NCBI GenBank assembly: GCA_944325545.1
Contig: CALVAM010000004.1
Coordinates: 35,086-99,085, forward strand
From: Candidatus Gastranaerophilales bacterium
Lineage (GTDB): Bacteria; Cyanobacteriota; Vampirovibrionia; Gastranaerophilales; Gastranaerophilaceae
Direction: 5' to 3'
DNA: 64,000 bases
The notes beneath the pieces were generated by a model. It saw only the letters and a program-made list of their open reading frames with translations, was not told the DNA's origin and did not search any database. Made by a program: the position numbers and the translations under genes. Below, piece by piece: positions 1 through 64,000 of this stretch (positions within the stretch are counted from its first letter, which is position 1; each line of letters opens with the position of its first letter).

Positions 1-394
1 GTGCCATATACGTTGCAGTAGGCAAATCAACCTGAGTTAGAAAAGAAGAAGTCATCATTTTTAATCGTTCTGCATACACAGAATTTGTTTCTGTCAAGGA
101 TTTTATCATCATCATTTGATGCACTTGAGAAAATCTTGTGATCATTGTAGTTGCAACAGAGGTACCAATAGCAGCCCCTGTATTCTTTAGTAAATTTTGA
201 ACCCCTGCGACATTAGTTTGCTCCTCATTTGATAATGTAGCACAAGAAATATTTGACAATGGCACCATTGACATAATCATACCAAGACCAAATACAAAGT
301 TTGGAAAAGCAATATCAACTAGGGAAATCGATGTATTGATTTCGCCAAACATAAGCCCCGAAATAGCAAGAATTAGGATAAATAAATAGACAAT
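1..394 (-). pseudogene. C-terminal remnant of a DHA2/EmrB-type MFS drug exporter
   Basis: Reading the minus strand from 394 down to the window edge gives an open frame of about 130 codons with no start of its own; a TAG lies just upstream at 395-397. The translation is rich in hydrophobic segments and contains the order FVFGLGMIMSMVPLSN, then NEEQTNVAGVQNLLKNTGAA, which matches the region of DHA2 (EmrB/QacA) 14-TM proton-driven efflux pumps between about TM10 and TM13. The front two thirds of the protein are missing, so this cannot be a working pump as seen. The rest runs off the window. The family call is from remembered family patterns; confidence in the family is good, and in pseudogene status moderate. 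Confidence 0.6.
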
Positions 395-521
395 CTAAAA
401 TAATAAATTCTTCCTGACTAATCGGGAATTTATTCATTTCAAAAAAACATCTGTTAGCCTCGTGCAAGACTCTGGACGTTAGTTCTAACTCATAAGGTAA
501 AGTTTTAGTATAATGTTCCAA
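315..521 (-). pseudogene. 68-aa ORF, possible truncated regulator N-terminus fused to exporter debris
   Basis: An ATG at 521 opens a short frame. Its first 45 codons read as a soluble helical protein (MEHYTKTLPYELELT, then FFEMNKFPISQEEFIILDCL). The last 25 codons overlap the exporter remnant out of frame and therefore look meaningless. The soluble part resembles the first helices of MarR-type regulators, which commonly sit ahead of EmrB-type pumps, but this is only a weak resemblance. The simplest reading is a deletion that joined the start of a regulator gene to the tail of its neighbouring exporter gene near 390-397. Confidence 0.35.
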
Positions 522-704
522 GTTACGACCCTCAAAACAATTTTATTTTAACATATTAAATTTTGCAAATACTAAAATTAAATTATTTATTATTGTAACA
601 ATATTTTTATATTAAATTTGTTTTCTTCTATTTTTGAAGTATGATAAACCATGTTTAAGGTAAATCATACAGACGGCTTACCCAAGAGGAGTATTAAATT
701 TAAA

Positions 705-1796
705 ATGAAGTTTTGCACCGAAAAGATAATTGGTATCCCAAGAGCTATTTCATATTATAACAATTACCCATTTTATTATGGATTTTTCAAAGGACTAGGA
801 TACGAAATTCTTTTATCAGATAAAACAACGTCAAAATTGATTAATACAGGTTCGCAATATGTCGTCTCAGACACGTGTCTACCTATAAAAGTTTTTGTTG
901 GTCACGTAGTTAATTTATTAGAAAAAGGTTGTGATACAATTTTTGTACCTTCTTTACAGTCAACGGCTTATAAAGTAAATAACTGTACAAAAATCCGAGG
1001 ATTGCCTGAAATTATTAGAAACATTATAAATCAACCTTTCAGAATGATTGAACCGACTTTGGACAAAACAAATAATCTTACCTTTAAAGATTTTTGTTTT
1101 GAAACAGCTCATCAATTAAATATATTTGAAGAAGAAAAAATTAATTTAGCAATAAAATCCGGTTGGGAAATTTACAATAATTTTCAAAAAATGACATTAA
1201 TAGGAATTCCATTTCATGAGGCAGTTAAAAATGCAATAGAAGGCAAAATGTTATCAAAGCCAATCGAAATTGTAAAACCTCTATCTGTAATTATAATGGC
1301 ACACGGTTATAATCTTTTTGATGAAAGAATTTCTCTAAATTTAATAAAAAAACTTGAAAAAATGGGAGTAAAAACCTATACAGGGCTAAATGTTTCAAAA
1401 GAAGATGCAATAAAATCCATTGAGAAAATAGGTGAAATTCAATATTGGGCAAATGAGCTAGACCTAACAGGAGCAGCAGCTCATTATATGTTGAGCAATA
1501 AAGTTGATGGTATTGTTGCACTTTCAGCATTTGGTTGCGGACCGGATTCATTAATGGTAGATGAGATCCAATATCACGCATCTGAAAGAAACCTTCCTAT
1601 GATACATTTAACAATTGATGAGCATACTGGAGAAGCAGGCTTTGTAACTAGAATCGAAGCTTTTGTAGATATGCTTATTAGAAGAAAACGTAAAATAGCA
1701 AAAGAAAACAACATTAAAATATTATCTTCCACAAAAAGAAAAAAAATTGTTAATGCCGAACAAAAAGCTGAAGATAAAACACTTTCACTGATATAA
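705..1796 (+). CDS. DUF2229 acyl-CoA dehydratase activase-related protein
   Basis: This 363-aa protein belongs to the DUF2229 family (related to activators of 2-hydroxyacyl-CoA dehydratases). It begins with the family's IGIPRA motif, followed by DTCLPIKVFVGHV near residue 70, several conserved cysteines, and near the end the hallmark TIDEHTGEAG-x3-TRIEAF. Family members are thought to handle an Fe-S cluster, but their reactions are mostly unknown. The ATG at 705 was chosen because it puts IGIPRA near the N-terminus as in relatives and has AGAGGAG upstream (spacing rather long). An in-frame ATG at 651 would add 18 residues but has no ribosome site. It leads an operon with the PHP gene 15 bases downstream and a second DUF2229 gene. 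Confidence 0.75.
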   Translation: MKFCTEKIIGIPRAISYYNNYPFYYGFFKGLGYEILLSDKTTSKLINTGSQYVVSDTCLPIKVFVGHVVNLLEKGCDTIFVPSLQSTAYKVNNCTKIRGLPEIIRNIINQPFRMIEPTLDKTNNLTFKDFCFETAHQLNIFEEEKINLAIKSGWEIYNNFQKMTLIGIPFHEAVKNAIEGKMLSKPIEIVKPLSVIIMAHGYNLFDERISLNLIKKLEKMGVKTYTGLNVSKEDAIKSIEKIGEIQYWANELDLTGAAAHYMLSNKVDGIVALSAFGCGPDSLMVDEIQYHASERNLPMIHLTIDEHTGEAGFVTRIEAFVDMLIRRKRKIAKENNIKILSSTKRKKIVNAEQKAEDKTLSLI

Positions 1797-1811
1797 AATA
1801 GGATAATTAAA

Positions 1812-2849
1812 TTGGGAAAAAACATTTTAAAAAATTATAACTACAAAGGAGCAATTCATATTCACTCTATAAACTCAGATGGAAGTGGAGATATCGACAA
1901 TATTACTAAAGCCGCAAAAAAAGCCGGTCTTTCTTGGATAATAATAACAGATCACAACTATTTCGATTTAGAAGAAGGAATTTATAATGATATTTATGTA
2001 ATAAAGGGTGAAGAAATTTCTCCTCAAAAAGAAAATCACTACATTGCCCTTGATATAAATAATAGAATAGAACCTAATGATAATCCGCAAATTTATATAA
2101 ATGAAGTAAGGGAACAAAATGGAATAGGTTTTGCAGCCCATCCTGATGAATTCAAAAAAAGAAACAACAACTATCCTCCAATAAACTGGGATAAATCATT
2201 CATACCGGATGGTGTTGAAATTTGGAATTGGTTTTCTTGTTGGGGAGACAGATTGAACACAAAAAATATTTTCACTTTAGCTTTTTCTTACATTTTCAAA
2301 CATTTATTAGTAAAAAAAGCTCCGCAAAAATCTTTAAATTGGTGGGACAGATTAAATTCGCAAAATCAAATAATTATTCCTGCAATAGGAGGAATTGATG
2401 CACACGCTTTAAAAGTAAAAAAATATTTTTTACCATTCACAATTTTTCCATATAAATCAATGTTTAAAACAATAAATAATGTAATTAATTTAAAAGAACC
2501 TCTATCAAATAATTTCGAAATTGCAAAAAAACAAATTTTAAATGCAATAAAAAATGGTAATAACGTTATTGTAAATAATAAAGTATTAAATAAAATTCCA
2601 AATATTGAAATTATAAATAATCTACAAACTGCATACAGTGGAGAATATTTAAATTTAGATCAAGAAACATATTTAAAAGTAAACGTTAATAAAAAAGCTT
2701 TAATCAAAATTATTTTGAATGGTCGAGAGCTTTACAAATGTGTCGCAAAAAAATGTAATTTATTATTAACAGAAATCGGCAAATATCGAGTTGAAATACT
2801 TATAAACAAAAAAGGATATGCTTATTCTAATCCTATTTTAGTAATTTAG
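1812..2849 (+). CDS. PHP-domain metal-dependent phosphoesterase
   Basis: The product (345 aa, TTG start) has the PHP (polymerase and histidinol phosphatase) fold signature: HIHSINSDGSG near residue 18, ITDHNYF near 50, KGEEISP near 71, GFAAHPDE near 105 and GIDAHA near 195. These His/Asp/Glu residues bind the metal centre of PHP phosphatases and nucleases. About 130 residues follow the last metal motif and are AT-rich, asparagine/lysine-rich and probably beta-structured; I do not recognise that part. No signal peptide is visible, so it is probably cytosolic. It sits between two DUF2229 genes with 15- and 9-base gaps, which implies co-transcription. The substrate cannot be told from sequence. 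Confidence 0.75.
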   Translation: MGKNILKNYNYKGAIHIHSINSDGSGDIDNITKAAKKAGLSWIIITDHNYFDLEEGIYNDIYVIKGEEISPQKENHYIALDINNRIEPNDNPQIYINEVREQNGIGFAAHPDEFKKRNNNYPPINWDKSFIPDGVEIWNWFSCWGDRLNTKNIFTLAFSYIFKHLLVKKAPQKSLNWWDRLNSQNQIIIPAIGGIDAHALKVKKYFLPFTIFPYKSMFKTINNVINLKEPLSNNFEIAKKQILNAIKNGNNVIVNNKVLNKIPNIEIINNLQTAYSGEYLNLDQETYLKVNVNKKALIKIILNGRELYKCVAKKCNLLLTEIGKYRVEILINKKGYAYSNPILVI

Positions 2850-2858
2850 CAGGAGTAA

Positions 2859-4040
2859 ATGTTGAACGAACTAAAACAAAGAGAAGAACAGAAAAACAGA
2901 TTTTTCCAAAAAGATAATACCATCGCAACAAAAGATAGAGTTGTAGCTTGGCCTAGGATGGGAAATATTGATCTTGCCTTAAATGCACTTGTAAGTTCTT
3001 TAGGCGTAAAAATAGTAGAAGCTCCTCCAAATACAAACGAAGCTTTAGAAATTGGGGTGAAAAACAGTATTGAAGGAATTTGTCTACCATACAAATTAAA
3101 TTTAGCAAATTATATAATGGCACTTGAAAAAGGTGCAAATACATTAATGATGTTCCAAGCTCCAGGCTCTTGCCGATTTGGAAACTATACCAAAATGGCT
3201 CAAAAAACTTTAAAAAAAATGGGCTATAAATTTGATATGGTTGTTTTCGACATGTATCAAAGCAAAATGAAGCAAACACTTCAAGCTTTTTGGCACGTAA
3301 CAAGATGTACAAATCCTTTCAGATACTATAAAGGATTTAGCACAGGTTTTAATAAAGCATTTGCAATTGATACTGCTGAAAGATTATTATTTTATACACG
3401 TCCAAGAGAATTAAACAAAGGTGAAGCTGAACGTTGTTATAGAAAATGGTACAAAAAAATTGCTGAAACAACATCTATATGGGGATGCAAGCAATTAAAA
3501 AAACAAATAATCAAAGACTTTAAAAAAATACCAATTGATAAGAATAAAATAGTCCCTAAAGTTTATTTATTAGGAGAATTTTTTGTGTTACTAGATCCTT
3601 ACACAAATAAAGAAATTGAGAAAACTTTAGGGGATTTAGGAATTGAAGTGGAACGTCAAATATTCTTTTCAGATTGGCTGGAGCATGTTTTACAACCATC
3701 ATTTTTATACAAAAAAGAATCACATAGAGAACGATGTGTAAGATTTGCAGAACAATATATGAAAAGAGCTATCGGAGGAGAAACAATTGAAACAATCGGA
3801 GATACTGTATATGCAGCAAGAAATGGAGTTGATGGAGTTATTCATATAATGCCGTTTTCTTGCATGCCGGAGATTGTTTCTCAAAATATACTTACAAAAG
3901 TAAGCAGAGAGGAAGATATTCCAGTAATGAGTTTAGTGTTAGACGAGCAAACCGGAAAAGCCGGATATCAAACTAGGATAGAAGCTTTTATAGATTTAGT
4001 TAAAAGAAAAAAGATGAAGGAAAGATTAAACAATAAATAA
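2859..4040 (+). CDS. DUF2229 / CoA-dehydratase activase-related protein (second copy type)
   Basis: This 393-aa protein is a divergent partner of the gene at 705. It shares the closing signature LDEQTGKAG-x2-TRIEAFIDL and the N-terminal CLPYKL-type motif (GICLPYKLNLANYIM), with further cysteines in APGSCRFGNYTK and MPFSCMPE. In Firmicutes and related anaerobes, large activase proteins carry such regions fused; here they are separate genes flanking a PHP gene. The cysteines suggest an Fe-S cluster. The start at 2859 has AGGAG 6 bases upstream. The radical SAM gene begins 17 bases downstream, so an operon is likely. The biochemical role is unknown; the family assignment is fairly secure. Confidence 0.72.
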   Translation: MLNELKQREEQKNRFFQKDNTIATKDRVVAWPRMGNIDLALNALVSSLGVKIVEAPPNTNEALEIGVKNSIEGICLPYKLNLANYIMALEKGANTLMMFQAPGSCRFGNYTKMAQKTLKKMGYKFDMVVFDMYQSKMKQTLQAFWHVTRCTNPFRYYKGFSTGFNKAFAIDTAERLLFYTRPRELNKGEAERCYRKWYKKIAETTSIWGCKQLKKQIIKDFKKIPIDKNKIVPKVYLLGEFFVLLDPYTNKEIEKTLGDLGIEVERQIFFSDWLEHVLQPSFLYKKESHRERCVRFAEQYMKRAIGGETIETIGDTVYAARNGVDGVIHIMPFSCMPEIVSQNILTKVSREEDIPVMSLVLDEQTGKAGYQTRIEAFIDLVKRKKMKERLNNK

Positions 4041-4057
4041 AAGAGAGGAACTATATA

Positions 4058-5116
4058 ATGTTAAAACAAGAATCAAGAAACAAAATGACATTAGAAAGAG
4101 TCAAGTATTATCGACATCTTTTTGGAGGTGCCCTAGAGTGTATTCAAAGCAGATTATCAAAAAATCCAAAACCATTGTGTTTTTCATTAATGGTTACAAG
4201 TGCTTGTAACTGTGATTGCGATTTCTGTTTTTGGAAGTCCAAAAAAGGTCAGGATGATATGCCTAAAGAAGAAATTATAAGACTTCTTACAGAAGCAGGA
4301 GATATTGGATATATGGATAGTATCCTTTGGGGCGGAGAGCCTTTATTAAGACAAGATTTTGCGGAAATTTGTAAGGCCTCACATGATGCAGGACTTTATA
4401 CAAAAATCGCAACAAACGGATGGTTTTTAGAAACTAATCCTGATTTCGCTAAATATACCGATTTATCATTTATCTCACTTGATGCGATTGGTAAAGCTCA
4501 CGATGACATTCGTCATATGCCAGGTATTTGCGATAAAGTTATGAGCGGAATTGAATATCATAAGGTTCATTCACCTAAAATGAGAATATATATTTGTTGT
4601 ACTGTATCAACTCAAACAAGTTTTGAACAAATCAAAGAAGTTGCACAATACTGTAAAGATGCAGATATTCTTCTTTACTTTACTGTTAATAAAGCAGCCT
4701 CAAGACCTGAAGAAGCTCAAAATGTAGTCGAAACAGAACTTGAAAATGATCAATTAGCAGAAATGTTTATTAAGATTAAAGAATTAAAAAAACAAGGCTA
4801 TCCTATTAGAAATTCATATTATTTTATGGATTACATTATTAATAAAAAAACATACTATGAATGCCACTGGCCTAGAATAGCAACAGTAATTTACTCAAAC
4901 GGAGATATGTTAAGATGCTATGATAGAAAACCATTTATAAGTGTTAAAAACAGACCATTGAAAGATGTAATAAAAGATCCGTTATTTATTGAAACCGTAA
5001 ATAAATGCAAAGATTGTAAATTAGCTTGTGTCGGCAATTATGCTCTTGATGCATCAGGCTTATGGAAACTTGAATGGCCTGCAATTAAGTCCCTAATGGA
5101 AATTGCTATAACTTAA
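4058..5116 (+). CDS. Radical SAM protein with SPASM-like C-terminus
   Basis: The product (352 aa) carries the radical SAM cluster motif C-x3-C-x2-C as SACNCDCDFCFW near residue 52, which would hold the 4Fe-4S cluster that cleaves S-adenosylmethionine. The motif WGGEPLL follows near residue 90, as in the GGEP SAM-binding motif. The C-terminal part has a string of cysteines (YECHW, MLRCYD, NKCKDCKLACVGN) typical of SPASM/twitch auxiliary clusters. The ribosome site AGAGAGGA precedes the ATG. It follows two DUF2229 genes and precedes the polysaccharide exporter by 10 bases, so it may modify a peptide, lipid or sugar linked to the envelope. The substrate is not predictable. Confidence 0.8.
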   Translation: MLKQESRNKMTLERVKYYRHLFGGALECIQSRLSKNPKPLCFSLMVTSACNCDCDFCFWKSKKGQDDMPKEEIIRLLTEAGDIGYMDSILWGGEPLLRQDFAEICKASHDAGLYTKIATNGWFLETNPDFAKYTDLSFISLDAIGKAHDDIRHMPGICDKVMSGIEYHKVHSPKMRIYICCTVSTQTSFEQIKEVAQYCKDADILLYFTVNKAASRPEEAQNVVETELENDQLAEMFIKIKELKKQGYPIRNSYYFMDYIINKKTYYECHWPRIATVIYSNGDMLRCYDRKPFISVKNRPLKDVIKDPLFIETVNKCKDCKLACVGNYALDASGLWKLEWPAIKSLMEIAIT

Positions 5117-5126
5117 GGAGTAAAAA

Positions 5127-7709
5127 ATGAAAAAATATATTATATCGCTAATATTATTAATGTTTGCCATAACATCTATACCGGGGGAGGCAAGACATTT
5201 TGTTTCTCCTGCAGAAAAAGCTAAACTTGAAAAAACAAAACAACAGGAAGAAGCTTTTATGCAGGCTAAAAATATGCCTCAAAATAATCAATATACTATG
5301 CCTCCGCAATATACACAGACTTCTTTGCCAAATGGTATAAATAATACAACATATCAAGAAAATTATTTAATGGAGACTCCTCTTTTAAAAACAAAAAAAA
5401 CAACAGACGCTTTCAATAACAAATATAACGCAGGAGAACGATTTTATGATGATCCGACAATAAGTCCGATTGAAGAAATGTTCAATGGCAAAAATATTGA
5501 AATTTCAGGAACTATATTAAGACAAATTGGCTATGATCTATTTGGAAATGCGTCACAATCAAATGCTACAACAGGAAAATTTGATAATAATTATAAATTA
5601 AATATTGGAGAAAAAGTTACTGCATATCTTCAAGGAGATTCTGTCGATGTTATGGCAATATCAGGAGCTACATTACTCAATCCAATGACCACAACCTCTG
5701 TTGATTCAAAAGGAAACTTATTTATCCAAGGAATTGGAATGGTTCCAGCCGAAGGTAAAACAATAGGGGAAGTTGAAAATGCCATTAACAGATTAGCAAA
5801 TTCAAAATACAAAAGTTTAAAAATACACCTTAATGTATCTTCAGGACAAGAGTTTGCAGTCTTTGTATTCGGTCAGGTAAATAGACCAGGAAAAGTTCTT
5901 GTCGGAAATAATTCTACAGTATTTGATGCTTTAAATATGGCAGGAGGAGTAAAAAAATCAGGTTCTCTTAGAAACATTACATATTCTACAAATAATACTA
6001 AACCGAAAGATATCGACTTATATAAAACTCTTTTCTTAGGTGAAGATGATGGAATTATATTAAGACCTAATGACAAAATTTTTGTTAATAAAATTGGCAA
6101 CGTTGTTGCCATAAAAAATGGTGTAATTGAGCCGGGTATTTATGAAACAAAAGACAAAGAAAGTATTCAAAAACTTGTAAAATATGCAGGAGGTTTTTCT
6201 CCAACAGCACAAATAACAGAAGTAACACTTATAGGTTTTGATAAAGCTGCCAAACAAAAAACAGCTCAAAATATAGCTTGGAACAAAGCAAAAAATATTG
6301 AATTAAATAATGGAGATTCTCTTGAGTTTAGAGAATTGTATAATGAAGTAGAAAATATTGTTACAATTCAAGGAAATATTAAACATCCAGCGACTTATGC
6401 CTATACAAAAGGAATGAGATTATCTGATATCTTAAAATCAGAAGATGAACTTTTAGAAGAAACCTTTTTAAATCAGGCTGTGATAAGAAGAGTCTCTGGA
6501 AAAGATAATATGGTGGAAACAATACCAGTCTTTTTAAAAGATTTCTTTGATGGACTTACAGATCCACTTCTTCAACCAAAAGATATTATAAGTATCTATA
6601 AAAACACAAATTCTGATTTTGTTGATATTTATGGATGTATAAACCAACCAAAACATCTTGCATACATTGATGGGTTAACCTTAGATGATGTAATGACAGA
6701 TATTCGTTTTATGGAAACAAATGTTAACAATGAGAATTCTGAAATTCAAAAAGTATCTTATAAAAAACAACCAAATGATGATGTTATGTTGACAGCCGCA
6801 ACAACTAGTGATAACAAATTAATCCCTGCTGAAAAAGTAGCTGTCGAAATTACAAATAAAGACGGAAACACTACACTATACTACTTATACGATATAATGA
6901 TTAATTCTGATAGAATAAAAGAAATTCCAATTCAAGCAAATGATAAAATATTTTTCCGTACATTAAGAGATAATGAAGCAATTAAATATGTTAAAATTTC
7001 AGGTTTTGTAGAACGTCCTGGAGTGTATACCAGTATAGAAGGTAAAAAACTAATTGATATGATAATGTTAGCAGGAGGTTTAACAGACAAAGCAGACCTT
7101 CGAGGCATTGTTTATAAAAGATCAAACTTACAAGGTACGCAAGTTAATATTGCTAGAAAAAATAATGATAGAGATATCAGATTAATTGAAGGCCGAATGG
7201 CTGGAGCGTGGAAAGCTACAGAAGATGATCAGAAAACAAAAATGGATATGATTACTATGATGAAAAATGAAGAAAAAGACCTTATAAAGCGTTATACGGG
7301 TCAGATTGCTTTAAACATCAAAAGTAATGATATTAGAAAAATTAGTGATATTGATAATATAGAAGTTCAAGATGGCGATGACATATACATCCCAAGATTA
7401 AATAATCAAGTTAGTGTTATGGGTGAAGTATATAATGAACAATCTTTTACTTATAGAAAAGGTAGTAATATAAGTTCATATATTAAAGAGGTCGGAGGTT
7501 ATACCCCAAATGCTAATAAATTTAGAATTTATAAAGTTGGTGTAAATGGCAGAGCAGAAAAAGTAGGACGCTTAGCTCACGTTGAACCTGGAGATATAAT
7601 TGTCGTCCCTCGTAAAATAGCAGGCAATGATTGGATTACTCCTGTATGTGATACTCTTAGAAGTATTGTATCAGTTATGACTGCTGCATTTATCGTAACT
7701 AAAATCTAA
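5127..7709 (+). CDS. Large SLBB-domain polysaccharide export protein (Wza-like)
   Basis: This 860-aa protein starts with a signal peptide (MKKYIISLILLMFAITSIPG, cleavage near EARH) but has no lipobox cysteine. Around residues 155-245 lies a polysaccharide-export domain (LNIGEKVTAYLQGDSVDVM, then GNLFIQGIGMVPAEGKTIGE). It is followed by several SLBB beta-grasp repeats, recognisable by phrases such as VFGQVNRPGKV, IQGNIKHPATYAY, ISGFVERPGVYTS and VMGEVYNEQSFTY, each followed by an AGG or VGG turn. The end is hydrophobic (SIVSVMTAAFIVTKI). It is more than twice the length of Wza. It probably forms the outer-membrane channel for the polysaccharide made by the next cluster. A clear hairpin terminator follows. 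Confidence 0.85.
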   Translation: MKKYIISLILLMFAITSIPGEARHFVSPAEKAKLEKTKQQEEAFMQAKNMPQNNQYTMPPQYTQTSLPNGINNTTYQENYLMETPLLKTKKTTDAFNNKYNAGERFYDDPTISPIEEMFNGKNIEISGTILRQIGYDLFGNASQSNATTGKFDNNYKLNIGEKVTAYLQGDSVDVMAISGATLLNPMTTTSVDSKGNLFIQGIGMVPAEGKTIGEVENAINRLANSKYKSLKIHLNVSSGQEFAVFVFGQVNRPGKVLVGNNSTVFDALNMAGGVKKSGSLRNITYSTNNTKPKDIDLYKTLFLGEDDGIILRPNDKIFVNKIGNVVAIKNGVIEPGIYETKDKESIQKLVKYAGGFSPTAQITEVTLIGFDKAAKQKTAQNIAWNKAKNIELNNGDSLEFRELYNEVENIVTIQGNIKHPATYAYTKGMRLSDILKSEDELLEETFLNQAVIRRVSGKDNMVETIPVFLKDFFDGLTDPLLQPKDIISIYKNTNSDFVDIYGCINQPKHLAYIDGLTLDDVMTDIRFMETNVNNENSEIQKVSYKKQPNDDVMLTAATTSDNKLIPAEKVAVEITNKDGNTTLYYLYDIMINSDRIKEIPIQANDKIFFRTLRDNEAIKYVKISGFVERPGVYTSIEGKKLIDMIMLAGGLTDKADLRGIVYKRSNLQGTQVNIARKNNDRDIRLIEGRMAGAWKATEDDQKTKMDMITMMKNEEKDLIKRYTGQIALNIKSNDIRKISDIDNIEVQDGDDIYIPRLNNQVSVMGEVYNEQSFTYRKGSNISSYIKEVGGYTPNANKFRIYKVGVNGRAEKVGRLAHVEPGDIIVVPRKIAGNDWITPVCDTLRSIVSVMTAAFIVTKI

Positions 7710-7718
7710 TATAAATAA

Positions 7719-7750
7719 ATAAAGCGATATGTTTTAACATATCGCTTTAT
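7719..7750 (+). terminator. Rho-independent terminator after the SLBB exporter gene
   Basis: A 15-bp perfect inverted repeat (7719-7733 paired with 7736-7750, core AAGCGATATG / CATATCGCTT) lies 10 bases after the stop codon. The downstream arm ends in CTTTATTAT, a weak T tract. It should end the DUF2229-to-SLBB transcript and separates it from rfbB, 24 bases further on. Confidence 0.8.
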
Positions 7751-7773
7751 TATAAATAATAATAGGAGAAAAT

Positions 7774-8754
7774 ATGAAATTATTAGTAACAGGTGGAGCT
7801 GGATTTATTGGTTCTTGTTTTATAAGACATATCTTAAATAAATATTCTGATTATAAAATCATAAATTTAGATGCTTTAACATATTGTGGGAATTTAGAAA
7901 ATTTAAATGATATTAAAAATAATCCTAATTATACTTTTGTAAAAGGGAATATTTGTGACAAAAAATTAGCCCAAGAACTAATTAAAGAAGTAGATTGTGT
8001 GATAAATTTTGCAGCAGAATCTCACGTAGATAATTCAATAAAAAACCCGGAAATTTTTGTTGAAACAAATGTTCAAGGGACTCTAAATCTTTTACAAGTC
8101 TCAAAAGAACTTGGAATAGAAAGATTTTTACAAGTTTCTACAGATGAAGTTTACGGTTCGTTAGGTAAAACAGGTTATTTTTACGAAACCACGCCACTTG
8201 CTCCAAACAGCCCATATTCAGCCAGTAAAGCTAGTGCAGATCTACTAGTTAGAGCATATTATGAAACTTATAAAATGCCGGTATTGAATACAAGATGTTC
8301 AAATAATTATGGACCGTATCAATATCCTGAAAAATTAATTCCATTTTTTATTTCACAACTACTAAAAGGAGAAAAAGTGCCTGTATACGGTGATGGATTA
8401 AATGTAAGAGATTGGTTATATGTATACGATCATTGTGCCGCCATTGATACTGTTCTTCATAAAGGTAAAGTCGGAGAAATATATAATATTGGAGGGCATA
8501 ACGAAAAAACTAATTTAGAAATTACGCACCTTATTCTTAAAGCTATGGGCAAAAATGAAAGCTCTATTAAATATGTAGAAGATAGATTAGGACATGATAG
8601 ACGTTATGCAATTTCAAATGATAAAATTACTTCTGAACTTGGTTGGAAACCTTCTTTAACTTTTGAAGAAGGAATCAAATTAACAATTGACTGGTATTTA
8701 AATAATCAAGAGTGGATAAAAAATATTGAACAAAAAAGAATTGGAGTGAAATAA
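7774..8754 (+). CDS. rfbB: dTDP-glucose 4,6-dehydratase
   Basis: RfbB (RmlB) converts dTDP-glucose to dTDP-4-keto-6-deoxyglucose, the second step of dTDP-L-rhamnose synthesis, in the cytosol. The 326-aa protein has the N-terminal NAD-binding GGAGFIGSCF motif, the catalytic TDEVYGSLG region near residue 120, the SDR pair YSASK near 147-151, and NNYGPYQYPEKLIP typical of RmlB. Length is close to the family norm (about 330-360). AGGAG stands 7 bases before the ATG. The stop overlaps the ATG of rfbC by one base, and four rml genes follow in order, so function is secure. Confidence 0.95.
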   Translation: MKLLVTGGAGFIGSCFIRHILNKYSDYKIINLDALTYCGNLENLNDIKNNPNYTFVKGNICDKKLAQELIKEVDCVINFAAESHVDNSIKNPEIFVETNVQGTLNLLQVSKELGIERFLQVSTDEVYGSLGKTGYFYETTPLAPNSPYSASKASADLLVRAYYETYKMPVLNTRCSNNYGPYQYPEKLIPFFISQLLKGEKVPVYGDGLNVRDWLYVYDHCAAIDTVLHKGKVGEIYNIGGHNEKTNLEITHLILKAMGKNESSIKYVEDRLGHDRRYAISNDKITSELGWKPSLTFEEGIKLTIDWYLNNQEWIKNIEQKRIGVK

Positions 8755-9311
8755 TGCCTTTTGAATTTGAAAAATTAGAAATTGAAGGTTTGATTTTAGT
8801 AAAACCCAAGGTTTTTGGAGACAATCGAGGATTCTTTTTAGAAAGTTACAAGAAATCTGATTTTGTTGCAAATGGAATAGATATAGAATTCAATCAAGAT
8901 AACCATTCTAAATCATCTGCAAAAGTATTAAGAGGTCTTCATTATCAAGCAAAACCATATGGACAAGCAAAACTAGTTCGATGTTCAAGAGGAAGAATTT
9001 TTGATGTTGCAGTTGATATTAGACCAAATTCTAAAACATTTGGCAAATACGTAAAAGTTGAATTATCCGAAGAAAATAAGCATATGTTATTCATTCCTGA
9101 AGGATTCGCTCACGGTTTTGTAGTATTATCAGATGAAGCAGAATTACTATACAAAGCAAGTGGAGAATATTCTCCCCAAGCAGACAGAGGAATTTTATGG
9201 AATGATAAAGATATAAACATTGATTGGGGAATTGATTTTGAACCAATTTTATCTGAGAAAGATAAAATACAGCCATATTTAAAAGATATAAATAAAGGGG
9301 AATTAATATAA
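8754..9311 (+). CDS. rfbC: dTDP-4-dehydrorhamnose 3,5-epimerase
   Basis: RfbC (RmlC) epimerises dTDP-4-keto-6-deoxyglucose at C3 and C5, the third step of dTDP-rhamnose synthesis. The 185-aa cupin protein shows the family pattern FGDNRGFFLESY, then FNQDNHSKSSAKVLRGLHYQ (with the catalytic His), KLVRCSRGRIFDVAVDIR and IPEGFAHGF. The length is typical. The ATG overlaps the rfbB stop and the stop overlaps the rfbD start, so the genes are translationally coupled. Confidence 0.95.
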   Translation: MPFEFEKLEIEGLILVKPKVFGDNRGFFLESYKKSDFVANGIDIEFNQDNHSKSSAKVLRGLHYQAKPYGQAKLVRCSRGRIFDVAVDIRPNSKTFGKYVKVELSEENKHMLFIPEGFAHGFVVLSDEAELLYKASGEYSPQADRGILWNDKDINIDWGIDFEPILSEKDKIQPYLKDINKGELI

Positions 9312-10144
9312 TGAAAGTATTAGTTACAGGTGCAAAAGGTATGTTGGGGCAAGATTTATGCCCAATATTAGAAGATAATGGATATGATGTAATTGAAACA
9401 GATATCCATAATCTGGATATAACCAATTTAGAAAATGTAACCAACATTATTAATAATGAAACACCTGAAATCATTATTCATTGTGCTGCTTATACTAATG
9501 TTGATAAGGCAGAAGAAGATTTAGAAAACGCTAGAAAAATTAATGTTTTAGGAACAGAAAACCTTGCAAAAATCTGCGGAGAAAAAGATATAATGATAGT
9601 TTATATCTCCACTGATTATGTTTTTGATGGAGAAGCAAACACTCCATATTTACCAAACAGTCCGACCAATCCAATAAATAATTATGGACTAACGAAACTA
9701 GAAGGTGAAAAAGCCGTAAAAAAATATTGTAAAAAATATTATATAGCAAGAACGAGTTGGCTATATGGACATCACGGAAAAAACTTTGTTGAAACGATGA
9801 TTTCAATAGCTGACAAACCGGAATTAAAAGTTGTAGATGACCAAATAGGTTGCCCAACTTGGACCGTAGAATTAGCAAATGGAATTGTTAAATTAATACA
9901 AGGCGAAGAATATGGAATATACCACATATGTGGTTCTAATTCTACTTCTTGGTACGATTTTGCAAAAGAAATTTTTAAACAAATTCACAAAGAAGTAAAT
10001 TTATTACCTTGTTCTACAGAAGAATTTCCACGTCCAGCAAGACGTCCTAAATATAGTGTAATGGAAAATAATAAAATTTGTAGAGATTGGAAATTAGCAT
10101 TAAAAGATTATTTAGCACTAAGAATAGAAGATGAGGGTATTTAA
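9311..10144 (+). CDS. rfbD: dTDP-4-dehydrorhamnose reductase
   Basis: RfbD (RmlD) reduces dTDP-4-keto-L-rhamnose to dTDP-L-rhamnose. The 277-aa SDR protein has the nucleotide-binding [10 protein letters not shown] motif at the N-terminus, [10 protein letters not shown] near residue 98, [11 protein letters not shown] holding the Tyr-x3-Lys catalytic pair, and ARTSWLYG. Length matches the family (about 280-300). It starts one base before the rfbC stop and ends one base before the rfbA start. Confidence 0.94.
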
Positions 10145-10145
10145 A

Positions 10146-11012
10146 ATGAAAGGAATTGTATTAGCAGGCGGTAGCGGGACAAGATTATACCCTTCTACGA
10201 TAGCAATTTCAAAACAATTATTACCTGTATATGATAAACCAATGATTTATTATCCAATATCGGTTTTAATGCTTGCAGGAATAAGAGATATTTTAATAAT
10301 TTCAACAAAAGAAGATATCCCCCATTTTAAAAAATTATTGGGAGATGGTTCACAATTTGGCGTAAATTTTTCTTATAAAATTCAACCAAGCCCAGATGGA
10401 TTAGCTCAAGCATTTATTTTAGGAGAAGAATTTATTGGTAAAGATTCTGTTGCAATGATTTTAGGAGATAATATTTTTTATGGTCCAGCTTTTAGTGGAA
10501 TGCTAAAAAAGGCACGGCTCAATGCTGAAAAAAATTCTATTGCAACAATTTTTGGATACTATGTAAAAGATCCGGAACGATTTGGAGTCGTAGAATTTGA
10601 TGAAAACGGAAAAGCAATTTCTATAGAAGAAAAACCTCAAAACCCAAAATCTAATTATGCAGTAACAGGTCTTTATTTTTACGATAATTCAGTTGTTGAA
10701 TATGCAAAAAATCTAAAACCATCTTCTCGCGGAGAATTAGAAATTACTGATTTGAATAAAATTTACTTAGAAAAAGGGAAATTGAATGTTGAAATGTTTG
10801 GAAGAGGTTTTGCGTGGTTAGATACAGGAACTCATAAATCTTTAATTCAAGCAGGACAATATGTTCAAACGATTGAAGAAAATCAAGGAATAAAAATCGC
10901 TTGCCTTGAAGAAATTGGAATTATAAAAGGATTTTTGAAAAAAGAAGACATTTTAAATCATATTGAAAAATATAAAAATAATGAATATTATTCTTATGTG
11001 AAAGAATTATAA
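10146..11012 (+). CDS. rfbA: Glucose-1-phosphate thymidylyltransferase
   Basis: RfbA (RmlA) makes dTDP-glucose from glucose-1-phosphate and dTTP, the committed step of dTDP-rhamnose synthesis. The 288-aa protein opens with [15 protein letters not shown], the nucleotidyltransferase signature, followed by [25 protein letters not shown] and the sugar-binding [12 protein letters not shown]. The ATG at 10146 was preferred over one at 10131 because GAGGG sits 8 bases ahead of it and homologues start at MKGI. It is the last gene of the rml set. Confidence 0.95.
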
Positions 11013-11053
11013 ATAAAACAATATATTTAAAAACAATTATTATAAAAAGGAAC

Positions 11054-11986
11054 TTAAATTAAAGAAGTATATTCATATTCTTTAGCGTAATTATATAATT
11101 CTTTTAAACCGTCCTCTAAAGAAGTATTTTTAAATTCTTTAAATATAGATTTTATTTGCGAATTATCTAATATACTGTCTTTAATATCTCCAATTCTTGG
11201 TGGTAAATAATTCGGAGATTTTTTATATTGATATAAATCTTTCATCATATCAAAAAGTTTATTAATATTAATTCCGGTATTGCTAGAAAAATTATATGTT
11301 TTATTAACAATATCAGATTCTATTGTCAATAAAACAATTTGTGCGATATCTTTTACAAATAGAAAATCTCTTATTTGAGATCCATCATCAAAAATATTAA
11401 CATCTTTATTATTTAACATTGCATCATGGAAAATTGCAATAACTCCACTTTCTTTTGATGAAAATTGTCTTGGACCATAAACATTTGAAAATCTAAAAAT
11501 AACATATGGCACATCAAATAATTCTATATATTTTTCCATTGTTAATTTAGATACTCCATAAAAAGAAATCGGTTTTGTTGAATGCTCTTCTGCAATCGGT
11601 AAAGTTTTGGGCATACCATATACAGCAGCAGATGATGCTGTCAAAAACTTTTTAACATTATATTTTTTACAAAGTTCTAATATTTTTACAGAACTGACTA
11701 TATTTAAATTAGCATCATAAACAGGTTCTTTTTCTGAATATGCAACACTTGTTTGAGCCGCTAAATGTATGCAAAAATCAGGTCTTTCTCTATCAAAAAT
11801 AAATTCTATATCATCTTTATAAATATCATTTTTATAAAACTCAATTTTATCACTTTGGGGCAAATTATTTATTGAACCTGTCAATAAATTATCAACAATT
11901 ACAACATTATAATTATTTATAACTAATTTATCTACAATATGAGAACCAATAAACCCTGCCCCACCAGTAATTAAAACTTTCTTCAT
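11054..11986 (-). CDS. NAD-dependent epimerase/dehydratase (UDP-glucose 4-epimerase-like)
   Basis: An extended SDR enzyme of 310 aa, probably a nucleotide-sugar 4-epimerase supplying a sugar for the surface polysaccharide. It has VLITGGAGFIGSHIVD at the N-terminus, IHLAAQTSV, SSAAVYG near residue 120, the catalytic YGVSK pair near 145, and FRFSNVYGPRQ. The ATG at 11986 was chosen because GAGGG lies 5 bases upstream; a further in-frame ATG 4 codons earlier overlaps that site. It is the only minus-strand gene inside an otherwise plus-strand polysaccharide cluster, so it has its own promoter. Substrate specificity (glucose, GlcNAc or other) cannot be read. Confidence 0.8.
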   Translation of the reverse strand: MKKVLITGGAGFIGSHIVDKLVINNYNVVIVDNLLTGSINNLPQSDKIEFYKNDIYKDDIEFIFDRERPDFCIHLAAQTSVAYSEKEPVYDANLNIVSSVKILELCKKYNVKKFLTASSAAVYGMPKTLPIAEEHSTKPISFYGVSKLTMEKYIELFDVPYVIFRFSNVYGPRQFSSKESGVIAIFHDAMLNNKDVNIFDDGSQIRDFLFVKDIAQIVLLTIESDIVNKTYNFSSNTGININKLFDMMKDLYQYKKSPNYLPPRIGDIKDSILDNSQIKSIFKEFKNTSLEDGLKELYNYAKEYEYTSLI

Positions 11987-12127
11987 ATAAACCCTCATTT
12001 TGTTAATATATTTTCCATCTTACTACAAAAATAAATTAATATAAATAAAAATAAAATTAGCCAGTTTACTGTATATATTTTTTCTTGTTTATTATAAACT
12101 ATAAAAATATAGGAGTGGAATTTAAGA

Positions 12128-13486
12128 ATGCTTTCACGTTCAATTTTATTAATGTTAATTTTTGATATATTAGTGTTTAGTATATCATCGAATTTTTGGT
12201 ATAATTTTTTTAATTTACCGCAAAACTTATTTTTCTTTGCTTTAGCATTAATTGTAATTACAGGTTTTGTAGTTCTTTTCTTGAAAGATAATTACAAAAT
12301 AAGAGAGTTCAATATTTCTTCAAAAAATTATTATTTGTTATTCGAAGGTATTGTTTTTGCTCACATTCCACTAACAATATTTTTATTATTATTCAATCAT
12401 AATTTGCAAATTCTGGAATTTATTGCATTAAATGTTTTAACAGTTTATCTATCTTTAGCGATTTATAGAAATCTATTTCATTTATATTTATTCAGATTGA
12501 AGAAGAATAAAAATGTTTTAATAATGGGAGCAAATCAAGAAGCAAAATTAATTGCTGATGAAATAATAAACAAAAAAGCTTTAAAAATGTCTGTTGTTGG
12601 TTTTGTTGATGATAAAGAAGAAGAAAATTTAATAAAAGATTCTCAAACAAAAATTTTTAATCAAGAAGAATTAAAAGATGTTATTCAAAAATATGATGTA
12701 GATATTCTAATAGTTGCGATTAAACGAAGAATGGAAGAAACACTACTTACTAATATGGTGGACAATGTTCCAAATAATGTAAAAGTTTATCGCATGCCCG
12801 AATTCTATGAAATGGTAACAGGAAAATATTATGTTAGTAAAATGTCAATAAATTGGCTTTATTACGATTTTATGAACAAAAGAAGTTTGGTTTATGATTT
12901 TTGTAAACGAGCATTTGATATAATAGCTTCTTTAATTATCTTAACAGTTACAGCTCCAATCTTGGTTTATATTGGGATAAGAGTTAAAATGACTGACGGA
13001 GGACCTGCGATTTATACCCAAAATCGAGTTGGCAAAGGTGGAAAAATATTCAAAGCATATAAATTAAGGACAATGTATCTGAATGATTATGTCCCAACTG
13101 GAGATAATTTAAAACAAGCAGATAACCAAAATACTGACGATAGAGTTATCCCTTTCTGTAAATTTGTAAGAAAAGCTAGATTTGACGAAATCCCACAAAT
13201 GATAAATATTTTAAAAGGTGAAATGTCAATTGTTGGTCCACGAACAGAATGGGATGAAGTAGTAAAAGTTTATTCTGAACAAGTACCATATCATGGTTGT
13301 CGTCATTGGGTAAAAACTGGCTGGACTGGTTGGGCACAAATTAATCAAGGACATTTGTTCTCGAGTGATGCAGAAGCTGAAAAATTACAATATGATTTGT
13401 ATTACCTCAAGCATAGAAATGTGTTGTGGGAAATCGGAATCCTAATAAAAGCTGTATTTTTGGCACTAGGAGGAAGACATGGGTAG
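12128..13486 (+). CDS. Polyprenyl-phosphate sugar-1-phosphate transferase (initiating enzyme)
   Basis: This 452-aa membrane protein belongs to the exopolysaccharide polyprenyl glycosylphosphotransferase family (WbaP/WcaJ/CpsE type). It should start the repeat unit by moving a hexose-1-phosphate from a nucleotide sugar to undecaprenyl phosphate on the inner leaflet. Four hydrophobic segments occupy residues 1-125, a Rossmann-like CoA-binding region follows (VLIMGANQEAKLIADE), then the bacterial sugar transferase domain from about residue 258: KRAFDIIASLIIL membrane hairpin, NRVGKGGKIFKAYKLRTM, RKARFDEIPQMINIL, MSIVGPRTEW. These are the family's conserved catalytic blocks. It is first in a run of polysaccharide genes. 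Confidence 0.88.
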   Translation: MLSRSILLMLIFDILVFSISSNFWYNFFNLPQNLFFFALALIVITGFVVLFLKDNYKIREFNISSKNYYLLFEGIVFAHIPLTIFLLLFNHNLQILEFIALNVLTVYLSLAIYRNLFHLYLFRLKKNKNVLIMGANQEAKLIADEIINKKALKMSVVGFVDDKEEENLIKDSQTKIFNQEELKDVIQKYDVDILIVAIKRRMEETLLTNMVDNVPNNVKVYRMPEFYEMVTGKYYVSKMSINWLYYDFMNKRSLVYDFCKRAFDIIASLIILTVTAPILVYIGIRVKMTDGGPAIYTQNRVGKGGKIFKAYKLRTMYLNDYVPTGDNLKQADNQNTDDRVIPFCKFVRKARFDEIPQMINILKGEMSIVGPRTEWDEVVKVYSEQVPYHGCRHWVKTGWTGWAQINQGHLFSSDAEAEKLQYDLYYLKHRNVLWEIGILIKAVFLALGGRHG

Positions 13487-13584
13487 TAAGAAAACAAATG
13501 TAACAATATCAAGATTTTTTCTGTAAAAGAATTTGTATTTGTGATTAAATTGTAGAAATGAAGAAAAATTTTTCGGGGTAGAAA

Positions 13585-14784
13585 TTGAAAAAAGAGAAAA
13601 AAATTCTATACTTAACAACACGATTACCATTTCCAGTTATTGGCGGTGATAAATTACGAATGTTCAATATTTTAAAACAACTAAAAAAACAAGGACATAA
13701 AATAACATTAATTTCTCTTGTCACTCCAGAAGATGATTTAGTAGCTTGTTATAAAAATAATGAATTTTTTGACGATTTAATACCTATAAAATTCGATAAA
13801 AAATTAGCTTATTTACATGCAGTAAAAGCAATCTTTAATGATAAACCGTTTATTGTTGAATATTTCTACAGCAGAGCTATGCAAAAAGTTGTTGATAAAT
13901 TAATCAAAGAAAATACGTTTGATATAATCACAGGTTATATGATTAGAATTGCACCCTATTTAGAAAAGCACAAAGACAAAAATATTATTATAGATTTTGT
14001 CGATGCCGTTTCTATGATGTATGAAAGAAGAATAAAAAATGTTCAATCTTTATGGGATAAATTTAAAATAGGAATAGAGTATTTAAAAGTAAAAAATTAT
14101 GAAAAAAAATGTGCAAAAATATTTAAAACCCAAACAGTAATTTCAAACGCTGATAAAAATTATATAGAACAGTTTGCTAGAAAATCAAATATAAAAATTA
14201 TTGGGAATGGTGTAGATACTGAATATTATAGCCCTATTGATTTTCCTAAAAACAATAATATCTGCTTTGTGGGATCTATGCAATATATCCCAAATTCAGA
14301 AGCTGCAATTTATTTTGCTACAAAAGTTTTTCCATTAATAAAAAAAGAAATACCTGATGCAAAATTTAAAATAATAGGAGCTAATCCAAGAAAAGATTTA
14401 ATAGATGCTGTAAAAGATGTTGATAACGTTGAAGTTACAGGACGTGTGGAAGATGTAAGAGAATATATGAAAGATTGTAAAATATCAGTTTGTCCTGTAA
14501 AAATTGCCGGTGGAATTCAAAATAAAATATTAGAAGCTATGTCTATGGGAATACCTGTTGTTACTACACTAGAAGGGGCAGAAGGAATTGAAACTAACGA
14601 AGATATTTTATATGTTGCAAGATCTGAACAAGATTATGCACAGAAAGTTATTCAGTTAATTAAAAATGACAATTTGTGCAAAAAAATAAATATAAAATCT
14701 AGAAAATTTATTTTAGATAACTTCTCATGGGAAAAAATAGGTGATAGTTTAAAAATTTATACAATAAAAGGTTCTAATGATTAA
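13585..14784 (+). CDS. GT4-family glycosyltransferase
   Basis: A GT-B fold glycosyltransferase of 399 aa, TTG start. The N-terminal domain begins ILYLTTRLPFPVIGGDKLR, resembling the PEP-CTERM/EpsH1-associated sugar transferase group; the C-terminal donor domain has NICFVGSMQYIPN, KFKIIGANP and the GT4 closing signature GGIQNKILEAMSMGIPVV (E-x7-E type). It adds a sugar to the growing lipid-linked repeat unit; donor and acceptor are unknown. A 98-base gap separates it from the previous gene, the widest in this run. It overlaps the next glycosyltransferase by 8 bases. Confidence 0.85.
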   Translation: MKKEKKILYLTTRLPFPVIGGDKLRMFNILKQLKKQGHKITLISLVTPEDDLVACYKNNEFFDDLIPIKFDKKLAYLHAVKAIFNDKPFIVEYFYSRAMQKVVDKLIKENTFDIITGYMIRIAPYLEKHKDKNIIIDFVDAVSMMYERRIKNVQSLWDKFKIGIEYLKVKNYEKKCAKIFKTQTVISNADKNYIEQFARKSNIKIIGNGVDTEYYSPIDFPKNNNICFVGSMQYIPNSEAAIYFATKVFPLIKKEIPDAKFKIIGANPRKDLIDAVKDVDNVEVTGRVEDVREYMKDCKISVCPVKIAGGIQNKILEAMSMGIPVVTTLEGAEGIETNEDILYVARSEQDYAQKVIQLIKNDNLCKKINIKSRKFILDNFSWEKIGDSLKIYTIKGSND

Positions 14785-15880
14785 AAAAATAGGTATTGAT
14801 GTATATACAGCATTACATAGTCCAAGAGGTATGGGTATGTATGTTATTTTCTTTTTAAAAGAGTTAGCAGATATTGATAAAAAAAATCAATATATTTTAT
14901 ATGGCGATGTTGAAGATATTAATAAATTATTACCACAACAAGAAAATTTTATTTATAAGAAATTAAATTCAAAGAGTTTATTTTATTATGAACAAATTGC
15001 TTTACCTAAACAAGTAAAAAAAGATAAAATTGATATTTTACATTCTCCAGCAAATACTTCGCCAATATTTTTAAATAAAAAAATAAAACGAATAATTACT
15101 CAACATGATATTATATTTTTGAAAAAAGAAGTTCCTTTTCCAAATAATAAAAAACAATTGCTAGGACGAATTTATTACATTTTATGTACAATTGCCAATT
15201 TAAAAAAGGCTGATAAAATATTTACAGTATCTAATTTTTCTAAAAATGATATTATTAAGACGTTTCACATCAATAATAATAAATTAGTATTAACTCCAAA
15301 TGGACATGAACATTTTGATACTTCTAAAGCTACAGAGTTTAATATATTAAAAGAAAAATATAATATACCAGATTCATATTATTTTACACTTGGAGGTGAA
15401 GCTCCGTCAAAAAATACTGAAATTTTACTAAAATTATTTTCTAAGAATAATAAAAAATCATTAGTTATTGCGGGAATAAAACATTTAGAAAATAGTATTT
15501 TATATAATAAATATAAAGATTTTAAAAATATAAAATTTGTACCATATATTGATCAGACTGATTTAGTTGGAATTTATAAAAATGCGAAAGCTTTTATTTT
15601 CCCTTCTATATATGAAGGCTTTGGAATTCCATTATTAGAAGCTATGAAATGTAGCACACCAATTTTATGTTCTAACGTAACTTGTTTACCTGAAGTTGCC
15701 GGAAAAGCTGCTTTATATTTTGATCCAAAGAATATTGGTTCTATTTTAGAAAAAATTCATTTGCTAGATGAGAAACCTGATATAAGATTAAATTTATTAA
15801 AAAATGCAAAGACCCAAGCTAAAAAATATAGCTGGAAATTTACTGCATTAAAAATAAAAGAGGTGTATAACATATTATGA
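14777..15880 (+). CDS. GT4-family glycosyltransferase (mannosyltransferase-like)
   Basis: This 367-aa GT-B glycosyltransferase starts within the end of its upstream neighbour. It has the GT4 features PRGMGMYV near the N-terminus, TVSNFSKNDI near residue 150, TPNGHEHF, YYFTLGGEAPSKN and FIFPSIYEGFGIPLLEAMKC followed by CLPEVAGKAALYFDP. The last block is the donor-binding E-x7-E region and is very typical of mannosyl/rhamnosyl GT4 enzymes. It works on the cytosolic face of the membrane in repeat-unit assembly. Its ATGA overlap with the next gene shows tight coupling. Confidence 0.85.
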   Translation: MIKKIGIDVYTALHSPRGMGMYVIFFLKELADIDKKNQYILYGDVEDINKLLPQQENFIYKKLNSKSLFYYEQIALPKQVKKDKIDILHSPANTSPIFLNKKIKRIITQHDIIFLKKEVPFPNNKKQLLGRIYYILCTIANLKKADKIFTVSNFSKNDIIKTFHINNNKLVLTPNGHEHFDTSKATEFNILKEKYNIPDSYYFTLGGEAPSKNTEILLKLFSKNNKKSLVIAGIKHLENSILYNKYKDFKNIKFVPYIDQTDLVGIYKNAKAFIFPSIYEGFGIPLLEAMKCSTPILCSNVTCLPEVAGKAALYFDPKNIGSILEKIHLLDEKPDIRLNLLKNAKTQAKKYSWKFTALKIKEVYNIL

Positions 15881-17211
15881 TACCTAATATTTTTAACACA
15901 ACCATTATTTTAATTATTAATTTATTAATATTAGGCTATTCTTTATGGCTAAATAAAAAATTATTTAACAGCTATGCATATATTTCATTACCATTTGTTT
16001 TTAATCTACTTTTTGTATTTTTCTATATTGGAATATACTCATACATCATAGTATCAGATCATATGTACACCTATTTTTGCTTTACAAAAAATTTTGAATA
16101 TCCTTTTAAAGCTGCTATTTTTTTTACTATATGTAATCTTTGTTACAACATTGGAAGTTCTTTTATTTTATTCAAAAAAAGACATTTTAGAATTAATAAC
16201 TCAATAAAAAAGTATATACGAATCTATAAACTCAAAACATTAAAAAAAATTGGTATTGTTTCTTTTTTCATTGGTGCAATAAGTAAAATATTATATTTTA
16301 TTATACTTGGAAAAGGTAATATTCTTTATTATTTTCAAAATTATTTCCGTATACAGGTTGAAAGTGTAGGCAATGGAGTTGGTTTTGACTTTTATCTTCG
16401 TTTTTTATTTTCTTTTACAATGATTGGGGCTTCAATTCTTCTAATTTATTCATTAATAACTAAAAAAAATTTTGTTTTAACATTTAATATTATTATTTTA
16501 ACAATATTACTAAATTTTAATAGTAGATTATCTATTTTAACATTCTTATTACAACTATTGATATTATATTGCTTATATTTAGATGAATTTCGTAAAAAAA
16601 TTATATACTATTTTTTCATATTAATAATCCCTATTTTTATTTTTATAATTATCGGCCTTGGAATTTTTAGAGATTCTACAAATGGTCAAATACATCAAAA
16701 TATCGATCTAACATATTTTGCATTAGGTAACATTCATGACATGCGAGCCTTAAGTGATTGTTTAGAATATAATCACAAGAATGATACAAAATATTATGGT
16801 ATGACTATCATTGCACCTATTATTTTAAAACCAATTCCTAGAAAAATATGGGAAAATAAACCTCGTAATGCGGCAGCTATATATTCTGAACAAGTTTCTC
16901 CTGGAGTACTTAAAGAAGGTTTTGCAATAGCTCCAGGTATTATCTACGAATCATTTATTAATTTTGGTTATATTGGCACATTTATTTATTTTGGAGTAAT
17001 AGGTTACTTATTATTTTTTATACAAATACTATTACTTAAAGAAATTCTAATTAATAAGTATAATGTCTTTTTCCCCATTATAATGTCATTTTTAATTTCA
17101 CGATTATTATATTTAAGAGGAGAAGATTTAACTTTAATTTATACTTATAGTAGTTTTTTTATCATAGATTATTTATTATTATTTACGAAAATTAAAACAA
17201 AAATAATATGA
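15877..17211 (+). CDS. Wzy-like O-antigen/exopolysaccharide polymerase
   Basis: The product (444 aa) is almost wholly hydrophobic, with about 10-12 membrane segments and a larger periplasmic loop near residues 270-350 that contains RKIWENKPRNAAAIY and SPGVLKEGFAIAPG. This layout, together with RLSILTF and the position between glycosyltransferase genes, matches oligosaccharide repeat unit polymerases (Wzy), which join flipped repeat units in the periplasm. Sequence conservation in this family is low, so the call rests on topology and context. Confidence 0.75.
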   Translation: MIPNIFNTTIILIINLLILGYSLWLNKKLFNSYAYISLPFVFNLLFVFFYIGIYSYIIVSDHMYTYFCFTKNFEYPFKAAIFFTICNLCYNIGSSFILFKKRHFRINNSIKKYIRIYKLKTLKKIGIVSFFIGAISKILYFIILGKGNILYYFQNYFRIQVESVGNGVGFDFYLRFLFSFTMIGASILLIYSLITKKNFVLTFNIIILTILLNFNSRLSILTFLLQLLILYCLYLDEFRKKIIYYFFILIIPIFIFIIIGLGIFRDSTNGQIHQNIDLTYFALGNIHDMRALSDCLEYNHKNDTKYYGMTIIAPIILKPIPRKIWENKPRNAAAIYSEQVSPGVLKEGFAIAPGIIYESFINFGYIGTFIYFGVIGYLLFFIQILLLKEILINKYNVFFPIIMSFLISRLLYLRGEDLTLIYTYSSFFIIDYLLLFTKIKTKII

Positions 17212-17223
17212 GGATATAACCAT

Positions 17224-18099
17224 ATGAAAGATGTATCTATAATATTTGTCAATTATAAAACAAGAGATTTAACAATTAATGCAATAAAATCTGTTTTTGA
17301 AAAAACTCAAAAAATAAATTTTGAAATTTTTGTTGTAGATAATAATTCTCAAGATGGCTCTATTGAAGCAATTGAAAATAAATTTCCAAACATTAATATT
17401 ATAAAAAATTCAATTAATGCAGGATTTGGTGCCGCTAATAATTTAGCTATAAAACAAGCTAAGGGAAAATATATCCTATGTCTTAACACAGATACATTAT
17501 TAATTAATAATGCAATAAAAATCATGTATGATTTTATGGAAAAAGAAGAAAATCAAAATGTAGGAGCTTGTGGCGGATATCTCTATAATGCGGAATTTCA
17601 ACCAGTAATGGCTGGGGGAAATTTTCCTAATATAATAGATTTATTACTTAAATTTAAATTTAAATTACCAAAATCTATAATTAAAAAGTTTTCTGTTGGT
17701 TTAAAATCGGATGAATTAACAAATTTAGAAAATATTGATCACATAATTGGTGCTGATATATTTTTCAGAAAATGTGTTTTAGATCGAGTTGGGTTATTCG
17801 ATGAAGCATATTTTATGTATCTAGAAGAAACAGATTTATGTTATAGAATAAAAAAAGCAGGTTATAAAATCAAATTTGTCCAAGATGCAAAAATAATTCA
17901 TCTTGAAGGACAATCTACAAAAAATAAAATAACCTCTAAAAAAATGTTTAAAAAGAGCCAATTTTTATATTTAAAAAAACATAAACCTAATGACATTATC
18001 AAATTTAAAATACTTTATATACTTTTATATCTGATTGATTGGCTAATATTAAGAAATAAAGATAGCAAAGAACTATTAAAAGAGGTTGTAATATTATGA
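17224..18099 (+). CDS. GT2-family glycosyltransferase (rhamnosyltransferase-like)
   Basis: A GT-A glycosyltransferase of 291 aa. It has VSIIFVNYKTRDLTINAIKS at the N-terminus, VDNNSQDGS, NAGFGAANNLAIKQAKGKY and the metal-binding LNTDT near residue 88, then GADIFFRK, DEAYFMYLEETDLCYRIKKAGYKIK, which is characteristic of the WbbL/RfbF rhamnosyltransferase group. The dTDP-rhamnose genes upstream fit with this enzyme using dTDP-L-rhamnose, but that is inference. The stop overlaps the next start by 4 bases. Confidence 0.85.
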   Translation: MKDVSIIFVNYKTRDLTINAIKSVFEKTQKINFEIFVVDNNSQDGSIEAIENKFPNINIIKNSINAGFGAANNLAIKQAKGKYILCLNTDTLLINNAIKIMYDFMEKEENQNVGACGGYLYNAEFQPVMAGGNFPNIIDLLLKFKFKLPKSIIKKFSVGLKSDELTNLENIDHIIGADIFFRKCVLDRVGLFDEAYFMYLEETDLCYRIKKAGYKIKFVQDAKIIHLEGQSTKNKITSKKMFKKSQFLYLKKHKPNDIIKFKILYILLYLIDWLILRNKDSKELLKEVVIL

Positions 18100-19298
18100 A
18101 AAATGTTTGTATATTTAATTTTTGGTGGGTATCAAATTATGGAGCATTACTAACTGCTTATGCTATTCAAACTTTAATAAATAAGTTTGGTTACAGTACT
18201 TTATTAATTGATAATTCTTACAAACACAATGAACTTATTAGCGAAAATTTTGCTAAAAATTTTGAACAACATCATTTAAAAACATCAAGCAAAATTTCTC
18301 TATATAAAGATTTTAATAGTTTAAACCAAAAATCTAATATCTTTATTACTGGATCAGATCAGATTCTAAGACCTATCGCTGCTAGAGAGCGATTATCACA
18401 ATATTTACAAGATTTTGTTTCTATAAACTCAAAAAAGATTACTATGGCTGCGAGCTTTGCTGTAGACAAAAAAACACTACTAGAAGAAACTAATTCCCAA
18501 ACACTCGAAAACATGAAATTGTCATTGAAATCATTTGATTTCATCTCAGTACGGGAAAAATCCGGAGTTGAGATTTGCAAAGATTTATTTGATGTTGATG
18601 CAGAATGGATTATTGACCCAGTATTTATAATGAATAAATCTAATTATGATGAATTAATAAAAAACTCTACACAAGATTTTTCTAATAAAATTGTTAGTTA
18701 TGTTTTAGACCCAAATAAAGAATATGAGAAGGTATATAAATATCTAGAAAAAAAATATAACAAAAAAATTCTAAAAACAGCTTATTCAAATACGTCTGTT
18801 GAAAATTGGCTAGCATCAATAAAAAATTGTGAATTTTTAATCACAGATTCTTTCCATGGAATGTGCTTCGCTATAATTTTCAATAAACCATTCATATGCA
18901 TTACTAATCAAAAACGTGGTGCTACAAGATTTGAATCAATTTTAGAAATGTTAAATATTGAAAACCAATGTATAAATAATATTAATGAAATTTATGAAAA
19001 AGACTGTATTTTTAACGTTGATTATGAAAAAGTTAATCAACGAATTGAAGAAGAACGACAAAGAGGTCTAGATTTTCTAAAAAAAGCTCTTGAAGCACCA
19101 GTTGGCAAAAAAGAAGAAAAAATTGAAGCAAGAATAAAGTTTTTAGAAAATAGAATTATAGAATTGGAAAAGCAAGCAACATTAAAATACCAAATAAAAA
19201 AAGAGCTATGGTATTTATGGCTTATAATTTTTTATAAATATTTACCTAAGTCAATGAGAAATATTATTAATTTTATGAGATTTAAAAATGTTAAATAA
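18096..19298 (+). CDS. Polysaccharide pyruvyl transferase family protein
   Basis: A 400-aa member of the polysaccharide pyruvyl transferase family (CsaB/WcaK/EpsO-like), expected to add a pyruvyl ketal from PEP to a sugar. Signatures are WWVSNYGALLTAYAIQ at the N-terminus, ITGSDQILRP near residue 85, VREKSGVEI, WIIDPVF and LITDSFHGMCFAIIFNKP near 250, which is the conserved SxHG motif. Residues after about 330 form a charged coiled coil (EEKIEARIKFLENRIIELE) and a basic, aromatic tail that may touch the membrane. It overlaps the flippase gene by 11 bases. Confidence 0.8.
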   Translation: MKNVCIFNFWWVSNYGALLTAYAIQTLINKFGYSTLLIDNSYKHNELISENFAKNFEQHHLKTSSKISLYKDFNSLNQKSNIFITGSDQILRPIAARERLSQYLQDFVSINSKKITMAASFAVDKKTLLEETNSQTLENMKLSLKSFDFISVREKSGVEICKDLFDVDAEWIIDPVFIMNKSNYDELIKNSTQDFSNKIVSYVLDPNKEYEKVYKYLEKKYNKKILKTAYSNTSVENWLASIKNCEFLITDSFHGMCFAIIFNKPFICITNQKRGATRFESILEMLNIENQCINNINEIYEKDCIFNVDYEKVNQRIEEERQRGLDFLKKALEAPVGKKEEKIEARIKFLENRIIELEKQATLKYQIKKELWYLWLIIFYKYLPKSMRNIINFMRFKNVK

Positions 19299-20499
19299 AA
19301 TAAAAAATATCTTTTTAAATAATTTTTATCCAATATCTCTATATGCAAGACAAATTGCAGGAACATTAATACTGTTTATTATTGCGAGATATTTGTCTAT
19401 ATATGATTTTGGGCTATTTTCCAGCTATAAAAACATAGCAACTTTTTGTTTTATGTTCGCTAATTTAGAATATGCAAATTATATTCTTGTATCTTCTAAA
19501 GCCAATGTAAAAGAAGTTAAGCTCAAAATTTCATTATTTATTTTAAATGCTATTTTTATTGGAATATTAATAGCATTAGGTTCAACTTTCTTTAAACTAG
19601 ACAGCCATATACTATTTTGCCTAGTAGTAATAAGAACATTTTTTGATGGAACTTTTTTTGCTTTAATTCTTCCTTACTTTCAAGCAACAAAAACTTTTAA
19701 TACTATTGCAAAAATTAATATTGTATATGCTATTTGTATTTCTTTAATAGCAATATTTTCGTACATTTTTAAACTTTCACTATATAAATTTTTATTATTG
19801 AATATTTGTCTAGGATTAATTAATTTTATCCAGTGTTCATACTTTGCAAAAATCAATTATCCTTTGGTATTTAACCATATTAAAAGGTTCTGTAAAATGG
19901 TAGATAAAAGTATTTGGGCTTATATTGGGGTTAACATAGCATCTTTTTTATTCAATCAACTATCATCTCTGTATGTTTCTACATGCTTATCTAAAGCTGA
20001 AGCAGCACTTTATTTTTCAGCATTCACTATAGCAGCTGTAATTGGTCTACTAATCGCAGCACAAATACAAAAGATGATGCCAGATTTAATTAATAATAGT
20101 ATTGAGAACATAAAATTAATACTCAAAAGAAATTTAAAAATAATGTTGATTATCACAGGTGGATTATTCATATTTATGCTTCTTTTCGGGAAAATACTGC
20201 TAATACTATTATACGGACAAAACTACTATACAAATGCATATCCTATACTTTTAATACTTATGTTCGGAAACATTTGTGTTGCAGAAGCCGCCGTCTATGG
20301 TGCATATATTACAGCTAGTGGAAATCAAAAAAGAAAAATACCAATGCAGTTGGAAGCTACCTCTTTAACAATAATAGGCTTAATAATATTACATAGATTT
20401 GGCATATATGGAGCTGCTCTTACTTTCTCATTTGCAGCTCTTTATATTTCGTATAGATATACAACTTTTACTATAAAATTAATAAGAGCTATCGAATAG
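19288..20499 (+). CDS. Wzx-like polysaccharide flippase
   Basis: This 403-aa protein has about 11-12 hydrophobic segments spread over its whole length and starts LYARQIAGTLILFIIARYLS followed by DFGLF, the pattern of the polysaccharide biosynthesis (MOP/Wzx) family. Wzx proteins flip undecaprenyl-linked repeat units to the periplasm. SGNQKRKIPMQLEATSLTII near the C-terminus is also family-like. Substrate depends on the repeat unit made by the cluster. It overlaps the pyruvyltransferase gene by 11 bases and precedes the nitroreductase by 24. Confidence 0.82.
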   Translation: MLNKIKNIFLNNFYPISLYARQIAGTLILFIIARYLSIYDFGLFSSYKNIATFCFMFANLEYANYILVSSKANVKEVKLKISLFILNAIFIGILIALGSTFFKLDSHILFCLVVIRTFFDGTFFALILPYFQATKTFNTIAKINIVYAICISLIAIFSYIFKLSLYKFLLLNICLGLINFIQCSYFAKINYPLVFNHIKRFCKMVDKSIWAYIGVNIASFLFNQLSSLYVSTCLSKAEAALYFSAFTIAAVIGLLIAAQIQKMMPDLINNSIENIKLILKRNLKIMLIITGGLFIFMLLFGKILLILLYGQNYYTNAYPILLILMFGNICVAEAAVYGAYITASGNQKRKIPMQLEATSLTIIGLIILHRFGIYGAALTFSFAALYISYRYTTFTIKLIRAIE

Positions 20500-20523
20500 T
20501 TAATAAATAATCAAGGAGATATT

Positions 20524-21471
20524 ATGAAAGAAATTTTAAGAAAACTAAAAAAAATATACTTAGGACTTGTCTATTCTATACATTATCTAATTAAATTTTT
20601 TGTATTTGTTTGTTTAGATTTTAATAAAGAAAAAAGCCTTGAAACAAAACTACTTCTTGCTGTTCATAGTATTGAAAAAGGTTTTGGCATTCAAAATACT
20701 AGAATGGAATTTGGTAAACGAAATATAAAAATATTACAAAAAACCATTGTTAGTTATGAAAAAAAAGGATATAAAAAAAATGGTTTTGCTTATTTATCAG
20801 CTCTAAGCATTTTAGAAACTTATATAAAATATCATTTAGATCGAAACATTCACGATGAGTATATAAAATCATTAACATCTTTTATAAAAGAAAGAAATTT
20901 TCAAAATATACCTACTGGGTTTAAAATGATCAATAACCAAACTACACCTAATGATTATCTAGGTCTTATTAAGACTAGACACAGTGTAAGAGCTTTTAGC
21001 GATAAACATGTAGATGAAAATGTAATAATAAATTGCATTAAATTAGCACAAACTGCTCCATCGGCTTGTAATAGGCAAACAGTTAAAGTTTATTATACTA
21101 TGGATAATAAGAAAATAGATTCAATAGGAGATTTAATGGCCGGTAACAAAGGCTTTACCAATGTTAATAATTATTTAGTTATAACCTCTGATGTTTCAGC
21201 ATATACATATTGGGAAAATGGACAATGGATGACAAATGCTGGTATTTTTATCTATTCATTAGTTTTAGCATTAGAATACTACAACATTGGGAATTGTATT
21301 TTACAATGGATTGATAATCTTAAAAAAGATAAAATTTTAAGAAAAATTTTAAATATTCCAACTAATGAACATATTGTAGCAAGTATTGCCATTGGACATA
21401 AAATGGATGAATATAAAATTTTATATGCTACAAGAAAAGATATTAATGATATACTAGTAAAAGTTAATTAA
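20524..21471 (+). CDS. Nitroreductase-family flavoprotein of polysaccharide locus
   Basis: The C-terminal 180 residues of this 315-aa protein are a nitroreductase fold: LIKTRHSVRAFSDKHVDENV, AQTAPSACNRQTVKVYY (FMN phosphate site), AGIFIYSLVLALEYYNIG and a closing AIGHK. The first 130 residues are not part of the classical fold: a basic, hydrophobic start (YSIHYLIKFFVFVCL) and HSIEKGFGIQNTRMEFGK, which I recall from nitroreductases placed in exopolysaccharide loci. It may oxidise or reduce a sugar-linked or quinone substrate at the membrane; the reaction is unknown. It lies between the flippase and the chain-length gene with short gaps. Confidence 0.75.
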   Translation: MKEILRKLKKIYLGLVYSIHYLIKFFVFVCLDFNKEKSLETKLLLAVHSIEKGFGIQNTRMEFGKRNIKILQKTIVSYEKKGYKKNGFAYLSALSILETYIKYHLDRNIHDEYIKSLTSFIKERNFQNIPTGFKMINNQTTPNDYLGLIKTRHSVRAFSDKHVDENVIINCIKLAQTAPSACNRQTVKVYYTMDNKKIDSIGDLMAGNKGFTNVNNYLVITSDVSAYTYWENGQWMTNAGIFIYSLVLALEYYNIGNCILQWIDNLKKDKILRKILNIPTNEHIVASIAIGHKMDEYKILYATRKDINDILVKVN

Positions 21472-21494
21472 ACATATTATACAAGGAGAGATTA

Positions 21495-22844
21495 ATGGAA
21501 AATTATAATTATAATCAAGAATTAGACGAAGAATTAACAATTGATTTAAAGAAAATCTTTTTTGCACTTTGGAGTAGAAAAACTCTCATTGCTAAAACTT
21601 TTATTAGCATATTAATATTTTTCATAATACTAACATTCATTTCTCCTAAAAAATATAAAGTCGAAGCTGATTTGTATATTAATAAATCTAATAATTCAAA
21701 TATGGTAGAAATTAACCCTTACGCTATTGAAGAATTAGGTGCTGGAGGTGGAATGGCTGCGCTTATGTCTGGAGGTGGGGGGCTTACAAATGAACTTGAG
21801 CTAATGCAATCTCCATTAGTTATTGATAAAGTGATTAGAGAGAACGATTTAAAATATAAAAAGAAATATGGTTTTTTACCTAATAAAAAAGAGGGTGAAT
21901 ACATTTCTACAACAGCATTTCTAAAGAAAAACATTTCTTTTGAAAACAAAAAAGGAACAAATGTTGTAACTATTGAATATAAATCTAAAGATCCGGAACT
22001 AGCATATAATGTTGTAAGTTCTATAATCACGAATTACATAGAATTGCACAAAGAATTACATAGCGAAAAATCAAAATCTGATAAAAAGATTATTGAAAAT
22101 CAATACAATATAGCTAAAAAATCTTTTGATGAAAAAGTTAAAAAAGCTGACGGACTACCTGAACAAGCTCTTGCTATGTCTGGAAATATTTCTGCAATGT
22201 CAGCTTTTTCTCGCTCTGCTCAACAAGCTTTATCAAATCTAAAAGGCCAGGTTATTCAAGGCGAAAAAGCTAAATTAGCTCTTACTGAAGAAGCTAATAA
22301 AGTTGCAGAATTATCTTCAAAATTAGAGTGGGCGAAAATGGTTGAAGAAATGTCTGATTCTTCTAAAGTTCTTATTTTAAAAGAGCCTCAAAAATTAAGA
22401 GATTTTGAATATGCTTCTCCAAAATTATTGATAAATATATTATTAGGTATTATATTTGGAGCAATTGCTTCATTATTTGCTGTGATTTTTGCAGAAAATA
22501 CTGACAAAAAACTTACTTACTCAATGCTCGGCGAAAACATTATTTACAATGGAGAAAATGATTTTACTGATTTAAAAGTTCAAATACTAGCTAAAAAAGA
22601 TAAAAAAATTGCTTGCGTTATGTTTGAAGAATTAAGCTCATTTTTAGCGCTACAATTAAAAGATTTTAAAAATTTTGATTTCATAAAAGCAGATATTTCA
22701 TCTGAATTCGTTGAAAGAGTTAAGAATTCTGAAGAAGTAATCATATTTGCTTCTATTAATAAAACAAATTCAAAATTTTACAAACAAATCAAACAAATGC
22801 TTAATGAAATGAATAAAGAAATTAATTTAGAAGTATTAATATAA
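21495..22844 (+). CDS. Wzz-type chain-length determinant with degenerate kinase-like tail
   Basis: This 449-aa protein has the Wzz/BY-kinase membrane architecture: a first membrane helix near residues 33-50 (TFISILIFFIILTF), a periplasmic region with a coiled coil near 175-275, and a second helix near 310-330 (INILLGIIFGAIASLFAVIFAE) just after the family's proline-rich turn (here ASPKLL). Such proteins set polysaccharide chain length. About 115 residues follow the second helix, where tyrosine autokinases carry their ATPase domain. Here no Walker A (GxxGxGK[ST]) is visible and there is no tyrosine-rich tail, so the domain looks non-catalytic. A glycine-rich stretch (GAGGGMAALMSGGGG) lies near residue 80. 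Confidence 0.8.
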   Translation: MENYNYNQELDEELTIDLKKIFFALWSRKTLIAKTFISILIFFIILTFISPKKYKVEADLYINKSNNSNMVEINPYAIEELGAGGGMAALMSGGGGLTNELELMQSPLVIDKVIRENDLKYKKKYGFLPNKKEGEYISTTAFLKKNISFENKKGTNVVTIEYKSKDPELAYNVVSSIITNYIELHKELHSEKSKSDKKIIENQYNIAKKSFDEKVKKADGLPEQALAMSGNISAMSAFSRSAQQALSNLKGQVIQGEKAKLALTEEANKVAELSSKLEWAKMVEEMSDSSKVLILKEPQKLRDFEYASPKLLINILLGIIFGAIASLFAVIFAENTDKKLTYSMLGENIIYNGENDFTDLKVQILAKKDKKIACVMFEELSSFLALQLKDFKNFDFIKADISSEFVERVKNSEEVIIFASINKTNSKFYKQIKQMLNEMNKEINLEVLI

Positions 22845-22854
22845 AGGAGAGAGT

Positions 22855-24378
22855 ATGAAACCAAGAGTAGAAAAACAATCGACTGTTTGGCAATCTAATT
22901 CTATGGGTTGCTTTGATAAACTTAAATTAAAACTAAATAATTTTGTCATTGACCAAACAATAAATTATTTAGGACATAACTTTAGTAAACAAAAACTTAT
23001 TAACCTTGCTAAAATCTTTGAAAAAATTGCAGGTTCTAAAGGCGGAATTAACCATGCAAGAAGAATGCAATGGTTATTTGAATCAGAACATCCACACTTA
23101 TATTGGTGGAAAAAGATTTTAACAGAATTACATCCAAATTGCAGAAATAAATGGATTAAAAATTTCTTTGTGAACGGATATTATGGAGATAACCTAAGAA
23201 AAAGATCCGAATTCAACGAGAAAAACGGATTTTTCCCTCCAACAGTTCTATTATCATCAATTACCAAAAGATGTAACTTCAACTGTAAAGGTTGTTGGGC
23301 TCATGAATATTCTGTAGAAGAAGATTTAACAAAAGAAAAATGGAGAGAAATTTTCACAGAAGCACGTGATGTTATGGGAATTCATATTATCCCGGTTGTA
23401 GGTGGAGAACCTTTTGCTAGAAAAGAATTTTTAGAATTAGCTGAAGAATTTAATGATTGTACATTTATTACTTTTACAAACGGTTCTTTAATTACTGAAA
23501 AAACTGTTGAAAAATTGAAAAAACTTGGAAATGTTCAACCAATGTTTTCTTTATGGGGCTTAAAAGAAGACAATGATGCCGTTCGTGGAGAAGGTTGTTT
23601 TGATATGGTAATGGAAAAAATGGATATGCTTAAAAAAGCAGGTATTTTCTTCGGTGCAAGTATTACAGCAACCAGTAAAAATTGTAATGAAGTTACATCA
23701 GATGAATTCATGAAAATGCTTTCAGATAAAGGAGTACTTTGGAGTTGGTTCTTCCACTATGTTCCTGTAGGTGATAGCCCTGATGTAAGTTTAGTTCCTA
23801 ACGCACAACAAAGACAACAAATTTTAAAAGCTGTATATAATGCAAGAAATACTCTACCTATGATGACTGTAGATTTTTGGGGTGATGGTCCTGAAATGAT
23901 GGGTTGTATTGCAGGTGGCAGACAATATATCCACGTTAATCCGCGTGGAGATGTTGAACCTTGTACATTCGTTCATTTAGCGACTCACAACCTAAAAAAT
24001 TGTACATTAACAGAAGCACTTGCTTCTCCATTTATGAGAGCAATTAGAGACGGTATTCCTTATGAAGACGGAAATATGCTTCGTCCTTGTATGATAGTTG
24101 ATAGACCAGATGTATTAAGAAAATATTACGAAGAATTTAAACCTTACGAAACTCATGAAAATGCAGCTGCATATTTAACAAATCCAGAAATTACTTCTCA
24201 AATTGATAAATACTCTAAAGAAGTTAAAGAAATTCTTGATGAAGACTGGAGAAATAATTTATGGATGACTATATTCCCTCTGGAAGGTGAATATTACGTT
24301 GATAGAGATACTTTCTGTTCTACAGAAAAACCTCAACATAAATGCACTGGTCATTGTGCCGGTTGTACAAACCATTAA
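22855..24378 (+). CDS. Radical SAM/SPASM-type protein
   Basis: This 507-aa protein has an unusual 130-residue N-terminal region before the radical SAM motif (ITKRCNFNCKGCWAHEY, C-x3-C-x2-C near residue 140), followed by VVGGEPFARKE. The C-terminal half carries cysteines in MMGCIAGG, VEPCTFVHL, RPCMIV and a final cluster CSTEKPQHKCTGHCAGCTNH that probably binds extra Fe-S clusters. PRGDVEPC is a common feature of SPASM-containing enzymes. AGGAG lies ahead of the ATG. It is placed 10 bases after the chain-length gene and 12 before a PAP2 gene, hinting at lipid or glycan modification. The substrate is unknown. Confidence 0.8.
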   Translation: MKPRVEKQSTVWQSNSMGCFDKLKLKLNNFVIDQTINYLGHNFSKQKLINLAKIFEKIAGSKGGINHARRMQWLFESEHPHLYWWKKILTELHPNCRNKWIKNFFVNGYYGDNLRKRSEFNEKNGFFPPTVLLSSITKRCNFNCKGCWAHEYSVEEDLTKEKWREIFTEARDVMGIHIIPVVGGEPFARKEFLELAEEFNDCTFITFTNGSLITEKTVEKLKKLGNVQPMFSLWGLKEDNDAVRGEGCFDMVMEKMDMLKKAGIFFGASITATSKNCNEVTSDEFMKMLSDKGVLWSWFFHYVPVGDSPDVSLVPNAQQRQQILKAVYNARNTLPMMTVDFWGDGPEMMGCIAGGRQYIHVNPRGDVEPCTFVHLATHNLKNCTLTEALASPFMRAIRDGIPYEDGNMLRPCMIVDRPDVLRKYYEEFKPYETHENAAAYLTNPEITSQIDKYSKEVKEILDEDWRNNLWMTIFPLEGEYYVDRDTFCSTEKPQHKCTGHCAGCTNH

Positions 24379-24390
24379 TAGAGGAAAAAA

Positions 24391-25002
24391 ATGTTTTGGA
24401 TATTAGCAATATCTTTTATTTTATTTTCAGTTCTAATTAATACCTATCCTACAATTACTTTGTGGGATAGGTCATTAATTATTTTTGTACAAAAACTTTT
24501 AATGAAAATTCCTCAATACATTCCAATAGCTTTTGATGGATTATTATATTCATTAATGCTAATAATACCTATAGTAATTTCTTCTGTATTCTTTACAATT
24601 AAGAAAAAATATTTTGACATTATCTACTTAATCATTATTCCATTAATTACATACGGAATTAGCAGTTCTCTAAAATTAATAATTGAGCGTCCAAGACCTC
24701 CTATAGAAATGCATCTATTACCACACCCTGAAGGTTTTAGCTTCGTTTCAAACCATACTATAATTACATTTTGTTTATGGGGAATGATAACCTATTATTT
24801 AATAAATTATTGTCAAAACAAGTTTATTAAACTTTTGGGAATCTCTATAGCAATTTTATGGAGTATTTTAATTGGTTTCAGTAGAATCTGGCTTGGAGTA
24901 CACAACCCAACTGATGTTATTGCAGCTTATTTATTAGGTGGTATATTATTAATAATTTATATAAAAGTACGAGAATTTATTGAAAAATATATAGGCTTAT
25001 AA
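24391..25002 (+). CDS. PAP2-superfamily membrane phosphatase
   Basis: The 203-aa membrane protein has five to six hydrophobic helices and the three phosphatase motifs of the PAP2 superfamily: KLIIERPRPP (motif 1), a variant motif 2 FVSNHTI where PSGH is usual, and SRIWLGVHNPTDVIA (motif 3 with the catalytic His and Asp). Such enzymes remove phosphate from lipid phosphates, for example undecaprenyl pyrophosphate or phosphatidic acid. With a lipid kinase gene 3 bases downstream, it may act in carrier-lipid recycling or lipid metabolism; the exact substrate cannot be read. Confidence 0.82.
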   Translation: MFWILAISFILFSVLINTYPTITLWDRSLIIFVQKLLMKIPQYIPIAFDGLLYSLMLIIPIVISSVFFTIKKKYFDIIYLIIIPLITYGISSSLKLIIERPRPPIEMHLLPHPEGFSFVSNHTIITFCLWGMITYYLINYCQNKFIKLLGISIAILWSILIGFSRIWLGVHNPTDVIAAYLLGGILLIIYIKVREFIEKYIGL

Positions 25003-25005
25003 TTA

Positions 25006-25860
25006 ATGAAAAATGTTTTAGTTGTCAGTAATTACAAAGCTGGTAGAAAAAAGGCCATTTTAAACAAAAAAATATTAAAAAAATTTTTATATCAACATGC
25101 TGAATATTTTCAAATAATTGATATTTGTGATTTAGAAAATATTAATGCTTCCCAGTTTGATACAATTATAGCAATGGGAGGCGATGGAACAATAAACAAG
25201 ATTTTACCCTATATTATAAATACTGACAAAAAACTGGGAATTATACCCTGCGGCACCGCAAATTTATTAGCAGCGAAACTTGGAATCCCAACAAACATTA
25301 AAAAAGCGTTAAAAATTTTAGAAAAAGAAAATTCAAAAAAAATTGATACAATATCTATAAATAATAAACTTTGTATTTTAAGATTTGGCTTAGGCTATGA
25401 TTCAGATATCATTGGAAAAACTCCTCAATCATTAAAAAATAAATTTGGCTACCTGTCATACTTTATTGCTGGAATTTTATTTGCTCTCAGATTAAAAATA
25501 AAAAATTATCATATTATGTTTGATGATAAGGAATTTAACATTGAAGCTTCTTGCATAATAATTGCAAACGCTTCTAACATGTACAGAAATTTAATTACTA
25601 TAAATAATAAATGTGAATTAGATGATGGCCTAATAGAAATCTTTATTCTAAAAACCAAAAATCCAATAATGTTTTTCATTGAATTACTAAATATAATATT
25701 TAAACATCATATTAACAATTCTAATGCTATGTATTTTAAAACTTCAAAATTAAAAATTAACAACAAATTTAGTTTGGGGCACATTGATGGAGAATCGATA
25801 AAATTCAAAGAAGATATAGTTTTTAATGTTATTCCTAAATCAATTAATATTATAAATTAA
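25006..25860 (+). CDS. Diacylglycerol/lipid kinase-family protein
   Basis: The 284-aa protein belongs to the DAGK_cat/YegS-like lipid kinase family. It has the nucleotide-binding AMGGDGTINKIL near residue 60, IIPCGTANLLAAKLGIP near 85 and LDDGLIEIFIL near 205, all standard for the family. It would phosphorylate a membrane lipid such as diacylglycerol, or less likely an undecaprenol or sphingoid base. It follows the PAP2 phosphatase with a 3-base gap, forming a kinase/phosphatase pair at the end of the polysaccharide locus. A REP-like palindrome lies 34 bases after the stop. Confidence 0.85.
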   Translation: MKNVLVVSNYKAGRKKAILNKKILKKFLYQHAEYFQIIDICDLENINASQFDTIIAMGGDGTINKILPYIINTDKKLGIIPCGTANLLAAKLGIPTNIKKALKILEKENSKKIDTISINNKLCILRFGLGYDSDIIGKTPQSLKNKFGYLSYFIAGILFALRLKIKNYHIMFDDKEFNIEASCIIIANASNMYRNLITINNKCELDDGLIEIFILKTKNPIMFFIELLNIIFKHHINNSNAMYFKTSKLKINNKFSLGHIDGESIKFKEDIVFNVIPKSINIIN

Positions 25861-25894
25861 ATTTATAATATTAATCATTTATCTTAATTTTTAA

Positions 25895-25927
25895 GATGCG
25901 GTAAATCAAAGATTTACCACATCCTAC
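25895..25927 (-). repeat. REP-like palindrome, family B, copy 1
   Basis: On the minus strand this reads GTAG followed by an imperfect hairpin with arms GATGTGGTAAATC and GATTTACCGCATC and a 3-base loop. The same element recurs at 59996-60028 with one loop change. A 5' GTAG before a palindrome is the known plan of REP elements mobilised by REP-associated tyrosine transposases. It lies between two convergent genes, where it may also slow transcription. Confidence 0.75.
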
Positions 25928-25953
25928 TTTCTAGAATTATTATATTATCACAC

Positions 25954-26520
25954 TTAAATTTTTCTATAGCCACACTTAGGACATACATTTTCTGAATTTA
26001 AAGCAATTCCACATAAAGGACAACGTTCCATAGTTCTATTAACTTTATAACATTCACTAGCTGCATTAACACCACTTGTAAATATAATTTTTGAGATATT
26101 CAACTTATCTTTCAATAACTCATAAACAATTTTAATCATTCCTTCAACAGTCATAGTTTCTTTTGTAACTACCAATCTACAATCAGGATAAGCTGTAGCT
26201 AATTCAGTTTTAAAAGCATAACCTTTCATAGTATTTTGTGGAGCCCCATTTTTAATACCTTGTTTTTCATAAACTTCTAAAATAGCTGGTAAAAGAGGAT
26301 CATCTTCTCTTAAAATTGTTGCGTGATCAAAATTTTTCAAAACGTCCCAAGCTGTTTTTTGAATTTCATTACACGGAAAAACCATATTAACACCAGTATT
26401 AATACTATCTTCTACTTCAATTGTTAAAACTCCTGTATGACCATGTAAATATTGTGCTTCTCCTTTAAAGCCATAAAATCTATGTGCATACTGTAAATCA
26501 AATGTTGTAATCGATTTCAT
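25954..26520 (-). CDS. COG0720 (6-pyruvoyl-tetrahydropterin synthase/QueD-like) protein with zinc ribbon
   Basis: The first 150 residues of this 188-aa protein follow the tunnelling-fold PTPS/QueD family: AHRFYGF with His13, LHGHTG with His26 and His28 (the zinc ligands), NFDHATIL, and TMEGMI-type C-terminal motifs. The cysteine nucleophile that QueD places four residues before HGH is absent; position 22 is Ala and position 21 is Glu. The last 30 residues are a C-x2-C, C-x2-C zinc ribbon (CPLCG, CPKCG) not present in standard QueD. No queC, queE or queF lies near. It may act in pterin or queuosine synthesis, but the altered active site makes a plain QueD label unsafe. Confidence 0.75.
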   Translation of the reverse strand: MKSITTFDLQYAHRFYGFKGEAQYLHGHTGVLTIEVEDSINTGVNMVFPCNEIQKTAWDVLKNFDHATILREDDPLLPAILEVYEKQGIKNGAPQNTMKGYAFKTELATAYPDCRLVVTKETMTVEGMIKIVYELLKDKLNISKIIFTSGVNAASECYKVNRTMERCPLCGIALNSENVCPKCGYRKI

Positions 26521-26710
26521 AAATTACCCCTTTCTAATTTGACCCAATAAAAACTTCGACTAATAATATCAATTTTTTTGTTACAATCAGTCAATATAAT
26601 TTACTTTACCTAAATATTAAATTAATTTTTTATTTTCTTACATTTTTATTTAATAATATTTAATCTAACCTTTATTTTATACTTAAATGTTTTTTAAAAT
26701 AAGCTAACCT

Positions 26711-26732
26711 GTAGGGTGCAATTTTTTGCACC
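26711..26732 (+). repeat. REP-like palindrome, family A, copy 1
   Basis: GTAG followed by a perfect hairpin: arms GGTGCAA (26715-26721) and TTGCACC (26726-26732) with a TTTT loop. Identical copies lie at 59688-59709 and 59836-59857. The GTAG-plus-palindrome plan is that of REP elements. Confidence 0.75.
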
Positions 26733-26815
26733 AACTAAGTAATTTACAAAGAAAATTAAATACATCATAGAAAAGAATAAATAATTTCATTTAAATATAT
26801 TTTAACAAAATATAT

Positions 26816-26843
26816 TTGTAAAATATAAAAAATAATGTATAAT
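26816..26843 (+). promoter_or_regulatory. Predicted sigma-70-type promoter
   Basis: TTGTAA (26816-26821) and TATAAT (26838-26843) are separated by 16 bases and lie 23 bases ahead of the ATG at 26867, with the ribosome site AGAAAGG in between. Confidence 0.55.
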
Positions 26844-26866
26844 ACATTATCAAGAAAGGTATTTAT

Positions 26867-27439
26867 ATGATTAAAAAGATTTATTTATTATTTTTATTAT
26901 CTATGATTTGTGTTTCCTCAGTAAATGCACAAGTCTTTAAAGGCAGTGCCTTGGATGAAATATCAACCAAAAATCCTAAAGAATTTATTAAAGTAAAAGC
27001 TTTGAGAGATTTAAATTTAGGTAATGGTGTTATTATAAAAAAAGATTCAATCATAACAGGAAAGATGACAGAAGTTGTTTCTCCAGAAAAATTCCATAAA
27101 AACGCAAGTTTTACATTTATCCCAACAGAATATATTGACAATAATGGAGTAAAACATAGTATTTCAAATGAAATCAAAGCGACATACAGACAAAAATTAA
27201 AACCTGATTTAAAACATTCTGAAATAGGAGTTGGTGTAACTACAAATGGAAGTGATCCATCAAATTCAATGTTTATTTTTTCTCCTTCTTATATCTCTAA
27301 TGCTAAAAAAATCGTTAAAGATGAAGGTAAGGAAGTTTGGGAAGATTATGAAAATAGGAATACTCCTTGGGGAAAGGGTGAAGATATAAATATTAATCCT
27401 AACGAAGTTATATATTTTAATTTCCCTGATGTAGAATAA
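26867..27439 (+). CDS. Secreted protein of unknown function, paralogue of the 34752 product
   Basis: I do not recognise a named family. The 190-aa product begins with a clear signal peptide (MIKKIYLLFLLSMICVSSVNA, cleavage before QVFKG). The mature part is beta-rich, with the block IKVKALRDLNLGNGV, KDSIITGKMTEVVSP and KNASFTFIPTEY. The same spacing of residues (VV-D/E-LG, SI, K, VV-P, NASF, P-x-x-Y) occurs in the protein at 34752, so these are diverged paralogues. The acidic C-terminus is short. It lies downstream of its own promoter and converges on fliE. Its position beside flagellar and Maf genes suggests an envelope or surface role. Confidence 0.6.
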   Translation: MIKKIYLLFLLSMICVSSVNAQVFKGSALDEISTKNPKEFIKVKALRDLNLGNGVIIKKDSIITGKMTEVVSPEKFHKNASFTFIPTEYIDNNGVKHSISNEIKATYRQKLKPDLKHSEIGVGVTTNGSDPSNSMFIFSPSYISNAKKIVKDEGKEVWEDYENRNTPWGKGEDININPNEVIYFNFPDVE

Positions 27440-27477
27440 AACTTATTATTTATAGATGTTTTAATAAAAATAAAATA

Positions 27478-27891
27478 TTAAATAGCCATATTTGTAATAT
27501 CAGTATAAGCAGTAAGAATTCTATTTCTTACTTGTATAGCCATTTGCATACTCAAAGAAGCTTTTTCCGCTGCAATCATTGCGTCGTGAATACTAGTGTC
27601 TCCACCCATTGCCAAATCTTCTTGAAGTCTATGTGCTTCTAATTTTGCATCATTTACTGCATTTAGACTATCTCCAATTGCAATTCCCATTTTATTAGCA
27701 AAATTTCCTAATCCTGTTGGATCTTGTTTATCTTTAACCGGATAATTTTTAGCAGCTTTTTCTAAAACTTGATCGAATTCAGTTTTTTCAACTTCAAAAG
27801 ATGCATTTCCTTGTAAAAATTTATTATAATCATTAATTGCATTTAAATTATAATTTGTATTAAATTCGCTTATTCCTAAAGAGAAGTCCAT
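27478..27891 (-). CDS. fliE: Flagellar hook-basal body complex protein FliE
   Basis: FliE links the MS ring to the proximal rod of the flagellum. The 137-aa protein has the family's C-terminal signature DAMIAAEKASLSMQMAIQVRNRILTAY preceded by a coiled-coil segment, and a central NAVNDAKLEAHRLQEDL. The length is slightly above the usual 100-110 aa owing to an N-terminal extension. It is the last gene of the minus-strand operon after flgC (32-base gap). Confidence 0.92.
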   Translation of the reverse strand: MDFSLGISEFNTNYNLNAINDYNKFLQGNASFEVEKTEFDQVLEKAAKNYPVKDKQDPTGLGNFANKMGIAIGDSLNAVNDAKLEAHRLQEDLAMGGDTSIHDAMIAAEKASLSMQMAIQVRNRILTAYTDITNMAI

Positions 27892-27923
27892 TTTTACCCC
27901 TTTATTTCTTTACCCCTTTACCC

Positions 27924-28430
27924 CTAAATATTCATTGCAGTTTGCATCATAGTTTTTACGTTTTCTGCAACTGTTGCATTTGCTTCATAAGCTTTGGAAG
28001 CTGAAATCATTCCGACCATCTCTTCTACTAGATTTATATTTGGAACATCAACATAACCTTCTTCATCTGCATCCGGATGAGATGGATCATAAATAGTTTT
28101 TACTCCGTTTTCCGCTTCATATATTTCATCAACTTTTACACCGCCTGTTAAAACTCCATTATTTAAAGCTATATTGGCATTGATTAGCATATTACCGGTT
28201 TTAGGATCAAATTCTGCATCAGGACTATTAGACGAAAAATTTGAAAACCCTCTGTTTAAAGCTTCATCATAAACAGTTCTAAAAGATACATCTTTTTTTA
28301 TGTAAACACCTTTAGAGCCATCTGCTTGTCTTGTAGTGTTAATATTAGCAATATTACTTGCCACCGTGTCCATTTTTATTCTTTGAGCGGTCATACCTGA
28401 GCCGGCTATATCAAATATATTAAAACTCAT
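27924..28430 (-). CDS. flgC: Flagellar basal-body rod protein FlgC
   Basis: FlgC is a proximal rod subunit exported by the flagellar type III apparatus. The 168-aa protein has the N-terminal rod signature FDIAGSGMTAQRIKMDTVASNIANINTT and the C-terminal VNLVEEMVGMISASKAYEANATV heptad region (here PNINLVEEM). Both ends match the flagellar rod-protein family. It sits 26 bases after flgB and 32 before fliE, the usual flgBC-fliE order. Confidence 0.94.
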   Translation of the reverse strand: MSFNIFDIAGSGMTAQRIKMDTVASNIANINTTRQADGSKGVYIKKDVSFRTVYDEALNRGFSNFSSNSPDAEFDPKTGNMLINANIALNNGVLTGGVKVDEIYEAENGVKTIYDPSHPDADEEGYVDVPNINLVEEMVGMISASKAYEANATVAENVKTMMQTAMNI

Positions 28431-28456
28431 TATCTATCTCTCCCCTCAATTCAAAT

Positions 28457-28939
28457 TTATTGTCCCCTGATTGCTTCAGAAATACTTGTAAACTCTCTTC
28501 TCTCTAAATTTGAAAGAACAGTATATCTTGTACCGGTTTTGGATAAATCCATCATTTCTTTTTCAAGTTCTACATTGTTTCCGGTAGAGTTTGCTCCACT
28601 GTAGATATCTGTAACTACTTGCGGCTTAAATTGATCAAAGCTATTTGATTTTAAATATGCTTTTTCTTGCAATGTCGGAGTTCTAAAAGTGTGGACTTCT
28701 CCGGTAAAGACATCAACCATTGGAGGTTTATAATCAATACTATTTTGACCTTTTATATAATCTTTTAGGTCTTCTTTTTCAATAATTTCAGAAAGTTGAC
28801 TTTCAAAAGCTACTTCTTTTCTTTGATAATCAGGAGTCATGACGTTTGCAATATTCGATGCAATTGCGTGTTGACGATTCAATAAACCATCCATTCCCAA
28901 TTTAGTTATTTCTATTGTTCTATTTGAAATTAAATCCAT
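28457..28939 (-). CDS. flgB: Flagellar basal-body rod protein FlgB
   Basis: FlgB is another proximal rod subunit. The 160-aa protein has LGMDGLLNRQHAIASNIANVMTPDYQRKEVAFESQL near the N-terminus, the standard rod motif with the ANV/NTP turn, and a C-terminal VELEKEMMDLSKTGTRYTVLSNL region. The ATG at 28939 is used: AGGA of the upstream gene's end lies 10 bases ahead and homologues start MDL. An in-frame TTG at 28948 would overlap the kinase gene. Coupled to the kinase gene with a one-base gap. Confidence 0.93.
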   Translation of the reverse strand: MDLISNRTIEITKLGMDGLLNRQHAIASNIANVMTPDYQRKEVAFESQLSEIIEKEDLKDYIKGQNSIDYKPPMVDVFTGEVHTFRTPTLQEKAYLKSNSFDQFKPQVVTDIYSGANSTGNNVELEKEMMDLSKTGTRYTVLSNLERREFTSISEAIRGQ

Positions 28940-28940
28940 A

Positions 28941-30176
28941 TTATACAAGTCCTATTTTTATTACAAATTCTGTATAATCATCATCAGAATGTGCTAATTC
29001 AATTTTTCCATATTGTTCTTCTATTGATTTTTTACAAATAGCCAATCCGAATCCATTTCCGAAAGCCTTGGTTGTATATCCTGTTTCAAAAATTTTTTCC
29101 GGCTCTGAAATTTTTCCAGCATTATTTGAAATTCTTATAATTCCAAATTCACTATCTTTTTCTGTTTTTATTTTTATAAACTTACCATTTTTAAGAACAT
29201 TTTCTGTATTAAAAGCTTCTACTGCATTTTTTATTAGATTTATTAATATTGCAGATATTTTGTCATAATCTGCTAATATTTCGCAATCAAATTCATTTTC
29301 TATGATATATTCAATATTTTTGCATTCAAAATATACTTTCGTCAAATTTACAACATTTTGTATAATATCATTTAGTTTTTGAGGTTTTAAGTCTAAATAG
29401 TTTAATGTTTTTAAACTCAATAATGAATTATTAGCCATTGAAATAGCTCTTTTTATGCAATCTATATTTTTTAAAATACTATCTTTATTTATATTATCTT
29501 TCTCAAAAGATTTTCTAATAACTTCTGTATATAAATCAGAAATAGAAAGCTGATTTCTTATTTCATGAGCAATAAATCTTGTGTTGTCGTCATACCTAAT
29601 ATTACTAACTGCAGAATTTGTTTGTTTTTCTGCAAAGCCCAAAACTGCATCTTGCGAAGCTTCATCAAGGTTTTCAAGAATTTTTCTAATAGATGAGTTC
29701 AAAAGAATATTATCACGCCTGTCAGGATGAAATTTTTCTTGAAAACCTTTAATATCAATAATAGTATTTCTATTAATAATATCTAATGCTTCATCTTGCA
29801 ATTTAGAATTAAATACAGAATAATACCTCACGGTATCTTTATTTTCAGTTTTAGAATCCCATAAAATTATAGAAACAAATCTATGAGTTAAAACGCATAA
29901 AAATTCAGTATTTGCCCAAACCTTTTCCCGTAAATTTTCACTCGCGTCAGAAAAATCATAAGATTCAATTTCTGAAAATTCTAGCCTTTTTATTATTCCG
30001 CTTAATCCATCTTTATTGATAATTCTATGCAAAACAACACCAATTTCAGGATTATCTAATAAAGGTTCTAAAACACCTCTTAATACGCATATCAAAGTTT
30101 GTTTTGATATTATTCGATTTTCCTGAGAATTAATTAATTCTTTTAAATAATTCTGTTGTCTTACAATTTTTTTCAT
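28941..30176 (-). CDS. Soluble sensor histidine kinase upstream of flgB
   Basis: This 411-aa kinase has no membrane segment or signal peptide, so it senses something in the cytosol. The first 190 residues are of unknown fold (possibly GAF-like). The phosphorylation box is FIAHEIRNQLS near residue 205, the N box NLIKNAVEAFN near 313, and the G boxes are KIFETGYTTKAFGNGFGLAI near 370. It is sandwiched between a NarL-type regulator gene (10-base gap) and flgB, and AGGA precedes its ATG, so it probably controls or is co-expressed with rod synthesis. Cytosolic flagellar checkpoint kinases are known in other bacteria (FlgS), but homology is not claimed. Confidence 0.82.
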   Translation of the reverse strand: MKKIVRQQNYLKELINSQENRIISKQTLICVLRGVLEPLLDNPEIGVVLHRIINKDGLSGIIKRLEFSEIESYDFSDASENLREKVWANTEFLCVLTHRFVSIILWDSKTENKDTVRYYSVFNSKLQDEALDIINRNTIIDIKGFQEKFHPDRRDNILLNSSIRKILENLDEASQDAVLGFAEKQTNSAVSNIRYDDNTRFIAHEIRNQLSISDLYTEVIRKSFEKDNINKDSILKNIDCIKRAISMANNSLLSLKTLNYLDLKPQKLNDIIQNVVNLTKVYFECKNIEYIIENEFDCEILADYDKISAILINLIKNAVEAFNTENVLKNGKFIKIKTEKDSEFGIIRISNNAGKISEPEKIFETGYTTKAFGNGFGLAICKKSIEEQYGKIELAHSDDDYTEFVIKIGLV

Positions 30177-30186
30177 TTAAATATTC

Positions 30187-30897
30187 CTAAACTGCTATTT
30201 TAACTCTTTTTGTTAAAAATCCATTGTTAATAGCATATAAAACAGCTTGAGTTCTGTCATTAACTTGTAATTTTTGAAAAATATTATTAACGTGAGTTTT
30301 TACAGTTGTTTCTGAAATAAATAATTTATTCGCAACACCTTTATAAGTTATACCTTGAGTCAATAATTCCAAAACTTCTTCTTCTCTTTGAGTCAGCTCA
30401 TTTAATAAATTTTCTTCATCCATCGCATTTTCCTGTCTAGAATTTTCTTCTTGGAATGATTTTTGGAAATATTCAAAGAATCTTGATGTAAGTGCATTTG
30501 GAAGATAAATTTTTCCGTTTAGAACTTCTTCTATAGCATAAATTAATTGAGCTGAAGCCATAGTTTTTAAAACATATCCTTTAGCACCGATTTTCATAGC
30601 TCTAAAAATTAAATCTGCGTCATCATAACCTGATAAAGCTAAAATTTTAGTTCCTAATTCCAATTTAGTAATATCAACAATACCCTGCAAACCATCTCTA
30701 TCAGGCATATTCATATCTAATAAAACCACATCAGGCTGATATTTTTTTACTAAATTAACACCCATTGAAACATTTGTTGCAATACCTACAACATCAAAAG
30801 TTCCCTCTAAATTTAATAATTCCCTAATCCCGGCTAAATGCTCATAATTATCGTCAATAAGCAATATTCTGGATTTTTTCTTAAATTCACGTCTCAT
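30187..30897 (-). CDS. NarL/LuxR-type response regulator
   Basis: The 236-aa protein has a receiver domain (ILLIDDN near residue 11, phosphoacceptor Asp61 in VVLLDMNMPD, switch Ser in LALSGYDD, Lys in YVLKT) and a LuxR-type helix-turn-helix at about 168-230 (LTQREEEVLELLTQGITYKG, then ISETTVKTHVNNIFQKL). It is the first gene of the minus-strand operon with the soluble kinase, flgB, flgC and fliE, and is thus the likely partner of that kinase. GAGGGAGAG lies ahead of the ATG. Confidence 0.88.
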   Translation of the reverse strand: MRREFKKKSRILLIDDNYEHLAGIRELLNLEGTFDVVGIATNVSMGVNLVKKYQPDVVLLDMNMPDRDGLQGIVDITKLELGTKILALSGYDDADLIFRAMKIGAKGYVLKTMASAQLIYAIEEVLNGKIYLPNALTSRFFEYFQKSFQEENSRQENAMDEENLLNELTQREEEVLELLTQGITYKGVANKLFISETTVKTHVNNIFQKLQVNDRTQAVLYAINNGFLTKRVKIAV

Positions 30898-31022
30898 ACT
30901 CTCTCCCTCATCTTAATTAAAAATATTCTTCATCTACACTATTCATATTACCCCCCTATAGAGGATTTTTTCATCAATTAAAAGGTTAATCTTCAAACAT
31001 TTAAGGTAGATTAATAGATATA

Positions 31023-31034
31023 GACCATCTGGTC
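31023..31034. promoter_or_regulatory. Candidate operator dyad
   Basis: GACCA and TGGTC form a perfect 5-bp dyad around a 2-base centre, in the region between the divergent response-regulator operon and the secreted-protein genes. No binding protein can be assigned. Confidence 0.3.
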
Positions 31035-31210
31035 AATAAAATTTAATAAACGCAGTAAAAATCCTTTTTTCAAGAATTTAAATTATTTTTTCTCTACGAC
31101 AAAAAGTCTAATTAAAATGATGTATCTTCATTTAAACAAAATAATCTTAAAAAAGTATTGCCACATATATTTAGAGTTCTCAATATAATAAAAATTTATA
31201 CATTGTTTGG

Positions 31211-31240
31211 TTGACTACAATCTTAATTTTAGAGTATAAG
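31211..31240 (+). promoter_or_regulatory. Sigma-70-type promoter directly abutting a start codon
   Basis: TTGACT (31211-31216) and TATAAG (31235-31240) are 18 bases apart. Transcription should begin close to 31247, the A of the next ATG, and there is no ribosome site in between. This implies a leaderless message. Confidence 0.55.
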
Positions 31241-31246
31241 TATATT

Positions 31247-32113
31247 ATGAAGAAGTTTTTGGGAGTATTTTTAATATTAGCAAATTTATCTTTTGCGAAT
31301 GCAGGAGAAGTTGTCACTCTTGACAAAGATTCTGTTGAAAAACCTAAAATTCAAATAGAAACAACAGAAAAGCAATTAAAAGGCTCATTATTAATTAATG
31401 ATTCCGAAACACTTGCGAATTTAATAGAAACACAAAAAGAACACGACATAAAAGATTTAGAAAAACTTTGGCAAGGTACAGTTGAAAATAATCAAGTAAT
31501 AGAATTTGCCTTAAAAAAGCTTTCTACACCCGAATCACAAAGAAGAATACACTCTTCTTTAATGGCAAAAACATTATCAGCTATTGTTACAGGAGCATCT
31601 TTTGTTCCAACATTAATGGGTGCGAATTATGGATTACAAACTTCAGCATTTTCAGCAGGCAGATTAGCTCAAGGACTAATTAATAAAAAAACAATGCCTC
31701 AAGAAACTCCGCTTACTGATACGGAACTAATTGAATTAGCCGGAATGGTAGAGGATTTACAAGACACTCTAATTAGTTCTTATTACAATTATAAAAACTC
31801 TTTGAGCCAATTAAAAGATACTCGTTCAAAAATGATTTTATATAGCAGAAATTATTCAAAAGCATTAGATAGCGGAAATGTTTTAGAAATAGCAATTTCA
31901 TCATCTTTGTACGATTCAATGAGAATACAAGAATATAATTTAGAACAAGCCTCAAAAAAATATCATATTCAATTGCAAAGATTAGCAGGGAAAAAAATTG
32001 TTGATTCTCTGGAATTATATCAATACGATTTTAATGCTGCCTTGTACAAAGACAATGTAAATATTGATGATAAAGGTAAAGCAAAGAAAGGAGATAGAAA
32101 TGAAAAAAAATAA
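31247..32113 (+). CDS. Secreted helical protein of unknown function, tandem paralogue A
   Basis: No known family is recognised. The 288-aa product starts with a signal peptide (MKKFLGVFLILANLSFANA, cleavage before GEVV). The block DLEKLWQGTVENNQVIEFAL near residue 80, a small-residue hydrophobic stretch near 115-145 (SAIVTGASFVPTLMGANYGL) and a long charged coiled-coil region after 165 follow. The downstream gene codes for a related protein with the same three parts. The ATG at 31247 was chosen because it starts the signal peptide; the in-frame TTG at 31211 is the -35 box. The C-terminus is very basic. It overlaps the next gene by 14 bases. Confidence 0.6.
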   Translation: MKKFLGVFLILANLSFANAGEVVTLDKDSVEKPKIQIETTEKQLKGSLLINDSETLANLIETQKEHDIKDLEKLWQGTVENNQVIEFALKKLSTPESQRRIHSSLMAKTLSAIVTGASFVPTLMGANYGLQTSAFSAGRLAQGLINKKTMPQETPLTDTELIELAGMVEDLQDTLISSYYNYKNSLSQLKDTRSKMILYSRNYSKALDSGNVLEIAISSSLYDSMRIQEYNLEQASKKYHIQLQRLAGKKIVDSLELYQYDFNAALYKDNVNIDDKGKAKKGDRNEKK

Positions 32114-32987
32114 AATACTTTCTTTGCTATTAATACTATCATTTCTAATATCACCAACTTTAGCTGAAGTAAAGTTGGATGATATAACTTCACCAAAAGA
32201 CATTTTTTACAGATTTGGTACTACAGATATTCCGGAAAACAAAATAGACGTTCAAGGGAAAATTGAGGTAAAACCTTCAATAGTAGTAGAAGATAAATTT
32301 TATAGCGAAGGTTTAACATATGCAGATTTAAGTATAAAAAAGATGTCTATGGAAGTATCTAAATCTATTGATGTTGATTATAACGAAATGCTTGAAGATT
32401 TATCGTTATTGTGGCAAGGTGCTGCAACGAAAAGTGATACAATAAAATTTGCGATATATAAATTATCTAATCCTGATAAAGATAAACCTGATAGCAGTGC
32501 AGTAAAAAAAGTTTTAACAACAATAGCAGGAATGTCGACATTTCTGGGTGCCGGAATGGGAAATCCTGTTTTAGCAAGTGCAGCTTTAATTGGGGGGAAT
32601 ACTCTGGGTATAATGTCTCAGGATACAAAGGCTTTGAATTATAAATATACTCAAGTTACTGACGCGGATATGATTATTCTTGTAAGAAAAGTTGATGAAC
32701 TTCAACAAAAGGTTGTTGATATGTATTATGATTACATGACATCTCGCCAATTATATGATATGACAACAGAAATGGTTAAACAAAGATATCAAAATTATCA
32801 GAATTCTCAAAATTTGTCCAAAGAAGTTATTTTGATCACAGATACTTTTTACAGAGAAGCTTTGGATGAACAAGTAAAAGCTCGCGGTAGTTTTTTTGAA
32901 AAACGTTCTCGTTTGGAACAACTTGTAGGAAATGATGTATTTAAACAGTTTGAAGCAAAGGTAGATGAAAGAGCTTCAAAAACTTGA
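32100..32987 (+). CDS. Secreted helical protein of unknown function, tandem paralogue B
   Basis: This 295-aa protein is a diverged tandem copy of the preceding one. After a signal peptide (MKKNKILSLLLILSFLISPTLA) it repeats the block LSLLWQGAATKSDTIKFAIYKLS near residue 105, a glycine/alanine-rich hydrophobic stretch near 145-180 (AGMSTFLGAGMGNPVLASAA) and a long coiled coil, with the tail lacking the basic extension. The start at 32100 has AAAGGAG upstream, inside the end of the preceding gene. The helical, secreted design resembles periplasmic or surface structural proteins, but no function can be assigned. Confidence 0.6.
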   Translation: MKKNKILSLLLILSFLISPTLAEVKLDDITSPKDIFYRFGTTDIPENKIDVQGKIEVKPSIVVEDKFYSEGLTYADLSIKKMSMEVSKSIDVDYNEMLEDLSLLWQGAATKSDTIKFAIYKLSNPDKDKPDSSAVKKVLTTIAGMSTFLGAGMGNPVLASAALIGGNTLGIMSQDTKALNYKYTQVTDADMIILVRKVDELQQKVVDMYYDYMTSRQLYDMTTEMVKQRYQNYQNSQNLSKEVILITDTFYREALDEQVKARGSFFEKRSRLEQLVGNDVFKQFEAKVDERASKT

Positions 32988-33005
32988 TATTTAAAGAAAT
33001 AAATC

Positions 33006-33034
33006 TTTACAATTCTTAAAAAATATGGTATTTT
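33006..33034 (+). promoter_or_regulatory. Predicted promoter of the Maf-type gene
   Basis: TTTACA (33006-33011) and TATTTT (33029-33034) are 17 bases apart, 26 bases ahead of the ATG at 33060, with AGAAGG as ribosome site. Confidence 0.4.
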
Positions 33035-33059
33035 AATCTACAAAGAAGGTTTTGTTAAG

Positions 33060-34739
33060 ATGTATGAAAGAAATTTAGAGTTTATTGATAATGATAATTT
33101 AAAACATAGATTGAAGAACATTACATTGGAACAGTCAAGTAAAAAAATGTCTTATTGTATGACACCAAGTAATGATTATTTGTTAATGAAAAATGATATT
33201 CCATTAGATGATATAGATAATCCTAAAAAGGCTGTAGATGAAATGTTATCTGCAACTATAAAGCAAACAATGGGTAGTAATGATATAATAATTACATTTG
33301 GAATTGGTTTGGGTTATTTACTTGATGCAGCATATAACAAATATCCATCCAAAATTTTTGTATATGAACCTGATTTAGAATTATTACATTTTGTACTAAA
33401 TAACATTGATATATCTGAACATTTAGCAAGTGGCAGATTATTTATTACGGATAAATTAGACGAATTATTAAAAAAATTAAGTTCTGTATACATTTCAAAT
33501 GATAAGGTAGAAATTGTATATCTAAAAAACTATGCCGTTGTTAAGAGTCAAGAACTACTAGTTCTAACACAAAAAGTTTATGAAACTTGTAAAACGAAAA
33601 TTATTGATGTTAATACTATAAGTAAATTCTCAAGACGTTGGTTAGTCAATAGTTTAGTTAATATTTCTAAGATTAATGAAGGTATTGGTATCTTAAATTT
33701 ATCTGATTTAGAAAAAAAATTTGTCGGTCAAACAGCTCTAATTATTGCAGCAGGACCTTCTTTAAAAGATGATATAGAAAAAATTAAAACTAATAGAGAT
33801 AAATTTGTAATATTTGCAGTAAATAAAGTTTTAAGAACATTATACGATAATGGTATAACACCAGATTTTTTAGTATGTTTAGATGCTTATTATGTAGATA
33901 AAACATTAACAGGTTTAGAAGATTATTGTTCTAAAATTAACTGTATTTCTGATTTACGCTCTGATTACACAATATTAAGTAAAAATTTTAAACGACATTT
34001 TGTAACATTTTCAGAAAATGATTTTATAGTAAAAAGCTTGAGAGACTATAATCCTTTCATAAAGACTTATGAGCTAGGGGGTTCAGCAACCACAATGGCA
34101 TTAGTCATAGCAGCAAAATTAGGTTTTAGTAAAATAGTTTTTTCTGGCTTGGATTTAGCTTTTAAAGAAAATATATTGTATTCTAGCGGAGAAGAAATTA
34201 ATAAAGTTTCTATAAATCAAATGGCTGTCGGAAAAGTCAATAAAAATATCGTAAAAGTAAAATCTATTAATGGGAGTTTAATTGACACTAGAGAAGATTA
34301 TGCTGCATTTATAAAACATTTTGAAGTTATTCTAAAAGATTTGAATTTGTCAGATGTTTATAATTTAAGTTCATTTGGTGCATATATAGAAGGAATGAAA
34401 TATGTTTCTTTTGATAAAATTCCTTTATTTTTACCTTCAATTGGCACTCCAATAATTTTAGGTGAAGCAAGCGAAGTTAAATTTGATATAAATTCTTGGA
34501 GCCAAAATGAATTATTTTTGATTAATAATGTAATAACTTTGTTGTCAAAAAACATATTTTCTCCGGCTCTTGTTTCATCAGTTGTGAAATCACCGTTATT
34601 ATACGAATACTTACAAGCAGATATTTTAAAAGTTATGCAAGCTAAATTTGATAATAGTTTAGCTGAAGATTTTATAGAAAAAACAAAAGCTGCAATAAAA
34701 AAAGTTATAGAATACTTGCAAAAATTAAGACTTATATAG
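33060..34739 (+). CDS. Maf-type motility-associated glycosyltransferase (DUF115/MptE-like)
   Basis: This 559-aa protein belongs to the Maf (motility accessory factor) family, whose members add nonulosonic acids such as pseudaminic or legionaminic acid to flagellin. The N-terminal part has IITFGIGLGYLLDAAY and KIFVYEPDLELL, and the central DUF115 domain has LIIAAGPSLKDDIEKIK near residue 230, FAVNKVLRTLYDNGITPDF and LGGSATTMALVIAAKLGFSKIVFSGLDLAF near 345. These blocks are the normal Maf landmarks. No flagellin or sialic-acid-type synthesis genes are in the window. The neighbours are secreted proteins and a flagellar rod operon. Confidence 0.8.
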   Translation: MYERNLEFIDNDNLKHRLKNITLEQSSKKMSYCMTPSNDYLLMKNDIPLDDIDNPKKAVDEMLSATIKQTMGSNDIIITFGIGLGYLLDAAYNKYPSKIFVYEPDLELLHFVLNNIDISEHLASGRLFITDKLDELLKKLSSVYISNDKVEIVYLKNYAVVKSQELLVLTQKVYETCKTKIIDVNTISKFSRRWLVNSLVNISKINEGIGILNLSDLEKKFVGQTALIIAAGPSLKDDIEKIKTNRDKFVIFAVNKVLRTLYDNGITPDFLVCLDAYYVDKTLTGLEDYCSKINCISDLRSDYTILSKNFKRHFVTFSENDFIVKSLRDYNPFIKTYELGGSATTMALVIAAKLGFSKIVFSGLDLAFKENILYSSGEEINKVSINQMAVGKVNKNIVKVKSINGSLIDTREDYAAFIKHFEVILKDLNLSDVYNLSSFGAYIEGMKYVSFDKIPLFLPSIGTPIILGEASEVKFDINSWSQNELFLINNVITLLSKNIFSPALVSSVVKSPLLYEYLQADILKVMQAKFDNSLAEDFIEKTKAAIKKVIEYLQKLRLI

Positions 34740-34751
34740 TTGGAGAATTTC

Positions 34752-35411
34752 ATGAAAAAAATATATTTCATATTTGTAATTATATGCTTACAAATGTCTT
34801 CTTGTTTTGCTGCAACACATTTAAAAGTAGTCGCAATGGATGAATTTAAGACAGAGGCTCCAGCAAAAGAAATAAATGTAAGAGTAGTTGAAGATGCGAC
34901 ATTAGGAAGTTATGATTTAGGTGTTAATTCTATATTACACTGTAAAATATTAACTGTTGTTGATCCAAAACGTGGGAAAAGAAATGCCTCATTTTTTGTA
35001 AAACCTATTTCCTATACTACAGGAAATACGACTTGCATAATAGAAGAAGAAATGTATGGGAAATATTCTAAATTTGTACTTTCAAAAGAAGAGATAAAAA
35101 AAATTCCTCCAACCACTGTAATTAAAAAAGCAGCATTGACAGTAGGAGATTATTTTGTAAAAGGTCTTTCTATTTGTTATTCCTTTGTAGAAGGTGTTGT
35201 TAAGAATGACAAAGATAATCGTTTTAAATCCGGAGTTAGTAATGCTTATGAAGAATCACCTTTATCTTTAATAAGCGAAGGTGAGCAATTGGATATAAAA
35301 GTTGGAGATGATTTTTATTTGGTATTTAAAACAAAAGAAGATGAAGAAGAGCCAAATTATGAATATACTACAGAGGAAGAAAATAAAGAAAATTTAAAAA
35401 CTAGTGAATAA
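34752..35411 (+). CDS. Secreted protein of unknown function, paralogue of the 26867 product
   Basis: The 219-aa product has a signal peptide (MKKIYFIFVIICLQMSSCFA) and a mature region with INVRVVEDATLGSYDLG, NSILHCKILTVVDP and RNASFFVKPISY, matching the conserved block of the protein at 26867. A hydrophobic segment near residues 125-145 (AALTVGDYFVKGLSICYSFV) and a strongly acidic tail (EDEEEPNYEYTTEEE) follow and are not shared. The ATG at 34752 has GGAG 6 bases upstream; the TTG 4 codons earlier is not needed. It starts 12 bases after the Maf gene, so co-transcription with it is likely. Confidence 0.6.
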   Translation: MKKIYFIFVIICLQMSSCFAATHLKVVAMDEFKTEAPAKEINVRVVEDATLGSYDLGVNSILHCKILTVVDPKRGKRNASFFVKPISYTTGNTTCIIEEEMYGKYSKFVLSKEEIKKIPPTTVIKKAALTVGDYFVKGLSICYSFVEGVVKNDKDNRFKSGVSNAYEESPLSLISEGEQLDIKVGDDFYLVFKTKEDEEEPNYEYTTEEENKENLKTSE

Positions 35412-36225
35412 TATATGTAGCATTTGCTCCTAGAACTTTATCTTTTAAACGTTTGAAGCCTTTACCATAGATATATTTCATTTGTTCTACAAGATTTTCT
35501 TCTACATCAATTAAGTACATATCATGTACAATGAATTCTTTGATTATAAAAACTATTCCTTGGTTTTTTGTCCAAATAATATTTGTATCTGCAATATCAT
35601 TTTTTAAGGACGAAATTTTTCCAATAATCCCTTCAGAATCGTCAGCAGCTATTATTATCATCCTACCACCAAGTGAAAGCTCAATATCTCTTGCAAAAGC
35701 GTGTTCAAAAATTTGTCCAAATCTAGAATTTAAATTATCATATCCTACAATTCTTATTTCTACATTTCTGTTGTAAGCATTGAGAAGCTCTTTTTCAAAA
35801 ACTTTAAAATCTTGAGCCCAAACTTCCATGTAGATTTCTCGTTTTGCATTTTGAATAACTTCTATGATTTTTTCTTGAATATTTTGTTTTCCTGTAATTG
35901 TTAAAATTGGTTCGTTGTAATCTTCTTTTACATCTGGTAAATGCTTATCTAAAAAATTAATTGTTGAATTTATTTTCTTCTGAAATTTTGTTGTTAGTTG
36001 TTTTGGTTTTATTGGGGTATAAGTTACAGGTTTAGTGTTTGCAGAAACTACGATATTTTTTTCTTCTAAAACTTTTAAAGTATCATACGTTCTGGATTGA
36101 GGTATATTTGCCAGTTTTGCAACTTCATATCCTGTTGCCGGATATTTTTTTAAAAGTGCAATATAAACTTTAGCTTCGTACGTATTAAATCCTATTTCTT
36201 TTAATTTTTCTACCAAATCTGCCAT
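35401..36225 (-). CDS. TrmB-family transcriptional regulator
   Basis: The 274-aa protein has an N-terminal winged helix of the TrmB type (LKEIGFNTYEAKVYIALLKK, ATGYEVAKLANIPQSRTYDTL, LEEKNIV) and a C-terminal PLD-like sugar-sensing domain (ITGKQNIQEKIIEVIQNAKREIYMEVW). TrmB-like regulators, common in archaea and some bacteria, respond to sugars or related metabolites. It converges on the secreted-protein gene at 34752, overlapping it by 11 bases at the 3' ends. No ribosome site is visible; TACAAT at 36237-36232 would start RNA close to the ATG, so translation may be leaderless. Confidence 0.8.
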   Translation of the reverse strand: MADLVEKLKEIGFNTYEAKVYIALLKKYPATGYEVAKLANIPQSRTYDTLKVLEEKNIVVSANTKPVTYTPIKPKQLTTKFQKKINSTINFLDKHLPDVKEDYNEPILTITGKQNIQEKIIEVIQNAKREIYMEVWAQDFKVFEKELLNAYNRNVEIRIVGYDNLNSRFGQIFEHAFARDIELSLGGRMIIIAADDSEGIIGKISSLKNDIADTNIIWTKNQGIVFIIKEFIVHDMYLIDVEENLVEQMKYIYGKGFKRLKDKVLGANATYIIH

Positions 36226-36355
36226 AAGCTTATTGTATCAAATTTTTGTTATTAATCATATTAAAAACGTTACATTAGTTTACAAAAAGTCAATTATTTA
36301 AACTAATAAAACTTTATATATATAAGGTTAAGTTTAGAATAGGTAATGTAAGGTT

Positions 36356-37672
36356 ATGACACTTCCAATAAGTTCACTTGCGAATATGGAATTTATGCTT
36401 TATGGCGGAGCTTCAGGCAATATGAATTGTCCAAGCTATATAAACGGTTATAAAGCTGGGAATTTGTCATCTTATTATAATCCTTATATGTATTCAATGG
36501 CTAATCAAAATCTTTGGAATGCAAATCAAGCTCAAAATATAAATCAAGGAATTTCTCAAAATACAAATACTGGTTCAAATTCTAATACAACAGGAACTAA
36601 AGGCTCTAATATAGATATTCTTGCTGATTATTATGCAAAGAATTTAGAACCATCAGAATCATTAGCAAGTGCAGTTATTATGGGTGGAGTATCAGGAGCT
36701 TTAATGATGAATCCAAGATATATTGCTCACCCTATTAATTCTTTTAAAGGATTAAAAGATGTAAAAGAAATGTTCAAATCAGTAAAAGTAGATGGTTCTG
36801 ATTTAAATAAATTATGGAAAGAAAATCCAACAGTAATGCAAGATGCATATTTTAGAATGCATAAAGCGGCTTCAAGAGCTAATTCTAAATTAGGTTTGTT
36901 TAGAAAAAGCTATGATAGAGATACTGAATACAAAGAATTAAAGAAAATAATGCAAGAGGCTTTAGATTCAAAAGATATTCAAAAAATTGCAGAAGCTAGT
37001 AAAAAGTTAGAAAATGCTTATATTTCAAACGGTCATATTCCATCTCTTTGGAACAAAATTAGAGGTAAAAAAGTTGCAACAGTAGCTGAAAAGTTAGCAG
37101 ATAATACAGGCATAAAAGAAGGTGCTAAAGCTTTAATTAAGAAAAATAGTATGTCTTATTTAAGCCGTTTTAAACACAGTTTAGGCGGAAGAATGGCAAT
37201 ATTATTTGCCGGTATTGAAATGCTTATGAATATTGGTAAGATAAAAACTGCATTCCAACATGACAAAGAAAATCCTAATGGTGAAAAATTAGGAATGAAA
37301 CAATTAGGTCAAACAACAGTTAAAGCTGTAGGTAATACCTTAGGGTGGGCAGCTGGTGAAGCCGCAGGTATTTGGGCCGCAACTAAATTAGGAGCATCAA
37401 TTGGTACTGCATTTGGTCCTGGTGTAGGAACAGTGATTGGAGGAGTTGCAGGTTTAATTGGTGGTTCAATCGGTATGTGGTTAGCAGGTAAAGCTACTAA
37501 AGCTTTGGTTGGTGAAGATGTTGCTAATAAAGTTGAAGCTAAAAAATTAGCTCAATCTCCTGAAGGGAAAGCTCAGTTACTTACTTTGGTAGCAGAAAAA
37601 GCTCAAAAAAATGAAGATGTTCCTCAAAATGTAATGTTTGCAGCTCAAAATGTAGCAGCAACACTTTCATAA
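36356..37672 (+). CDS. Glycine-zipper protein of unknown function
   Basis: No family is recognised for this 438-aa protein. The first 90 residues are rich in Asn, Tyr, Gly and Ser with low complexity (NINQGISQNTNTGSNSNTTG). The middle is charged and helical. Residues 320-385 are alternately Gly/Ala rich (WAAGEAAGIWAATKLGASIG, TVIGGVAGLIGGSIGMWLAG) with the spacing of glycine-zipper membrane-associating helices. There is no signal peptide. Zipper segments of this kind occur in secreted pore-forming or surface proteins, but that is only an analogy. The start is not firm; a second ATG lies at 36386. A hairpin terminator follows the stop. Confidence 0.55.
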   Translation: MTLPISSLANMEFMLYGGASGNMNCPSYINGYKAGNLSSYYNPYMYSMANQNLWNANQAQNINQGISQNTNTGSNSNTTGTKGSNIDILADYYAKNLEPSESLASAVIMGGVSGALMMNPRYIAHPINSFKGLKDVKEMFKSVKVDGSDLNKLWKENPTVMQDAYFRMHKAASRANSKLGLFRKSYDRDTEYKELKKIMQEALDSKDIQKIAEASKKLENAYISNGHIPSLWNKIRGKKVATVAEKLADNTGIKEGAKALIKKNSMSYLSRFKHSLGGRMAILFAGIEMLMNIGKIKTAFQHDKENPNGEKLGMKQLGQTTVKAVGNTLGWAAGEAAGIWAATKLGASIGTAFGPGVGTVIGGVAGLIGGSIGMWLAGKATKALVGEDVANKVEAKKLAQSPEGKAQLLTLVAEKAQKNEDVPQNVMFAAQNVAATLS

Positions 37673-37715
37673 ATAAAAATAAATAATTTCCTATTTTATT
37701 ATTAACCTATAATAT

Positions 37716-37750
37716 CCCTTTCGTGATAGAATTTAAGCGAAAGGGTTTTT
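37716..37750 (+). terminator. Terminator hairpin overlapping the ilvD leader
   Basis: CCCTTTCG (37716-37723) and CGAAAGGG (37738-37745) form an 8-bp stem with a 14-base loop, followed by TTTTTATTTT. It lies 43 bases after the stop of the upstream gene. TATAAT sits just before it at 37708-37713, and the AAAGGG of the right arm also serves as the ilvD ribosome site. Confidence 0.6.
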
Positions 37751-37755
37751 ATTTT

Positions 37756-39381
37756 ATGAGAAGTGATAATATTAAAAAAGGGATTGCAAGAACACCACAT
37801 CGAAGTCTTTTAATGGCGACCGGAGTTTCTAAGAAAAATATTAATTCTCCGTTTATAGGAATAGCAAGTTCTTTTTCAGACTTAGTTCCAGGGCATATAG
37901 GAATGAGAGATTTAGAAAGGCAGATAGAAAAAGGTATTCATTCAGCAGGAGGTCAAGCTTTTATATTTGGAGTTCCTGCTGTTTGTGATGGTATTGCTAT
38001 GGGACATTCAGGTATGCAATATTCACTTCCTTCAAGAGATTTAATTGCAGATTGTGTTGAAACAGTTGCTAATGCTCATCAATTAGATGGATTAATTCTT
38101 CTTTCAAATTGTGATAAGATTACTCCTGCAATGTTAATAGCTGCAGCGAGAATAAATATTCCAACAATTATAGTAACAGCAGGCCCTATGCTTGATGGGG
38201 AGAGTCAGTGTGAAAGACTGACAATGATAAAAGGGGCTTTTGAATCAATTGGTAAGTTTAGAAATGGTGAAATTTCAGAAAAAAGACTTATTGAATTAGA
38301 AGAAGCTTCTTGTCCTTCTGCAGGAGCTTGTCAAGGTTTGTACACAGCTAACACTATGGCTTGTCTTACAGAAGTTATAGGAATGAGTCTTCCTTATTGT
38401 GCTACAGCCGCTGCAGTTTCTTCTCAAAAAAGAAGAATTGCTTTTGAAAGCGGAATGCAAATAGTAGATTGGGTGAATAATGATATCAAACCTTTGGATA
38501 TAATTACAAGAGATTCATTACGAAATGCAATTATTGCGGATTTGGCGATGGGAGGTTCTACAAATTCATTCTTACACATTCTCGCTGTTGCAAATGCTGC
38601 GGGAATTAACGTTACATTAAAAGATTTTGAAGAATTATCATATAAAATTCATCAATTTGTAAAATTAGAACCATCTTCTAATATCACAATGACACAATTT
38701 CATAATGCGGGGGGAATTCCTGCAGTGATCAATGAACTAATCAAAAGCGTTCCCGAATATGTAGGTGGAAAATATAATAATGATTTATATGTAGATAAAA
38801 ATATTATACACTCTTATTCAGAACCTTTTACAACAAAACCTGGGTTGGGTATTCTATATGGAAATATAGCTCCGGAAGGCTCTGTTATAAAAATCTCTGC
38901 AGTAGATGAAAGTTGTTATGAATTTGAGGGAGTTGCAAAAACTTTTGATTCAGAAGAAGATGCAATGAAAGCTTTAGAAAATGATTTAATAAAAGAAGGC
39001 GATGTGATTGTAATTCGCTATGAAGGTCCAAAAGGTGGACCTGGCATGAGAGAAATGTTAGCTCCGACTTCACTTTTGGTTGGAAAAGGTTTAGGCACAA
39101 AAGCAGCTTTAATAACAGATGGAAGATTTTCAGGAGGAACAAGAGGAATTTGTGTCGGACATATTTGTCCTGAAGCATCAAATGGAGGAGTTATTGCTTT
39201 AATTAAAGATGGAGATAAAATCAAAATCGATATTAATAAAAGAACTCTTAATTTGTTAGTAAGTGATGAAGAATTGGCTAAACGAAGAAAAGAGCTAAAA
39301 CCTTTCAAAAGCGATGCCAAAGGATATTTAGCAAAATATTCAAGAATAGTTCAAGATGCAAGCCATGGAGCAATTGTTTAA
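37756..39381 (+). CDS. ilvD: Dihydroxy-acid dehydratase
   Basis: IlvD dehydrates 2,3-dihydroxy-isovalerate and its methylvalerate homologue in valine, leucine and isoleucine synthesis, using an Fe-S cluster. The 541-aa protein has ATGVSKK near residue 22, [19 protein letters not shown], the ligand cysteine block [25 protein letters not shown] and [20 protein letters not shown] near the C-terminus, all standard. The ATG at 37756 gives the normal start; a GTG 11 codons earlier lies in the upstream hairpin. No other ilv gene is in the window. Confidence 0.95.
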
Positions 39382-39530
39382 TAATTATATTTCTAAAAGA
39401 ATATTTTTGTGCTATAATATTGGCAACCCAATAATAAAGATTCATACAAATTGCTTATTTTAGAAAACTTTTATCTAAGGTATAATCATTTAGTTAAAGT
39501 ATCTATATAAGAAGAAAGGAAAAGAAGAAT

Positions 39531-40115
39531 ATGAGTTTTGTACCTGTAGTAATAGAACAATCAAGCAGAGGCGAACGTTCTTTTGATATTTTTTCAAGAT
39601 TATTAAGAGAAAGAATTATCTTTTTAGGAACACCTGTCGATGATATGGTAGCAAATTTGATTGTCGCTCAACTATTGTTATTAGACAGTGAAAATCCAGA
39701 AAAAGATATTATGCTATATATCAATTCCCCTGGAGGAAGTGTAACAGCAGGTTTAGCAATATATGATACAATGCAGCATATTAGAGCAGATGTCTCAACA
39801 ATTTGTTTAGGTCAAGCAGCTTCAATGGGTGCATTTTTATTATGTTCAGGTGCAAAAGGTAAGAGAATGGCTCTTCCACATTCAAGAGTTCTTATTCACC
39901 AACCTTTAGGTGGTGCTCAAGGTCAAGCTACTGATATTGAAATCCAAGCTCAAGAAATTTTAAGAATTAAGAAAACATTGAATGAAATTATGGCTTCTAA
40001 TACTGGTCAATCTATCAAGAAAATTGAAAAAGATACTGACAGAGATTATATTATGACTCCTCAAGAAGCTTTAGAATATGGTATGATTGATAAAGTTATT
40101 ACAAAAGATATTTAG
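39531..40115 (+). CDS. clpP: ATP-dependent Clp protease proteolytic subunit
   Basis: ClpP forms the tetradecameric peptidase chamber that works with ClpX. The 194-aa protein contains the Ser98, His123, Asp172 triad in [21 protein letters not shown] and DRDYIM contexts, and [19 protein letters not shown]. The N-terminal propeptide is short, as usual. AGAAAGGA precedes the ATG. The clpX gene follows 71 bases later after a hairpin. Confidence 0.96.
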
Positions 40116-40117
40116 TT

Positions 40118-40140
40118 ATTTGGGGGCTTGTCCCCCAAAT
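40118..40140 (+). terminator. Stem-loop between clpP and clpX
   Basis: ATTTGGGGG and CCCCCAAAT form a 9-bp perfect stem around CTTGT, followed by ATTTT. It starts two bases after the clpP stop. It could be a terminator or a processing/attenuation site that lowers clpX relative to clpP. Confidence 0.6.
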
Positions 40141-40186
40141 ATTTTAAGCTTAAAATATAAATAGACTTAATAATACGGGAGATATT

Positions 40187-41518
40187 ATGGCATCAAATGA
40201 TAGACTAAAATGTTCATTTTGTGGAAAAACACAAGATCAGGTTAAAAAATTAATTGCAGGACCTGACGTTTTTATCTGTGATGAATGTGTTGAACTTTGT
40301 AATGAAATTTTAGATGAAGAATTTTTTGAAGCAAAAGAAGGAATAAAAGAAAAAGGTGAAAAACATCAAGAAGATGTTGAAGAAAAACCAATTCCAAAAC
40401 CTCATGAAATCAAAGAATATTTAGATCAGCATATCGTTGGCCAAGATGATGCAAAAAAAGTTTTATCAGTTGCTGTTTATAATCACTATAAACGTTTAAA
40501 ACATAATCAAAAAGAAGATAAAAACGGTGTTGAAATTCAAAAATCAAATATCTTACTTGTAGGCCCTACAGGTAGCGGAAAAACACTTTTGGCACAAACT
40601 TTAGCCAAAATGCTTGATGTACCGTTTGCAGTAGCTGATGCTACAACTCTAACAGAAGCCGGTTATGTTGGTGATGATGTTGAAAATATCTTATTAAGAT
40701 TATACCAAAACGCTGATTACGATGTAAAAAGAGCTGAAAAAGGCATTATTTACATAGATGAAATTGATAAAATTGCAAGAAAGTCTGAAAATACATCAAT
40801 AACAAGAGACGTGTCTGGAGAAGGTGTTCAACAAGCTTTATTAAAACTTATTGAAGGAACTTTATCAAATGTTCCTCCTCAAGGTGGAAGAAAACATCCT
40901 CAACAAGAAATGATTCAAATTGATACAAGTAACATTTTATTTATAGTAGGTGGAGCTTTTGTTGATTTGGATAAAATTATTGAACATAGAGTTAAAGATG
41001 GAACATCTATTGGTTTTGGTAAGACTGCTCCAACTCAGGTAGAAAAAGAACAAGCTTCTGCTAGATTGCTTAAAAAATTACAACCGGAAGACTTGTTGAA
41101 ATTTGGTTTGATACCGGAATTTATTGGTAGAATTCCTGTTTATGCTGTATTAGATGCTTTGGACGAGAAAACATTAAAAATGATTTTAACAGAACCTAAA
41201 AATGCTGTATTAAAACAATATAAATGTTTATTGGAAATGGATGGTGTAGAGTTAGATTTTGAACCTGAAGCGATAGATTTAATTGCACAAAAAGCGATAA
41301 AGAGAAAAACAGGTGCAAGAGCATTACGTTCAATTGTAGAAGAGTTGATGTTAGATATTATGTATGATATTCCGACAAAACATGATATTACAAAGTTCAC
41401 TATAACCAAAGAAATGGTTGAAAAACAAGATGAAATAGATAATCAAGCAGAATTAATCCATCTTCCGAATAGTAAACCTAAAGATATTTCAGAAAAAACA
41501 AGAGCAGAAATTGCATAA
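40187..41518 (+). CDS. clpX: ATP-dependent Clp protease ATP-binding subunit ClpX
   Basis: ClpX unfolds substrates and feeds them to ClpP. The 443-aa protein has the N-terminal zinc-binding domain (Cys9, Cys12, Cys31, Cys34), Walker A GPTGSGKT, Walker [11 protein letters not shown], the pore loop GYVGDDVE and the sensor region [11 protein letters not shown]. The length is typical. It follows clpP as in many bacteria. A strong bidirectional terminator follows. Confidence 0.96.
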
Positions 41519-41552
41519 AAAAGAGCCTTCCTTTAAAGGAAGGCTTTTTTTT
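41516..41552. terminator. Bidirectional terminator between clpX and the EF-hand protein gene
   Basis: AGCCTTCC (41524-41531) and GGAAGGCT (41538-41545) form an 8-bp stem around TTTAAA, with an A run on the left and eight T on the right, so it serves both strands. It ends clpX on the plus strand and overlaps the stop of the minus-strand gene. Confidence 0.85.
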
Positions 41553-43896
41553 ATGCTAGTCTATTATATTCTGCTAAGATATCGTCAACTAAGCCTCTGA
41601 AACTTACAAGATAAACGTTGTAGTTTTTATTATATGTGTCTTCATATCTAACAATCGCATTATTTGTACAATTACCATTTTGGATTTCGCTGGCTGCATA
41701 ACGAGCTAATTTATCTTTTTCCCAGTTTTCCTTAATCTTTGTATGTTCTAAATTATTATATTTATTTTGAACATTAGTTGCGGCTTGTAATAAGATTGTA
41801 CGATCAAATTCTGTTCCTGAATTTAATAACGCCCCTGTGATCATATTTATTAAGCAACCCAATCTTTTTTTAGCTAAGTCGTCATCAGTGTAATTACCAC
41901 TTTCTCTATGTAATTGAATAACAGCATTGTTATTGTATAAGTCTGCAAAATTAGAAGCAGAAACTTGAGTATTTTCAGCAGGAACTGTTGTACCGAATAC
42001 TTCTAAGTGTCCTCCACTTCCATCACCAACTCCATTAAAGTTAGCGGTTTCAAGTACATCTGCTGCGGTTATTTGTTTTTCTTCAAATTTAATTGTTACA
42101 GATTTTGTTCCAACCAAAATTCCGTCAATAGTTACATTAAATATTACTGAGAATGAAGAGTTGGCTTTTTGGCTATTTATTGTTATTTTTCCAGTATCAT
42201 CAATTGTCGCTATACTTGTATTACTTGAAGTATACTTAATTCTATCTGAGGTAATAGTTTTAACATTACCACTCGGATCTTTAAATTGAGGATTTAACGT
42301 AAATTCTCCGATATTTCCTTCTTCAAGAGTAATTGTATCTGCAATGCCCCAATCTCCATTAGATATTGTAAGTTCGCTTGCGTCACCATATGTATCTAGT
42401 AATTTTTTAACTTGATCGATTTTATCTTTAATTTGACTAGGGGTTAATTCTGAGATTGTAGTTTTATAACTTTTACCATTGAATACAGATTCTACAGCAT
42501 TTTTAAATAAATCATTTTTGCTGGAGATAGCATCTAAATATTTGTTTGCGGCATCTTTGTGGGCTTGTTCGGATTTATCATCATCAGGTTCATTATTTGC
42601 AGCAACGTACAACATATCATATAAATCATTTAGTTCACTTAAACTTAAATCCCCTAAGCCGTTTTCATAGAATTCCATAATTCGGCTTTGGATTTGTTTT
42701 ACAGCCCAGTCTAACATAGCATCAGTATCTAAATTCCCATCAACAGAGAATTCTCCTGATGTAACTTGAGTAATTAATTCAGCTTCAATATCATCCATTA
42801 CATCTAAGTATCTACCATCATTTTTAATTAAATCAGCTAAAGATTGATTTATTTCAGATGCAACTCTGTTATATAAATCATCACCTTTTAATAATTCTTT
42901 TGCTGTAACAACATCTATGACTTCTTTATATTGTTCACTATTAGTAAAGTTTTCATAAGTATATCCTTTTATTGTTTCGAAGTCATTAAATTTCGCACCA
43001 GAAAGAATGTTGTTTATAAGCTCATTAACTGCGTTATCATATAATTCTTTATTTGATTCATATCCAGTTTCATTTTGAACATTTTCAAAAGCTGTTTGTA
43101 AAGTTTTTGTTAAATAAGTTTTTTGTAAATCATTAAGTGCAGTTGCATCATTTACAGAATAACCATATGCACTTAAATCAAAGGCATTATCTTCTTTTAC
43201 TCCGGCAGTAGCTAAATATGCGTCAACGATTAATTGAACTGTTGATTTGATATCCTCAGCAGTGCTTCCTTCCGGAATATTTTGAATATAATTGCTGATG
43301 ATTCCTTGTAAAGTTTTATCTTCAAGGTAAGAATAATTATATTCTTTCATAAAATCTTTTAATTCAGTATTTAAGTATTCATCAGCAACACAGTCTGCAG
43401 TTGTTTTGTTTTGAACACTTTCTGACATACTTTCTAAATAAGCTAACAAATCTTCTTTAACACCACCATTTTTAATAAAAGTTTCAGTTAAGTTTGCTAA
43501 ACTTTGGTTTACAGACTGTTTCCAACGAGAACTGTCTGATACAACACTTGGTGCTGATAAAGTTGAAGTGTAATCATTTAGAATTTCATACATTTCAATT
43601 TTGAGGTTCATATTTGTAATTTCTTTTGAGTCAAGTGCATTTTTATTTTTAAAGTTTGTTCCTGTTATATTACCGGTTTGAGTAGTATCAATATTTTTCC
43701 AGAATTCATTGATTAAATCTGTTTGCTTAGAAGTTTCACCATTCCAACCTTCTAAACTTTCCCAATCAAATTCAGCAGCTAAAAAATCTCTGAATTCTGA
43801 TTTTAAAATTGTTCCATCATTGTTTGTGTCCATTTCTGTTTTCCAGTCAGGACGTTCTGCTAAAAATTGATAAACTCTTGAAATTTCGTTTGACAT
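41551..43896 (-). CDS. Large EF-hand protein with Ig-like domain (sigma-28 promoter), paralogue 1
   Basis: No named family is recognised. The 781-aa protein starts with one canonical calcium-binding EF-hand loop (residues 23-34, D-x-N-x-D-G-x-I-x3-E) and a degenerate second loop near 71-83. A long helical region (about 90-450) follows. Near 540-625 lies a BIG2-type bacterial Ig-like region (YTSSNTSIATIDDTGKITIN). There is no signal peptide and no membrane segment. The first 450 residues are closely similar to the next minus-strand gene, while the C-terminal third is different. A consensus flagellar sigma-28 promoter lies 45 bases upstream, so it is likely made with late flagellar genes; it may be exported by the flagellar apparatus or act at the surface. 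Confidence 0.7.
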   Translation of the reverse strand: MSNEISRVYQFLAERPDWKTEMDTNNDGTILKSEFRDFLAAEFDWESLEGWNGETSKQTDLINEFWKNIDTTQTGNITGTNFKNKNALDSKEITNMNLKIEMYEILNDYTSTLSAPSVVSDSSRWKQSVNQSLANLTETFIKNGGVKEDLLAYLESMSESVQNKTTADCVADEYLNTELKDFMKEYNYSYLEDKTLQGIISNYIQNIPEGSTAEDIKSTVQLIVDAYLATAGVKEDNAFDLSAYGYSVNDATALNDLQKTYLTKTLQTAFENVQNETGYESNKELYDNAVNELINNILSGAKFNDFETIKGYTYENFTNSEQYKEVIDVVTAKELLKGDDLYNRVASEINQSLADLIKNDGRYLDVMDDIEAELITQVTSGEFSVDGNLDTDAMLDWAVKQIQSRIMEFYENGLGDLSLSELNDLYDMLYVAANNEPDDDKSEQAHKDAANKYLDAISSKNDLFKNAVESVFNGKSYKTTISELTPSQIKDKIDQVKKLLDTYGDASELTISNGDWGIADTITLEEGNIGEFTLNPQFKDPSGNVKTITSDRIKYTSSNTSIATIDDTGKITINSQKANSSFSVIFNVTIDGILVGTKSVTIKFEEKQITAADVLETANFNGVGDGSGGHLEVFGTTVPAENTQVSASNFADLYNNNAVIQLHRESGNYTDDDLAKKRLGCLINMITGALLNSGTEFDRTILLQAATNVQNKYNNLEHTKIKENWEKDKLARYAASEIQNGNCTNNAIVRYEDTYNKNYNVYLVSFRGLVDDILAEYNRLA

Positions 43897-43940
43897 AAAT
43901 TTTACTCCTTATTTTCCCTAAATATTTTTCTATAATTTAG

Positions 43941-43967
43941 ATATCGGCATATTTTATTTAAACTTTA
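43941..43967 (-). promoter_or_regulatory. Flagellar sigma-28 (FliA) promoter, copy 1
   Basis: On the minus strand it reads TAAAGTTT (43967-43960), 11 bases, GCCGATAT (43948-43941). The enteric FliA consensus is TAAAGTTT, 11 bases, GCCGATAA, so 15 of 16 bases match with exact spacing. The predicted start gives a leader of about 35-40 bases with AAGGAG before the ATG of the 43896 gene. TTTGTAAA direct repeats lie just upstream. Confidence 0.85.
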
Positions 43968-44031
43968 GAGAAAATAAGATAATTTTTACAAAAGTTTACA
44001 AATTTGCTTAGGTTTTATTTGTCGTCTCTTT

Positions 44032-46455
44032 TTATAAAGAAACATATAAAAGTTTGTCAAAGCAATAAAGTGTAAGTTGTACTAGTTCATCCATATGTAT
44101 TTTGAAGTTATCATCGTCTCTTGAATCTTTTCCGCTCCAGTCTCTTTTAGAATCATTGTCTTCAACTCTTGCAGAACCATTATTAGTACCGTAAGGACAG
44201 TCATGTTCATTATTTATACAAATTTGAATTGCTTCTTGTTGTGCATTTCTAAATATATTTGTAATAGTATCAGGTGCAATATATGAATATTTGTTGATTA
44301 GTCTATGTAATAATTCATCCATTGTGACTTGATAATCAGGATCATCTTTCGTATTTTGAAGATGCACAACTCCGTTAGCATCAACCGTAGCACCGCCTTT
44401 GTAGATTATGTTTTCATCGTTGCCTATAGTAGTGTTAGTATTATAATGAGTTAAACCATTAGTTAAGCTTGTATCTGTATATGATGTATGTTCAGTATAT
44501 GCTTTTATTAGTTCAGGATGTTCTTTTAGTTTTTCCATTATATTTTTAATATTATCAAGTACTGTAGATACAAAATTTGCAGTAGAATTAGAGGTTGATG
44601 AGTTATACGTATTGTATGCTGAAATCCAAGCTGCTTGTATTATTTTATTTAAAATACTTTCTCCTCCAATGTTATTAAGAGCAGTAATTCCTTCTTTTGA
44701 TTTCTTTATTTCTTCTTTTACTTTTTGTGCAAGAGTATTAAATACTAAAGTGGTTGATTCTTCTTGGAATACTATATTTCCATTCGCATCTATGCCAAAT
44801 TCTGTATGAATTGTAGATTGTCCGTTTATTATTGTACTTACGCTAGAATATTTTACATTATTTGCACAATCTGAAATATTTTGTGCAGCACTGCTAATTT
44901 TTTCATTATTTTCTTTTTCTTCAATTTGTCTTCTTTCTTCTTCATCTATTTTTAAAGCATTTGTTTTTAATCTTGTCATAGCTGCATAAATTTCTGATGG
45001 GTACATATTTTTAATTCCATTTTTCCAATCTTCACCAAATTCATTTATTACAGCTTCTTTTAATTTATCAGAATTTTTAGAAATTAAAGCTTCACAATAT
45101 TTAATAGCTGCATTTTGTTGTGCTTCTTTTGATTTATCAGCATCAGCTTCATTAATTGCAACATTATATAACATATCGTATACAGCGTTTAATTCATTAA
45201 CTTCTATATTGCTTAATCCATTTTCATAGAATTCCATTATTCTGTTTTGGATTTGTTCGATAACCCAATCTAACATGGCATTTGTATCTAAATTCCCTTC
45301 AACAGAAAATTCGCCTGATTTTACTTTAGTAATTAATTCTGTTTCAATATTTTTTATTACTTTTAAATATTTACCATCATTTTTGATTAAATCTGCTAAT
45401 GATTGATTTATTTCAGAAGCTACTCTATTGTATAAATTATCACCTTTTAATAATTCTTTTGCTGTAACAACATCACTTACTTCTTTGTATTGTTCGCTAT
45501 TAGTAAACATTTCATAAGTATAATTTTTTATTGTTTCAAAATCATTAAATTTAGCATCTGAAAGAACTTTATTTATAAAGTCATTAACTGCATTATCATA
45601 TAATTCTTTGTTATTTTCGTAACCCATTGCATTTTTAACATTTTCTAACACTGTTTGTAGAGTTTTTGTTAAATATGTTTTTTGTAAGTCATTAAGTTTA
45701 GTAGTTTCGTCTACAGTGTATCCATAAGCGCTAAGATCAAAAGCATTATTTTCTTTTACTCCAGCAGTTGCTAAATATGCATTTACAATTGATTTTACTG
45801 TTGATTCAATTTCTTCTATAGAGTTTCCTTCCGGAATATTTTGAATGTAATTGCTGATTATTCCTTGTAAGGTTTGGTCTTCAAGGTATGAATAATCATA
45901 TTCTTTCATAAAATCTTTTAATTCATTATTTAAGTATTCGTCTGCGATATAATCTGCTGTAGCTTTATTTTGAATATTTTCTGACATACTTTCTAAATAA
46001 GCTAGCAAATCTTCTTTTATACCACCGTTTTTAATAAATGTCTCTGTTAAATTTGTTAAATTTTGTTTTACTATTTGTTTCCAACCGGTGCTATTTGAAA
46101 TAACACTTGGTGCTGATAATGTTGAAGTGTAATCATTTAAGATTTCATACATTTCAATTTTATTATTCATATTTGTAATTTCATTTGAATCAAGTGCGTT
46201 TTTATTTTTGAAAATAGTACCAGTCATGTCACCGGTTTTAGTTGTATCAATACTTTTCCAAAAATCATTGATTAAATCAGTTTGTTTAGAACTTTCTCCA
46301 TTCCATCCTTCTAAACTAGCCCAATCAAAATTTGCAGTCAAAAAGTCTCTACATTCTGCTTTTAAAATTGTTCCATCTTTATCTGTGTCCATTTCTGTTT
46401 TCCAATTTGGACGTTCTGATAAAAACAGATAAACTTTTGAGATATCACTTGACAT
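44032..46455 (-). CDS. Large EF-hand protein (sigma-28 promoter), paralogue 2
   Basis: This 807-aa protein is a paralogue of the 41551 product. Its EF-hand loop (residues 23-34, D-x-D-x-D-G-x-I-x3-E) and next 430 residues align with few gaps, including GWNGESSKQTDLIN, LLAYLESMSE and FYENGL. After about 480 the sequences part: here a Glu-rich helical stretch (EEERRQIEEKENNEK), then a Thr/Ser/Asn-rich region (NGLTHYNTNTTIGNDENIIY) without the Ig-like domain. No signal peptide is visible. Its promoter is also a sigma-28 type. The gene pair shares promoter and upstream repeats, so the duplication included the control region. Function unknown; calcium binding is inferred. Confidence 0.7.
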   Translation of the reverse strand: MSSDISKVYLFLSERPNWKTEMDTDKDGTILKAECRDFLTANFDWASLEGWNGESSKQTDLINDFWKSIDTTKTGDMTGTIFKNKNALDSNEITNMNNKIEMYEILNDYTSTLSAPSVISNSTGWKQIVKQNLTNLTETFIKNGGIKEDLLAYLESMSENIQNKATADYIADEYLNNELKDFMKEYDYSYLEDQTLQGIISNYIQNIPEGNSIEEIESTVKSIVNAYLATAGVKENNAFDLSAYGYTVDETTKLNDLQKTYLTKTLQTVLENVKNAMGYENNKELYDNAVNDFINKVLSDAKFNDFETIKNYTYEMFTNSEQYKEVSDVVTAKELLKGDNLYNRVASEINQSLADLIKNDGKYLKVIKNIETELITKVKSGEFSVEGNLDTNAMLDWVIEQIQNRIMEFYENGLSNIEVNELNAVYDMLYNVAINEADADKSKEAQQNAAIKYCEALISKNSDKLKEAVINEFGEDWKNGIKNMYPSEIYAAMTRLKTNALKIDEEERRQIEEKENNEKISSAAQNISDCANNVKYSSVSTIINGQSTIHTEFGIDANGNIVFQEESTTLVFNTLAQKVKEEIKKSKEGITALNNIGGESILNKIIQAAWISAYNTYNSSTSNSTANFVSTVLDNIKNIMEKLKEHPELIKAYTEHTSYTDTSLTNGLTHYNTNTTIGNDENIIYKGGATVDANGVVHLQNTKDDPDYQVTMDELLHRLINKYSYIAPDTITNIFRNAQQEAIQICINNEHDCPYGTNNGSARVEDNDSKRDWSGKDSRDDDNFKIHMDELVQLTLYCFDKLLYVSL

Positions 46456-46495
46456 AAATTTGACTCCATTTTCCCTATATTTCCCTATAGTATGA

Positions 46496-46522
46496 ATATC
46501 GGCAGATTTTATTTAAACTTTA
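46496..46522 (-). promoter_or_regulatory. Flagellar sigma-28 (FliA) promoter, copy 2
   Basis: On the minus strand TAAAGTTT (46522-46515), 11 bases, GCCGATAT (46503-46496), again 15 of 16 matches to the FliA consensus. It lies 41 bases ahead of the ATG at 46455. Upstream is the same TTTGTAAA direct repeat seen in copy 1. Confidence 0.85.
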
Positions 46523-46571
46523 GAGAAAATAAGAAAATGTTTACAAAAGTTTACAAAGCTTGTTTATATTA

Positions 46572-48257
46572 TTAATTAGTTTTAGCACTGTATACCATTT
46601 CTTTAACTTTATTCCTTTGAACTGTTGATTTTTTTGTTCTTGGTAAAGTCTCTTTTAGTACAGTGATATTTATTGGACGTTTATAAGGAGTAAGTCTTTG
46701 AGAAAGTCTTTTTACTTCATCTTTCATAAGTTTATTTAAAGTTTCATCATCATATTTGTTTTTAAGCTCTTCTGATGGAACAACAACAGCAGCAATATCT
46801 TCAGTACCATCTTTAGCTCCGCCTTCTCTTGAAACTCCAAAGACACAAAGTTCCGCAAACATATCACTCTTTTCTAAAACAGCTTCAACTTCTTCCGGAT
46901 AAACTTTTTTACCACCTGATAGAACAATCATATTTTTAATTCTGCCGGTTATATATACACGTCCTTTGTCATCAATTCTTGCAATATCTCCGGTATGAAA
47001 CCAGCCGTTTTCATCAATGGCTTCAGCAGTTAAATCAGGTCTATTGTGATACCCTTTCATTATAGAAGGACCTTTTAATAATAGCTCTCCACTTTCAGGA
47101 TCAATTTTTGCTTCATAGCTAGGAAGAGGTTTGCCAACAGAGCGTAAATCACGATTTTTTTCAATATTAATAGTCGCAATTGGACTTGTTTCAGTAAGCC
47201 CATATACCTCGTAAACTTGAATTCCAATTCTTTCAAAGAAACGAGCAACATCAATATCTAAAGGAGCTCCTCCTGACATGCAACCTTTAAAATTTCCGCC
47301 AAAGAAACTGTGAGTTTTCCAAAATAGAAGTTTTTTAGCCCAAATAAATGGAATAAATTTTGCTATATGGAATAATATAGGAAACATTTTTTGACTAAAT
47401 TTTGAACGATTTTTCATCTCTGCTTCCAATCCTGTTTTTAAAAGTTTCAAAAATGCAGGAACAACAATCATAAAATTAATTTTTTTATCTCTCATTGTAT
47501 TTAAAATATCTTTTGGTTTTAGATTATGAGTATAATAAACAGAAAACCCTAAATTCAAAAACGTTGAAAACCCAACAGTCATTTCGAATAAATGATTCAT
47601 AGGAAGTATTGATAAAATGTTAACATCGCCTTTTGGTAATATACTATCAAAAGCAACTTTCAAATCGTTTAATTGAGTTAGCATATTTCCAAAAGTTGTT
47701 TCAACACCTTTAGGAGAGCCGGTAGTTCCTGATGTGTAAATAATAAATACCGTAGAATTTTTTGAACGATGTCTCCATTTACAAGTATAATTATTCGGAA
47801 TAGTATAAATACTTTCTAAATCCTTATTAATAGGGTGTTCGTCCATAACTATTATATGCTTCAAGGATGGAAGAACCTTTTGCAAATCCAAAGCTTTATC
47901 AATATAAGTTTGAGAAACAAGCATTACCGATGGATTACAGTCTGACAATATTGATTGCAGCTCATATTTTGTAAGTTTAATATCTAAAGGAACAGTAATA
48001 AGACCTGAAATTACAGAAGCGAAAACACACGCCCCATATTCTGGCTTAGATTCAGATAAAATTGCTAAACGCTCTCCTTTTTGCAAACCTAAATCATTCA
48101 TCAAATAAGCGGCAAGCCTTCTTGACATCAAACCAAGGCCATCATAAGTAATTTCCTGCCAACCAAATTGAGTTTTCATTCCTAATGCGATTTTTCGAGC
48201 ATAACTATTTGTCTTATCTTCAAGTAAAGATAACACGTTACTTTTACGTTCTTTCAT
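46572..48257 (-). CDS. AMP-binding acyl-CoA synthetase (long-chain fatty acid-CoA ligase-like)
   Basis: This 561-aa enzyme activates a carboxylic acid with ATP and CoA. It has the AMP-binding P-loop FIIYTSGTTGSPKGVE near residue 165, VYGLTETSPIATIN near 335, the GWFHTGDIARID motif near 420 and the catalytic Lys region in LPRTKKSTVQRNKV at the C-terminus. Hydrophobic stretches near 220-300 and the order of motifs fit long-chain (FadD-like) enzymes. The ATG at 48257 was chosen for GGAGGG 6 bases upstream; an earlier ATG at 48317 adds a cysteine-rich leader. It stands alone, divergent from rpsF. Confidence 0.85.
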   Translation of the reverse strand: MKERKSNVLSLLEDKTNSYARKIALGMKTQFGWQEITYDGLGLMSRRLAAYLMNDLGLQKGERLAILSESKPEYGACVFASVISGLITVPLDIKLTKYELQSILSDCNPSVMLVSQTYIDKALDLQKVLPSLKHIIVMDEHPINKDLESIYTIPNNYTCKWRHRSKNSTVFIIYTSGTTGSPKGVETTFGNMLTQLNDLKVAFDSILPKGDVNILSILPMNHLFEMTVGFSTFLNLGFSVYYTHNLKPKDILNTMRDKKINFMIVVPAFLKLLKTGLEAEMKNRSKFSQKMFPILFHIAKFIPFIWAKKLLFWKTHSFFGGNFKGCMSGGAPLDIDVARFFERIGIQVYEVYGLTETSPIATINIEKNRDLRSVGKPLPSYEAKIDPESGELLLKGPSIMKGYHNRPDLTAEAIDENGWFHTGDIARIDDKGRVYITGRIKNMIVLSGGKKVYPEEVEAVLEKSDMFAELCVFGVSREGGAKDGTEDIAAVVVPSEELKNKYDDETLNKLMKDEVKRLSQRLTPYKRPINITVLKETLPRTKKSTVQRNKVKEMVYSAKTN

Positions 48258-48420
48258 ACTTCCCTCCAAAGATAATAAGCCTTTATTAAATATTATATCA
48301 GAAGAAAAGAAGCACATACAAAACTCTTAATAATTCTTAAATATTAAGATAAGTTTTACTATACAGGCTTTACATCAATGCTGTTCATGATAGTATAATT
48401 ATATAAGGAGAAATATTATT

Positions 48421-48723
48421 ATGAAAAATTATGAATTATTAGCGATTTTCAAACCAAGTCTTGATTCAGAAGAATTAGACAAAGTTGTTGATAAAATCTC
48501 AGAAGAAATCAAATCTTACAAAGGATCAGTATCATCCATTGATAAGATGGGACGTAAAAAATTAGCTTATGACGTTCAAGGCTACAGAGACGGTTATTTC
48601 ACAAACATGATTTTATCAATACCTGCAGAAACAGTTGTTGAATTCAAAAGAAACCTTAAACTTAATGACAATGTATTAAGATTTATGTTTATGGAAGAAG
48701 CTAAAAAAGCTCAAACTGTATAA
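48421..48723 (+). CDS. rpsF: Ribosomal protein bS6
   Basis: bS6 binds bS18 on the 30S platform. The 100-aa protein has the N-terminal NYELLAIFKPSLDSEEL, IDKMGRKKLAYDVQGYRDG and LRFMFMEEAKK typical of S6. AAGGAG precedes the ATG. It opens the standard rpsF-ssb-rpsR set. Confidence 0.95.
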   Translation: MKNYELLAIFKPSLDSEELDKVVDKISEEIKSYKGSVSSIDKMGRKKLAYDVQGYRDGYFTNMILSIPAETVVEFKRNLKLNDNVLRFMFMEEAKKAQTV

Positions 48724-48791
48724 ATTGGAAGCTAAATCAAGAAAATTTATACAATAAACTATATTTAATAAGTTAGAAAGTGAAGTAAAAA

Positions 48792-49187
48792 ATGTCATTA
48801 GCAAAAGCTGTAGTAACAGGTGTAGTATTCAGAGCTCCTGAAAAAAGATTTACTCAAAATAACGTTCCGGTATCATCTTTAGTACTAAACATTGGTGATA
48901 GAGAAGAAATGCTTATCAGAGTTATTTCAAAAAGAACTGCTTTAGACGAAGTTGTTTCAGGTGTTTCTGTTGGAGATAAATTACTTGTAGAAGGTAGATT
49001 ACAAATTACATCTGTAAAAAATGACAGCGGAGCAGAAAGAAGAATCTATGAGATTGATGCGAACACTATAGAAGCATTTGGAGGTTCTTCTGCAACTGTT
49101 TCATCATCTTCTAGTGATGATATTGTAAAATTTTCTCAAGAAGAATTCTCTGATGAACTAATCGGAGAGGACGAAATTCCGTTCTAG
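48792..49187 (+). CDS. ssb: Single-stranded DNA-binding protein
   Basis: The 131-aa protein covers the OB-fold of SSB in a divergent form (AKAVVTGVVFRAPEKRFTQN, EMLIRVISKRTALDEV, VGDKLLVEGRLQI) followed by a Ser-rich linker and the acidic partner-binding tip GEDEIPF. It is shorter than the 160-180 aa usual for E. coli-type SSB. Placement between rpsF and rpsR is the conserved ssb position. Confidence 0.9.
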   Translation: MSLAKAVVTGVVFRAPEKRFTQNNVPVSSLVLNIGDREEMLIRVISKRTALDEVVSGVSVGDKLLVEGRLQITSVKNDSGAERRIYEIDANTIEAFGGSSATVSSSSSDDIVKFSQEEFSDELIGEDEIPF

Positions 49188-49269
49188 ACGCTATGCACTT
49201 AGTTAAGAGGATGGATGGCATTTAGATTAAAAGTAAAATAACATAAGGCTAGAAAGGCAACTTAGAAAA

Positions 49270-49500
49270 ATGGCAAAACAAGATCAAGATAGAAAAAAAC
49301 GTAAAACATGCAGTTTTTGTGCTGATCATGTTGAATCTATCGATTACAAAGATGCTGCAAAATTAAAAAGATATTTAACAGAAGCAGGAAAGATCATTCC
49401 TCGCAGAGTAACAGGAAACTGTGCAAAACACCAAAGAATGATTACAAAAGCTATTAAAAGAGCTAGAGAAGCTGCTATCATCAGTTATGTATTTGACTAA
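49270..49500 (+). CDS. rpsR: Ribosomal protein bS18
   Basis: bS18 of 76 aa. It has [54 protein letters not shown], the full S18 core with a CxxC pair that may bind zinc. It completes the rpsF-ssb-rpsR group. Confidence 0.95.
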
Positions 49501-49528
49501 TTTTAAATGCACATAGATTAATTATCAA

Positions 49529-49561
49529 ATAGGAATGGTAAAAAAGATTTGCCATTCCTAT
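49529..49561 (+). terminator. Stem-loop after rpsR
   Basis: ATAGGAATGG (49529-49538) and CCATTCCTAT (49552-49561) form a 10-bp perfect stem with a 13-base loop, 28 bases after the rpsR stop. No T run follows, so it is a weak or partial terminator, or an RNA processing site between rpsR and the next small gene. Confidence 0.5.
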
Positions 49562-49589
49562 GTTTACATCTTAAGAGAAGGAAAAAACA

Positions 49590-49778
49590 ATGAACAATCA
49601 AATTACAATCAGATCTGACAGAAAAGAAGATTACAAATTCCAATACAAAGGAGAAGATGTAATCTTAAAAGCAGGCAGCATTATAAGTATTGCAGACGGT
49701 CTTGCAGAAGTCGTACTTCCGACTTGTGCAATGAAAATCGTTAAAAACCTAATTGTTATAAAAGATGATGTAAAGTAA
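49590..49778 (+). CDS. Small protein of unknown function between rpsR and tuf
   Basis: This 62-aa protein is not recognised. It is beta-rich with balanced charge (ITIRSDRKEDYKFQYKGEDV, then ILKAGSIISIADGLAEVVLP) and has one cysteine. AGAGAAGGA lies ahead of the ATG, and codon use looks like that of the neighbours, which supports real coding. Its place in a translation-gene cluster hints at a housekeeping role. Confidence 0.6.
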   Translation: MNNQITIRSDRKEDYKFQYKGEDVILKAGSIISIADGLAEVVLPTCAMKIVKNLIVIKDDVK

Positions 49779-49792
49779 GAATTTAACAATTA

Positions 49793-49820
49793 TTGACAAT
49801 ATTTCTTTAGAGTATAAAAT
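49793..49820 (+). promoter_or_regulatory. Predicted tuf promoter
   Basis: TTGACA (49793-49798) and TAAAAT (49815-49820) are 16 bases apart, 63 bases ahead of the tuf ATG. A perfect -35 box fits a highly expressed gene. Confidence 0.65.
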
Positions 49821-49883
49821 AATTGTATAACTTAGTATAGTAAGTTAACGTAGTATATTTAATCAAAGAAGGAGATTAATCTC

Positions 49884-51092
<1,209 letters not shown>

Positions 51093-51120
51093 TTTTATTG
51101 ATAATTAAACCAATTTTCAT

Positions 51121-51147
51121 AGAGTAACAAGATTTTCTTGTTACTCT
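51121..51147 (+). terminator. Rho-independent terminator after tuf
   Basis: AGAGTAACAAGA (51121-51132) and TCTTGTTACTCT (51136-51147) form a 12-bp perfect stem with a TTT loop, followed by ATTTTTAT. It lies 28 bases after the tuf stop. Confidence 0.9.
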
Positions 51148-51182
51148 ATTTTTATAATCTATAAAGCTTTTATTATAAATAC

Positions 51183-51211
51183 TTTACTCATTTTTTAGCT
51201 TGTAATATAAT
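51183..51211 (+). promoter_or_regulatory. Predicted sigma-70-type promoter
   Basis: TTTACT (51183-51188), 17 bases, TATAAT (51206-51211), 32 bases ahead of the ATG at 51244. Confidence 0.6.
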
Positions 51212-51243
51212 AAAATTATATAATATGAAAGAGTGGGGACGGT

Positions 51244-52242
51244 ATGAAAGAACAAAAAATTGCTGTAATTGGTTTTGGAATTTGGGGTAAGAATATTGTT
51301 CGTAATTTCTACAATTTAAATGTATTAGAGATGGTTTGTGATTTAGATGACGAATCTCTTAAGACTGTTAAAGAACAATTTCCTGGAGTAAGAGTAACAA
51401 AAGACTTTAATGACATTATAAACGACAATTCAATAACAGGCGTTGCAGTTGTAACTCCAAGCCATACGCATTTTAAAATTGTTAAGGCTATGCTTGAAGC
51501 CGGAAAAAATGTTTATGTAGAAAAACCTATTTCAACTGTTGCTGAAGAAGCAAAAGTATTAACAGAGCTTGCTGAAACAAAAGGACTTGTTTTGATGGTT
51601 GATCACCTGCTTTTGTATCACCCAGCTGTAAACAGATTAAAAATGTTGATTGAAGAAGGCGTTCTTGGAGAGCCGGTATATGCCCAAAGTGATAGATTAA
51701 ATGTCAATTACCATAAAAACGATAGAAGTGTTATGTGGGACTTAGCACCGCACGATTTATCAATGATTGCGTATGTTACAGGAAAAAATCCTGTAAAAGT
51801 AATCTCAGCAATCGGTTGTTCTTCTGATAAAAATAACATAATGGATATTACTCATATCGGAATTGAATTTGAAGGTGGAATGATTGCACATATATCAGAC
51901 AGTTGGATAACCCCTCAAAAACATGTAACTTTGCTTGTTAGAGGAACAAAGGCTACAGCAATTTTTGATGATACAGCTCCTTCTGATAAATTAAAAGTTT
52001 ATGATAACTTCAAACCTGCAAATACACAAAATTATGCACTTGACTATTTAGAAATTGAACCTTTAAAATTAGCTTGTCAACATTTTGTAAACTGTTGTGC
52101 TTCAGGACAAAAAGCCCGTTCTGATGGTGCGAATGGTTATGCTGTAGTTAGTGTTCTTGAAGAAGCTGAAAAAATTATGATGGGTTCAAAACTTGAAGAA
52201 CTTAATAAAAAAGACTTTGCTCTTTCAAGAATGAAAGTTTAA
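51244..52242 (+). CDS. Gfo/Idh/MocA-family oxidoreductase
   Basis: The 332-aa protein has the dinucleotide-binding IAVIGFGIWGKNIVRNF at the N-terminus, VVTPSHTHF, the EKPIS lysine motif near residue 97 and the WDLAPHDLSMI region with the family's catalytic His near 180. The family oxidises or reduces sugars and their nucleotide derivatives with NAD(P). The substrate cannot be read. It begins a run with a phosphatidyltransferase (34-base gap), trmL and nnrD. Relatives act in surface sugar synthesis, which would fit this genome. Confidence 0.85.
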   Translation: MKEQKIAVIGFGIWGKNIVRNFYNLNVLEMVCDLDDESLKTVKEQFPGVRVTKDFNDIINDNSITGVAVVTPSHTHFKIVKAMLEAGKNVYVEKPISTVAEEAKVLTELAETKGLVLMVDHLLLYHPAVNRLKMLIEEGVLGEPVYAQSDRLNVNYHKNDRSVMWDLAPHDLSMIAYVTGKNPVKVISAIGCSSDKNNIMDITHIGIEFEGGMIAHISDSWITPQKHVTLLVRGTKATAIFDDTAPSDKLKVYDNFKPANTQNYALDYLEIEPLKLACQHFVNCCASGQKARSDGANGYAVVSVLEEAEKIMMGSKLEELNKKDFALSRMKV

Positions 52243-52276
52243 AATTAAATATATTAACATATAATGGTGGAGAAAA

Positions 52277-52870
52277 ATGGCAAATTTTATTTCAATATTC
52301 AGAATCTTTGTAATGTTTTTTGCAGTATATTTAATTTATACTCATCAAGGCAATACTCCTGCTTATATTTGGGCATTAGCTCTTACAATTTTAGCTTTTG
52401 CTCTTGATGGAGTAGATGGATATGTTGCCAGAAAATTACACGAAGAATCAAAATTTGGAGCTCTTCTTGATATAATGGGAGATCGAATAGTTGAAAATAC
52501 TTATTGGATTTTATTTGCCGTTATGGGATGGATTAGTATATTATTCCCATTAATTGCCATAACAAGAGGTTTTATAACTGATACAATTAGAAGTGCAGCG
52601 ATGGAGCACGGACTTACACCGTTTGGGATGCAAGTTAATCCCATTTGCAAATTCATTACAGGCTCTAAATTTATGAGAATAAGCTATGCTGTAGCTAAAG
52701 TATTAGCATTTGTTCTTATAATTACTGCTAAAATTCCTGTATGTCCTAATCGTGAAATTATTTGGGCAATAGGATATTGGGCGGCTGTATTTGCAATTAT
52801 ATTCTGTGTAGTAAGGGGCTTGCCTGTCGTAATTGAAGCTAAATATTTGTTTGAAAAGAAAGCTGACTAA
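52277..52870 (+). CDS. CDP-alcohol phosphatidyltransferase (PgsA-like)
   Basis: This 197-aa membrane protein has the family's metal-binding motif at residues about 50-75 (DGVDGYVARKLHEESKFGAL, then LDIMGDR; D-G-x2-A-R-x8-G-x3-D-x3-D type) and about five membrane helices. It transfers a phosphatidyl group from CDP-diacylglycerol to an alcohol such as glycerol-3-phosphate. Length fits PgsA, but specificity is not certain. GGTGGAG precedes the ATG, and it is followed by trmL 5 bases later. Confidence 0.82.
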   Translation: MANFISIFRIFVMFFAVYLIYTHQGNTPAYIWALALTILAFALDGVDGYVARKLHEESKFGALLDIMGDRIVENTYWILFAVMGWISILFPLIAITRGFITDTIRSAAMEHGLTPFGMQVNPICKFITGSKFMRISYAVAKVLAFVLIITAKIPVCPNREIIWAIGYWAAVFAIIFCVVRGLPVVIEAKYLFEKKAD

Positions 52871-52875
52871 TAAAG

Positions 52876-53325
52876 ATGGGAAAATTTAATGTAGTTTTAT
52901 ATGAACCTGAAATCCCACAAAACACGGGTAATATCGCAAGATTATGTGCTTGTACAGGGGCTTCTTTATATCTTGTTAGAAAACTTGGATTTGCTCTTAC
53001 TGATAAATATACTAAAAGAGCCGGAATGGATTATTGGGAAAGCGTAGATCTACACAAAATTAATTCTATGGATGAATTGTATAAAATGTTTCCTCAAGGT
53101 AGATTTTATTATCTAACAACAAAATCAAAGAAAAAATATACAGATATTGAATTTAAAGAAAATGATTTTATAGTATTTGGTCCTGAATCAAGAGGATTAC
53201 CGCAAGAATATGTAACGCAAGATAGTGCAATAACAATTCCAATGGTAGAAGGTCAAAGAAGTCTAAATTTATCCAATTCTGTTGCGATTGTCGCTTATGA
53301 AATAATAAGACAAATTGGTCTATAA
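52876..53325 (+). CDS. trmL: tRNA (cytidine(34)-2'-O)-methyltransferase
   Basis: TrmL is a SPOUT methyltransferase that 2'-O-methylates the wobble base of tRNA-Leu. The 149-aa protein has the diagnostic YEPEIPQNTGNIARLCACTG, FGPESRGLP and the knot block IPMVEGQRSLNLSNSVAIVAYE. It is a little short but complete. It lies between the phosphatidyltransferase and nnrD genes with small gaps. Confidence 0.92.
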   Translation: MGKFNVVLYEPEIPQNTGNIARLCACTGASLYLVRKLGFALTDKYTKRAGMDYWESVDLHKINSMDELYKMFPQGRFYYLTTKSKKKYTDIEFKENDFIVFGPESRGLPQEYVTQDSAITIPMVEGQRSLNLSNSVAIVAYEIIRQIGL

Positions 53326-53339
53326 AAAAAGGATATGCC

Positions 53340-54146
53340 ATGCCAGAATATAAAATGCCATTAAGAGAGCAAAATTCTAATAAGGGAACTTTTGGTAAAG
53401 TTCTTAATTTTTCAGGGTCAAAAAATTATATCGGAGCTGCTTATTTATCAACAGTTAGTGTTCTTAAAGTTGGCGGGGGCTTTGTTGCTCTTGCTACAGA
53501 AAAAGATATTATAAAAGCTGTATCTGCAATCCTTCCTGAAGCAGTTTATCTTTCCAGAAATGAAGGACTAAAAGATATAAAGCAATATTCAACAATATTA
53601 ATAGGATGCGGATTGGGCTTAGAACGTAAAAGCTACAAGCTATTTAAAGATGTTATGAAAAAGTTACAAAAAGATACTGTCCCTGTAGTAATTGATGCTG
53701 ATGGATTAAATATCTTGAGTAATTTAAAAATAGAATTACCTCAAAATGTCATAATTACACCTCATCCATTAGAAGCTGCAAGACTTTTAGGAGTAGGACT
53801 AGAAAGTATTTTGAAAAATCTTGAAGGTAGTGCAAAAAAATTAGCTGAAAAATATAATTGCATTGCAGTTCTTAAAACACACAGAACAATTATTACAGAT
53901 GGGAATACCATATTTATAAATCAACACGGAAATTCTGCACTTGCAAAAGCCGGTTCAGGAGATGTTTTAGCGGGTATAATTGCAGGATTATTAGCTCAAG
54001 GACTAAATACTTTTGAGGCAGCAAAACTTGGAGTATATTTGCATTCGAGAACTGGCGAAATCGCTTCAGAAGAGTTAAGCGAATACTCAGTACTTGCCTC
54101 TGAATTACCTAAATACTTACATCTTGCAATAAAAGAAATTATATAA
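53340..54146 (+). CDS. nnrD: ADP/ATP-dependent NAD(P)H-hydrate dehydratase
   Basis: NnrD repairs hydrated NAD(P)H using ADP or ATP. The 268-aa ribokinase-like protein has GTFGKVLNFSGSKNYIGAAY, VIDADGLNIL, ITPHPLEAARLLG and AKAGSGDVLAGIIAGLLAQG. It lacks the N-terminal NnrE epimerase domain that is fused in E. coli YjeF, so the epimerase must be elsewhere. The ATG overlaps nothing upstream; its 3' end overlaps the convergent XRE gene by 8 bases. Confidence 0.9.
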   Translation: MPEYKMPLREQNSNKGTFGKVLNFSGSKNYIGAAYLSTVSVLKVGGGFVALATEKDIIKAVSAILPEAVYLSRNEGLKDIKQYSTILIGCGLGLERKSYKLFKDVMKKLQKDTVPVVIDADGLNILSNLKIELPQNVIITPHPLEAARLLGVGLESILKNLEGSAKKLAEKYNCIAVLKTHRTIITDGNTIFINQHGNSALAKAGSGDVLAGIIAGLLAQGLNTFEAAKLGVYLHSRTGEIASEELSEYSVLASELPKYLHLAIKEII

Positions 54147-54366
54147 AACTAATTTCAATATCTAAAAATATTTTAGGATGAACATTTAAAGCTTTTGCTA
54201 GTATAATTAATGTTTTTGTTGGAATATTTATTTCCCCTCGTTCTATCATTCCGATATAATTTCTGCTGACACCAATTTTTTCTGCAAGCTTTTCTTGAGA
54301 TATTTTTTCAGATTTTCTTGCTAATTTTATGTTCTTACCAACTTTTTTTAAATATTCATCCATCAT
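54139..54366 (-). CDS. Small XRE-family DNA-binding protein
   Basis: This 75-aa protein is a single Cro/C1-type helix-turn-helix (KNIKLARKSEKISQEKLAEK, then IGVSRNYIGMIERGEINIPT). No sensor domain is present. It lies 20 bases downstream of the nucleotidase-like gene at 54387 on the same strand and may be co-transcribed with it. It converges on nnrD. The role is unknown. Confidence 0.75.
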   Translation of the reverse strand: MMDEYLKKVGKNIKLARKSEKISQEKLAEKIGVSRNYIGMIERGEINIPTKTLIILAKALNVHPKIFLDIEISFI

Positions 54367-54386
54367 TATTATATTTTGAATATTAT

Positions 54387-55961
54387 TTACCCCTCTTCAA
54401 ATTTTATTCGCCCAGTTTGATTAATAACAACAGGCTCATTTAAGTGTTTTATATATTCACAAGCTAAAAAGTCTTTATTAAAAGGATAATTTATACACTC
54501 TTCTTTTGGAGCTAATACATCAAAATCAGCACCCTCAAACATCATAAACGAATCTTGTGCCACACTATAAAATTTATCTTCTCTTGGATTTTCAATATCA
54601 ATCTTATGTTCTTGACCATCTCTATCAATAAAACTCATTCCAACTAATTTCCCCTTTTGAGGGTTTACCGTATAATTAAGCCCTGATACCGCAAGTAAGC
54701 CAGGTTTATTACCTTGTGTTTTATATGTTTTTTCTATAGTATTTTTGAACATTTCAACTATTTTCTTCTCAGAAACATTAGCAACCGATACCCTATCCTC
54801 AAAAGGTGCAATATCTTTTATATCTCTGGTATCAACTATTCCGGTTTGGAAAAAACTCCTTGTTCCACTATTATTCCACAACGCAATATCAACACCTAAT
54901 TCATAACGCATTGCATCACACATAAAATTAGCATGAGCATTTTCTTCTATTAATGTTTTTGGAGGCGGAGCTACATGTTTTATTGAACCTATAACCTCAG
55001 GCTCTCCTAATATTTGATTAATAATATATTGATTAATCATATTTTTAGAGAAAAATTTAGTTTCTGCTATATTATTTTGAGCTTTTGTAATCACCCCATC
55101 TCTATCAAATGTCAAATTAAGCTCACCAAAGTAATTTCCGTTTTTACCAGCTTCTGTTATTATTACAGGTTCCCCTGATTTTGAATATAATAAATTTTCT
55201 CCTTCTTCAATACCTTTAATCAACTCGTGAGTATGACCGCCAATGATTACATCAATACCATCGGTATTTTCTGCAACAATTTTGTCAGTTGTATTCCCCA
55301 TATGAGAAAGTAAGAAAATCTTATTTACACCTTTCTCTTTTAATTCTTTAATTTGCTCTTGAATGTCTTCAATTGTATCTTCCAGTTTATCTACAGAACA
55401 ATCTTTATGATAAGCCGGATGTGTAACTCTTTCTTTTAAATCTATAGGAGCGGCACCTATTAAACCTATTTTTTCACCCTTTACCTCTATTATTGAAGTT
55501 TTTTTAATAACTTTATTTAATTCATCATGCTCAAATTCTTCATCATCCACTCCTAATGTATCCTTGGCAGCCTGCTTTAAATTTACTGCATAATAATCCC
55601 CTTTAAAATCTTTAGCAGTGTCTACAAAATCTTTTTGACGAGTGTCCATTTCGTGATTACCAAGAGCTGAACCTTTGATATTTGCCATATTCATAAATTT
55701 AATTACAGCACGATTCACCTTTTTATTTTTTTCATCTCCTATATTATTGTCTCCAGCGGAGAGTCTTAAATCCCCTTTAATGCCTGATAAAATTCTTGTC
55801 ATATTATTGGTTTGACCGTGTAAATCATTAACATATCCAACAGTCATTTCAAAAACATCCTGCTTAGGAGATTTTTCCAAGTTATTATTTTTAGAATCAT
55901 TATTTCTTCTAAATGTAAATGTATATAGGTTAATTTTTGGTAATGATAGTTTATTTATCAT
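54387..55961 (-). CDS. 5'-nucleotidase/metallophosphatase-family protein (UshA-like), copy 1
   Basis: The 524-aa protein has the calcineurin-like metallophosphoesterase motifs (VNDLHGQ near residue 43, SAGDNNIGDE, ALGNHEMD, LLSHMGN, VIIGGHTHE) and the C-terminal 5'-nucleotidase domain (FMCDAMRYE, LAVSGLNY). Such proteins usually act in the periplasm on nucleotides, but no signal peptide is visible; the start is a short basic peptide INLYTFTFRRN. The gene upstream is a close tandem copy. The substrate is not known. GCAGGA precedes the ATG. Confidence 0.82.
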   Translation of the reverse strand: MINKLSLPKINLYTFTFRRNNDSKNNNLEKSPKQDVFEMTVGYVNDLHGQTNNMTRILSGIKGDLRLSAGDNNIGDEKNKKVNRAVIKFMNMANIKGSALGNHEMDTRQKDFVDTAKDFKGDYYAVNLKQAAKDTLGVDDEEFEHDELNKVIKKTSIIEVKGEKIGLIGAAPIDLKERVTHPAYHKDCSVDKLEDTIEDIQEQIKELKEKGVNKIFLLSHMGNTTDKIVAENTDGIDVIIGGHTHELIKGIEEGENLLYSKSGEPVIITEAGKNGNYFGELNLTFDRDGVITKAQNNIAETKFFSKNMINQYIINQILGEPEVIGSIKHVAPPPKTLIEENAHANFMCDAMRYELGVDIALWNNSGTRSFFQTGIVDTRDIKDIAPFEDRVSVANVSEKKIVEMFKNTIEKTYKTQGNKPGLLAVSGLNYTVNPQKGKLVGMSFIDRDGQEHKIDIENPREDKFYSVAQDSFMMFEGADFDVLAPKEECINYPFNKDFLACEYIKHLNEPVVINQTGRIKFEEG

Positions 55962-56009
55962 ATTTTCCTGCTTTTTATATAATAAAACGGCTAAATATTT
56001 TTTTTGTCA

Positions 56010-57605
56010 TTAATCGTCAAGTTTAAATCTTATTCTTCCAAGTTGATTAATTACAATAGGTTCATTTATTTTTTTGATATAATCACAAGTCAAAACATCT
56101 TTATCAAAAGGATATTTTTCAATATAGAGTTCGTCAGGTGCTAAAATATCATAATCCGCACCTGCTGACATTAAAAATTCATCAGTTACGACTCTATAAA
56201 ATTTATCTTTTCTTGGATTTTCAACATCAATTTTATGTTCTTTACCTTCTTTATCAATAAAATTCATCTCAACAAGTTCCCCTTCTTCAGGATCTACTGT
56301 GTAATTAAGTCCTGAAACCGCTAACAAGCCAGGTTTATGTGCTGGAGAATCATAAGTAACTTCAATTGCTTTTTTGAAAGAATCAACAATTGTTTTTTCA
56401 GAAACATTCGCAACAACAACATAATCAAGGAATGGTGCCATATCTTTCACATCTCTCGAATCTAAAACGCCTTCGTGAAAAAAGTTTCTGACTCCGCTAT
56501 GATGCCAAAGGGCAATATCAGAATTTGTCATTTCACGCATAGCATCACAAACAAAATTTGCATGAGGATTTTCTTCCGCTAAACTTTCCGGAGGAGGAAG
56601 TGCCTCTTTTACATAACCTACCCTTTCAGGGACTCCCAATAAATTATCGAACACATATTGATTAATCATATTTTTATGAAATAAACGAGTCTCACCTAAA
56701 TTGTTTTGAGCTTTCGTGATTACCCCATTTTCATCAAATGTTAAATTTAATTTCCCAAAATAACTGCCATCACGACCGGCTTCCGTAATAATAATAGGCT
56801 CTCCTGATTTTGAATAAAATAAATTTTCACCTTCTTTAATTCCTTTTAATAGTTCATGTGTATGCCCACCAACTATTACATCAATTCCATCAACTTCTTC
56901 CGCAACTTTAACATCACGTTTATGTCCCATATGCGAAAGTAATATTATTTTATTAATACCTTGTTCTTTAAATTTATCAACTTCTTCTTGAATAGCCTCT
57001 ATCGTATCATCTAAATCCGCAACTGAACAATCAGTATAATAATTAGGATGTGTTAATCTCTCTAACATATCCATTGGAGAAGCTCCAATTAAACCAATTT
57101 TTTCACCTTTTACCTCAACTATTGTAGATTTTTTTAAATGATTCTTTAAATCAGCACGACCATTTTTCTTTATTTCTTCAGAATTTTGCTTGTCTAAAGG
57201 TATTTGTTCAAAATTAATAGCTAAAAGCTCACCATTAAATCTATTAATTGCATCTATACAATCTTTTTGAGCCATGTCAAGTTCGTGATTGCCAAGTGCT
57301 GAACCCTTAATGTCTGCAATATTTAAAAATTTTGTTGTTACAAGATGGATTTTATCATTTTTTTCATCACCAATATCATTATCTCCGGCTGAAAGTTTTA
57401 AATCGCCATCAATACCTGATAAGATTCTCATCATATTATTAGTTTGTCCGTGAATATCATTGATATATCCGATAGACATTTCAAAAGAGTCTTTTGGAGG
57501 TGTTTTTTCTAAATTATTTTCTTTTTTAGAATTTTCAACAGTATTTCTTTTGAAAGTTATTTTATTTATTGGATTTGTTATTATGGTCGATATTCTTAAA
57601 TTCAT
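56010..57605 (-). CDS. 5'-nucleotidase/metallophosphatase-family protein (UshA-like), copy 2
   Basis: Tandem paralogue of the 54387 gene, 531 aa. It has the same metal-site motifs (INDIHGQ, SAGDNDIGDE, ALGNHELD, LLSHMGH, VIVGGHTHE) and C-terminal domain (FVCDAMREM, LAVSGLNYTV). The N-terminus again lacks a standard signal and has a basic element NKITFKRN at the position matching the first copy. The ATG at 57605 has AGAAGG at good spacing; GTG at 57611 overlaps that site. A 48-base gap separates the two copies. Confidence 0.82.
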   Translation of the reverse strand: MNLRISTIITNPINKITFKRNTVENSKKENNLEKTPPKDSFEMSIGYINDIHGQTNNMMRILSGIDGDLKLSAGDNDIGDEKNDKIHLVTTKFLNIADIKGSALGNHELDMAQKDCIDAINRFNGELLAINFEQIPLDKQNSEEIKKNGRADLKNHLKKSTIVEVKGEKIGLIGASPMDMLERLTHPNYYTDCSVADLDDTIEAIQEEVDKFKEQGINKIILLSHMGHKRDVKVAEEVDGIDVIVGGHTHELLKGIKEGENLFYSKSGEPIIITEAGRDGSYFGKLNLTFDENGVITKAQNNLGETRLFHKNMINQYVFDNLLGVPERVGYVKEALPPPESLAEENPHANFVCDAMREMTNSDIALWHHSGVRNFFHEGVLDSRDVKDMAPFLDYVVVANVSEKTIVDSFKKAIEVTYDSPAHKPGLLAVSGLNYTVDPEEGELVEMNFIDKEGKEHKIDVENPRKDKFYRVVTDEFLMSAGADYDILAPDELYIEKYPFDKDVLTCDYIKKINEPIVINQLGRIRFKLDD

Positions 57606-57687
57606 TTTCACCTTCTTATTCTTTCTGATAAATATAAATTCGGTGAAAAATATTTTTGCTTAGATTAATCCAGATTTTTACAAATAT

Positions 57688-58299
57688 TTACATTGATAAA
57701 ATCGTAAGAACTTTTCTTAAAATTTCTTCCGAATTTGATTTATCATTTATGGTTGACATTACTTTATTTATTGCATCACCTATTTCACCTTCGCTATACC
57801 CCAATGATAAAAGAATAGCTTGAGTATCTTCAAACGCTTGATTTTGAGAAATTGTAGAAAAACTACATTTTGGAATTTCTACTTTCATCAATTTATCTTT
57901 AAGTTCAAGAATAATTTTTTGGGCCAATTTAGGTCCAACCCCTTTTGCTCGTGTTAGCTCTTTAAAATTTCCATCTATAACAAGAGAAATTAAATCACAA
58001 GCATCAAATTCACTTAAAAGAGCAATTGCCATTTTAGCACCAACGCCGGATACAGATAAAAGAATTTGAAAAATATCCCTCGTTTCTTTTGAAAAAAATC
58101 CATATATGGACATATTATCTTCTCTATGCACAAGATGAACATAAATTTTCTTTAAATTTTCATCATTCACTTCGAAACAAGAAAAATCCTTTTCTGTCAC
58201 TTCTAATAAATACCCGACATTTGCAACTTCTATAGTAACAAATAAACCTTTTGAAGAATTCTTCTTATCAGTAATCAGCCCTTTCAGATAATCAAACAT
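57688..58299 (-). CDS. ruvA: Holliday junction branch migration protein RuvA
   Basis: RuvA binds four-way junctions and loads RuvB. The 203-aa protein begins MFDYLKGLITDK and has LVHREDNMSIYGF (domain I), the two helix-hairpin-helix motifs LLSVSGVGAKMAIALLS and LTRAKGVGPKLAQKII (domain II), and a C-terminal domain III with ALLSLGYSEGEI. The ATG at 58299 has GGAAGGA upstream. A longer reading would start inside the tRNA-Ser antisense strand and is an artefact. No ruvB or ruvC is nearby. Confidence 0.94.
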   Translation of the reverse strand: MFDYLKGLITDKKNSSKGLFVTIEVANVGYLLEVTEKDFSCFEVNDENLKKIYVHLVHREDNMSIYGFFSKETRDIFQILLSVSGVGAKMAIALLSEFDACDLISLVIDGNFKELTRAKGVGPKLAQKIILELKDKLMKVEIPKCSFSTISQNQAFEDTQAILLSLGYSEGEIGDAINKVMSTINDKSNSEEILRKVLTILSM

Positions 58300-58409
58300 A
58301 GATATCCTTCCCTCTGGAACCATTCTATAACAAAAATAAATAATTAAAATCCTCTTTACAAAAAAAAATGTTTTATGTAGAATAATATTGTTACCAATTG
58401 AATACCTTT

Positions 58410-58499
58410 GGAGGAGTGCCAGAGCGGTTGATTGGAGCGGTCTTGAAAACCGTCGTACGTGCGAGCGTACCGTGGGTTCGAATCCCACCTCCTCCTCCA
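58410..58499 (+). tRNA. tRNA-Ser (UGA anticodon)
   Basis: A class II tRNA of 90 bases. Acceptor GGAGGAG (58410-58416) pairs with CTCCTCC (58489-58495), D-arm and anticodon arm follow with TGA in CTTGAAA, a long variable arm (GTACGTGCGAGCGTAC) and the T-arm GTGGG-TTCGAAT-CCCAC. CCA is encoded (58497-58499). The discriminator base read from this folding is T rather than the G usual in serine tRNAs. Confidence 0.95.
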
Positions 58500-58506
58500 T
58501 TAAAAG

Positions 58507-58529
58507 AGAGTCCTTTCGGACTCTTTTTT
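58507..58529 (+). terminator. Terminator after tRNA-Ser
   Basis: AGAGTCC (58507-58513), loop TTTC, GGACTCT (58518-58524) followed by T tract. It lies 7 bases after the CCA end. Confidence 0.85.
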
Positions 58530-58857
58530 GGTACATTCTATTTATATATAAATTCTAGTAATACAATAAAATAAAACAAGTGTGTAATTTAACGGGACAT
58601 TTTATCTGAACGCATAAAAAGACTATTCGGCAAAGTTGGCTTTGTGTTTAAGTTTTAGCAGTCGGAAGTAATCGTTTTATATGTTACAAAATGGTCTTTT
58701 GATGGTCATCATTGTCCGATTACTGTCCAAGAATTGACTTAAATTTTCTATTTTAAAACCAACGTTATAGTCTATTTCGCCCTCACAATCTAACTTGTAC
58801 GGCTAAAACGATTATTTGACATTTTAAGTAAATAAAGTCCGGTTACTATAAAAAGTT
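58530..58857. other. 328-base stretch without a recognisable gene
   Basis: All frames are closed by stops. A plus-strand fragment at about 58603-58651 reads DILSERIKRLFGKVGFVFKF before a stop, which may be debris of an old gene, but no family is recognised. No repeat or strong hairpin is visible. Confidence 0.4.
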
Positions 58858-59202
58858 TTAAATTTTATGCTTCTCTCCCCATTCACATAATGAATATAGT
58901 ATAGGAATAAGTGATTTCCCTTTTTCCGATAACGAATATTCAACCTTAGGAGGAATTTGCGGATATTCTTTTCTTATGATTAAATCATCCGCTTCAAGTT
59001 CTTTTAATACATTACTTAATGTTTTATGTGAAATCATTTTTAAATATTTTTGTAATTGATTAAAGCGAATTACTTTATGTCTATATAGAGCATATAAAAT
59101 TGTTAGTTTATATTTTCCGCTTATTAGAGATAGAGTATAATTAAATCCAGTTTCTTCAAAACTTTCAACACTATTTATGCAATCTTTTTCTTCTTTTTCC
59201 AT
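58858..59202 (-). CDS. HxlR-family winged-helix regulator
   Basis: The 114-aa protein is a typical HxlR/YodB/HypR-type winged helix: SVESFEETGFNYTLSLISGK, YKLTILYALYRHKVIRFNQL, ISHKTLSNVLKELEADDLI and KVEYSLSEKGKSLIPIL. Many members sense redox or aldehyde stress through a cysteine near the N-terminus; Cys8 lies there in EKDCINS. The ATG at 59202 has AAAGGA at good spacing. The divergent gene 101 bases away is probably its target. Confidence 0.85.
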   Translation of the reverse strand: MEKEEKDCINSVESFEETGFNYTLSLISGKYKLTILYALYRHKVIRFNQLQKYLKMISHKTLSNVLKELEADDLIIRKEYPQIPPKVEYSLSEKGKSLIPILYSLCEWGEKHKI

Positions 59203-59216
59203 AAATGGTTCCTTTA

Positions 59217-59247
59217 AAGTAAGTAGGTTACCTAAATATCCGTACTT
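59217..59247. promoter_or_regulatory. Candidate HxlR operator
   Basis: AAGTA direct copies at 59217-59221 and 59221-59225 face TACTT at 59243-59247, around a GGTTACC centre. It lies between the divergent hxlR-type and NTF2-like genes and overlaps the leader of the regulator gene, as expected for autoregulation. Inference from symmetry and place. Confidence 0.4.
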
Positions 59248-59274
59248 GAATAAATTACCGCTAAAGTTTATCAT
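59246..59274 (+). promoter_or_regulatory. Predicted promoter of the NTF2-like gene
   Basis: TTGAAT (59246-59251), 17 bases, TATCAT (59269-59274), 29 bases before the ATG at 59304; its -35 box overlaps the candidate operator, so the HxlR-type protein could block it. Confidence 0.5.
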
Positions 59275-59303
59275 GCTTCTTGTAAAAAGTAAAGGAGGAT
59301 TAT

Positions 59304-59684
59304 ATGAGAGAACAAATTGAGGAATATAATGTAGTTGAAAATTTGGCAAGAAAATTTATTGAAGCTGTTAAAAATGGTAATGGTGAAATTGTAAAACCTT
59401 ATTTTTATGAAAAGGCAAGCTTCTTTGGTCAATTAAATGAAAAAGAATATCAATCAGGTTCAATTCAACTTTTCTACGATACTATAGATAAAATGGGGGC
59501 TTGCACAGATGATTATGTCGCAAGAGTGGATGTTATTACATTAGAAAAAACCATTGCGGTAGTGAGGGTTATTGAAGATAATTGGCACGGGTATAAATTC
59601 ACAGATTTATTAATTATGAATAAGATTAATGGTGATTGGAAAATTGTTGCAAAAGTTTATGATACATTATCTTATGGAGAGTAG
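59304..59684 (+). CDS. NTF2-like / lumazine-binding-like small protein
   Basis: The 126-aa protein follows the nuclear transport factor 2-like fold of the putative lumazine-binding group: NLARKFIEAVKNGNGEIVKPYFYE, a central SGSIQLFYDTIDKMG and the closing GYKFTDLLIMNKINGDWKIVAKVYD. Such proteins often sit beside HxlR regulators; the biochemical role is unknown. AAAGGAGG precedes the ATG. Its TAG stop touches the first unit of the 148-bp tandem repeat. Confidence 0.75.
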   Translation: MREQIEEYNVVENLARKFIEAVKNGNGEIVKPYFYEKASFFGQLNEKEYQSGSIQLFYDTIDKMGACTDDYVARVDVITLEKTIAVVRVIEDNWHGYKFTDLLIMNKINGDWKIVAKVYDTLSYGE

Positions 59685-59687
59685 CTT

Positions 59688-59709
59688 GTAGGGTGCAATT
59701 TTTTGCACC
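59688..59709 (+). repeat. REP-like palindrome, family A, copy 2
   Basis: GTAG then arms GGTGCAA and TTGCACC around TTTT, identical to the copy at 26711. Lies 3 bases after the NTF2-like gene stop, where it could act as a transcript end. Confidence 0.75.
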
Positions 59710-59835
59710 AAAAATACATTTTACAGAGAGAAATTACAACTTTTCTAAAAAATAAATAATAATGATTTTTCCGGTGTAAAAGAACAAGCAGTTCAGGAAT
59801 ATTTGACAGACAGTTCAGGAATTTTGGGGCAGCTT

Positions 59836-59857
59836 GTAGGGTGCAATTTTTTGCACC
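59836..59857 (+). repeat. REP-like palindrome, family A, copy 3
   Basis: Same sequence as copy 2, 148 bases further on in the second tandem unit. Confidence 0.75.
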
Positions 59858-59995
59858 AAAAATACATTTTACAGAGAGAAATTACAACTTTTCTAAAAAA
59901 TAAATAATAATGATTTTTCCGGTGTAAAAGAACAAGCAGTTCAGGAATATTTGACAGACAGTTCAGGAATTTTGGGGGCAGATAAATTTAGTTTT

Positions 59996-60028
59996 GATGC
60001 GGTAAATCATAGATTTACCACATCCTAC
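59996..60028 (-). repeat. REP-like palindrome, family B, copy 2
   Basis: Minus strand GTAG followed by arms GATGTGGTAAATC and GATTTACCGCATC around a 3-base loop TAT (TTT in the copy at 25895). It faces the two family-A copies in opposite orientation, forming a composite cluster. Confidence 0.75.
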
Positions 60029-60089
60029 TTACTTTTCTTATGACGGTTCAAACATAGTCATTTTTAATTATCTTTGATTATGACAAATT

Positions 60090-61196
60090 TTAATCAATCA
60101 ATGACAAACATTTATCTTTAATATCAAGAGCAACTTCCCGAGCCTGTTTTTCTTTTATTCCGATATTTTTTGCAACATTGAGAATATCTTCTAAACTTGG
60201 ATTTTTACCCTCACCATTGATTGTCGTTGAGTGTTCTCCGTTGAATGATGAACTGTAAGTTAAATCATAAGCAGGGGATAGTTGCCATTCTTTTTTACTT
60301 TCATCATACAAAAACGAAAAATTCTTTGAATGATCATCTCTGTTGTGCGCAAAAACATTAAAGCACATAAGTCTATATAACTGCTCAATATCCTGATAAT
60401 TTTTCGTTAATTCGAGAGTCAATTTCATCAAAATATTGTAATCAAGATTCGGCAAGCGATGGCTTGTTTCTAATAGTCCGCTAACTGAAACCATATGTAC
60501 TTTTTTACCGTTTTCTCTATCAAATCGTTTTATACCGAAATATCCCGAATAAATTTTAGAATCAAAAAGTTTTGTTTCACTCATTTTTATCCCGCAATCT
60601 TTTGCGACAAGAGAGTATTTGTATTCCTGCTCTCCAATATATTTAGGATCCTGTGAAGATGGGAATTTTATTATCCAGTCTTCTCCGTTTATTTTGGTTA
60701 GAATCTTTGGTCTTGCTCCGCCTGACGAACCGCCAAGTTTAAAAAGTTCATCCAAGTTATCAGAGCTTTGTGACTCTAATATTTTTGAACATTCTTGTGC
60801 AAGCTTGTCATAATAAGATTCTTCTTGTGGAGTTTCAAATCTGTGTTCAGGCTTATATGTCAAAGCTCCCATACCGCTTTCTTGTACAACTGCAAGCCGA
60901 TTTAAATTATCAATTTCACTTGGGTTGATATTGTTTTTTAGCAAAAGACGATCAACAAGCAATCTTCCCCAACCGTCAGGCAAACTGTCATTAAACACCC
61001 CAAATAGCCCCTCGAACGGTTCAAATTTTGGCAAATATACTTTTTTCTGTAACGGTAGTGAGAATGGCGAAATGCTAAAACCGGTAGCAAGCCACTCGTT
61101 ATCATATTCAAATGCAACAAGCCTATCAGGAGTTTTAGCCAAAGTTCCGACTAATTTATCATTATAAAAAGCTTTCAGATATTTATAATTATCCAT
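60090..61196 (-). CDS. hipA: HipA-family kinase (type II toxin-like)
   Basis: HipA proteins are Ser/Thr kinases; in E. coli HipA phosphorylates glutamyl-tRNA synthetase and causes persistence. The 368-aa protein has the N-terminal coupling domain (FSISPFSLPLQKKVYLP, FNDSLPDGWGRLLVDRLL), SGMGALTYKPE, the Gly-rich loop LGGSSGGARPK, the kinase HRD-like catalytic block FNVFAHNRDDHSKNFSFLYD near residue 285 and metal-binding LSPAYDLTYS. It is shorter than E. coli HipA (440 aa). It overlaps the antitoxin-like XRE gene by 8 bases. The true target is unknown. Confidence 0.88.
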   Translation of the reverse strand: MDNYKYLKAFYNDKLVGTLAKTPDRLVAFEYDNEWLATGFSISPFSLPLQKKVYLPKFEPFEGLFGVFNDSLPDGWGRLLVDRLLLKNNINPSEIDNLNRLAVVQESGMGALTYKPEHRFETPQEESYYDKLAQECSKILESQSSDNLDELFKLGGSSGGARPKILTKINGEDWIIKFPSSQDPKYIGEQEYKYSLVAKDCGIKMSETKLFDSKIYSGYFGIKRFDRENGKKVHMVSVSGLLETSHRLPNLDYNILMKLTLELTKNYQDIEQLYRLMCFNVFAHNRDDHSKNFSFLYDESKKEWQLSPAYDLTYSSSFNGEHSTTINGEGKNPSLEDILNVAKNIGIKEKQAREVALDIKDKCLSLID

Positions 61197-61467
61197 TAAT
61201 TACCTCATCAATCGAAGCATAAGTTTTTTGTGTAAATAAATTTTCAAAGTCATTATCTAAATCAAGAGCAATAGCAATTTTAATAAAAGATTGCAGAGAA
61301 ATTTCATACTTCGTTTCAAACCTTTTAATGCTGCCTAAGCTAACACCAGATTTTTGTGCTAAAGCTTCTTGTGAAATTTTTAGCTTTTTTCGGTTTTCTT
61401 TAATTTTATCCGCTAAACTTTTGGCAATTTCATTGGGAGTTTTTTGGTTTAAAAATTGATTGGTCAT
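61189..61467 (-). CDS. hipB: HipB-like XRE antitoxin/regulator
   Basis: This 92-aa protein has one XRE helix-turn-helix (KENRKKLKISQEALAQKSGV, then SLGSIKRFE) and a short dimer region. It would neutralise HipA and repress the pair. The ATG at 61467 is chosen: TTGACT (61503-61498), 17 bases, TAATGT (61480-61475) puts the transcript start at about 61468, so the message seems leaderless and there is no ribosome site. The TTG at 61503 is the -35 box. It precedes hipA with an overlap. Confidence 0.8.
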   Translation of the reverse strand: MTNQFLNQKTPNEIAKSLADKIKENRKKLKISQEALAQKSGVSLGSIKRFETKYEISLQSFIKIAIALDLDNDFENLFTQKTYASIDEVING

Positions 61468-61474
61468 AGATAAT

Positions 61475-61523
61475 ACATTAATCGATTTTATTAAAAAAGT
61501 CAATAATTAGATAATATATTATC
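61475..61523 (-). promoter_or_regulatory. hipB promoter and candidate operator palindrome
   Basis: The -35 (TTGACT) and -10 (TAATGT) boxes lie at 61503-61475 on the minus strand. Just upstream is a perfect 14-bp palindrome GATAATATATTATC (61510-61523), and a half-site ATTATC recurs at 61474-61469 across the predicted start. Two flanking sites fit autorepression by HipB. Confidence 0.5.
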
Positions 61524-61583
61524 CGATTATCACCACGCATCACAATTTTATTATGATGTATTTTTATCAACTTTTGACAAAAT

Positions 61584-62729
61584 TTAAACCTTAAGTTTAG
61601 GTTTAATATTAGAAATTGTTGTATCCGGAATTGCAAGCTTACCCTTTTCTAAGCCTAACAAAAACTCTATTTCATCAGAATTTAAAGCCAAATCAACACT
61701 TATATCTTCTAATAACGATTGAACTGTATGAATATTGTTATCTAAAAGCAAATCAATTGCATATTTCAGCATTGTAGGCTCTGGAATTATAATTGAATCA
61801 TCATATGGTTCATGCGTCTTCCAACCCTTTTGTGACATTTTTTTCATTAAGTACTGATATTGATTGTATGTCATTAAATTCAAATTATATGCACGAATAA
61901 TCATCGCTGATATTGAAACATTCCACTTTTTCTTTAATCTGACATAATAATCTAAACTGTACCGATATCTTTCAGGAAGGTCTTTTATAAATGCTTCCTT
62001 TGGCAATAAAAATGAAGCGGCAAATTCATTGGCTTGCTTTTCTAAAAATTTAAATTCTTCTCTTGAAATAGCTTCTATATCTTCACTTTTTGGATGTAGC
62101 AGTATATGTCCTAATTCATGAGCCGCATCAAATTGTATCCTTGAGAAAGAAGGTTTATTTTTAGACAAAGTAACTATATATCTTTCCTCGTCATTTATTT
62201 GTATTGATTGATTAAAGGCATCAATATCATCAGTATCTGTTTTTGTAAGTAAAACAATTAGTCCTTGTTTTTCAAGCAAATGAATTATATTTGTAATTGG
62301 TTCTAAACCTAATCCCCAGAACTCTCTTATTTTTAATGAAAAAGCCTCAATATCTCCATCAAAATCAATATTATTTGGAATATTTAAAACAGGGAAATCC
62401 ATATATTTTAATAGATATTCGCATAATTGAGCTCTAAACTGGTTCTGTAATTTTTGTTGTTCTCTGTATTTTTTATTAGTAGTTAACAATGCTCTGAAAT
62501 ACGGAGTTCCTGCTGGTATAGTTTTTTTATTTTGAAAGAAAAATTGTCTTGGAAAGTTTAATTCTTTAATTATTTTAAATAAATTTTCTACCTCGGGAAT
62601 AATTTTATCCGTTTCATACAAAGATATTGTTTGTTTTTTTACTCCAATTTTTTGAGCAAGCTCTTCAGTTGTTAATCCTCTGTAGGTTCGAGCAATTTTT
62701 AACTGTTCACCGCTAAATTTATTTTTCAT
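61584..62729 (-). CDS. XRE-type regulator fused to ImmA/IrrE metalloprotease
   Basis: The 381-aa protein has an N-terminal XRE helix-turn-helix (residues 5-60: LKIARTYRGLTTEELAQKIG, VKKQTISLYE) and an ImmA/IrrE-type peptidase domain with the zinc motif AAHELGHILLH near residue 205 and NEFAASFLLP downstream. ImmA cleaves phage or ICE repressors and IrrE/DdrO controls DNA damage response; fused XRE-peptidase proteins occur in mobile elements and toxin-antitoxin-like loci. It is 6 bases after the 62736 gene. Its target repressor may be itself. Confidence 0.88.
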   Translation of the reverse strand: MKNKFSGEQLKIARTYRGLTTEELAQKIGVKKQTISLYETDKIIPEVENLFKIIKELNFPRQFFFQNKKTIPAGTPYFRALLTTNKKYREQQKLQNQFRAQLCEYLLKYMDFPVLNIPNNIDFDGDIEAFSLKIREFWGLGLEPITNIIHLLEKQGLIVLLTKTDTDDIDAFNQSIQINDEERYIVTLSKNKPSFSRIQFDAAHELGHILLHPKSEDIEAISREEFKFLEKQANEFAASFLLPKEAFIKDLPERYRYSLDYYVRLKKKWNVSISAMIIRAYNLNLMTYNQYQYLMKKMSQKGWKTHEPYDDSIIIPEPTMLKYAIDLLLDNNIHTVQSLLEDISVDLALNSDEIEFLLGLEKGKLAIPDTTISNIKPKLKV

Positions 62730-62735
62730 TATACT

Positions 62736-63482
62736 TTATTCTTCCTCATTAACATCTTTTTCATCATTTTTATCATTTTTAATTTCTGGCATTGTATCTT
62801 TGTCCTGTACTAAGAAATCTTTCTTTAATGTCGGTTTTATTATATCTACATCGTTAGATTTTTTAGTATCATCAAGGAATGTATAACTTGGTTTCAGATA
62901 TTGACTCCAATTCTCTTCTTCAACTAATTCTAACGCAGAATTGAAAATGTATGCTTTTAATTCTTGTACATTATAACCGCTTTTTTTAATTGTAATTATA
63001 CAATGTCTAAATTCTTTGTCTGTTTGCAATTCAAGATTTGAGCACAATTCTTTCAATTGTCGTTCAAGTTCATCTTCGGGAAATAACTCTGTCTCAATTC
63101 CCGGAATAGTTATTTGGTGGGTTTTACCTTCCAACCCTTTATTTTTAAGGGACAAAATGTCTATATAATGTGGTACTTCACGTTTTTTGTCTTTTAAAAT
63201 TTTGTTAAGAGCATCTTCACTCATGCAGGTAAAAAGAAGATTTGAATTTAAATCAAGCAATAACAATAATTCATAAAAGCCACGTCTTACAATATCGTAT
63301 CTTAAATTAGCATCGCAAAAAGAAATAAGAATGCCATTTGTTAAATCACGCGGTAGCATATTTTTGTAATTACTGGTAGGGGTATTTATTTGTTTAACCC
63401 AATATTCTAATTCTTCCCCAAAGCCTTCGATATGGCTATTTGCTATTCTTTGTTTTAATTCTTCACTAATTTTCTCGAGCAT
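62736..63482 (-). CDS. Protein of unknown function paired with XRE-ImmA
   Basis: I do not firmly recognise this 248-aa protein. It is charged and partly helical with an N-terminal KISEELKQRIANSHIEGFGEE and a central YDIVRRGFYELLLLLDLNSN-type hydrophobic core; the tail (EIKNDKNDEKDVNEEE) is acidic and probably disordered. The pattern loosely recalls DUF5986-type proteins linked to XRE-ImmA genes, but this is from memory and unsure. Its start codon lies in a hairpin (63479-63501) and it precedes the XRE-ImmA gene by 6 bases, so the two form one unit. Confidence 0.55.
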   Translation of the reverse strand: MLEKISEELKQRIANSHIEGFGEELEYWVKQINTPTSNYKNMLPRDLTNGILISFCDANLRYDIVRRGFYELLLLLDLNSNLLFTCMSEDALNKILKDKKREVPHYIDILSLKNKGLEGKTHQITIPGIETELFPEDELERQLKELCSNLELQTDKEFRHCIITIKKSGYNVQELKAYIFNSALELVEEENWSQYLKPSYTFLDDTKKSNDVDIIKPTLKKDFLVQDKDTMPEIKNDKNDEKDVNEEE

Positions 63483-63501
63483 GTAAGCCTCCTTTACATG
63501 C
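63479..63501 (-). promoter_or_regulatory. Start-codon hairpin with ribosome site in the loop
   Basis: On the minus strand GCATGTAA, loop AGGAGGC, TTACATGC: an 8-bp perfect stem. The loop is a near-consensus ribosome site and the ATG of the 63482 gene is in the 3' arm. The 5' arm also has an ATG followed at once by TAA. Confidence 0.7.
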
Positions 63502-63606
63502 TATTATTTCTAAAAACTTAAAATTTATCAAGTATATTTATAATATTTGTTAAGATACCGTATGTATTTTACAAAAAGTTGTTTTTTGTCTTAAACTTAA
63601 AGATTC

Positions 63607-63635
63607 TTGAATGTTCCGTTCTATAGTTATTATAG
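63607..63635 (+). promoter_or_regulatory. Predicted promoter of the DUF4186 gene
   Basis: TTGAAT (63607-63612) with TTATAG (63630-63635) 17 bases away, or TATTAT (63628-63633) at 15 bases. It lies about 27 bases before the ATG. Confidence 0.4.
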
Positions 63636-63662
63636 CATAGATATACGTGATAAAATATAATT

Positions 63663-64000
63663 ATGGAAATTTTAGAAAGATTAGCAAAATCAAAATTCAG
63701 GAGCAAATTTAAACTTCGAGCAAGAGAATTAAAATATATTCAAGAAAAAGGGCTTGATACCATTTATACCCATGCCTGCGATTTTATTCGTGATAGAGTA
63801 GCCCCGGCTGAACCAATTAACGATGGTAAACAAACTCCGATGCGAGGACATCCTGTGTTTATTGCTCAACACGCAACAGCCACCTGCTGCCGTGGCTGCA
63901 TCGAAAAATGGCACAAATTCCCTCAACACAGAGAATTAACCAAAACCGAACAAGAATATCTTATTTCCGTCATTATGGAATGGATAAACCGCCAAATTAA
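63663..64000 (+). CDS. DUF4186-family protein (cut by window end)
   Basis: An ATG at 63663 opens a frame that stays open to the last base (112 codons seen). It reads MEILERLAKSKFRSKFKLRA, YIQEKGLDTIYTHACDFIRD, then TPMRGHPVFIAQHATATCCR and CIEKWHKFP, which matches DUF4186, a family of about 110-120 aa with conserved His and Cys. Almost the whole protein is present and only the last few residues are missing. Function is unknown; the Cys/His set suggests metal binding. No ribosome site is obvious. Confidence 0.75.
   Translation, partial: MEILERLAKSKFRSKFKLRARELKYIQEKGLDTIYTHACDFIRDRVAPAEPINDGKQTPMRGHPVFIAQHATATCCRGCIEKWHKFPQHRELTKTEQEYLISVIMEWINRQI

What the first reader, a model, noticed from the sequence alone, without database searches (positions are those of the whole stretch)
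43941..46522. Two near-perfect flagellar sigma-28 promoters drive uncharacterised giant EF-hand proteins
Both large minus-strand genes are preceded by TAAAGTTT, exactly 11 bases, GCCGATAT, differing from the enteric FliA consensus by one base, at 41 and 45 bases from the ATG. The proteins have a canonical calcium-binding loop at residues 23-34, no signal peptide and no membrane segment. Late flagellar control plus no Sec signal suggests they are flagellar-export substrates, or calcium-dependent surface or effector proteins of a motile cell. I know of no described family with this combination.
Basis: partly seen in the sequence, partly recalled or inferred. Interest (0 to 1): 0.8.

Follow-up and report, generated by a model that had tools for sequence, protein, structure and literature searches.

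The report
Flagellar-timed calcium-binding proteins, probably exported
Two large proteins, found in only one bacterial genus in our searches, start with a predicted calcium-binding domain and sit behind the same flagellar-type promoter sequence that precedes flagellin and filament-cap genes in sister species, so they are likely made late in flagellum building and are predicted to leave the cell through a flagellar-type export machine.

Summary
Both strings are exact, one base from the published sigma-28 consensus, and the genome has fliA. The family occurs in 61 of 65 genomes of its genus and 0 of 79 others. All 30 homologue loci inspected carry the promoter; of 206 background ORFs two reach 13 of 16 bases or more. 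A slightly wider string occurs 8-37 times in each of 65 genus genomes and precedes flagellin and fliD in relatives. Not in the finding: (1) a TGTAA direct repeat 33 and 23 bases before the -35 octamer of both window genes and many sister promoters, absent from the flagellin and HD-GYP promoters seen; (2) an excess of EF-hand-type loops among products of these promoters, 5 of 15 at home against 0 of 206, one with a calpain-like predicted fold. Export is inferred, not shown; there are two candidate export gates, one flagellar and one divergent. The window loop is EF-hand-like, not textbook. Closest known: Campylobacter sigma-28 'Fed' proteins. A new variant of a known kind.

The parts
41551..43896 (-). 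gene 1, 781-aa protein: EF-hand-like head, shared helical front, C-terminal part with a weak Ig-like (Big_2) stretch
   Evidence: Big_2 15.5 bits here, below the 22.8 cut-off; over it in homologues P0009 and P0016
44032..46455 (-). gene 2, 807-aa protein: same front (74% identity over query residues 1-497), different helical C-terminal part
43941..43967 (-). sigma-28 type promoter of gene 1: -35 octamer 43960-43967, -10 octamer 43941-43948
46496..46522 (-). sigma-28 type promoter of gene 2: -35 octamer 46515-46522, -10 octamer 46496-46503
43986..44000 (-). TGTAA tandem box of gene 1 (copies 43986-43990 and 43996-44000), putative activator site
   Evidence: sequence; positions -23/-33 as
46541..46555 (-). 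TGTAA tandem box of gene 2 (copies 46541-46545 and 46551-46555), putative activator site
   Evidence: sequence; positions -23/-33 as
43795..43830 (-). EF-hand-like loop of gene 1, residues 23-34
46354..46389 (-). EF-hand-like loop of gene 2, residues 23-34

Best explanation
The two genes belong to a family seen only in one genus, sit behind sigma-28 (FliA) type promoters, and are likely switched on late in flagellum assembly and predicted to be exported without a Sec signal through a flagellar-type type III machine, to act as calcium-responsive surface or effector proteins. Shown: the promoter strings, the fliA gene, promoter conservation before the homologues inspected, the same string before flagellin and fliD in relatives, the TGTAA tandem box, and the absence of hydrophobic export signals. 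Predicted from models and weak profiles: the EF-hand head. Inferred: that FliA transcribes them, that an activator binds the tandem box and sets this subset apart from flagellin, that the proteins leave the cell, and that calcium (high outside, low inside) folds or activates them after export. The shared ~500-residue front and differing C-terminal parts suggest a common front with exchangeable working ends.
For: Exact promoters; 30 of 30 homologue loci with the promoter 34-88 nt before the start against 2 of 206 background ORFs at 13 or more; fliA over cut-off; the wider string in 65 of 65 genus genomes, 1456 sites, reversed control 20; the string before flagellin (L125, L134; L165 with one mismatch) and, 140 nt upstream, fliD (L116), Pfam-confirmed; tandem box; EF-type loops in 5 of 15 site products at home and 5 of 18 in G053 against 0 of 206 background ORFs; hydrophobic N terminus in 1 of 15 and 1 of 18 site products against 39 of 171 background ORFs; N-termini of 14 chosen regulon proteins richer in N, S, T, Q than 171 background ORFs (0.33 against 0.21, p 1.5e-4); two flagellar-type export gates.
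Against: No export, transcript or calcium data. The N terminus is modelled as helices of the EF-hand domain (pLDDT 77-90), unlike a typical disordered type III signal. Pfam EF-hand scores are below cut-off and the loop fails a strict pattern. 8 of 9 home flagellin hits were examined and only one has even a degraded copy of the promoter (12 of 16). One conserved regulon member (L084/L163) does have a signal-peptide-like N terminus. Of 9 EF-hand genes found by Pfam at home, 5 have no such promoter. In 30 sites sampled one per genome only 2 products had an EF loop. Homologues are related, so 30 of 30 is not 30 independent events.
Confidence: 0.55

Rival explanations
1. The proteins are sigma-28 dependent but stay inside: large helical calcium sensors or scaffolds made together with the flagellum that tune motility or cell behaviour.
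For: A GAF-HD-GYP gene, presumably cytosolic signalling, sits behind the same promoter type (L090 at home, L142 in G053); the N terminus is structured; no export was shown.
Against: HD-GYP promoters seen lack the TGTAA box that the window genes have; Ig-like (Big_2) stretches in homologues and a LysM domain in another EF-loop regulon product (L152) fit the outside better; C-terminal parts are swapped.
Confidence: 0.25
2. They are cargo of the second, divergent type III apparatus (contigs 19 and 5), not of the flagellum itself.
For: A second FliE-FliF-FliH-FlhA and FliO-P-Q-R set with a FliM/N-like protein exists; 81 of 97 relatives give two or more FliF matches and 77 of 97 two or more FliP matches. 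Its fliE start has the best background sigma-28-like score, 14 of 16, though with a 10-base spacer and no tandem box.
Against: That apparatus occurs far outside the genus while the protein family does not; fliD, a flagellar substrate, shares promoter and box.
Confidence: 0.14
3. The promoter string is read by another sigma factor or needs mainly the TGTAA-box activator, so the genes are not flagellar-timed.
For: Eight further sigma-70 family hits in the genome; most home flagellins examined lack the string; parts of the TGTAA block are as conserved as parts of the promoter.
Against: Both octamers match the FliA consensus; flagellin and fliD carry the string in relatives; only one of the nine sigma hits passes the FliA/WhiG cut-off.
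Confidence: 0.06

Closest known systems
Campylobacter jejuni flagellar coexpressed determinants (Feds) and non-flagellar proteins secreted by the flagellar type III system (PMC6196472 passages; PMC5223770 abstract)
   Same: Non-flagellar genes placed in the sigma-28 regulon; some such proteins leave through the flagellar export machine in Campylobacter
   Different: No sequence comparison was made; an EF-hand head, 780-810 aa modular size and the TGTAA tandem box are not part of what I saw on Feds; export is not shown here
E. coli aer and trg promoters, sigma-28 promoters directly activated by CRP (PMC2859248 passages)
   Same: Sigma-28 octamers plus an upstream activator site at a fixed distance
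   Different: There the site is a CRP site centred at -49.5; here a 10-base-period TGTAA direct repeat whose binding protein is unknown
EF-hand proteins (secretagogin, FKBP22)
   Different: Loop position 9 is hydrophobic; Pfam scores below cut-off
XopAW family type III calcium-binding effector (NCBIfam NF041410)
   Same: Weak hit of regulon member L032 over its EF-hands (E 0.0065, 16.3 bits)
   Different: Far below its cut-off of 120 bits; no hit for the window proteins
Calpains
   Same: Regulon member L032:506-2017 has EF-hands, invariant Q149, C155, W156 and H456, Asn/Asp before invariant P473, and calpain cores as best PDB matches (E 1.7e-4)
   Different: About 9% identity, 17 A rmsd over the whole alignment, EF-hands at the N terminus, no Pfam protease hit; it is not one of the window genes

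Membership tests
sigma-28 (FliA) class III promoter | TAAAGTTT and GCCGATAA octamers 11 bases apart | tested here: met
   15 of 16 bases at both genes
sigma-28 (FliA) class III promoter | a fliA gene in the genome | tested here: met
   TIGR02479 233 bits against 189.6; PRK06986 FliA 210 against 201
sigma-28 (FliA) class III promoter | same string before known class III flagellar genes in the clade | tested here: met
   flagellin in L125, L134 (exact) and L165 (one mismatch), fliD in L116 at 140 nt; at home only one degraded copy among 8 flagellins examined
sigma-28 (FliA) class III promoter | transcript lost without FliA | not testable with these tools
   no expression data
EF-hand superfamily | Pfam EF-hand over the curated cut-off | tested here: not met
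   best EF-hand_7 20.1 bits against 30 and EF-hand_1 19.7 against 25.4 (gene 1)
EF-hand superfamily | paired helix-loop-helix fold | tested here: inconclusive
EF-hand superfamily | calcium binding | not testable with these tools
   needs a binding assay
Fed-type flagellar-exported protein | gene in the sigma-28 regulon, not needed for flagellum structure | tested here: inconclusive
   promoter met; the family has no recognised flagellar domain; dispensability untested
Fed-type flagellar-exported protein | secretion dependent on the flagellar export gate | not testable with these tools
   needs a secretome
Known protein family for the whole protein | hit over a curated cut-off in Pfam or NCBIfam | tested here: not met
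   none for either window protein

The most novel reading that the evidence does not exclude
This genus of Gastranaerophilales runs a secretion programme not described before: sigma-28 plus an activator on a TGTAA tandem box turns on up to a few dozen genes per genome, many encoding EF-hand-headed proteins, among them a calpain-like protease and the window's large modular proteins; they are fired out through a flagellar-type export machine, possibly the second one, and are switched on by calcium outside the cell.
Probability: 0.35. Interest if true: 0.87.

Novelty: new variant of a known kind. Interest (0 to 1): 0.72.

Why it matters
In the two papers on this lineage that I saw in passages, flagella are discussed as a motility trait, and one found complete flagellar gene sets in only three of nine Gastranaerophilales genomes (PMC4040986; PMC5877343). 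A sizeable sigma-28 regulon made largely of unknown proteins without signal peptides, many of EF-hand type, would make the flagellar system a protein-delivery route in uncultured relatives of cyanobacteria. The promoter plus tandem box gives a sequence handle to list the candidate secretome of any genome in the genus.

Full report
What is there. Two neighbouring minus-strand genes, 41551-43896 (781 aa) and 44032-46455 (807 aa), each follow an exact TAAAGTTT-N11-GCCGATAT, at 43941-43967 and 46496-46522. The published E. coli sigma-28 consensus is TAAAGTTT-n11-GCCGATAA (PMC2859248, passages). The proteins match at 74% over residues 1-497 and then diverge: gene 1 ends with a part carrying a weak Ig-like hit, gene 2 with a different helical part.

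Whose genome. The home genome has 1.82 Mb in 37 contigs and is 99.6% complete.

Chance and conservation. Genome-wide, TAAAGTTT-N11-GCCGATA gives 16 sites with at most one mismatch and 0 in the backwards control. The family (alignment of 35 proteins) matches in 61 of 65 genomes of the genus, home included, and in 0 of the other 79 searched. The 30 loci which that call returned (29 from 29 other genomes, one at home) all carry the promoter 34-88 nt before the start, 13-16 of 16 bases, spacer 11 in 23 and 12 in 7. Of 206 background ORFs only two reach 13 or 14. TAAAGTTT-N11-GCCGWWA without mismatch occurs in 65 of 65 genus genomes (1456 sites, median 22, range 8-37, backwards control 20) and in 36 of 79 others (102 sites, control 8).

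Is it sigma-28? One gene passes the FliA/WhiG cut-off and also that of PRK06986 FliA. In relatives the string lies 43-46 nt before flagellin (L125, L134 exact; L165 one mismatch) and 140 nt before fliD (L116), all over Pfam cut-offs. At home, of 9 flagellin-domain hits 8 were examined and only one has a degraded copy, 12 of 16. So at home this promoter stands before more unknown genes than flagellins.

A tandem box. Lining up the homologue promoters showed a second conserved block. TGTAA starts 23 and 33 bases (give or take one) before the -35 octamer. At home the proximal copy is present at 18 of 22 sites and both at 11; in sister genome G053 at 21 and 11 of 27; in 26 usable loci of the family in other genomes at 25 and 15; in 30 exact sites taken one per genome (28 in the genus, 2 outside) at 15 and 11. 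It is missing before the four flagellins seen (L035, L165, L125, L134) and the five GAF-HD-GYP-like genes seen (L090, L142, L119, L135, L138; the last three named by resemblance) but present before fliD. Activator-dependent sigma-28 promoters are known (aer, trg), so an unknown activator is the natural reading (inference). The one-mismatch lists include chance sites: the backwards control gave 2 at home and 8 in G053.

The regulon. By resemblance, home and G053 share many products behind the string: MGMxASQ proteins, a 663-aa coiled protein, several small unknown proteins and GAF-HD-GYP. Using one EF-type loop pattern on the first 130 residues, 5 of 15 home products of 100 aa or more (22 sites) and 5 of 18 in G053 (27 sites) match, against 0 of 206 background ORFs and 2 of 30 in the one-per-genome sample, 6 of which had no ORF. 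With a strict pattern the counts are 2 of 15 and 3 of 18, without the window genes. A Pfam EF-hand scan of the home genome gave 11 matches in 9 genes: 3 behind the string, one with a 13-of-16 site, 5 without. So not all EF-hand proteins belong. L032:506-2017 has EF-hands over the Pfam cut-off, a 12-sequence family with invariant Q, C-W and H, and a model (pLDDT 88.8, pTM 0.85) whose best PDB matches are calpain cores (E 1.7e-4, about 9% identity, large rmsd over the full alignment).

The head domain. Pfam EF-hand scores are below cut-off, but the gene 2 model (pLDDT 85.4; pTM 0.51, so domain placement is uncertain) superposes residues 2-99 on EF-hand pairs. The long body has no clear match among solved folds.

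Export route. A flagellar set is split over contig 24 (fliO, fliP and flhA identified by profile; fliQ, fliR and flhB by eye) and contig 6 (fliF and fliI by profile; fliG and fliH by eye). A divergent second set is on contig 19 (FliE, FliF, FliH, FlhA) and contig 5 (FliM/N-like, FliO, FliP, FliQ, FliR), several below NCBI's flagellar cut-offs. Two or more FliF matches are seen in 81 of 97 and two or more FliP matches in 77 of 97 genomes. Either gate could carry the proteins; nothing here shows export. Two papers seen in passages (PMC4040986; PMC5877343) discuss flagella here as motility. Searches combining the clade's names with flagella, type III secretion, EF-hand, calcium-binding and sigma28 listed no title on such proteins.

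How it likely works. FliA is freed when the flagellar gate switches to late export (established for enteric bacteria, recalled). With an activator on the TGTAA box it would turn on this set together with fliD. The proteins, lacking Sec signals, would leave through a flagellar-type gate and meet high calcium outside, which would fold or activate the EF-hand head; the swapped ends would be the working parts. The first step is well supported by sequence; the later ones are inference.

Noticed in passing
L047:4026-10105 and L173:5931-10387 (home genome contigs 19 and 5): A second, divergent flagellar-type type III export set (FliE, FliF, FliH, FlhA; FliM/N-like, FliO, FliP, FliQ, FliR) beside the canonical one; two or more FliF in 81 of 97 and FliP in 77 of 97 relatives.
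   Followed up: partly
L049:9246-10727 (home genome contig 15): A 493-aa protein matching only the C-terminal half of the FlhA (FHIPEP) family, without its membrane part.
   Followed up: no
L032:506-2017 (home genome contig 27): EF-hand protein with a predicted calpain-like fold behind a one-mismatch sigma-28 string.
   Followed up: partly
L021:2020-3525 (home genome contig 1): EF-loop protein with an HELGH...EFYAD motif invariant in its 3 sequences, behind an exact sigma-28 string; Pfam metallopeptidase hits below cut-off.
   Followed up: partly
L024 (contig 2) compared with L032 (contig 27): Nearly identical promoter string before a 53-aa frame whose start resembles that of the L032 protein; possibly a decayed or shortened copy, not examined further.
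   Followed up: no
L029, L031, L146, L148, L114, L117, L139, L140: Recurring proteins starting MG(M/L)..SQ or similar with a coiled C terminus in those read in full, behind the string in several genomes; no Pfam family for the four scanned (L029, L031, L114, L139).
   Followed up: partly
Home genome, 9 flagellin-domain places: Nine flagellin-domain hits spread over six contigs (364, 376, 554, 355, 284, 588, 579 and 586 aa for the eight examined), mostly without the sigma-28 string.
   Followed up: partly
L105:727-1836 (home genome contig 8): 369-aa protein with EF-hands over the Pfam cut-off and a 13-of-16 sigma-28-like site 21 nt before its start.
   Followed up: no
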